A DNA stretch of 21,076 bases from a virus, in the IMG/VR virus record IMGVR_UViG_3300021600_000034, positions 1-21,076 of that record; one strand, written 5' to 3'. Shown here in pieces: positions 1 to 21,076 of the stretch; positions within the stretch are counted from its first letter, which is position 1; every line of letters starts with the position of its first letter. The notes under the pieces were generated by a model, which saw only the letters and a list, made by a program, of their open reading frames with translations, did no database searches and was not told the DNA's origin. The position numbers and the translations under genes are program-made.

Positions 1-411
1 CGATGATACCGTCATCTTTTCAAATGGAATTGATCCTTCTTGAACCTCAATCATTATCGCTCTAATCTCAGTATCTGACTCACCAATACCTTGATAACAA
101 TTACCTTTGTAATAAAGTTTAACCCCAACTTGAGTTATAGTGTTTGTTTTCTCAACACCCACAACTCTTATGGTTGTCTTTGGTAAACCGAAAAAATATA
201 TTTCAACATCAACATCATCACCATCCTCCGATAAACAATATTTTTCAGATAGTTCTTCTTCAACAATTTGTCTAACACCAAAACGAATGTCTCGGTTACC
301 AAGTTCTCTTAACTTTGCCGTGTTGTAAACTGAATCAACAAAAACACATTGTTGAGCCATTGCGAGGTTACTAAGTAGTAAGTTACCTAGTAGTAAGATT
401 ATATTTCTCAT
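1..411 (-). CDS. Exported protein of unknown function, C-terminus outside window
   Basis: The frame is open from an ATG at 411 to the window edge, giving 137 residues with no stop, so the gene is partial. It begins MRNIILLLGNLLLSNLAMAQ, a clear signal peptide with cleavage after AMA. The mature part has two Cys (in QQCVF and EKYCL) and alternates short beta-like stretches (VDVEIYFFG, TTIRVVGVEK, VGVKLYYKG). Its order of a helix, strands and a Gly-rich turn (YQGIGES) loosely recalls the CsgG-like protein at 4241-4981, but I see no diagnostic motif, so a relationship is only a possibility. The ATG overlaps the stop of the nuclease gene as ATGA, so translation is probably coupled. It is the last visible member of the exported-protein run. 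Confidence 0.75.
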   Translation of the reverse strand, partial: MRNIILLLGNLLLSNLAMAQQCVFVDSVYNTAKLRELGNRDIRFGVRQIVEEELSEKYCLSEDGDDVDVEIYFFGLPKTTIRVVGVEKTNTITQVGVKLYYKGNCYQGIGESDTEIRAIMIEVQEGSIPFEKMTVSS

Positions 412-998
412 TTTATTTTATATTTTGTAAAGTCGGTTGATGATGGTTTCTCATTCTTGAAATAATACTTCTCTATTGTTTTTCCGTATTTAATTGTTTT
501 GTAATATCCATCAGGTATTGTTGCACCTGTTGGTAACACTATAGATTTAGGGGTGTAAACACAACGGATCTCAACAATAACAGATTTGTTTGTTTTCGCT
601 AATTCTCTTTCTCTTACCTCTAACAATCTCCAAGTTGTTCTGTTAAGGTTCTCTTGTTGTAATGAACAATTTAGATATGTGAACGTTTTAAATAATAATT
701 CTTTAGTACAATTAAAGTCTGCTGCCGGAGCCAAGTGTCCCTTATCGTATGGGTTATTTACATAATCCTTATCGTCAGATGTTAGGATTGAATCACAGGT
801 ATAAAAATCCATACCAGTTCTTGGTGCGGATCCGTTAGGACATTGTACCGTGTAACGAATAAACTTTGGTTGTTGTAATTTTTCTGAGTATACAATCTCA
901 AACATATCTGTTTTAATATAGATTGAATCTCTTAATGTTTTCTGACTAAAAACAAATAATGGTAATGTTAGTAATAACGTTAGTAATAATTTTTTCAT
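408..998 (-). CDS. Secreted DNA/RNA non-specific endonuclease (Serratia NucA/NUC1 family)
   Basis: This 196-residue protein starts with a signal peptide (MKKLLLTLLLTLPLFVFSQ), so it leaves the cytoplasm. It carries the hallmarks of the beta-beta-alpha-metal NUC1 nucleases: the DRGH-type motif as YDKGHLAPAADF (D85-H88, with His88 as the predicted general base) and the metal-site block LQQENLNRTTWRLLE, with Asn119 as the likely Mg2+ ligand. Family members cleave DNA and RNA without sequence preference. The length suits a minimal catalytic domain. It begins one base after the stop of the lectin gene and overlaps the next gene by ATGA, so it belongs to the exported-protein operon. Inference: in the periplasm or outside the cell it could destroy incoming phage DNA or scavenge nucleotides. 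Family assignment is strong; the role is open. Confidence 0.9.
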   Translation of the reverse strand: MKKLLLTLLLTLPLFVFSQKTLRDSIYIKTDMFEIVYSEKLQQPKFIRYTVQCPNGSAPRTGMDFYTCDSILTSDDKDYVNNPYDKGHLAPAADFNCTKELLFKTFTYLNCSLQQENLNRTTWRLLEVRERELAKTNKSVIVEIRCVYTPKSIVLPTGATIPDGYYKTIKYGKTIEKYYFKNEKPSSTDFTKYKIK

Positions 999-999
999 T

Positions 1000-2679
1000 T
1001 TAATATGTTACGGTTGTTTTATATCCAGGAGCGATCAAGTAATAGTTTTGTGACCCCCCACTTACAGGTGTGTTTATTGTCATAGATGATACACCAGGTA
1101 TTGTTATTCTTAGATCTGTTGTACTTGTTGTTAATGTTGTATATTGTGCTGGCGTGAATAATTTAGATGGTGTCATTGTTACCCACTCTAATTTAAAACC
1201 ATAACGTCTAAGATTAATGTAGTTTTCATCCGCAACATTTATTTTACCGTCATAGTTAACATCATATCTATGGTAGTGAATACTTTTAACTGAGGTTGTC
1301 CCCAAAACCAATTTAGAAACTTCAACCATATCTGTTACTTGTAGTGTGGTTACAGGTGTCATTGCATCATATTGTATGTACCACTCAACCGCAGGATTTG
1401 TTGATTGTGAAATACTATAATATCCTGACGAATTAGTATATACGGTTTGAAAAAGTACCCAAGGCGTGTAATCAACTATGTAATCAAATTCAAGCACATA
1501 GTTTAATGAACTGCTATTATTTAAGTCATTCCATTTACCACCACCAACAAATTGAGCATAATCCTCACCACCAGAATCATTTGGTTCACCTGGATTCCAA
1601 TTTGATACAGGATAAATACCATAACGATACGAATATAAATTATATGTTCTATTTACCTCATCAGCGGTTAATGATTTACTAAAAACTTGAAAGTCACCTA
1701 ACCTAAATGCCCCATATGCTCCCGAACCTAAGTTTGTTGTTTCCGTTAAACCTAAACCATAATATAAACCATTGCCACTTGATATTGGGTCTTGTCTATT
1801 TACGGTTGTTGTAGCAAAACTAACCCCATCTTTATATCCTGTTAATGTTGTTCCATCATATGTAAATCCTACTAAGTGCCAAGCATTAAGTGTAATAGAT
1901 GTTGAAATATTACCTGACATATTCCATACCGCCATTCTTAAAGTATTCCCACCTGTAATTTCAATTTGTGAGTCATGCCAACCACTTGTTGGACTACCAG
2001 TACCTAACTCAGTAACAATCACACCATTACCTGTTGGGTAAATCCAAGCCATTAAACTTGTTGTTGTTCCCGGTACTTTTGCTGCTAAGTTGTTTGTGAT
2101 TGCATATTGGTTAGTCCCATTAAATGTAAGGTACTTACCTGAGGTACTTGTATATGTTGGTGAGTTATAAAGTGTTGCATTTACACCTGATTTAATATCA
2201 GTTAATATAGAACCTGAGGTGTATGATGAAACATCATAATCTACCTGTAATCCATCTGTTACTTGTTTCTCAGTCCAACGATAACCGCCTAACGGTTCTG
2301 AATAATAATACCCCGCAACTCTATCTTGGTAATAACCAATCCACCCTGAAGGCCAAGTATTATAAACAAACGTATTTTCAGCAGTGGTTGAGAATGTAAC
2401 TAAATGTCCGTTCATCGCCTCACAAGCAGTCTTTGCATTTGTCCAAGTTGCAAGACCTGTAGATCTATAATATGAGTGTCCGTTGTAATTAGTTTGTGAG
2501 GTGAACCCATTCATTACTGGTGTTGTTCTTTTATACAACTTAACAGGTACATTAATCGCACCTGTTCCATCAGCATTATAGATATATCCTGAATACGTAA
2601 AAGTTTGTGTTAACCCTATAAATGGAAACACAAATAACATTATTGTTATTATTGCCCTACCAACATTCTTGCTCCACAT
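1000..2679 (-). CDS. Secreted multidomain adhesin: C-type lectin domain split by a LamG domain, with dockerin-like tail
   Basis: I prefer the ATG at 2679 over the in-frame ATG at 2718, because it starts directly with MWSKN and a signal peptide ending GLTQ, and it shortens the overlap with the upstream gene to 31 nt. Numbered from it, a beta-sandwich opens at about residue 29 (YSGYIYNADG). The first half of a C-type lectin fold follows at 65-137 (WTNAKTACEAMNGHLVTF; WIGYY). Then comes a LamG/concanavalin-like domain at about 142-352 (LTFNGTNQYAI; GFTYDGTTLTGYKDG). The lectin fold resumes at 353-399 with WNPGEPND (EPN type) and KWNDLN. The C-terminus has a dockerin-like Ca loop, DVNYDGKINVAD, near 473-484, plus a beta module shared with the 636-aa protein at 5702-7612. 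No T9SS sorting domain is visible, so its export beyond the periplasm is unexplained. Inferred role: glycan or surface binding. Confidence 0.85.
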   Translation of the reverse strand: MWSKNVGRAIITIMLFVFPFIGLTQTFTYSGYIYNADGTGAINVPVKLYKRTTPVMNGFTSQTNYNGHSYYRSTGLATWTNAKTACEAMNGHLVTFSTTAENTFVYNTWPSGWIGYYQDRVAGYYYSEPLGGYRWTEKQVTDGLQVDYDVSSYTSGSILTDIKSGVNATLYNSPTYTSTSGKYLTFNGTNQYAITNNLAAKVPGTTTSLMAWIYPTGNGVIVTELGTGSPTSGWHDSQIEITGGNTLRMAVWNMSGNISTSITLNAWHLVGFTYDGTTLTGYKDGVSFATTTVNRQDPISSGNGLYYGLGLTETTNLGSGAYGAFRLGDFQVFSKSLTADEVNRTYNLYSYRYGIYPVSNWNPGEPNDSGGEDYAQFVGGGKWNDLNNSSSLNYVLEFDYIVDYTPWVLFQTVYTNSSGYYSISQSTNPAVEWYIQYDAMTPVTTLQVTDMVEVSKLVLGTTSVKSIHYHRYDVNYDGKINVADENYINLRRYGFKLEWVTMTPSKLFTPAQYTTLTTSTTDLRITIPGVSSMTINTPVSGGSQNYYLIAPGYKTTVTY

Positions 2680-4244
2680 GTTACTGTATAATTTAAAGCA
2701 CTTGTTTTTAAATCCCAAGCACCACCTGCGTTTATGTTAAATTTAAACTTTTTTGTTAATTTAATGTTTGTACCAATACTTGGTAACATCACATAAGGCG
2801 ATTTCATCACTACATCGTTATAATAACTAACATAAGGTGCGTAAACAAATAGATTCATTAATTTTATATCAAATCGTTTACCTATTTTCATATCGTAAGT
2901 TGCTCCACCAATAACCGCAGTCCCTAAAAAAGATTCCCTATATACTTGACCATACGATACGGTTGCCATATAAATAAGTTTAAGTGATTTTGGTTTTTTA
3001 AATGTAAACATTTGACCTACGGCTATTGTTCCATATAATGATTTATTACCCACAAACCCTACTGTCAATGTACTTGACCCTATTATGATTGATTTAGGTC
3101 TAATGAATGCGTAAAATCCTGTTATGTTTGGACCTTTAAGTGCTGACGTATAATCAACTAAACATCCTGAACTTCTTTTACCGTCCCATCTCATTGCGGT
3201 ATAACCACCAGTTAATTTTAATCCTGTTTTAACGTCAGAGTTTTTAAAGTTAAACCCAATAAAATCCCCACTACCCACTATTGTTGGTTTGCCACCTTCT
3301 TTAGACGTTGGTGTTGATTTTATTGTTGTAGTTGCACCTCCTGTTATATTTGTTTTTCCTCCTCCTTCTTCCGAGGCTTTAGGTTCTTCCGTTTGACCAT
3401 TTCCTGTATTAGATTCACCATTCCCATTCCCACTATTAGAACTATTGCCAGTCCCGCTACCATTATTTCCATTCCCATTTTCATTTGTTGTTTGATTGTT
3501 TATTTCTGTTCCACCTTCACCATTTACAGATGGTTCAGTCGTTTGATTTCCAGCCTCATTTGATCCACCTTCAGTTGTAGTTCCTCCTGCTTGTGTTGAA
3601 TTTTCAGTTCCAACATTTTGATTAGAGGTTCCATTTCCTCCGTTTGTAGTTCCTTCATTTGATCCAGAAGTGGTTGTACCTCCTTGAGTAGAGTTACCTG
3701 TTCCATTCATTTGATTTTGAGTATTATTGGTTGTGGAGTTATTAGTATTTGTTGTATTACTATTATTAGTATTTGTTGTATTACTTCCACTTCCATTTTG
3801 GGAATTATTCCCTTTTTTGTTCTTATTGTTAGATCCCCCATTACTTAAAGAACTAACAGATCCTCCCAATATGTTGGTGGATCCACTTGCCAAATCAGAT
3901 ATTGATGATAGTGAGTTTAAAATTCCAAGAACATTTAATGCGGTACTTTGAGTTACATTAACCGCGGTACCTAAACCCACTATTTCAGAACAAGGACTAT
4001 TCGTACCATATTGTGAAAATATATTATTACTCCAATTGTCAAATGTTCCGTTTGTAAAGTCATTATAACTGAATGATCCAATTTCCCCGTAGTATGCAAC
4101 GGTGACGTTTCCGTTGATTGGTACTACTATCGTTTTTAGATTACCTGTACAAGGGTCCGTGTAACTATAATTGTAAGTTTGCGCATTTAGATTTAAAAAC
4201 CCAAACACGCAAAAGAACAATAGTATAATAACATTCAGTTTCAA
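2649..4244 (-). CDS. Exported protein with Asn/Gly/Thr/Ser-rich linker and barrel-like C-terminal domain
   Basis: A signal peptide (MKLNVIILLFFCVFGFLNLNAQ) is followed by about 110 ordered residues. From about residue 135 to 325 there is an extreme low-complexity linker of Asn, Gly, Thr, Ser, Gln and Glu (for example NTTNTNNSNTTNTNNS). The last 200 residues alternate amphipathic strands with turns (TLTVGFVGN, YGTIAVGQMF, LKLIYMATVSYG, KFKFNINAGGAW), which suggests an outer-membrane beta-barrel. The final residues (GARMLVGQ) lack the terminal aromatic usual in such barrels, so this is a weak call. The ATG overlaps the stop of the CsgG-like gene as ATGA, and the 3' end overlaps the lectin gene. 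I recognise no family. Inference: an outer-membrane partner of the CsgG-like lipoprotein, with the flexible linker reaching across the periplasm or outside the cell. Confidence 0.8.
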   Translation of the reverse strand: MKLNVIILLFFCVFGFLNLNAQTYNYSYTDPCTGNLKTIVVPINGNVTVAYYGEIGSFSYNDFTNGTFDNWSNNIFSQYGTNSPCSEIVGLGTAVNVTQSTALNVLGILNSLSSISDLASGSTNILGGSVSSLSNGGSNNKNKKGNNSQNGSGSNTTNTNNSNTTNTNNSTTNNTQNQMNGTGNSTQGGTTTSGSNEGTTNGGNGTSNQNVGTENSTQAGGTTTEGGSNEAGNQTTEPSVNGEGGTEINNQTTNENGNGNNGSGTGNSSNSGNGNGESNTGNGQTEEPKASEEGGGKTNITGGATTTIKSTPTSKEGGKPTIVGSGDFIGFNFKNSDVKTGLKLTGGYTAMRWDGKRSSGCLVDYTSALKGPNITGFYAFIRPKSIIIGSSTLTVGFVGNKSLYGTIAVGQMFTFKKPKSLKLIYMATVSYGQVYRESFLGTAVIGGATYDMKIGKRFDIKLMNLFVYAPYVSYYNDVVMKSPYVMLPSIGTNIKLTKKFKFNINAGGAWDLKTSALNYTVTCGARMLVGQ

Positions 4245-4981
4245 TTTTTAAATATACCTTTAGTAATAAGTCTACTAACGACTCTTGACGATGCCGTTTC
4301 CAATGCTTTCTTGGTAGTAATACCTATTGTTGATTGATTGAATTTAATCTCATCTGAAATATCACCTAATAATGATGATGTTTTCACCGTACTTGCCTCA
4401 CCTAATCCAGATCCAACGATTACTTGACTTGTTTCAGCATCCACAAATTTAATTTGTAATCCTAAACGTGTTGTTTGTGTTGTTGTTTGCTGACCATTAA
4501 TTTTCACAACCTCATCCTCAGATACACTGAAATCGTAGACTTCAATATATACAAAGTATTTTGCTAATATCACATTTCCTTTTACATCAATTTTATTAAC
4601 TGAAATACCTTTGTCGGACGCTTTATCCTGAGCAATCATTCGTTGTTTGATGTCTTCTTTTTCTTCGGTAAATACAAATCTACCCGTATATTCCAAATAC
4701 TCAATTACAATATTTGTCACACCTAAACCAACTCGTTTGTCTTTAAGTTCAGGATATAATCCATACAACTCCTCATTAATACCAATCTTTAGTAATTGGA
4801 TAGGAACTTGTATTGTATCATTATAATTTGATACATCATTAATTGATTGCTTCTTTTCAAATTCCGCTTGATATTGTTCAGTCTTTACAGACCCAATACC
4901 CCCTTCTTTTTGAGGGGGTTGGGCTTGTACTGTTTTACATCCAATCAGAAATAGTGATAATATGTAAAGTATTTTTCTCAT
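4241..4981 (-). CDS. CsgG-like lipoprotein (curli secretion channel family)
   Basis: The 246-residue product has a lipobox, LFLIGC, with Cys15 as the lipidation site, so it should be anchored in a membrane, most likely the outer one. The body follows the CsgG pattern: a helix-strand start (LGVTNIVIEYLEYTGRFVFTEE), a strand block around residues 140-190 ending in IKFVDAETSQVIVGSGLGEA, and a C-terminal helix FNQSTIGITTKKALETASS. CsgG forms a nonameric outer-membrane channel that exports amyloid subunits; related lipoproteins occur widely in Bacteroidota. No curlin repeat protein or recognisable CsgE/CsgF is visible here. The 5' end contains a 23-nt tandem duplication spanning the start codon. 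Carriage by a phage is unusual. Family membership is judged from pattern only, without a profile search. Confidence 0.75.
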   Translation of the reverse strand: MRKILYILSLFLIGCKTVQAQPPQKEGGIGSVKTEQYQAEFEKKQSINDVSNYNDTIQVPIQLLKIGINEELYGLYPELKDKRVGLGVTNIVIEYLEYTGRFVFTEEKEDIKQRMIAQDKASDKGISVNKIDVKGNVILAKYFVYIEVYDFSVSEDEVVKINGQQTTTQTTRLGLQIKFVDAETSQVIVGSGLGEASTVKTSSLLGDISDEIKFNQSTIGITTKKALETASSRVVSRLITKGIFKN

Positions 4982-5017
4982 AATATGTAAAGTATTTTTC
5001 TTACAATGTGTAAAGTG
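4958..5017. repeat. 23-nt tandem duplication across the CsgG-like start codon
   Basis: A 21-nt run beginning TAATATGTAAAG on the plus strand occurs at 4958-4978 and again at 4981-5001, a period of 23 nt. A third, decayed copy (AATGTGTAAAGTGGATTTTT) follows from 5005. The duplication straddles the start codon of the CsgG-like gene, so the leader repeats the first codons of the signal peptide. In the upstream copy the frame is broken, so only the inner ATG at 4981 is used. Confidence 0.8.
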
Positions 5018-5026
5018 GATTTTTTA

Positions 5027-5314
5027 TTACCCCTCCACTTCTTCTTCGTCTTTAGTTTTGTTTTTACCGGCAAAGTATTTATCAACCGATGCAATACCAA
5101 ATGAACCTAAAGTTATCCATAAAAATCCATCATAGATAAATTGATTTATTGGCATTTTTTGTCCGTGAAATCCTGTCCATATATCAACAGCTAAACATAA
5201 AACCATCATAATAAATGATCCAAAACCTACTATTGATTTCTCATTTATGTCGTTATGATCCATAAACATTCTTACAAAGAATGAATTTCTTTTTTTTGTT
5301 TTCTTTTCTACCAT
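5027..5314 (-). CDS. Small two-helix membrane protein, possible holin
   Basis: This 95-residue protein has a basic N-terminus (MVEKKTKKRNSFF). Two hydrophobic segments follow, near residues 29-47 (VGFGSFIMMVLCLAVDIWTG) and 62-77 (YDGFLWITLGSFGIAS), and the C-terminus is charged (KNKTKDEEEVEG). Two membrane spans, small size, charged ends and proximity to the lysin and L,D-transpeptidase-like genes fit a phage holin, but no holin signature is present, so this is inference. It sits 45 nt upstream of the CsgG-like gene. It could equally be a membrane accessory of the exported-protein run. Confidence 0.7.
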   Translation of the reverse strand: MVEKKTKKRNSFFVRMFMDHNDINEKSIVGFGSFIMMVLCLAVDIWTGFHGQKMPINQFIYDGFLWITLGSFGIASVDKYFAGKNKTKDEEEVEG

Positions 5315-5325
5315 TTTAATTTTAA

Positions 5326-5351
5326 TTTTAATTGTTTATTTTAATTGTTTA
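5326..5351. repeat. 13-nt perfect tandem repeat in intergenic leader
   Basis: The unit TTTTAATTGTTTA is present twice head to tail between the stop of the 109-aa gene and the start of the 95-aa gene, preceded by a partial TTTTAATTTTAA. It is pure A/T plus one G and most likely arose by slippage. No regulatory function can be read from it. Confidence 0.7.
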
Positions 5352-5681
5352 TTACCAAGATTCTTCCTCTTTTTTAGGTTGAGGTTGAGTTGGTTGTGTT
5401 GTTTCGTTTTTTGGTGTATGATTTTCATAAATAATAGTTCTCGTATTACCACCATTTTCAACTTTTTGTTTATTTTCTTGGTTTTGTTGTACGTTTACAA
5501 TTACAGGTTGTGCTGCCGGTTGTTCTGTTTTAGTTTCTTCTTTTGGTTCTTCATGACCACCAAATATTAATGTACTTACCCACACACCACCACCAGCAAT
5601 TACTGTAGTCAATGTACCGATTATTGTTTTTTTCAAACCTGACCATGTTCCATCATTGGTCTCTTGTACTTCTTCTGACAT
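5352..5681 (-). CDS. Single-pass membrane protein with Pro/Gln/Glu-rich tail
   Basis: This 109-residue product has an acidic N-terminus (MSEEVQETNDG) and one membrane segment at about 20-41 (IIGTLTTVIAGGGVWVSTLIFG). A long polar, disordered tail rich in Pro, Gln, Glu, Lys and Asn follows (KEETKTEQPAAQP; NVQQNQENKQK). The topology could be that of a spanin-like or tether protein reaching through the periplasm, but no family is recognised. It lies between the T9SS cargo gene (20 nt from its stop) and the two-helix membrane protein, so it is probably cotranscribed with both. The open frame, spacing and lack of competing frames support a real gene. Confidence 0.7.
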   Translation of the reverse strand: MSEEVQETNDGTWSGLKKTIIGTLTTVIAGGGVWVSTLIFGGHEEPKEETKTEQPAAQPVIVNVQQNQENKQKVENGGNTRTIIYENHTPKNETTQPTQPQPKKEEESW

Positions 5682-5701
5682 TTTTGTTTTTATTTATTTG
5701 T

Positions 5702-7612
5702 TTATTGTTTTACTATTCTTTCAAATGATGGTAAACCATTTTCTATAGTAAGTTTAACTACATACACACCAGGATCTAATTGTCCTAAATCTTTAGTGTA
5801 GTTATAAACCCCATTAGGGATTTGCGTATCCAAAATTGTAACTAACTTTCTACCCACAATATCATAAATCGTTAACGTAGCGTTTGTGGTTTCCTCAACT
5901 TTGAAGGTAATTGTTACTTCATCTTGATATGGGTTAGGAAATACTTCCATATTATTACCATTTAGAATTTTACCCCCTTCCATTTTCAATACTTGAAGTA
6001 TTCCGTTTGTTGGTGTTAAAGTTAAATCTTTAGATGTTGTGTTACCAGCAAACTTTCTTGTTGTATATAATGGACTAGCATCCCATAGATTCTGTGGTTG
6101 TAATGCCAAGAATTGTAACGTTACAACTTGATCACCATCTTTTAATGAGTTAGAATTGTTTGTTGGATCAAATCCACCCCAATCAATTTCACTATCATTA
6201 GGATTTATATATGTTAACCATTTCATAGAAGCAGCAGATGATATAACACCTTTAAATTGTAATAAGGTATCATTATATTTTAACCCAAACTGTAATGAAC
6301 TCAATTCAATCCCATTAGTATTAACTTTAACAGGAAGTTCAACTAAGTTTCCAGCTTGTACTGAAATGTGTGGTACATTTACCTCAATAGATTGTGTTGG
6401 GAAATCGTACTCAACTTTTGTATCAATAACATTATATATTTGGTTCTCTAAACCTGGTGCTGGCCCAACAACAACTTCAATAGGAGTTACACGAGCCATG
6501 TGATAACCTGTACCATTCGCATCACCCGGTACCATCACATAATAAACAACTGAATCAGGTTGACCCGGTAAGATTTCAAATGTGAAGTTAGTTACACCGG
6601 CAATTGTAGATGTAAAGTTAGTTGATGATCCGTTGATTGTTGTGTATTGTGGCGTTGTAAAGAACTTAACATCTTTGGTATTGTTAGGCCAAGATGTAAA
6701 TCTACCTGACACTCTACCAAATACTCCCCATACATCGGAGATTGTTGTATTGTTAGATCCGTTAACATCGGCAGTGTAGTAGTTAAACCCTGTCATTGTA
6801 CCGTTACCCAATACCCACTGATTAATTAGTTGAGCATCTGTTGATGAAATAACATTACCTACACCCATAGTATCACCTTGTACTGCCAAACGAACATCCC
6901 AATAAGTTGTATCTAAAGGAACTGAAATATTAAATTGTCCGTTGTTGTTTGTAGTATATACAGAGTGTTGAGCCCAAGTAGAACCACCTAATGGTCTTTT
7001 TTCTAATGCTAACTTTAATGTTTTTGCTCCCGTACCAGTTACGTTTGTAAATGTTCCGTGATAAGCAAAATTCACAGGTGTAAATACACCACCATAGTTA
7101 TGAACACTTAAAGTAGTGTCCATACCATCTTGTTTAGCCGCATATGGTGTGAACGTTTGTAAACCTGTCCAAGTTAAGTTACTTATAGATGCCAAGTTGT
7201 TGAACGTTGCTGCAGCAGCGTGGGTGAATGTAATTAAGAATCTTTCACCATTTGGAATTGTATAAGACGCACTTGGTCCTGTATAACTTAAAGTAACAGT
7301 AATGTACCCGTTAGCAGCACTAGTAATATACTGAAGGTCTAAGTTTGTTGTTGACCCTATTAAAGATACCGTTGCATTTGTAAATGCGATCTTATCGTAG
7401 AATACTCTGAACTGAACCCCCGCAAACTTTGTTAGGGTTGTGTTTTGTAATGTAATTTTAGCCGTCGTATTACCTTGTGCTGTTGTACCAACTTGGTATT
7501 GAGACGCGATGATACCCCATAAACCATTTGATGGTGCTGCAGGTACTTGTGCTTTACCGATAAACGGTAATAAGAATAAAAGTCCAAATAAAAGACCTTT
7601 TAGTTTTTTCAT
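5702..7612 (-). CDS. T9SS-exported protein with cohesin-like and dockerin-like modules
   Basis: This 636-residue protein has a signal peptide (MKKLKGLLFGLLFLLPFIGKAQ). Visible modules are: a cohesin-like beta-sandwich at about 40-150; a second beta module at 180-245; a dockerin-like segment at about 250-300 (ISSTDAQLINQWVLGN, then ADVNGSNNTTISD); and a second cohesin-like domain at about 405-540 (LELPV-type opening, SLQFGLKYNDTLLQF). Residues 555-636 form a type A T9SS C-terminal sorting domain: VFPNPYQDEVTI, LTIYDIVGRKL, GVYNYTKDL, LDPGVYVVKL and a basic end. That domain directs cargo through the Bacteroidota type IX system and is normally removed on export. The module at 240-370 is shared with the lectin protein at 1000-2679. 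A viral gene for T9SS cargo implies use of the host's secretion machine. Role unknown; perhaps a surface scaffold or adhesin. Confidence 0.9.
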   Translation of the reverse strand: MKKLKGLLFGLLFLLPFIGKAQVPAAPSNGLWGIIASQYQVGTTAQGNTTAKITLQNTTLTKFAGVQFRVFYDKIAFTNATVSLIGSTTNLDLQYITSAANGYITVTLSYTGPSASYTIPNGERFLITFTHAAAATFNNLASISNLTWTGLQTFTPYAAKQDGMDTTLSVHNYGGVFTPVNFAYHGTFTNVTGTGAKTLKLALEKRPLGGSTWAQHSVYTTNNNGQFNISVPLDTTYWDVRLAVQGDTMGVGNVISSTDAQLINQWVLGNGTMTGFNYYTADVNGSNNTTISDVWGVFGRVSGRFTSWPNNTKDVKFFTTPQYTTINGSSTNFTSTIAGVTNFTFEILPGQPDSVVYYVMVPGDANGTGYHMARVTPIEVVVGPAPGLENQIYNVIDTKVEYDFPTQSIEVNVPHISVQAGNLVELPVKVNTNGIELSSLQFGLKYNDTLLQFKGVISSAASMKWLTYINPNDSEIDWGGFDPTNNSNSLKDGDQVVTLQFLALQPQNLWDASPLYTTRKFAGNTTSKDLTLTPTNGILQVLKMEGGKILNGNNMEVFPNPYQDEVTITFKVEETTNATLTIYDIVGRKLVTILDTQIPNGVYNYTKDLGQLDPGVYVVKLTIENGLPSFERIVKQ

Positions 7613-7630
7613 TTTAGTAGTTTTTAAGTT

Positions 7631-8212
7631 TTAGTTTTTATTTGTAATCAGAAATCTACCTTTTAGTTTCCAATTGTTTTTTTTATTTTCTCGTATGGCA
7701 CTTGCGGAACAATTAAAGAATTTTGCGGCATCTTTAGAATTCAAGAATTCGTATTCATCCCCATTAATTGTGTCAATGATCCTCAAGTGAACCTTACTAT
7801 TTGACAATTTTTGTTTTTCTAACCAATTGTCATTTTTGAATTTTCCTCCGTAATTAGGGTTATTAACACCTGAACTACTTTTAGAAATTTTTTCAATTAT
7901 TAAATCTCTTTTGGGATTGTTTGAAATTGTGTCTCCCCCTTTAGCAATTTTTACGATATTATACTTAGGGTTTTGATTTAGATAAAAATTTTCTCTTTCA
8001 AGTAAATGTTCTAACTTACATTCTTCAATAATTTCAAATCTAAAATTATTTTCACCATACTTGTTCCAAGATCTTTGTAATAAAATATTTTGGTGGTTGT
8101 TAGATTTTAATTTTTGTAAATGTTCTTTCCACCTTCTTCTAATATTTTTAGATGAACCAACATAAAAATTACCGTTGATTTGATTAACAATCTTGTAAAT
8201 CCCAATTTCCAT
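7631..8212 (-). CDS. Free-standing GIY-YIG homing endonuclease
   Basis: This 193-residue protein has GIY at 4-6 and YVG at 17-19, followed by the expected catalytic-face residues R27, H31, E72/E74 and N85, nearly the spacing of I-TevI. The GIY-YIG domain covers residues 1-90. Downstream, SSGVNNPNYGGKFKN resembles a NUMOD3-type DNA-binding repeat. The C-terminus (YEFLNSKDAAKFFNCSASAIREN) resembles the NUMOD1/IENR1 helix-turn-helix that binds DNA. Such enzymes nick or cut a homing site and spread their own gene among phages. The start overlaps the stop of the L,D-transpeptidase-like gene as TAATG, so it has inserted without its own transcription signals. No intron or intein sign is visible next to it. 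Confidence 0.92.
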   Translation of the reverse strand: MEIGIYKIVNQINGNFYVGSSKNIRRRWKEHLQKLKSNNHQNILLQRSWNKYGENNFRFEIIEECKLEHLLERENFYLNQNPKYNIVKIAKGGDTISNNPKRDLIIEKISKSSSGVNNPNYGGKFKNDNWLEKQKLSNSKVHLRIIDTINGDEYEFLNSKDAAKFFNCSASAIRENKKNNWKLKGRFLITNKN

Positions 8213-8811
8213 TATTTAATATCTGAACTTTCAATTAGTGTATAAGTGAATGAATTACCGTGTAATTTACTTGATTTTTTACAAATCTCCATAAATGCAT
8301 CAAAATCCGCAGACTTTTTAAACACCTGACAACCCATTGACCAATTTTCTACGTAAGTAGAATCAGCACCTGCTTTGTGAATATTGATACCAAAAATACC
8401 TTCCTCAATTTTAGTTTCATCATAATTCATATCACGATTTGCATCACGATATACTTTAACATTTTTTGCCTGTTTTAACGCTTCATATTTTCCTTGATGA
8501 AGACCAATGCCGTGTGAACCTCTATATTGTCCTTCTACTAAACGAGCAATACCTGTTTTATTTGTTGATTCTAAAATCCCTTTTTTACCAGGATCTGTTG
8601 TAGCCGGCCATTCTTTATAATGCCATATTCCTGTCTCATCCTTATAACTTACTGTAATTAAGTCATCAAACGCATTTGTTACTTTTTGACCAACAACTGA
8701 GTTTCTTATTCCAATAATGTTTACATCATACCCTTTGTTGTTGGTATCTTCAAAGTAAACGTAACCCTTGGCTTTAACGGTAGCCTCAACCTGTTCTCTT
8801 GTGTATCCCAT
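8212..8811 (-). CDS. L,D-transpeptidase-like (YkuD-type motif) cell-wall protein
   Basis: Residues 139-163 of this 199-residue protein contain IFGINIHKAG, with His145, and NWSMGCQVF, with Ser158, Gly160 and Cys161. This matches the H...SxGC active-site signature of YkuD-fold L,D-transpeptidases, where Cys is the nucleophile. The N-terminal 60 residues (MGYTREQVEATVKAKGYVYF) are a separate region without a recognised domain. No signal peptide is seen, as for many phage lysis proteins. It lies head to head with the endolysin at 8920, so a role in peptidoglycan processing or lysis is likely, acting as a transferase or as a peptidase. The assignment rests on the motif alone. Confidence 0.7.
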   Translation of the reverse strand: MGYTREQVEATVKAKGYVYFEDTNNKGYDVNIIGIRNSVVGQKVTNAFDDLITVSYKDETGIWHYKEWPATTDPGKKGILESTNKTGIARLVEGQYRGSHGIGLHQGKYEALKQAKNVKVYRDANRDMNYDETKIEEGIFGINIHKAGADSTYVENWSMGCQVFKKSADFDAFMEICKKSSKLHGNSFTYTLIESSDIK

Positions 8812-8919
8812 AATTTTTTGTTTAACTATAAGTATCTACAAAATCTTAAAATGGTCGTTTTTTTTACACAAACTATTTACTTTCAAATTAAAAACATATT
8901 TATAAAAAAACTATGAGAT
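8812..8919. promoter_or_regulatory. Divergent intergenic region between lysin and L,D-transpeptidase-like gene
   Basis: This 108-nt spacer is the only divergent gene junction in the window, so it should hold promoters for both directions. It is very A/T rich with a T6 run. I do not find a clean TTG-N20-TAnnTTTG match on either strand, unlike the promoters at 15201, 17270 and 19046, so late genes may use another promoter class or a phage-encoded factor. Location is certain; the promoter content is inferred. Confidence 0.4.
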
Positions 8920-9753
8920 ATGTTATTAAAAAATGGATCAGCAGGAGCTGACGTAAAAAAACTCCAAGAGAAATTAGGTGTAGAAGCAATCGGAAAGTTC
9001 GGACCTAAAACTGAAGCCGCAGTTAAAGCTTGGCAAAAAGCAAACGGTTTAAAAGAGGATGGTGTTGTTGGTGATACCACTTGGTCTAAACTATTTGGTG
9101 AATCAAAACCAGTTGAGGTTATTAAAGAGGATGTGGTTATTCCTTCAGGTGGACCATTAAATCTTGAAAAATTAAAAGGTCATATTCCTGACGCAGTAAT
9201 CGCTCAGATCCCTGAAACAGCCGCTAAGTTCAACATCACAAACAACCTTAGACTTGCACACTTCTTATCACAATGTGGTCACGAGTCAGGCGGATTTAAG
9301 GCGGTTTCTGAGAACTTAAATTATTCTGCAGATGGATTGAAGAAGATCTTTGGTAAGTATTTCCCTGGTAATTTGAATGAGTCTTATGCTCGTCAACCTG
9401 AAAAGATTGCTGCACGTGTTTACGCATCAAGAATGGGTAATGGTGACGAAGCGTCAAAAGAGGGTTTTAAATTTCGTGGAAGAGGATTTATTCAACTCAC
9501 TGGAAAGGCAAACTACACTAACTTCGCTAAGTTCATTGGTGAAGATACCGTTGCAAATCCTGATTTAGTTGCTACCAAATATCCTTTGGCTTCCGCAGCA
9601 TTCTTCTTTGATTCAAATAAACTTTGGTCTATTTGTGATAAAGGAGTTGATGATGCTACGGTAACCGCAGTAACTAAAAGAGTGAATGGCGGAATTTTGG
9701 GGCTCCAAGACCGTATCAAACACTTTAAAGAATATTACAACTTGTTGAAGTAA
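8920..9753 (+). CDS. Endolysin: peptidoglycan-binding domain plus glycoside hydrolase family 19
   Basis: This is the only plus-strand gene. Residues 1-60 form a PG_binding_1 repeat (LLKNGSAGADVKKLQEKLG; GKFGPKTEAAVKAWQKANGL; DGVVGDTTWSKL). A short linker leads to a GH19 (chitinase-like lysozyme) domain at about 80-277. It contains AHFLSQCGHESGGF with Glu122 as predicted acid catalyst, a second Glu at 131, the family signature FRGRGFIQLTG at 185-195, and VNGG at 255-258. Such enzymes cleave the glycan strands of peptidoglycan at lysis. There is no signal peptide, so a holin or similar would be needed. The ATG at 8913 is in another frame and leads to an early stop, so 8920 is the start. The stop directly abuts the stop of the convergent gene at 9754. 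Confidence 0.95.
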   Translation: MLLKNGSAGADVKKLQEKLGVEAIGKFGPKTEAAVKAWQKANGLKEDGVVGDTTWSKLFGESKPVEVIKEDVVIPSGGPLNLEKLKGHIPDAVIAQIPETAAKFNITNNLRLAHFLSQCGHESGGFKAVSENLNYSADGLKKIFGKYFPGNLNESYARQPEKIAARVYASRMGNGDEASKEGFKFRGRGFIQLTGKANYTNFAKFIGEDTVANPDLVATKYPLASAAFFFDSNKLWSICDKGVDDATVTAVTKRVNGGILGLQDRIKHFKEYYNLLK

Positions 9754-9930
9754 TCATTCTTTAATCTCTTCTAATAAACCCAACTTCAGTAAAGAATCTG
9801 TTGTTGGGTTTTTTTGTGTCTTGATAAAATATTCTTTATCTGTTTTTCTAAAGAATGCAAATCCTGCAAGAGCTATATTTAATTTTTCATATAGTTCTTT
9901 TTCTTTTACTTTATAAACTAGCATTTTCAT
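9754..9930 (-). CDS. Small 58-aa protein of unknown function convergent with the endolysin
   Basis: This ORF reads MKMLVYKVKEKELYEKLNIA... and ends ...LGLLEEIKE. It is compact, with a mixed strand-helix pattern: basic and hydrophobic at the start, acidic at the end. It overlaps the end of the upstream 102-aa gene by 20 nt, and its TGA stop touches the TAA of the endolysin with no spacer. Its coding sequence contains the intrinsic terminator hairpin at 9776-9815 that serves the endolysin transcript. No family is recognised. Gene density, frame and overlap support it; it is too short to be sure. Confidence 0.6.
   Translation of the reverse strand: MKMLVYKVKEKELYEKLNIALAGFAFFRKTDKEYFIKTQKNPTTDSLLKLGLLEEIKE
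9776..9815 (+). terminator. Rho-independent terminator of the endolysin transcript
   Basis: AAACCCAAC at 9776-9784 pairs with GTTGGGTTT at 9803-9811, a 9-bp stem extended inside by CAG/CTG after a small internal loop. The stem is followed by a T run to 9815. It lies 23 nt after the endolysin stop, inside the coding region of the convergent 58-aa gene. On the minus strand the hairpin also forms but lacks a comparable U tract after it, so it should act mainly on the plus strand. Confidence 0.85.
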
Positions 9931-10219
9931 TGTTTGTCCATGTCCAACCTAAAAATATTTTCATACATTTTCTATGTAACCAATTTGGTTTTTCCTCAAA
10001 GTGTATGCAAAAACCTTTTCCAGTTCCCATACAATACTTACCAACTGTTTTAGGTAAGTTAAAACCTTTATCTGCAGGTACAAATGGTTTTTCCGAATTT
10101 GCCACTTCAGTTCTCATATTATCTTCTTCTTTTTTCTTTCTAGGCTTGTAATTTCTCACCTTTAACGGTACTGGTTTTGTCTCTCTAACCGTGTCTCTTA
10201 AAATTTCTCTTTCTTTCAT
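9911..10219 (-). CDS. Unknown 102-aa protein, basic N-terminus and Cys-rich C-terminus
   Basis: The first 35 residues are strongly basic and acidic (MKEREILRDTVRETKPVPLK; KPRKKKEEDNM) and probably disordered. The second half is compact: KYCMGTGKGFCIHFE followed by NWLHRKCMKIFLGWTW. The three Cys and two His could bind a metal, but the spacing does not match a zinc finger I can name. It follows clpP by about 20 nt in the same direction and overlaps the 58-aa gene downstream. No function is proposed. Confidence 0.7.
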   Translation of the reverse strand: MKEREILRDTVRETKPVPLKVRNYKPRKKKEEDNMRTEVANSEKPFVPADKGFNLPKTVGKYCMGTGKGFCIHFEEKPNWLHRKCMKIFLGWTWTNNENASL

Positions 10220-10239
10220 AATTTAATTTTTAATCTAAA

Positions 10240-10962
10240 TTATTTCACCAAAACTTCTTTAGTGTAATAATCATCAAATCCTTCCAACATATGTGTAATG
10301 GATTTATTTTTATTTGTCCCGATTACTTCATCAATTAAACCGAAGTTCATTGCTTCATCGGATGTGTACCAACGATCTCTTCTTGAGAACTCTAACACTT
10401 CGTCAATTGTCTTACCACAATTGTCTGCCAACATCTTAAATAAAATGTAGTTATACTTCTCCGCTTCCATCTGATTGATACGGGTGTCTTGGACATTCCC
10501 TTGTGTCCCATGACTAACTTGGTGTGTCATCACTTTTGAATAAATCAAAGATGATCTTTTACCTTTTGTTCCTGAAGATAATAATATAGATCCCATTGAT
10601 GCACACATACCAATGTTTGTAGTTACTATATCAGAACTAACATAGTTCATTAAGTCAACAATTCCTAAACCACACAATACTGATCCACCAGGACTATTGA
10701 TATAAAGTGTAATATCTTTTTTCTCAACTGAATCCAAGAACAATAATTGCGCTTGTATGATGTCTGACATATGTTGATTCACAGGTCCTGACACCCACAA
10801 GATACGATCCCTCATGAGTCGGGAAAAAATATCCATTTGAGTTACCCTCATTTCTCTCTCCTCCAAAATATATGGTGTTAAACCATTTTCAAACTGATCT
10901 AATGTCAGTGAACTAATTCCTTCGCTCTTCGCGAAACTTCTAAACTCTTTTCCGTAATCCAT
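10240..10962 (-). CDS. clpP: ClpP-family serine protease
   Basis: This 240-residue protein spans a full ClpP fold. The catalytic triad is in place: Ser122 in GMCASMGS, His147 in MTHQVS and Asp196 in RRDRWYTSDEA. The ERE-type N-terminus (LTPYILEERE), YSR-like segment (DIFSRLMRDRIL) and oxyanion loop INSPGGSV (89-94) are also bacterial-like. ClpP forms a tetradecameric chamber that degrades proteins fed by an AAA+ unfoldase such as ClpX or ClpA. It is not fused to a portal or capsid gene, and no structural gene is near, so a capsid-maturation role is not suggested. No unfoldase is visible, so host ClpX would have to serve it, or it could join or poison host ClpP complexes. Family call is firm; viral role is inferred. 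Confidence 0.95.
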   Translation of the reverse strand: MDYGKEFRSFAKSEGISSLTLDQFENGLTPYILEEREMRVTQMDIFSRLMRDRILWVSGPVNQHMSDIIQAQLLFLDSVEKKDITLYINSPGGSVLCGLGIVDLMNYVSSDIVTTNIGMCASMGSILLSSGTKGKRSSLIYSKVMTHQVSHGTQGNVQDTRINQMEAEKYNYILFKMLADNCGKTIDEVLEFSRRDRWYTSDEAMNFGLIDEVIGTNKNKSITHMLEGFDDYYTKEVLVK

Positions 10963-10965
10963 TTT

Positions 10966-11142
10966 TTATATGTTTGTCATTATTTTTTCACCAATTTGAT
11001 CCAATATTGTTTCAATTTTTTTTACAATTTCCATCGCCCTTTTTTCTCTGTCCCAATATCTTGGGTCTAATTTTTGATACTTACTTTCAAAGTATTTTTT
11101 CAGAGCTATGAGTTCAGATGGTGGTAAGTTTTTTATATTCAT
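10966..11142 (-). CDS. Small 58-aa helical protein of unknown function
   Basis: This ORF reads MNIKNLPPSELIALKKYFES... and ends ...GEKIMTNI. It is charged and almost entirely helical, with LPPSELIALKKYFE as a capped first helix. It lies between the 77-aa gene (4 nt away) and clpP (3 nt away), both in the same direction. That makes it a near-certain cistron of this operon although it is very short. No family is recognised. Confidence 0.65.
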   Translation of the reverse strand: MNIKNLPPSELIALKKYFESKYQKLDPRYWDREKRAMEIVKKIETILDQIGEKIMTNI

Positions 11143-11146
11143 AATT

Positions 11147-11380
11147 TTATATTTTTTCGTAAGTCATTTCAAAAATGTCAGGTTTACAAGGATAGAACTC
11201 ACCCTTTACTCCTTTGATTATATAGTCACCAACACTAGCAATCATAGATCCTTCTAAAGTTTGAATTCTTAACTCTTGATCATTGATATAAGACATGTTA
11301 CAAAAATCAAAAATCTCTAATCTGTTATCTCCTGTCCATTGGATTGCATCAATCTCTACTGGTTTTTTTCTGTAATTCAT
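11147..11380 (-). CDS. Conserved phage-type protein (YRKKPVEIDAIQW family), function unknown
   Basis: This 77-residue protein starts MNYRKKPVEIDAIQWTGDN and continues with TLEGSMIASVGDYIIKGVKG and EFYPCKPDIFEMTYE. That combination (a YRKKPV start, then GDYIIKGVKGEFYPCKPDIF) is a widespread phage and prophage protein that I recognise from many genomes. It has no established biochemical role. The GDYI part resembles PGDYG-type small domains. It lies in the dense small-gene block upstream of clpP and is probably cotranscribed with it. Confidence 0.85.
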   Translation of the reverse strand: MNYRKKPVEIDAIQWTGDNRLEIFDFCNMSYINDQELRIQTLEGSMIASVGDYIIKGVKGEFYPCKPDIFEMTYEKI

Positions 11381-11458
11381 AATCTTTAATAAATTTTTAT
11401 TGTTGGGTATTCTATAATCTCAACGTGGTTTCTACACACTTGGTAATGTTTATCTAAA

Positions 11459-11596
11459 TTATTCATCTTCATCTTTGTTTAGTAATTTACATCCTTCTCT
11501 CCAAATGTATGAACCATATATACTAGAATCTTCAATAACCTCTTCAAGAAATTCCTCAAGTTCTTTTATTCTAATATCCTTTTCTTCTGCTGTCAT
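11459..11596 (-). CDS. Small acidic 45-aa protein
   Basis: This ORF reads MTAEEKDIRIKELEEFLEEV... and ends ...LLNKDEDE. The first half is a strongly charged helix with coiled-coil character, followed by SSIYGSYIWREGCKLL. Its ATG is the end of the 17-nt junction element at 11594-11610 that precedes two other small genes, which is the best evidence that it is translated. No family is recognised. About 78 nt without a gene separate it from the 77-aa gene downstream, and I see no clear signal there. Confidence 0.6.
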   Translation of the reverse strand: MTAEEKDIRIKELEEFLEEVIEDSSIYGSYIWREGCKLLNKDEDE

Positions 11597-11610
11597 CTTA
11601 TTCTGATTTA
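11594..11610 (-). promoter_or_regulatory. Intercistronic start element, copy 1
   Basis: TAAATCAGAATAAGATG on the minus strand joins the stop of the 76-aa gene (first TAA) to the ATG of the 45-aa gene. The same 17 nt recur exactly at 14885-14901 and 14965-14981, each ending in a start codon. It may be a translation-initiation or termination-reinitiation signal. Confidence 0.6.
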
Positions 11611-11838
11611 TTTTTTCCATTCTTTCCAAGTTTCAAAATCTTTTAACTTCTCCATCTGATCTTCCATCCACTTAGCACCTGCAATCCAGTTTTCTGTCTT
11701 GTCTACATTAGGATCAGCAAGATTAGCAGCAGCTACTTCAATTGCTTTTACTCTCTCATACCTTTCAACCTGTGGTTTGACTACAGTTTCTATAATATGT
11801 TCTGCCTTTTGATTGAAGTCATCAATATCTATCTTCAT
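11608..11838 (-). CDS. Small 76-aa helical protein of unknown function
   Basis: The sequence begins MKIDIDDFNQKAEHIIETVV and is predicted to be mostly helical, with AAANLADP as a break. It ends in a Trp- and Lys-rich stretch (ENWIAGAKWMEDQMEKLKDF; WKEWKK). The segment WIAGAKWMEDQ is a pattern seen in small phage proteins, but no function is attached to it. The start overlaps the stop of the 43-aa gene as ATGA, so translation is coupled. Confidence 0.7.
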   Translation of the reverse strand: MKIDIDDFNQKAEHIIETVVKPQVERYERVKAIEVAAANLADPNVDKTENWIAGAKWMEDQMEKLKDFETWKEWKK

Positions 11839-11966
11839 TGTTCTTGTTGTTTAATTTTTTTCTCTTTTCTTATCTTAGTTAAATATTCAACTGATTCATA
11901 CATTGCAATAGTCAGTTTCATGTGCTTTTCTTCCCAATCTAATTGTCTCTTACTCTTGTCTTTCAT
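11835..11966 (-). CDS. Small 43-aa basic protein
   Basis: This ORF reads MKDKSKRQLDWEEKHMKLTI... and ends ...KKIKQQEQ. It is a short, basic, probably single-helix protein. ATGA overlaps join it to the genes on both sides (11963-11966 upstream, 11835-11838 downstream), which is the main evidence that it is real. No family is recognised. Confidence 0.55.
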   Translation of the reverse strand: MKDKSKRQLDWEEKHMKLTIAMYESVEYLTKIRKEKKIKQQEQ

Positions 11967-12136
11967 TGTTCTTCAATATGATTATAAATTAATTTCATTA
12001 CCCACGCATTTTCAAACTCATACATACCACATACAATAAAAGCTTCTTCTTCCGTATCATAGTAATTGATTTTCCCTTCTTTGTTTTTCATAAAATCCAT
12101 ATCTAAAAGATTTATGATTACATATTGTCCTTTCAT
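11963..12136 (-). CDS. Small 57-aa protein of unknown function
   Basis: This ORF reads MKGQYVIINLLDMDFMKNKE... and contains YYDTEEEAFIVCGMYEFENAWVMKL. The EEEA...CGMYEFENAWV block is reminiscent of small phage proteins that sense or bind nucleotides, but nothing specific can be claimed. Its ATG overlaps the upstream stop as TAATG, and its stop overlaps the next start as ATGA. Both support a coupled cistron. Confidence 0.6.
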   Translation of the reverse strand: MKGQYVIINLLDMDFMKNKEGKINYYDTEEEAFIVCGMYEFENAWVMKLIYNHIEEQ

Positions 12137-12447
12137 TATTCTTTAATAATTCCTAATTCTTTTCTGTATTTATTTATTTTAATTCTAGTAGGTTGGAACT
12201 CATCGCCATCACTGGCCTTATGTCCGTTAAAAACAGCATAAGTTATTTTTAGTTCATTATCAAGAATGAATGACATCTTTTCTTGGTTCGTTAATTCATA
12301 AGGTACCACTTCCATTCTAATGAACTCACGAATCATATCCTTTATCTTATTGATCTGACCCGTTGGGTTATTTTTTGACCCATGATCCATCACCGACGTT
12401 TGATATATCGTCCTACTTAATTGTAATATTTTATCGTCAAATCCCAT
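12136..12447 (-). CDS. Unknown 103-aa protein
   Basis: The product begins MGFDDKILQLSRTIYQTSVM and continues with a charged helical region (INKIKDMIREFIRMEV). The second half is more strand-like: EKMSFILDNELKITYAVFNG, then FQPTRIKINKYRKELGI. No domain is recognised. The start lies inside the last codons of the 463-aa repeat protein (11-nt overlap), so it is cotranscribed with it. It might act together with the repeat proteins, but only proximity supports this. Confidence 0.7.
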   Translation of the reverse strand: MGFDDKILQLSRTIYQTSVMDHGSKNNPTGQINKIKDMIREFIRMEVVPYELTNQEKMSFILDNELKITYAVFNGHKASDGDEFQPTRIKINKYRKELGIIKE

Positions 12448-13828
12448 TTTTATCTGTATTTCTAATTACACCTTCAACTCTACCCATATGATTGTAAGAA
12501 TCCTCAATAACTTCTTTCACATATTCTGTATGTGGTTTTGTAATATTTCCTTGTCTGTGGTACCAATCACCATAACCTCTAAATTCACCGCTCTTATCAG
12601 GTAACTCTTTAAGTTCTTTAACACCATCTCTTATTGCTCGGTTCGCATTAACCTTAAAGATTTCAGACGTTAAATCAAAATTTGAAATTTCTTTAACCTC
12701 TTTAACACCATTTTCAATAATGTCGGTTATCCTTTCATCTTGATCTAACCAATCACCATCTTCAACATGTTTAACACCATTTTGAATTATATAATCAACT
12801 CTAACACCCCGTTTTCCACACATACTTTTGGTTTCCTTTATTCCATCTTGAATAACCTCATCAACAAACCATGTCTGTTCTGTTCTCTCCTCCAATATTT
12901 CTTTTACCCCATTTTCAATGGTGTCTTCAATCTCAGTCCAAGAACCAGATGTGGATGGTTTTGTTTCTTTCACACCATTTTGAATGGCGTCTTTAATTCT
13001 AACGGGATCCACCCAAAATGGATCTATGACGTCCTTTACCCCCTCTTGAATTATTTCTTCAGTTGTACCACGCAATTGGATTGCGTCATCATAGGAGTGT
13101 CTTACCCCATTTATTATGGTGTCTTCAACTTCCTCGTAACTATTCCCTGAGTACCATTCGGCGTTCTTCACCCCATTTTGAATGGTTTCGTCAACCGCAC
13201 CCACTGGTGGCCGCATCCGTGTTTGGGTCTCCTTCACCCCATTTTGAATGGTGTCTTCAACCTCATTATTTTGTTTTGGGGATTCAATTTGATGAACTAT
13301 TTTACCTTTCATCTCTATTGACCCCAAATAACCACTAGGTGTTGTTTCCTTCACCCCATTTTGAATGGCGTCTTCACCATAACAAGTTACATTCCCATCA
13401 CCAACTATGGTTTCTTTCACACCATTTTGAATGGTGTCTTCAACATCGCGGCTTATGTTGAACAACTTGGCGCTGGTGTCCTTCACCCCATTTTCGATGG
13501 TGTCTTCAACGGCTTGGTTGCTATCAATTGCGTGATTAAAAGTGGCCCACACCTTTGGTTTATTCAAAAATCTTGATTCAAACCAATTTTTAATCAAATC
13601 TCTTTCTTCGGTACAGTCCTTACCTATTAGATCCAACTCACTTTGAAATATGTTATAGTTGAACCATAAGGTTTTATTTTTTGTGAACTCAATCACCCAT
13701 CTTTTGTCTTCGGTGAAGATCAACCAAGTTGATCCTTGTTTTGTCACATACTTGTCGGCACCTTCAATCATTTGGTCAAACATTCCAAAGACAAGTTTCT
13801 CTAATTTATTTCCTGTTGGATTTTTCAT
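12437..13828 (-). CDS. Repeat protein: conserved N-terminal domain plus about 15 VEDTIQNGVKET repeats
   Basis: The 463-residue protein has an N-terminal domain at 1-94: a helix (NKLEKLVFGMFDQMIEG), strands with many aromatics (STWLIFTEDKRWVIEF; TLWFNYNIF) and a helix (RDLIKNWFESRFLNKPKV). From residue 107 it is built of repeats. A near-constant 11-12 residue motif, VEDTIQNGVKET, alternates with unrelated 10-11 residue segments. The motif recurs every 22 residues in most cases, with one 39-residue gap, and decays near the C-terminus (NRAIRDGVKEL, YVKEVIEDSYN, VEGVIRNTD). The variable segments differ in charge, length and Gly/Pro content, so a regular coiled coil is unlikely. It is a paralogue of the next gene upstream and overlaps it as ATGA. 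I do not know a function. Possibilities are a multivalent binding scaffold, a diversifying surface protein, or a coding disguise for an RNA repeat array. Confidence 0.85.
   Translation of the reverse strand: MKNPTGNKLEKLVFGMFDQMIEGADKYVTKQGSTWLIFTEDKRWVIEFTKNKTLWFNYNIFQSELDLIGKDCTEERDLIKNWFESRFLNKPKVWATFNHAIDSNQAVEDTIENGVKDTSAKLFNISRDVEDTIQNGVKETIVGDGNVTCYGEDAIQNGVKETTPSGYLGSIEMKGKIVHQIESPKQNNEVEDTIQNGVKETQTRMRPPVGAVDETIQNGVKNAEWYSGNSYEEVEDTIINGVRHSYDDAIQLRGTTEEIIQEGVKDVIDPFWVDPVRIKDAIQNGVKETKPSTSGSWTEIEDTIENGVKEILEERTEQTWFVDEVIQDGIKETKSMCGKRGVRVDYIIQNGVKHVEDGDWLDQDERITDIIENGVKEVKEISNFDLTSEIFKVNANRAIRDGVKELKELPDKSGEFRGYGDWYHRQGNITKPHTEYVKEVIEDSYNHMGRVEGVIRNTDKNGI
12450..13510 (-). repeat. Repeat array A: 15 copies of a 29-nt unit, mostly at 66-nt spacing
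   Basis: Copies can be located by the CCATT core (plus strand) starting at 12777, 12909, 12975, 13107, 13173, 13239, 13356, 13422 and 13488, by variant cores at 12624, 12708, 12843 and 13041, and by decayed copies at 12456 and 12498. Nine of 14 intervals are exactly 66 nt; the others are 117, 69, 84, 126 and 42, all multiples of three. The full unit (for example 13233-13261) contains CCATTTTGAATGG, an imperfect palindrome. The intervening 37 nt are unrelated to each other. Geometry mimics a CRISPR array, but there are no Cas genes and the frame is kept. Confidence 0.9.
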
Positions 13829-14493
13829 TTTAATTCAATTTTTTCTCCGTTTTCAATGGTGTATTCAATCCTTTCAATTGTGTTGAAGAAATTTCCACTT
13901 CTGGTGCGTTTCACCCCATTTTGAATGGTGTCTTCAACTAAACGCGATCTTGTTTGTATCGCAAGGTTGGTATGTTTCACCCCATTTTGAATGGTGTCTT
14001 CAACTTTACCAGTTTGTCTACCACTTTTTAATTCAGTTTCCTTCACCCCATTTTCAATGGTGTCTTCAACATCAAATTGGTTGGACATATCATATTCTTG
14101 AGGTAAGATATCAGAATAAGTGTTTTTAATACCATTTTCAACGATGTCTTTAACAGAATAATCCCGATTCATCCGTTCACCTAAAGTTTTTTTCACCCCA
14201 TTTTGAATGGTGTCTTCAACCTTTGGTTTATTCAAAAATCTTTCTTCAAACCATCTGGTTATGTATTTTTTATCTTCAACGCAATCCATACCAACCAATT
14301 CCATTTCATTTTTGAATAGTTTGTAATTATACCATAGAGTTCCCCCTTCAGTATATTCAACTACCCATTGTCTTTCATTGGTAAAGATGAGCCATAAACT
14401 ACCACTATGATTGTATTGGTCAACACCTTCAATCATTTGGTCAAACATCCCAAAGATAAGTTTATCTAATTTTTTTCCTGTTGGATTTCTCAT
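13825..14493 (-). CDS. Repeat protein, shorter paralogue with 6 VEDTIQNGVKET repeats
   Basis: Its 222 residues share the N-terminal domain of the 463-aa protein almost position by position (NPTGKKLDKLIFGMFDQMIEG; SLWLIFTNERQWVVEY; YITRWFEERFLNKPKV). Here the first repeat follows directly after LNKPK. Six repeats follow, one of them decayed (VKDIVENGIKNT), and the last (IEYTIENGEKIELK) forms the C-terminus. Intervals are 66, 84, 66, 66 and 69 nt. The frame ends just after a repeat, so the gene could have been cut back or extended unit by unit. It begins one base after the Janus-like gene's stop and overlaps the second repeat gene as ATGA, so the pair is coexpressed. Function unknown. Confidence 0.85.
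   Translation of the reverse strand: MRNPTGKKLDKLIFGMFDQMIEGVDQYNHSGSLWLIFTNERQWVVEYTEGGTLWYNYKLFKNEMELVGMDCVEDKKYITRWFEERFLNKPKVEDTIQNGVKKTLGERMNRDYSVKDIVENGIKNTYSDILPQEYDMSNQFDVEDTIENGVKETELKSGRQTGKVEDTIQNGVKHTNLAIQTRSRLVEDTIQNGVKRTRSGNFFNTIERIEYTIENGEKIELK
13841..14220 (-). repeat. Repeat array B: 6 copies of the same 29-nt unit
   Basis: Core positions on the plus strand are 13847 (decayed), 13916, 13982, 14048, 14132 (diverged) and 14198. The full 29 nt at 13910-13938, 13976-14004 and 14192-14220 are identical to each other and to 13233-13261 in array A. The copy at 14042 differs by one base, which changes Gln to Glu. Identity is higher between units of different genes than between the genes' N-terminal domains, which points to recombination or conversion among units. 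Confidence 0.9.
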
Positions 14494-14494
14494 T

Positions 14495-14812
14495 TTAATA
14501 TCCTACCCCTGTGTCGTTAGTAAATTCTACACCATTTTCTTTTGCGAACTCTGAAACAAGTTCTTCCACAATCTCTTTATCCATACGACCGTAATCTACC
14601 GAATAACCGTAAACTCTAATAGTATTACCAACCCAAAGAACTCTTCCACCGCCACGAACTCTCCAATCTTTTAGTTCGGGTTCAAGTTCTCTGAATCTAT
14701 TTGCCACATCTTCGTGGAACTCACCGTACCCTGAACGAAACACATATTCACCATCTTTTTCCAAGATAACACATTTACGAAGCTTCTCTTTTTCTATAAT
14801 AATTTTTTCCAT
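14495..14812 (-). CDS. Janus/PHPT1-like protein (phosphohistidine phosphatase family)
   Basis: This 105-residue protein matches the small Janus/Ocnus fold of animal 14-kDa phosphohistidine phosphatase (PHPT1). GYGEFHEDVANRF corresponds to the EYHADIY segment, with His33 at the place of the catalytic His. RGGGRV (53-58) corresponds to GGGRI. VYGYSVDYGRMDKEI (67-81) corresponds to VYGYSMAYG with its phosphate-contacting Ser. Length and order also fit. PHPT1 removes phosphate from phosphohistidine or phospholysine. A phage copy could act on host histidine kinases or PTS-type proteins, but that is inference. The gene stands just upstream of the two repeat genes and is probably cotranscribed. I rely on recalled motifs, not a search. 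Confidence 0.75.
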   Translation of the reverse strand: MEKIIIEKEKLRKCVILEKDGEYVFRSGYGEFHEDVANRFRELEPELKDWRVRGGGRVLWVGNTIRVYGYSVDYGRMDKEIVEELVSEFAKENGVEFTNDTGVGY

Positions 14813-14830
14813 TTTATTATGATTTAAATG

Positions 14831-14887
14831 TTACATTTTTGGTGAATGATTACCATATTCACTCACTATTTCACTATAAGGTTTCAT
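14831..14887 (-). CDS. Possible 18-aa micro-ORF
   Basis: The reading frame MKPYSEIVSEYGNHSPKM is preceded by the complete 17-nt junction element that ends in its ATG. Without that element it would not be worth listing. It could be a leader peptide for the Janus-like gene, whose start lies 19 nt further on. Coding status is uncertain. Confidence 0.35.
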   Translation of the reverse strand: MKPYSEIVSEYGNHSPKM

Positions 14888-14901
14888 CTTATTCTGATTT
14901 A
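14885..14901 (-). promoter_or_regulatory. Intercistronic start element, copy 2
   Basis: TAAATCAGAATAAGATG: its first TAA is the stop of the 22-aa micro-ORF and its final ATG starts the 18-aa micro-ORF. It is identical to copies 1 and 3. Confidence 0.6.
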
Positions 14902-14967
14902 ATTATTATTCAATATTATGCCTGTTATAACACCTATAAGCCAACATATTAAACACCCTATTACCAT
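14899..14967 (-). CDS. 22-aa membrane micropeptide
   Basis: The frame opens MVIGCLICWLIGVITGIILN and is a single hydrophobic membrane span with a Gly-rich face. It is bounded on both sides by the 17-nt junction element, so it looks like a genuine cistron between the 66-aa gene and the 18-aa micro-ORF. It resembles other one-span microproteins in this window (for example 19611-19709). No function is known. Confidence 0.5.
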   Translation of the reverse strand: MVIGCLICWLIGVITGIILNNN

Positions 14968-14981
14968 CTTATTCTGATTTA
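14965..14981 (-). promoter_or_regulatory. Intercistronic start element, copy 3
   Basis: TAAATCAGAATAAGATG overlaps the last codons of the 66-aa gene (AAA TCA GAA TAA, read in that gene's frame) and ends in the ATG of the 22-aa micropeptide. Its presence inside a coding end shows that the element, not just the amino acids, is conserved. Confidence 0.6.
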
Positions 14982-15169
14982 TCATTGTTAGGAATGAAGT
15001 TAACCGTCATAGACACTAATTGCCCATCTTCTTGTTTTGTGTACTCTACTGAGTCTACACTTACTAAATTGATTCCCATTAGGTTTGGGAATACATCTAC
15101 TGGGATTGGGCAGTAAGCATCATTCATTACTACATCTTCAATCGTTACTTTTTTTGTTGTTGTTTTCAT
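14969..15169 (-). CDS. Small 66-aa protein of unknown function
   Basis: The product starts MKTTTKKVTIEDVVMNDAYC and ends in TVNFIPNNDKSE. It has a strand-rich middle (LMGINLVSVDSVEYTKQEDG) and no recognised domain. It is the first gene after the promoter at 15201-15231, with a leader of about 30 nt rich in A and T. It therefore heads the transcription unit that may run through the micro-ORFs, the Janus-like gene and the repeat genes. Confidence 0.7.
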   Translation of the reverse strand: MKTTTKKVTIEDVVMNDAYCPIPVDVFPNLMGINLVSVDSVEYTKQEDGQLVSMTVNFIPNNDKSE

Positions 15170-15200
15170 TTTTATTTGTTTTTAATTTTTATTTATATAA

Positions 15201-15231
15201 CAAATATAAGATTCTTTTGAAATTCAGACAA
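15201..15231 (-). promoter_or_regulatory. Bacteroidota-type promoter of the 66-aa gene and following operon
   Basis: On the minus strand, TTG (15231-15229), 20 nt and TATATTTG (15208-15201) match the Bacteroidota sigma-ABfr consensus of a -33 TTG and -7 TAnnTTTG. The ATG at 15169 lies 31 nt further, giving a short leader. The spacer is the same 20 nt as at 17270 and 19046. Confidence 0.75.
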
Positions 15232-15291
15232 TCGGTGTTTATCCCTATTTTTTCAGGGCAATATAATAATGTTGGATTCTTTTTTTGAATA

Positions 15292-15735
15292 TCAATCTTG
15301 ATCATCATCTTTATATTTGTCTAAATAGTATTTTTCAAAGATAGACATATTTTCAATACCAACCACATTAATGTTGTCTAATATATCATCTACCGTTAAA
15401 TTTTCTTCCAAATAATCTTCCAATTTACCCAAAAAATCCTCACCAAACAAACTACAATCATTTAACAAAAATTCTGTAATATCTTCTTTAACATACTCAA
15501 TATTATATTTGTATAAAATTGAATCTATCTTTTCTTCAAGTTTTGACTCCAAGAATATGATGTCCCAAGCATTTTCTAAACTACCATCAGATGTTGCCGA
15601 AATACCTTCAAGAGTTAACTTAACCGCCCACTTGGTTTCATTAAAATCCATATTATCCCATAGTTGTTCCGTTAACTCATCGTTACTTAATGGGTATGTG
15701 TATTTCATTATTTTATATTCTATTAAATCTATCAT
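15292..15735 (-). CDS. Unknown acidic 147-aa protein
   Basis: The protein is strongly acidic, especially at its C-terminus (YYLDKYKDDDQD), and appears helical, with long charged segments (LESKLEEKIDSILYKYNIEY; DITEFLLNDC; GKLEDYLEENLTVDDIL). Two starts are possible: MIDLIEYKIM at 15735 or MKYTYPLSND at 15708. The latter gives a more usual soluble N-terminus, and nothing in the sequence decides between them. Acidic, DNA-mimic-like charge is common among phage anti-host proteins, but there is no motif to support that role here. It follows the 80-aa gene from the promoter at 16005. Confidence 0.7.
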   Translation of the reverse strand: MIDLIEYKIMKYTYPLSNDELTEQLWDNMDFNETKWAVKLTLEGISATSDGSLENAWDIIFLESKLEEKIDSILYKYNIEYVKEDITEFLLNDCSLFGEDFLGKLEDYLEENLTVDDILDNINVVGIENMSIFEKYYLDKYKDDDQD

Positions 15736-15757
15736 TTCTTAAAAATTAATGTTCCTT

Positions 15758-16000
15758 TTATTCTTGTGGTTGTTTTTTTACTAATTGATCTCTTTTATAG
15801 GATAACGATCTTTCTAACGGACTAATTAAATTGTAAAAATGTTCTCTCCAATATTTTTCAGGGTGTTTTATTTTGAGTTGTTTTTCAAAGTTAAAAATCA
15901 ATTGTCTTGCTCCAAATGTTTGTTGATATGTCTCACAAGAGTTAATGACTTTTTCAATCCATTTTGATACGTCTCCGTAATGTGTACTTCTATTTTTCAT
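15758..16000 (-). CDS. Unknown 80-aa protein, probably from a leaderless mRNA
   Basis: I place the start at the ATG at 16000 (MKNRSTHYGDVSKWIEKVIN). The in-frame ATG at 16021 would put the -7 box inside the coding region. The protein is basic and helical, with CETYQQTFGARQLIFNFEKQL and HPEKYWREHFYNLISPLERS. That pattern, a tetrad of helices with an aromatic face, is seen in small phage proteins without known function. TATATTTA followed by four bases and the ATG predicts transcription starting at or next to the start codon. A terminator lies just upstream. Confidence 0.7.
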   Translation of the reverse strand: MKNRSTHYGDVSKWIEKVINSCETYQQTFGARQLIFNFEKQLKIKHPEKYWREHFYNLISPLERSLSYKRDQLVKKQPQE

Positions 16001-16004
16001 AGTA

Positions 16005-16012
16005 TAAATATA
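16005..16012 (-). promoter_or_regulatory. Probable -7 box of a leaderless promoter
   Basis: TATATTTA on the minus strand is one base off TAnnTTTG and sits four bases before the ATG at 16000, exactly as at 17270 and 19046. The expected TTG 20 nt upstream is not present (GTT instead), so this promoter is weaker evidence than the other two. Confidence 0.5.
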
Positions 16013-16029
16013 ATAAAACATTTTTAAAT

Positions 16030-16057
16030 AAAAACCCCCTTCGTTAAAGAAAGGGGT
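16030..16057 (-). terminator. Rho-independent terminator after the 68-aa membrane gene
   Basis: On the minus strand, CCCCTT (16056-16051) pairs with AAGGGG (16041-16036) around a 9-nt loop, followed by GTTTTTA. It lies 8 nt after the stop of the 68-aa gene and ends that unit. Its U tract runs into the promoter of the next gene. Confidence 0.75.
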
Positions 16058-16065
16058 CTAATTTT

Positions 16066-16272
16066 TTATCCTTTTATAAACTTATATATAAAATTATATA
16101 AAAGTCTAAACATAAAATATGTGTAAACAAAAACTACCAATACCAAAACAATTTGTATCTCTGTTGATCCGTTTTTACTAACAATATACTTACCAAACAA
16201 GTCAATAAGGTAAAGGTAGATAATTGATAATATGGCGACTACCCACCAACTTAAAATATATTTTTTAATCAT
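16066..16272 (-). CDS. Small two-span membrane protein
   Basis: This 68-residue protein has hydrophobic segments at about 8-25 (SWWVVAILSIIYLYLIDLF) and 39-60 (IQIVLVLVVFVYTYFMFRLL), joined by a short polar loop (KYIVSKNGSTE) and ending in lysines. No family is recognised. It ends the unit that begins at the 17265 promoter, next to the terminator at 16030-16057. Small membrane proteins are frequent in this block, so effects on the host envelope are plausible but unproven. Confidence 0.7.
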   Translation of the reverse strand: MIKKYILSWWVVAILSIIYLYLIDLFGKYIVSKNGSTEIQIVLVLVVFVYTYFMFRLLYNFIYKFIKG

Positions 16273-16283
16273 ATTATTTTATT

Positions 16284-16868
16284 TTAATCCCACCATTGGG
16301 CTAGTCTTTCCTCTAATACTCGGAAAAGAATTTTATTTGCTTTATTATGATTATGGTAAGATACCATCAAACATAAACGTTTTTTATCATCTTGTTCACC
16401 ATGTTCTTTAATAATAGCACGAACTGAAGAAGGATATTTGTTTAGGTATTCATCAAATCTTTCACCGGTTGTCTCAATCTCAATAGATTTTAAATCTGGA
16501 TTATCCGGCACATCCTCAAAACTTATATCATTATCCCAATAATCCATACACTCTAACCCATAATGATCTTGTCTAACTCTTTCAAGTAAGTTAAGAGCTA
16601 AAGTCATATAACGATTATCCCTATCAATATCCATATGTCTATTGGCATTGACAAGTTCTTTTCTTTGGTGTTCTATTTTCTTCTGTAAGATTTTTAGAAT
16701 GTAATCTCCGTCCCAATCTCTGTCGTGATACATAGTTGGTATCCATCTGATAATGTTTTTTATACCATAAATGAAATATCTTATTCTCCAATGTAGTTTA
16801 TCGTATAAGGTACTATTTCTATCCCAAGCAGTGTCTTTGGGGGTCGGTAGTTGTTTATATGTTTTCAT
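16284..16868 (-). CDS. Conserved phage protein of unknown function (IIRWIPTMYHDRDWDGDYILKIL family)
   Basis: This 194-residue protein contains IKNIIRWIPTMYHDRDWDGD, followed by ILKILQKKIEHQRKELVNAN and RYMTLALNLLERVRQDHYGL. I recognise the block as recurring in large tailed phages, with no assigned function. The C-terminal half (MVSYHNHNKANKILFRVLEE) ends in QWWD. It is soluble, basic at the start, acidic in the middle (DNDISFEDVPDNPD) and has no signal peptide. Its ATG overlaps the stop of the lipoprotein gene as ATGA. The family resemblance comes from memory rather than a search. Confidence 0.8.
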   Translation of the reverse strand: MKTYKQLPTPKDTAWDRNSTLYDKLHWRIRYFIYGIKNIIRWIPTMYHDRDWDGDYILKILQKKIEHQRKELVNANRHMDIDRDNRYMTLALNLLERVRQDHYGLECMDYWDNDISFEDVPDNPDLKSIEIETTGERFDEYLNKYPSSVRAIIKEHGEQDDKKRLCLMVSYHNHNKANKILFRVLEERLAQWWD

Positions 16869-17095
16869 TTTAAAGTATCTATTTTATATGGTGGATTGAT
16901 TCTTACTTCACTACTATCACTATTAAAGTAGTATGCAGTATCGCCATCAAAATTAATAACATCCGTATACCACACCGCATCGTGCATTGGGTTTGTCCCT
17001 GATGTTGGTACATACACCTTACCAGTAATCTTGTACTTATATTGTTTATCAATACAAGATGTTAATAACAAAGCAATTAATAATAACTTTTTCAT
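16865..17095 (-). CDS. Small phage lipoprotein
   Basis: The 76-residue product begins MKKLLLIALLLTSCIDK, a lipoprotein signal with the lipobox LLTSC and Cys14 as the modified residue. The mature part has a strand pattern (YKITGKVYVPTSG; DAVWYTDVINFDGDTAYYFN) and is only about 60 residues long. Lipoproteins like this are found in several phages, where some block receptors to exclude further infection; whether this one does is unknown. ATGA overlaps on both sides (17092-17095 and 16865-16868) put it in a coupled operon. Confidence 0.8.
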   Translation of the reverse strand: MKKLLLIALLLTSCIDKQYKYKITGKVYVPTSGTNPMHDAVWYTDVINFDGDTAYYFNSDSSEVRINPPYKIDTLK

Positions 17096-17265
17096 TTTTC
17101 GTTATTTTGTACTTCGTATAACATGTCTTGCATCATTTTGTTTTCCTGTCTTAACATCTCACACTGTTTGTGTTCTCTAATCATTGATGAGGATATAAAA
17201 TACCCTAATACACATCCAATAATAATACCGACAATTGCGGCAATTCTACTTTCATTCATTTTCAT
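17092..17265 (-). CDS. 57-aa single-span membrane protein from a leaderless promoter
   Basis: This ORF reads MKMNESRIAAIVGIIIGCVL... and ends ...YEVQNNEK. One membrane helix at about 8-25 is followed by a coiled-coil-like polar part (EHKQCEMLRQENKMMQDMLY). The arrangement (a short anchor plus a helix outside or inside the membrane) resembles spanin- or anchor-type proteins, but no family is recognised. Its ATG is four bases after a perfect TATATTTG box. The stop overlaps the lipoprotein start as ATGA. Confidence 0.7.
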   Translation of the reverse strand: MKMNESRIAAIVGIIIGCVLGYFISSSMIREHKQCEMLRQENKMMQDMLYEVQNNEK

Positions 17266-17269
17266 AATA

Positions 17270-17300
17270 CAAATATAATAATTTTATGGTAAATCGTCAA
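17270..17300 (-). promoter_or_regulatory. Promoter with -33 TTG and -7 TATATTTG giving a probable leaderless mRNA
   Basis: TTG at 17300-17298, exactly 20 nt, then TATATTTG at 17277-17270, four bases, then ATG at 17265. The -33 part lies within the last codons of the PcfJ-like gene, so the promoter overlaps its 3' end. Spacing equals that at 15201 and 19046. Confidence 0.75.
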
Positions 17301-19041
17301 AAAAATCATCAACATAATTGTTAACTTCTCTAGGTACCATTCCTTCTTCCCAATATGAAAGTTCAGGTGTGCATGTGTCCCATTGTGGTGTCATTCTAAT
17401 TATTTTACCAAAAGATCTACCACCACCATAATTAACATCATCACTATTAAACACAGACTGTTGTTCAATAACTTTACCACTACGATATTTTTTAATCAAC
17501 TTTGGTAACTTTAAGGTTCCAAGTTTATACATAAGGTTGATGTTGGCAAGTTGGATTCTTGCAACTTGTGAAAAATCAACCGAAGGTAATTCATTAAACT
17601 TTGCTCTTTCTTGAACATTCAATATCTCATTTTGTCTGAACTGATATTCAACCGTAATTCTTTCATCGCCATCAGTTGATCCTTTACGAATTGAGAAGAT
17701 CAAGCAGTCCGGTCTTTCTGAGTACCCACGAACACAATTTCTTTGGTGTTGTGATTCTTTTTCATAGTCCGCAGTTTTACAAAGAATAACAGGATAATAT
17801 GTTTTACCTTCGTGTTCAATTGGAGTTTCTAACCTATCTACATCACCATAAAATCTTTCAACTTCACCTTTTCTATATGATTGTAAAATACGACTAAACT
17901 CCTCGTGTTCTAAATTAAAACTACTGATGTTTGTGAATTTGAATTTAACATCTTCACCAAGATTCATTAAATCTTTTTTCATCTCTAAATGGTCAATTAA
18001 TGTTCTCCATTTATAATGGTCAAAATATGGCATCAAATCTAAAATTCTATCTTTTTCTTTTGGGGTTAAAGGGACTATTGTTCTACCTAAGTGATATTGA
18101 CTAAATTGTTCGTGATCTGAATAAAAACATTCAAAAGACCCACCCATTTTATTCATCTCAATTGGTATTGTCTCATCACCATAATATGGGCCAAATACTT
18201 TATTTTCAATTTTATTAAACCTGTCTATACCTAAAATGTTATAAACCATATACAATCTATCAAAATCAATCCATTCTATTTCATTAAAAATCTGTTTAAC
18301 TTTGGATCCTTTGAGTTTTAGTTTATCCATCGCTGTATCAACCAAGTTCATATCAAACTTCTTCAATTCTTTTTTAGAAAAGAATGTACCTGTGAATTTT
18401 CTCCAATTGTTTGGGATTTTAATACCATTAACCAAATAGTAAGTTAAACTATAAAAAGACCTCATACAATCCCACTGAAAGTTTTGTGGGTTTTCAATTC
18501 CCATTCTATCCCAAATCTTTTCCAAGAAAAAATAAAGGTACTGGTCCACAGCAACACTATTTTCAATTCTAATGTTTCTTAAAAAATTTTCTATAGCGAA
18601 GTATGTTGGATTCACTTTCATACTTCTTCCAATAACTTGTTTCTTTTTTGTTGAGAATGTTCCTGAATAAAACATTTTCTTTTTGAAGTTAAAGGTGAGG
18701 TAGTTTGTGACTTTTCTTTCTGTGAAGTACCTACCCCCTACTTGTCTATTTTTTATGTAAAATTGGAACTTAATTGATATTTTATCATCCCCTTCTTCTA
18801 TAAACAATCTTTGTCTATCAAAGTGAACTGACGCAAATGGATTTCCAAAATGTTTGACAAAATCATCTTCAGTGTGGAATTGAGCATCAGAAAAGAACTT
18901 ACCTTTATTTTTTGTTTCAACATACAAACCTAAGACATGTCTATCTTTTTGATTTATATCACAATAGTTGAGGTATAAACTAGTTCTATAGTTTTTTATC
19001 TCTATAAATTTATGAAATGTTTTGCCTTCTACTTCTAACAT
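17284..19041 (-). CDS. PcfJ-like protein
   Basis: The start is the ATG at 19041. A TTG in the same frame at 19056 lies upstream of the -7 box and cannot be used from that promoter. Of the 585 residues, about 425-500 form a PcfJ-type domain: HQRNCVRGYSERPDCLIFSI, then ERITVEYQF and EILNVQERAKFNELP. This corresponds to the CVGGY...IFxIR...TLEI...Q..G.N pattern of the family. PcfJ is known from conjugative plasmids and is common in mobile elements and phages; its biochemical activity is not established. The long N-terminal part (1-420) holds strand-rich and helical segments without recognised domains. The gene has its own promoter just downstream of a terminator. Confidence 0.8.
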   Translation of the reverse strand: MLEVEGKTFHKFIEIKNYRTSLYLNYCDINQKDRHVLGLYVETKNKGKFFSDAQFHTEDDFVKHFGNPFASVHFDRQRLFIEEGDDKISIKFQFYIKNRQVGGRYFTERKVTNYLTFNFKKKMFYSGTFSTKKKQVIGRSMKVNPTYFAIENFLRNIRIENSVAVDQYLYFFLEKIWDRMGIENPQNFQWDCMRSFYSLTYYLVNGIKIPNNWRKFTGTFFSKKELKKFDMNLVDTAMDKLKLKGSKVKQIFNEIEWIDFDRLYMVYNILGIDRFNKIENKVFGPYYGDETIPIEMNKMGGSFECFYSDHEQFSQYHLGRTIVPLTPKEKDRILDLMPYFDHYKWRTLIDHLEMKKDLMNLGEDVKFKFTNISSFNLEHEEFSRILQSYRKGEVERFYGDVDRLETPIEHEGKTYYPVILCKTADYEKESQHQRNCVRGYSERPDCLIFSIRKGSTDGDERITVEYQFRQNEILNVQERAKFNELPSVDFSQVARIQLANINLMYKLGTLKLPKLIKKYRSGKVIEQQSVFNSDDVNYGGGRSFGKIIRMTPQWDTCTPELSYWEEGMVPREVNNYVDDFFDDLP

Positions 19042-19045
19042 AGAA

Positions 19046-19076
19046 CAAAGATACAAAAAACCCCTGACTTATTCAA
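19046..19076 (-). promoter_or_regulatory. Promoter of the PcfJ-like gene, interleaved with a terminator
   Basis: TTG at 19076-19074, 20 nt, TATCTTTG at 19053-19046, four bases, ATG at 19041. The TTG lies inside the terminator hairpin, and the spacer contains that terminator's U tract. It predicts a leaderless mRNA. Confidence 0.75.
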
Positions 19077-19083
19077 CCGGGGG
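19055..19083 (-). terminator. Rho-independent terminator after the Smr gene
   Basis: On the minus strand CCCC (19083-19080) pairs with GGGG (19064-19061). After a single mismatch, GGTT pairs with AGTC through one G-C, two G-U and one U-A pair, closing a GAATA loop. Six Ts follow directly. The hairpin starts 13 nt after the Smr stop. Confidence 0.75.
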
Positions 19084-19095
19084 ATAGATATTTTT

Positions 19096-19320
19096 TTAAA
19101 AAAGTCTTACAATAATTTTACCTTGATTATAAACTTCCTCATATGTGTCAAAGTCATAATCCGTTAGGGATTTTTTTACAATTTCTTTCATTGTATTACT
19201 ATTCCCTGTTATTATCTCAACCGAAGTTGATTTCTTTTGGATCTGTTCCCACAAGAACTGATCAATCATTTGTGGAACTTCTGAGTGTTTAATTCCATGT
19301 AGATCAAGTGTTCTTTTCAT
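19096..19320 (-). CDS. Minimal Smr-domain protein
   Basis: Its 74 residues are one Smr (small MutS-related) domain: TLDLHGI at 4-10 is the LDxHG motif, followed by a helix (EVPQMIDQFLWEQIQ). VEIITGNSNTMKEIVKKSL at 34-52 matches the (I)ITGxG-x-L+ turn and helix, though with TGNS in place of HGKG. The last strand IIVRLF matches the end of the domain. Smr proteins cut or bind nucleic acid, including collided-ribosome mRNA, as in bacterial MutS2/SmrB. The changed second motif may alter catalysis. It ends the transcription unit before the terminator at 19055-19083. Confidence 0.85.
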   Translation of the reverse strand: MKRTLDLHGIKHSEVPQMIDQFLWEQIQKKSTSVEIITGNSNTMKEIVKKSLTDYDFDTYEEVYNQGKIIVRLF

Positions 19321-19339
19321 TATTAATTTAATTACAAGT

Positions 19340-19609
19340 TTATGTGTTTTTCCTATCCCTAAGGTCTTTTATATATTGGATTGCAATTTCATTTAATTTA
19401 ATTTTATGGTTATTGTATGAATATTTTATTAACGCTAATAGTATTGTTATTACGTAAAACGCATCTAATTTAATGTAGTTAAAAAATAACAAAATTGATT
19501 CAACAAAAATAAAAAGACTCATAACCATACCTTGACTATTCCACTCAATTGATTTATCAAGTAGGTCAATTAACATTTCATTATACTCCTCTTCAGTATG
19601 CCCTTCCAT
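19340..19609 (-). CDS. Two-span membrane protein
   Basis: This 89-residue protein has an acidic N-terminus (MEGHTEEEYNEMLIDLLDKS), then two hydrophobic stretches at about 28-44 (MVMSLFIFVESILLFFN) and 49-64 (DAFYVITILLALIKYS). A basic C-terminal helix follows (KLNEIAIQYIKDLRDRKN). Both ends should be on the same side of the membrane, probably the cytoplasm. No family is recognised. It follows the 32-aa micropeptide closely and precedes the Smr gene by 19 nt. Confidence 0.65.
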   Translation of the reverse strand: MEGHTEEEYNEMLIDLLDKSIEWNSQGMVMSLFIFVESILLFFNYIKLDAFYVITILLALIKYSYNNHKIKLNEIAIQYIKDLRDRKNT

Positions 19610-19610
19610 T

Positions 19611-19709
19611 TTATTTATTTTTTTTTAAGTATTTACGCAACAGGTGCCCAAACAATAATACTATAACTGTACCTAAACCATATATATGTACGTATGTTTC
19701 AAATAACAT
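19611..19709 (-). CDS. 32-aa membrane micropeptide
   Basis: The frame opens MLFETYVHIYGLGTVIVLLF and ends GHLLRKYLKKNK, a single membrane span with a basic end, so the C-terminus should lie in the cytoplasm. Its ATG overlaps the stop of the 101-aa gene as TAATG, and the next gene starts 2 nt after its stop. This leaves no spare room and supports a real cistron. No function is recognised. Confidence 0.55.
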   Translation of the reverse strand: MLFETYVHIYGLGTVIVLLFGHLLRKYLKKNK

Positions 19710-20014
19710 TATATACTATATTTGTATACACCATCCTCAAGGATGACATCCATTAATCCGTCGTTCTCAAGAATCTTTTCAATTTGTTCCACACTGAATT
19801 TAACGTACTCAGGTTCCATAAAAATCTTAAACGACTGGGTCAAAGACAACTTTGATTCTGTCAACAAATTTAATACCGTTTCATTTTGACATTCAACGAT
19901 TGATGGGTATTGTCCTCCCACCGTTACAATGGCTTTATCACCAATAACTATCTTCTCTAAAGATACTACATATGGTCTCTCATCAACCATAATCAATTTA
20001 ACTTTCTGTGTCAT
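19709..20014 (-). CDS. Unknown 101-aa protein
   Basis: The product is a small strand-rich protein in its first half (KVKLIMVDERPYVVSLEKIV; GDKAIVTVGGQYPS) and helical and acidic in its second (SVEQIEKILENDGLMDVILE). The N-terminal part looks like a small beta-barrel, but no family is recognised. It overlaps the upstream CxxC gene by 17 nt and the 32-aa gene downstream by one base. Confidence 0.7.
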   Translation of the reverse strand: MTQKVKLIMVDERPYVVSLEKIVIGDKAIVTVGGQYPSIVECQNETVLNLLTESKLSLTQSFKIFMEPEYVKFSVEQIEKILENDGLMDVILEDGVYKYSI

Positions 20015-20318
20015 TTTCTTTTTTTATATATATGTATGCGTGATTCCAATTACCACATTGTTCACACGACTCAAATGGTAATGAATTATCTTCATCTTGT
20101 TCATAGTCGTCAGATCTATCAACAATTATTTCTATTAATTTTGTCCAATCATCCATACTCATCTTATCCTCAATGTCTTTGAGTTTATTAAAAACTTGGG
20201 ATTTAAGATTGGAAATAAGTTGGGGGTTACGATTATCGTATTCGTGGACAAAAAGGCTTTCGTCATCTATCCTAACATCAGGACCAAAACAATTTTCTAT
20301 TAGTTCAATTTTTTTCAT
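19998..20318 (-). CDS. Unknown 106-aa protein with C-terminal CxxCGNWNH motif
   Basis: The first 80 residues are helical and acidic (NLKSQVFNKLKDIEDKMSMD; VDRSDDYEQDED). The C-terminus has CEQCGNWNHAYIYIKK, a short zinc-knuckle-like motif with two Cys and one His. I have seen CxxCGN-type tails on many small phage proteins of unknown role. It overlaps the upstream 103-aa gene as ATGA and the next gene by 17 nt. Confidence 0.7.
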   Translation of the reverse strand: MKKIELIENCFGPDVRIDDESLFVHEYDNRNPQLISNLKSQVFNKLKDIEDKMSMDDWTKLIEIIVDRSDDYEQDEDNSLPFESCEQCGNWNHAYIYIKKENDTES

Positions 20319-20626
20319 AGAGTAAATCCGTATAATATTGATACGCTCCTCATATATTTTTTAAGATTTGTTACCGCCTCTTTAAAGTCTACTCTTGGTA
20401 TCTCTTTGAACCTCTCAGCTAAGTGATCGTCTTCCAAAGTTTTATCACAACTTTCGTAAATATCTTTTAAGATTTGATGGTAAATCTCTTCTTTATTATA
20501 AGTATCGTCAATTTTTTTTTCAACCACATTACCCTCCAACTCAACACAATAGTCAATTAACTCCATTACTTCCAAAGTTTCCATCAAATGTTTATTATTT
20601 TTAAATATTTGGTTTATGTTCTTCAT
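20315..20626 (-). CDS. Unknown 103-aa acidic helical protein
   Basis: I choose the ATG at 20626 (MKNINQIFKNNKHLMETLEV), because it forms an ATGA overlap with the upstream stop, the junction used throughout this block; an in-frame ATG at 20635 is the alternative. The protein is helical and rich in Glu, Asp and Lys (KKIDDTYNKEEIYHQILKDI; DFKEAVTNLKKYM). No domain is recognised. Confidence 0.65.
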   Translation of the reverse strand: MKNINQIFKNNKHLMETLEVMELIDYCVELEGNVVEKKIDDTYNKEEIYHQILKDIYESCDKTLEDDHLAERFKEIPRVDFKEAVTNLKKYMRSVSILYGFTL

Positions 20627-20841
20627 AGGTCCCATATACTTTTTTTACCTTTCTTTGGGAATTTAAATGATAACCAAAGTAATAGTTTTTGAATTATTCT
20701 TCTCATCTTGTTTTTTTTTGATTTTGGTAATTTTTTATTATTTTCCACACCACCATAACCCTCACGTTTTGTATAAGCTAAGGGTGATGGCATATCACTA
20801 TATTCACACCATAAATCATCCTCATCTATTTTTTTATTCAT
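20623..20841 (-). CDS. Small basic 72-aa protein
   Basis: The N-terminus is acidic (MNKKIDEDDLWCEYSDM) and is followed by a PSPLAYTKREGYGG stretch. A very basic C-terminal half follows (KLPKSKKNKMRRIIQKLLLW; FKFPKKGKKS) that contains an amphipathic helix. It might bind nucleic acid or the membrane; nothing specific is shown. It overlaps the HAD-like gene at 20834 by 8 nt. Confidence 0.6.
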   Translation of the reverse strand: MNKKIDEDDLWCEYSDMPSPLAYTKREGYGGVENNKKLPKSKKNKMRRIIQKLLLWLSFKFPKKGKKSIWDL

Positions 20842-21076
20842 CCTTCAAAAAATTTAATATTTTTTCTTTGATACCCGATTGTTTGATCCCTTCTCTTGAA
20901 CGTGGTGTCAATACGAAATTGGTTAAACCAAGATTTTTATCAGATTCCTCTTTTGAAAAGTATTTTGATAAAAACTCAACACTCATATTCAAGTCATCAA
21001 CCGCAACCCAATGAGTTACCTCAGGATGGTTTTCCAACCAATGTCCTATCTCCATACTTCTTTCTAACTCTAACTC
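20834..21076 (-). CDS. C-terminal part of a HAD-like phage protein, start outside window
   Basis: The frame is open to the window edge; the upstream codons read ELELERS before MEIGHWLENHPEVTHW, so this is probably the end of a longer gene rather than a 73-aa protein. EIGHWLENHP...HWVAVDDLNM, followed by GLTNFVLTPRSREGI, matches the end of HAD-type phosphatase domains found in phage and RNA-repair proteins: EIxxWL...VxxxVAVDD and then VLT...GI. The Asp pair in VDD would be the metal site. The nucleophile motif would lie to the right of the window. Confidence 0.65.
   Translation of the reverse strand, partial: ELELERSMEIGHWLENHPEVTHWVAVDDLNMSVEFLSKYFSKEESDKNLGLTNFVLTPRSREGIKQSGIKEKILNFLKDE

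Follow-up and report, generated by a model that had tools for sequence, protein, structure and literature searches.

The mini-CRISPR arrays of the Sulfolobales viruses SPV1 and SPV2 contain 1-2 spacers directed at relatives, are intergenic and have a leader and repeat resembling those of the host, and host adaptation proteins have been proposed as the inserters of their spacers (PMC6858448). The II-C and VI-B loci of Flavobacterium columnare include 36-bp repeats whose leader-distal end carries GTTGT; spacers are gained at one end, and Cas1-Cas2 of the II-C system serves the VI-B array in trans (PMC8092290). Phages also encode mimics of CRISPR repeats, described as solitary repeat units or RNA anti-CRISPRs, none of which has been reported for type VI (PMC10651486). 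Spurious proteins translated from CRISPR arrays, with perfect repeats 7-20 residues apart, are a known database artefact (PMC7673337). The locus described here consists of phage genes that include a translated array of repeats and inserts. We consider it probable that the 3′ end of such a gene is the insertion site for a CRISPR-like capture of 30-bp foreign fragments, the product of which is selected as a protein.

The array genes and their relatives

The window, i.e. the whole stretch of DNA that was analyzed, is a 21-kb virus record with two array genes, both on the minus strand. The genes were defined using the ORF list and a motif scan, the gene 1 domain by AlphaFold2 and invariant alignment columns, and the gene 2 domain by alignment and homology to gene 1. 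The features are as follows.

13825..14493, minus strand: array gene 1 (222 aa), domain followed by 6 repeat copies
12437..13828, minus strand: array gene 2 (463 aa), domain followed by 13 repeat copies
14221..14493, minus strand: N-terminal domain of gene 1, residues 1-91, predicted as helix, four strands, two helices
13553..13828, minus strand: N-terminal domain of gene 2, residues 1-92
13834..14220, minus strand: array of gene 1, six 36-nt repeat copies with inserts of 30, 48, 30, 30 and 33 nt
12611..13510, minus strand: array of gene 2, 13 copies that decay towards the 3′ end
13262..13342, minus strand: old shared insert TPSGYLGSIEMKGKIVHQIESPKQNNE (81 nt)
13196..13225, minus strand: insert QTRMRPPVGA, common to other phages
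12800..12829, minus strand: insert KSMCGKRGVR, common to other phages
12731..12763, minus strand: insert EDGDWLDQDER, common to other phages
12437..12610, minus strand: C-terminal tail past the last recognizable repeat (..KPHTEYVKEVIEDSYNHMGRVEGVIRNTDKNGI)
12136..12447, minus strand: downstream 103-aa gene, which overlaps array gene 2

The two ORFs, which overlap by 4 nt at the end of gene 1, were found where the first-pass annotation had placed a pair of neighboring genes, and the N-terminal domain that it described as common to both is confirmed, encompassing about 88-92 residues in paralogues that are 55% identical across their first 162 residues. The motif in both genes reads V-E-D-T-I-Q-N-G-V-K-x-T, 12 residues at a pitch of 22 residues, and its degenerate DNA pattern gave 16 matches in the window when 0.01 were expected from shuffling. 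The earlier description of 21 nearly invariant copies separated by 10-11 unrelated residues stands only in part. The repeats are real, but the scan gives 13 + 6 = 19 copies and a count of 21 needs very weak ones; near invariance applies best to the 5′ copies and weakens towards the 3′ end, where copies decay. Most spacers are exactly 10 residues (30 nt), while lengths of 11 and 16 residues are each seen twice and 27 once; fresh inserts are mutually unrelated, but several spacers recur in other phages.

A protein search of IMG/VR yielded 31 loci, and at least 119 viral contig stretches matched the DNA pattern of the repeat. After deduplication the IMG/VR set included 92 distinct arrays, which together contain 918 repeats and 826 inserts and lie on contigs of up to 308 kb. 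The same pattern was found in only two contigs among 84,980 cellular species, in each case as a single match in unrelated sequence; since the repeat occurs in no cellular genome save for these two chance matches, no host CRISPR with the translated repeat is known. Searches of Pfam, PHROGs and phages (tblastn) with the array genes returned no family, and no described repeat-protein family fits the layout, as the first-pass annotation had supposed. It had also named fixed spacer sequences and a fixed repeat number as observations that would speak against its reading; the arrays have 2 to 25 repeats and their content turns over.

A domain of the same kind precedes the array wherever the 5′ end is present. 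The TPSGYLGSIEMKGKIVHQIESPKQNNE insert is found, with synonymous differences, in 8 loci of the first set of relatives, and the C-terminal tail of gene 2 is kept in several relatives. A relative of the 103-aa gene adjoins 23/65 non-redundant arrays, mostly directly downstream. The genes that recur near the arrays are all ordinary for phages, such as those for thymidylate synthase, ClpP and kinases, and no integrase was found when one was sought in these neighborhoods.

AlphaFold2 predicted a confident domain at residues 4-88 (pLDDT 91-97 over residues 11-90), in which Trp81 of gene 1, near the domain end, occupies an invariant alignment column. The array was predicted to be disordered, with pLDDT below 50, a prediction that is weak for the variable inserts because the alignment is shallow there. 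The fold search of the domain against the PDB gave no significant match (best E 0.6, best VIA-align Z 3.2), and in BFVD the domain matched only uncharacterized proteins of uncultured Caudovirales phages.

Reading frame, peptide selection and untranslated arrays

At the DNA level the array unit combines a 36-nt repeat with a 30-nt insert, equivalent to 22 residues; 453 neighboring repeat pairs show a period of 66 and a handful show other periods. The choice among synonymous codons is much more fixed in the repeat than in the neighboring domain (ACC for Thr, 88% vs 34%; GGG for Gly, 61% vs 13%). Divergence from the consensus increases along the array, 5′ to 3′, from 3.7 to 10.1 of 30 nt. Three properties of the repeat were counted against the capture model: codon 11 differs between arrays, Rfam, including its CRISPR repeat families, showed no match at the arrays, and repeat RNA folding energies were no better than those of shuffles. 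Palindromes are visible by eye, but since the energies are shuffle-like no RNA structure is claimed.

Distances between consecutive near-perfect repeats, taken without reference to ORFs, were multiples of 3 in 131/131 unique cases; 103 of them equaled 66 and the others were 69 or 117-135. Repeat-like DNA continued out of frame past the stop in 1/79 arrays (L025), and other such DNA past a stop belonged to the next paralogue. Insert families common to several arrays had a pN/pS of 0.39 when read in the ORF frame, compared with 0.97 and 1.45 for the two remaining forward frames, with substitutions mostly at third positions; the value of 0.49 in one antisense frame is expected where wobble positions coincide. 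Decayed repeats keep Ile, Gly, Val and Lys in 91, 97, 88 and 91% of unique motifs, respectively, while codons and wobble bases drift. Selection on the array motif at the protein level is thus supported.

Two other phages include related arrangements. In G031 the domain is present in up to three copies per protein, followed by VERILQKEVKDT units with the same 36 + 30 nt geometry. G010 includes two translated arrays and, in addition, two paralogous genes that end in the first repeat of arrays of GTTGTCTGAGGCTTACAATTTGAGGGGAGTAACAAC, here called C-type, a repeat that we take to resemble type VI-B repeats. In these C-type arrays the spacers are 28-31 nt, the periods are 66 and 67, the frame is lost, and the protein terminates at the first spacer. 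Two close relatives harbor the same C-type gene with a single spacer, and small arrays of two further repeats were found in L102/L196 and L143. The domain of the translated arrays matched that of the C-type genes in a profile comparison (hhalign E = 1.3e-4, probability 53%), both have the predicted order helix, four strands, two helices, and in both gene types the repeat begins at or soon after the invariant Trp of the last helix. The profile match, the shared order of the fold and the start of the repeat next to the Trp together point to the 3′ end of one gene family as the insertion site, with translation of the array as one of two outcomes.

It is unlikely, although a serious alternative, that the frame is kept mainly by translational coupling to the downstream gene, with peptides that do little and arrays that serve as RNA, either guide or decoy, or as a sink for spacers. 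In 31/57 arrays the following gene overlaps the array gene or starts no more than 10 nt away, and coupling may therefore contribute to keeping the frame; the untranslated C-type arrays, which have lost the frame, have no overlapping downstream gene. The pN/pS of shared inserts, however, indicates selection on the peptide and not just on an open frame, and so does the retention of Ile, Gly, Val and Lys by repeats that have otherwise decayed.

Growth, turnover and origin of the inserts

Arrays of closely related phages differ in content and order. Over 4.5 kb of flank L001 and L010 share 99.89% identity, and over 6.8 kb L002 and L010 share 99.6%; the arrays differ in both comparisons, with inserts permuted in order among the three loci, and in L004 one unit is tandemly duplicated. 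Because some of these differences consist of permuted identical inserts, recombination at the repeats also acts. Such differences represent reshuffling and not capture, and were counted against the capture model.

Unique inserts located between identical repeats were exactly 30 nt in 29/29 cases, and those between repeats that differ by no more than 1 nt were exactly 30 nt in 48/48 cases and mutually unrelated; among all 634 unique inserts the proportion is 74%. Since the frame would also permit 27 or 33 nt, the constancy of fresh inserts looks like a molecular ruler. Seven unrelated inserts lie among eight identical 36-mers in L120, and private repeat variants are found side by side in L022, L137, L060, L013 and L054. 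With L120 left out, identical repeat pairs were adjacent in 18/29 cases, compared with 5.3 on average and at most 14 in 2000 shuffling trials. Near-identical flanks were present at 20/129 first-or-second positions vs 20/489 later ones (Fisher p = 2e-5). Internal sites of the array also gain inserts, and insertion that is not strictly 5′ was counted against the capture model.

The G+C content of 5′ inserts is 0.381 vs 0.315 in the flank (paired p = 3e-13) and is uncorrelated with that of the flank, and fresh inserts reach 0.415; in the 190-kb contig G031, with a G+C content of 0.30, the inserts are at about 0.46. Fresh inserts lack codon-position bias in the array frame, and in several other frames stops are rarer than in shuffles, as expected of fragments of coding DNA in random frame. 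A reading of the new inserts as in-frame coding peptides was rejected, as their scores resemble those of fragments taken in random frame and open by chance. Old inserts have lower G+C content and score closer to phage codons, as expected if they are ameliorating. The fresh spacers therefore look like captured foreign DNA. No source of the inserts was found in 2.09 Mb of array-phage DNA or in phage and plasmid collections, nor in IMG/VR for the four inserts tried, and both results were counted against the model.

We find it rather improbable that existing 66-bp cassettes are simply swapped from a huge pool while gene conversion homogenizes the repeats and no capture takes place. The permuted common inserts of L001/L002/L010, the tandem duplication in L004 and the fixation of the repeat's synonymous codons across distant phages are what such shuffling would produce. 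Imported cassettes, on the other hand, would not yield private repeat variants adjacent to one another around unrelated inserts, and neither the foreign G+C content and missing codon bias of fresh inserts nor the exact 30-nt ruler agrees with it.

The capture model, preferred here, can be set out as follows. The 3′ coding end of a small phage domain gene would double as a DNA insertion site, into which, occasionally, a 30-bp fragment of coding DNA from a foreign source, from either strand and in any frame, would enter at the 36-bp repeat. Duplication of the repeat upon insertion would extend the gene by 66 bp, or 22 codons. Growth would favor the 5′, domain-proximal end and also occur inside the array; inserts bringing a stop or a frame change would be lost, and those retained would be reshuffled and exchanged among phages through recombination at the repeats, becoming conserved as peptides as they age. 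The product would be a folded domain with a long, probably disordered tail that repeats I-x-N-G-V-K.

Cas1-Cas2 duplicates its target repeat when inserting a fragment. We infer an integrase of this type, which would duplicate the 36-bp target while inserting the 30-bp fragment. It would most likely be supplied by the host, whose CRISPR adaptation proteins would work in trans at a phage look-alike of their leader and first repeat, because in one phage a near-canonical untranslated array lies at the 3′ ends of homologous genes. The use of the II-C adaptation machinery by the VI-B array of F. columnare makes a host enzyme in trans plausible; that the translated repeat is in no cellular genome searched weighs against it. 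Neither Cas1 nor Cas2 turned up in searches of 42 and of 27 array-bearing viral contigs, many of which may be incomplete, nor did a reverse transcriptase in 27 contigs, and these absences were counted against the model.

As to function, our best guess is that the tail would bind one host partner many times over and that the insertion site would draw host spacer acquisition off the host arrays. The suggestion that the array is a scaffold displaying changing segments is a possible role: content does turn over between phages with flanks 99.6-99.9% identical, but AlphaFold does not predict a folded array scaffold, fresh spacers are more like captured foreign DNA than evolving display loops, and old spacers are a reshuffled, conserved set of peptides common to phages. 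More tentatively, spacer capture may work here as a protein-writing device, in which 30-bp foreign fragments are kept as 10-residue peptides, selected and traded between phages. If true, an integrase, and not mutation, would be building up a peptide library that is inherited and keeps growing.

Comparison with known systems

That the genes are a spurious ORF through a normal non-coding CRISPR array is very improbable. The 36/30-nt geometry and the non-coding C-type arrays of the same phages would suit this explanation, but the array is fused in frame to a conserved domain, the frame is kept in all 131 distances, and the only frames with a pN/pS well below 1 are that of the ORF and the antisense one aligned with its wobble positions. 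A conventional repeat protein with 22-residue units, for example a solenoid of the leucine-rich or FNIP type, is likewise very improbable. The first-pass annotation had regarded a clear match to a known repeat fold as evidence against its reading; the profile match found, to Crov588 (6nyr; total E = 4e-16, equal 22-residue period), was examined and rejected, since single matched stretches score no more than 13-16 bits and spacer columns hold at most 0.15 bit where the hydrophobic ladder of every leucine-rich or FNIP repeat would be expected and where Crov588 needs LxxLxFGxxFN (PMC9525666), and the low pLDDT of the array also argues against a solenoid. Hypermutation of the spacers, by a diversity-generating retroelement or a comparable system, would account for variable segments between constant ones, but is extremely improbable given that a reverse transcriptase, present in the same genome in such elements, was found in 0/27 contigs (possibly incomplete) and neighboring spacers share no template similarity.

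As in SPV1 and SPV2, the phages include viral repeat-spacer units without cas genes that turn over between near-identical viruses (PMC6858448); unlike those mini-arrays, the arrays described here reach 25 repeats, are translated, and match no known host repeat or related phage. The 36-bp repeats, and the GTTGT end in the C-type array, are similar to those of F. columnare (PMC8092290), a likeness by description and not by repeat sequence, but the F. columnare arrays are cellular, non-coding and accompanied by cas genes. Solitary repeat units are likewise phage-encoded repeats without cas genes (PMC10651486), but they are single and non-coding, whereas the arrays here are long and translated. 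Spurious CRISPR proteins are annotation errors, while here frame and peptide are under selection. The Crov588 and FNIP/FGxxFN repeats (PMC9525666) have the same 22-residue period and a similar-looking stretch, ENVLPN compared to EDTIQN; the arrays, in contrast, lack the conserved leucine ladder and are predicted to be disordered.

Like CRISPR arrays, those described here have near-identical repeats of constant length (36 nt, identical in the young parts and decaying in the old) and, in the 48 fresh inserts, unrelated spacers of constant length. The cas1 and cas2 genes that a CRISPR-Cas locus has in the same genome were absent from the contigs searched, which are possibly incomplete. A CRISPR array is non-coding, and the 131/131 in-frame distances and pN/pS of 0.39 indicate the opposite here; the array therefore works like a CRISPR array and yet is not one. 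None of the nearest known things, i.e. viral mini-arrays, solitary repeats and falsely translated arrays, is a coding array under protein selection, and we know of no described system with a translated, growing CRISPR-like array. Confirmation of the growth mechanism would reveal a new viral way of writing captured DNA into the virus's own proteins. Should capture be confirmed, phage exploitation or diversion of host spacer acquisition would become testable, and, were the host not responsible, an undescribed integrase could be indicated. CRISPR-like integration would then produce not only guide RNAs but also protein sequence, and a phage protein would be lengthened and diversified in exact 22-residue steps, a means of diversifying proteins rapidly and in a targeted way that is quite unlike that of diversity-generating retroelements.

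Genes near the translated arrays

The two array genes of the window (13825-14493 and 12437-13828) lie on the minus strand, and the window has the following genes in their vicinity:

10240-10962, a phage-encoded ClpP protease (Pfam E 2.6e-53)
12136-12447, a 103-amino acid gene of unknown function
14495-14812, a Janus/Ocnus-family protein, immediately upstream of the arrays

Relatives of the 103-amino acid gene adjoin 23 of the 65 non-redundant arrays, mostly immediately 3', and its product may act as a partner for the array protein. The Janus/Ocnus-family protein is found upstream of 12 of these arrays, and a ClpP gene recurs in the vicinity of 9 of the 65.

Other proteins of the window

The phage contig also encodes a 636-amino acid protein that combines a Por_Secre_tail domain (type IX secretion sorting) with a cohesin domain (5702-7612), and a C-type lectin and laminin-G protein adjoining a DNA/RNA non-specific endonuclease (408-2718). 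The 590-amino acid protein at 17284-19056 has a weak PcfJ-like match, slightly under the Pfam cut-off, and a protein of similar appearance is encoded at L175:3623-5377.

Array-bearing loci of other phages

On the 190-kb viral contig G031 (loci L153, L155, L160 and L193) the N-terminal domain is found in tandem, with up to three copies per protein, and these proteins also carry VERILQKEVKDT arrays, whose inserts have a GC content of 0.46 versus 30% for the phage. Two large phage proteins (L157:804-3704 and L153:14985-17210) showed likeness in PADLOC to the defence helicase ZorD/DpdE and PDC-M37B/DolB models. The short tandem coding repeat at L178:7461-7570, in a phage that also bears translated arrays, is an ordinary tandem repeat lacking variable spacers.

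Untranslated CRISPR-like arrays

Locus L175 (8850-9850, contig IMGVR_UViG_3300028025_005993) includes two untranslated, near-canonical CRISPR-like arrays with the repeat GTTGTCTGAGGCTTACAATTTGAGGGGAGTAACAAC and spacers of 28-31 nt; in both of them the first repeat also forms the C-terminus of a phage gene.
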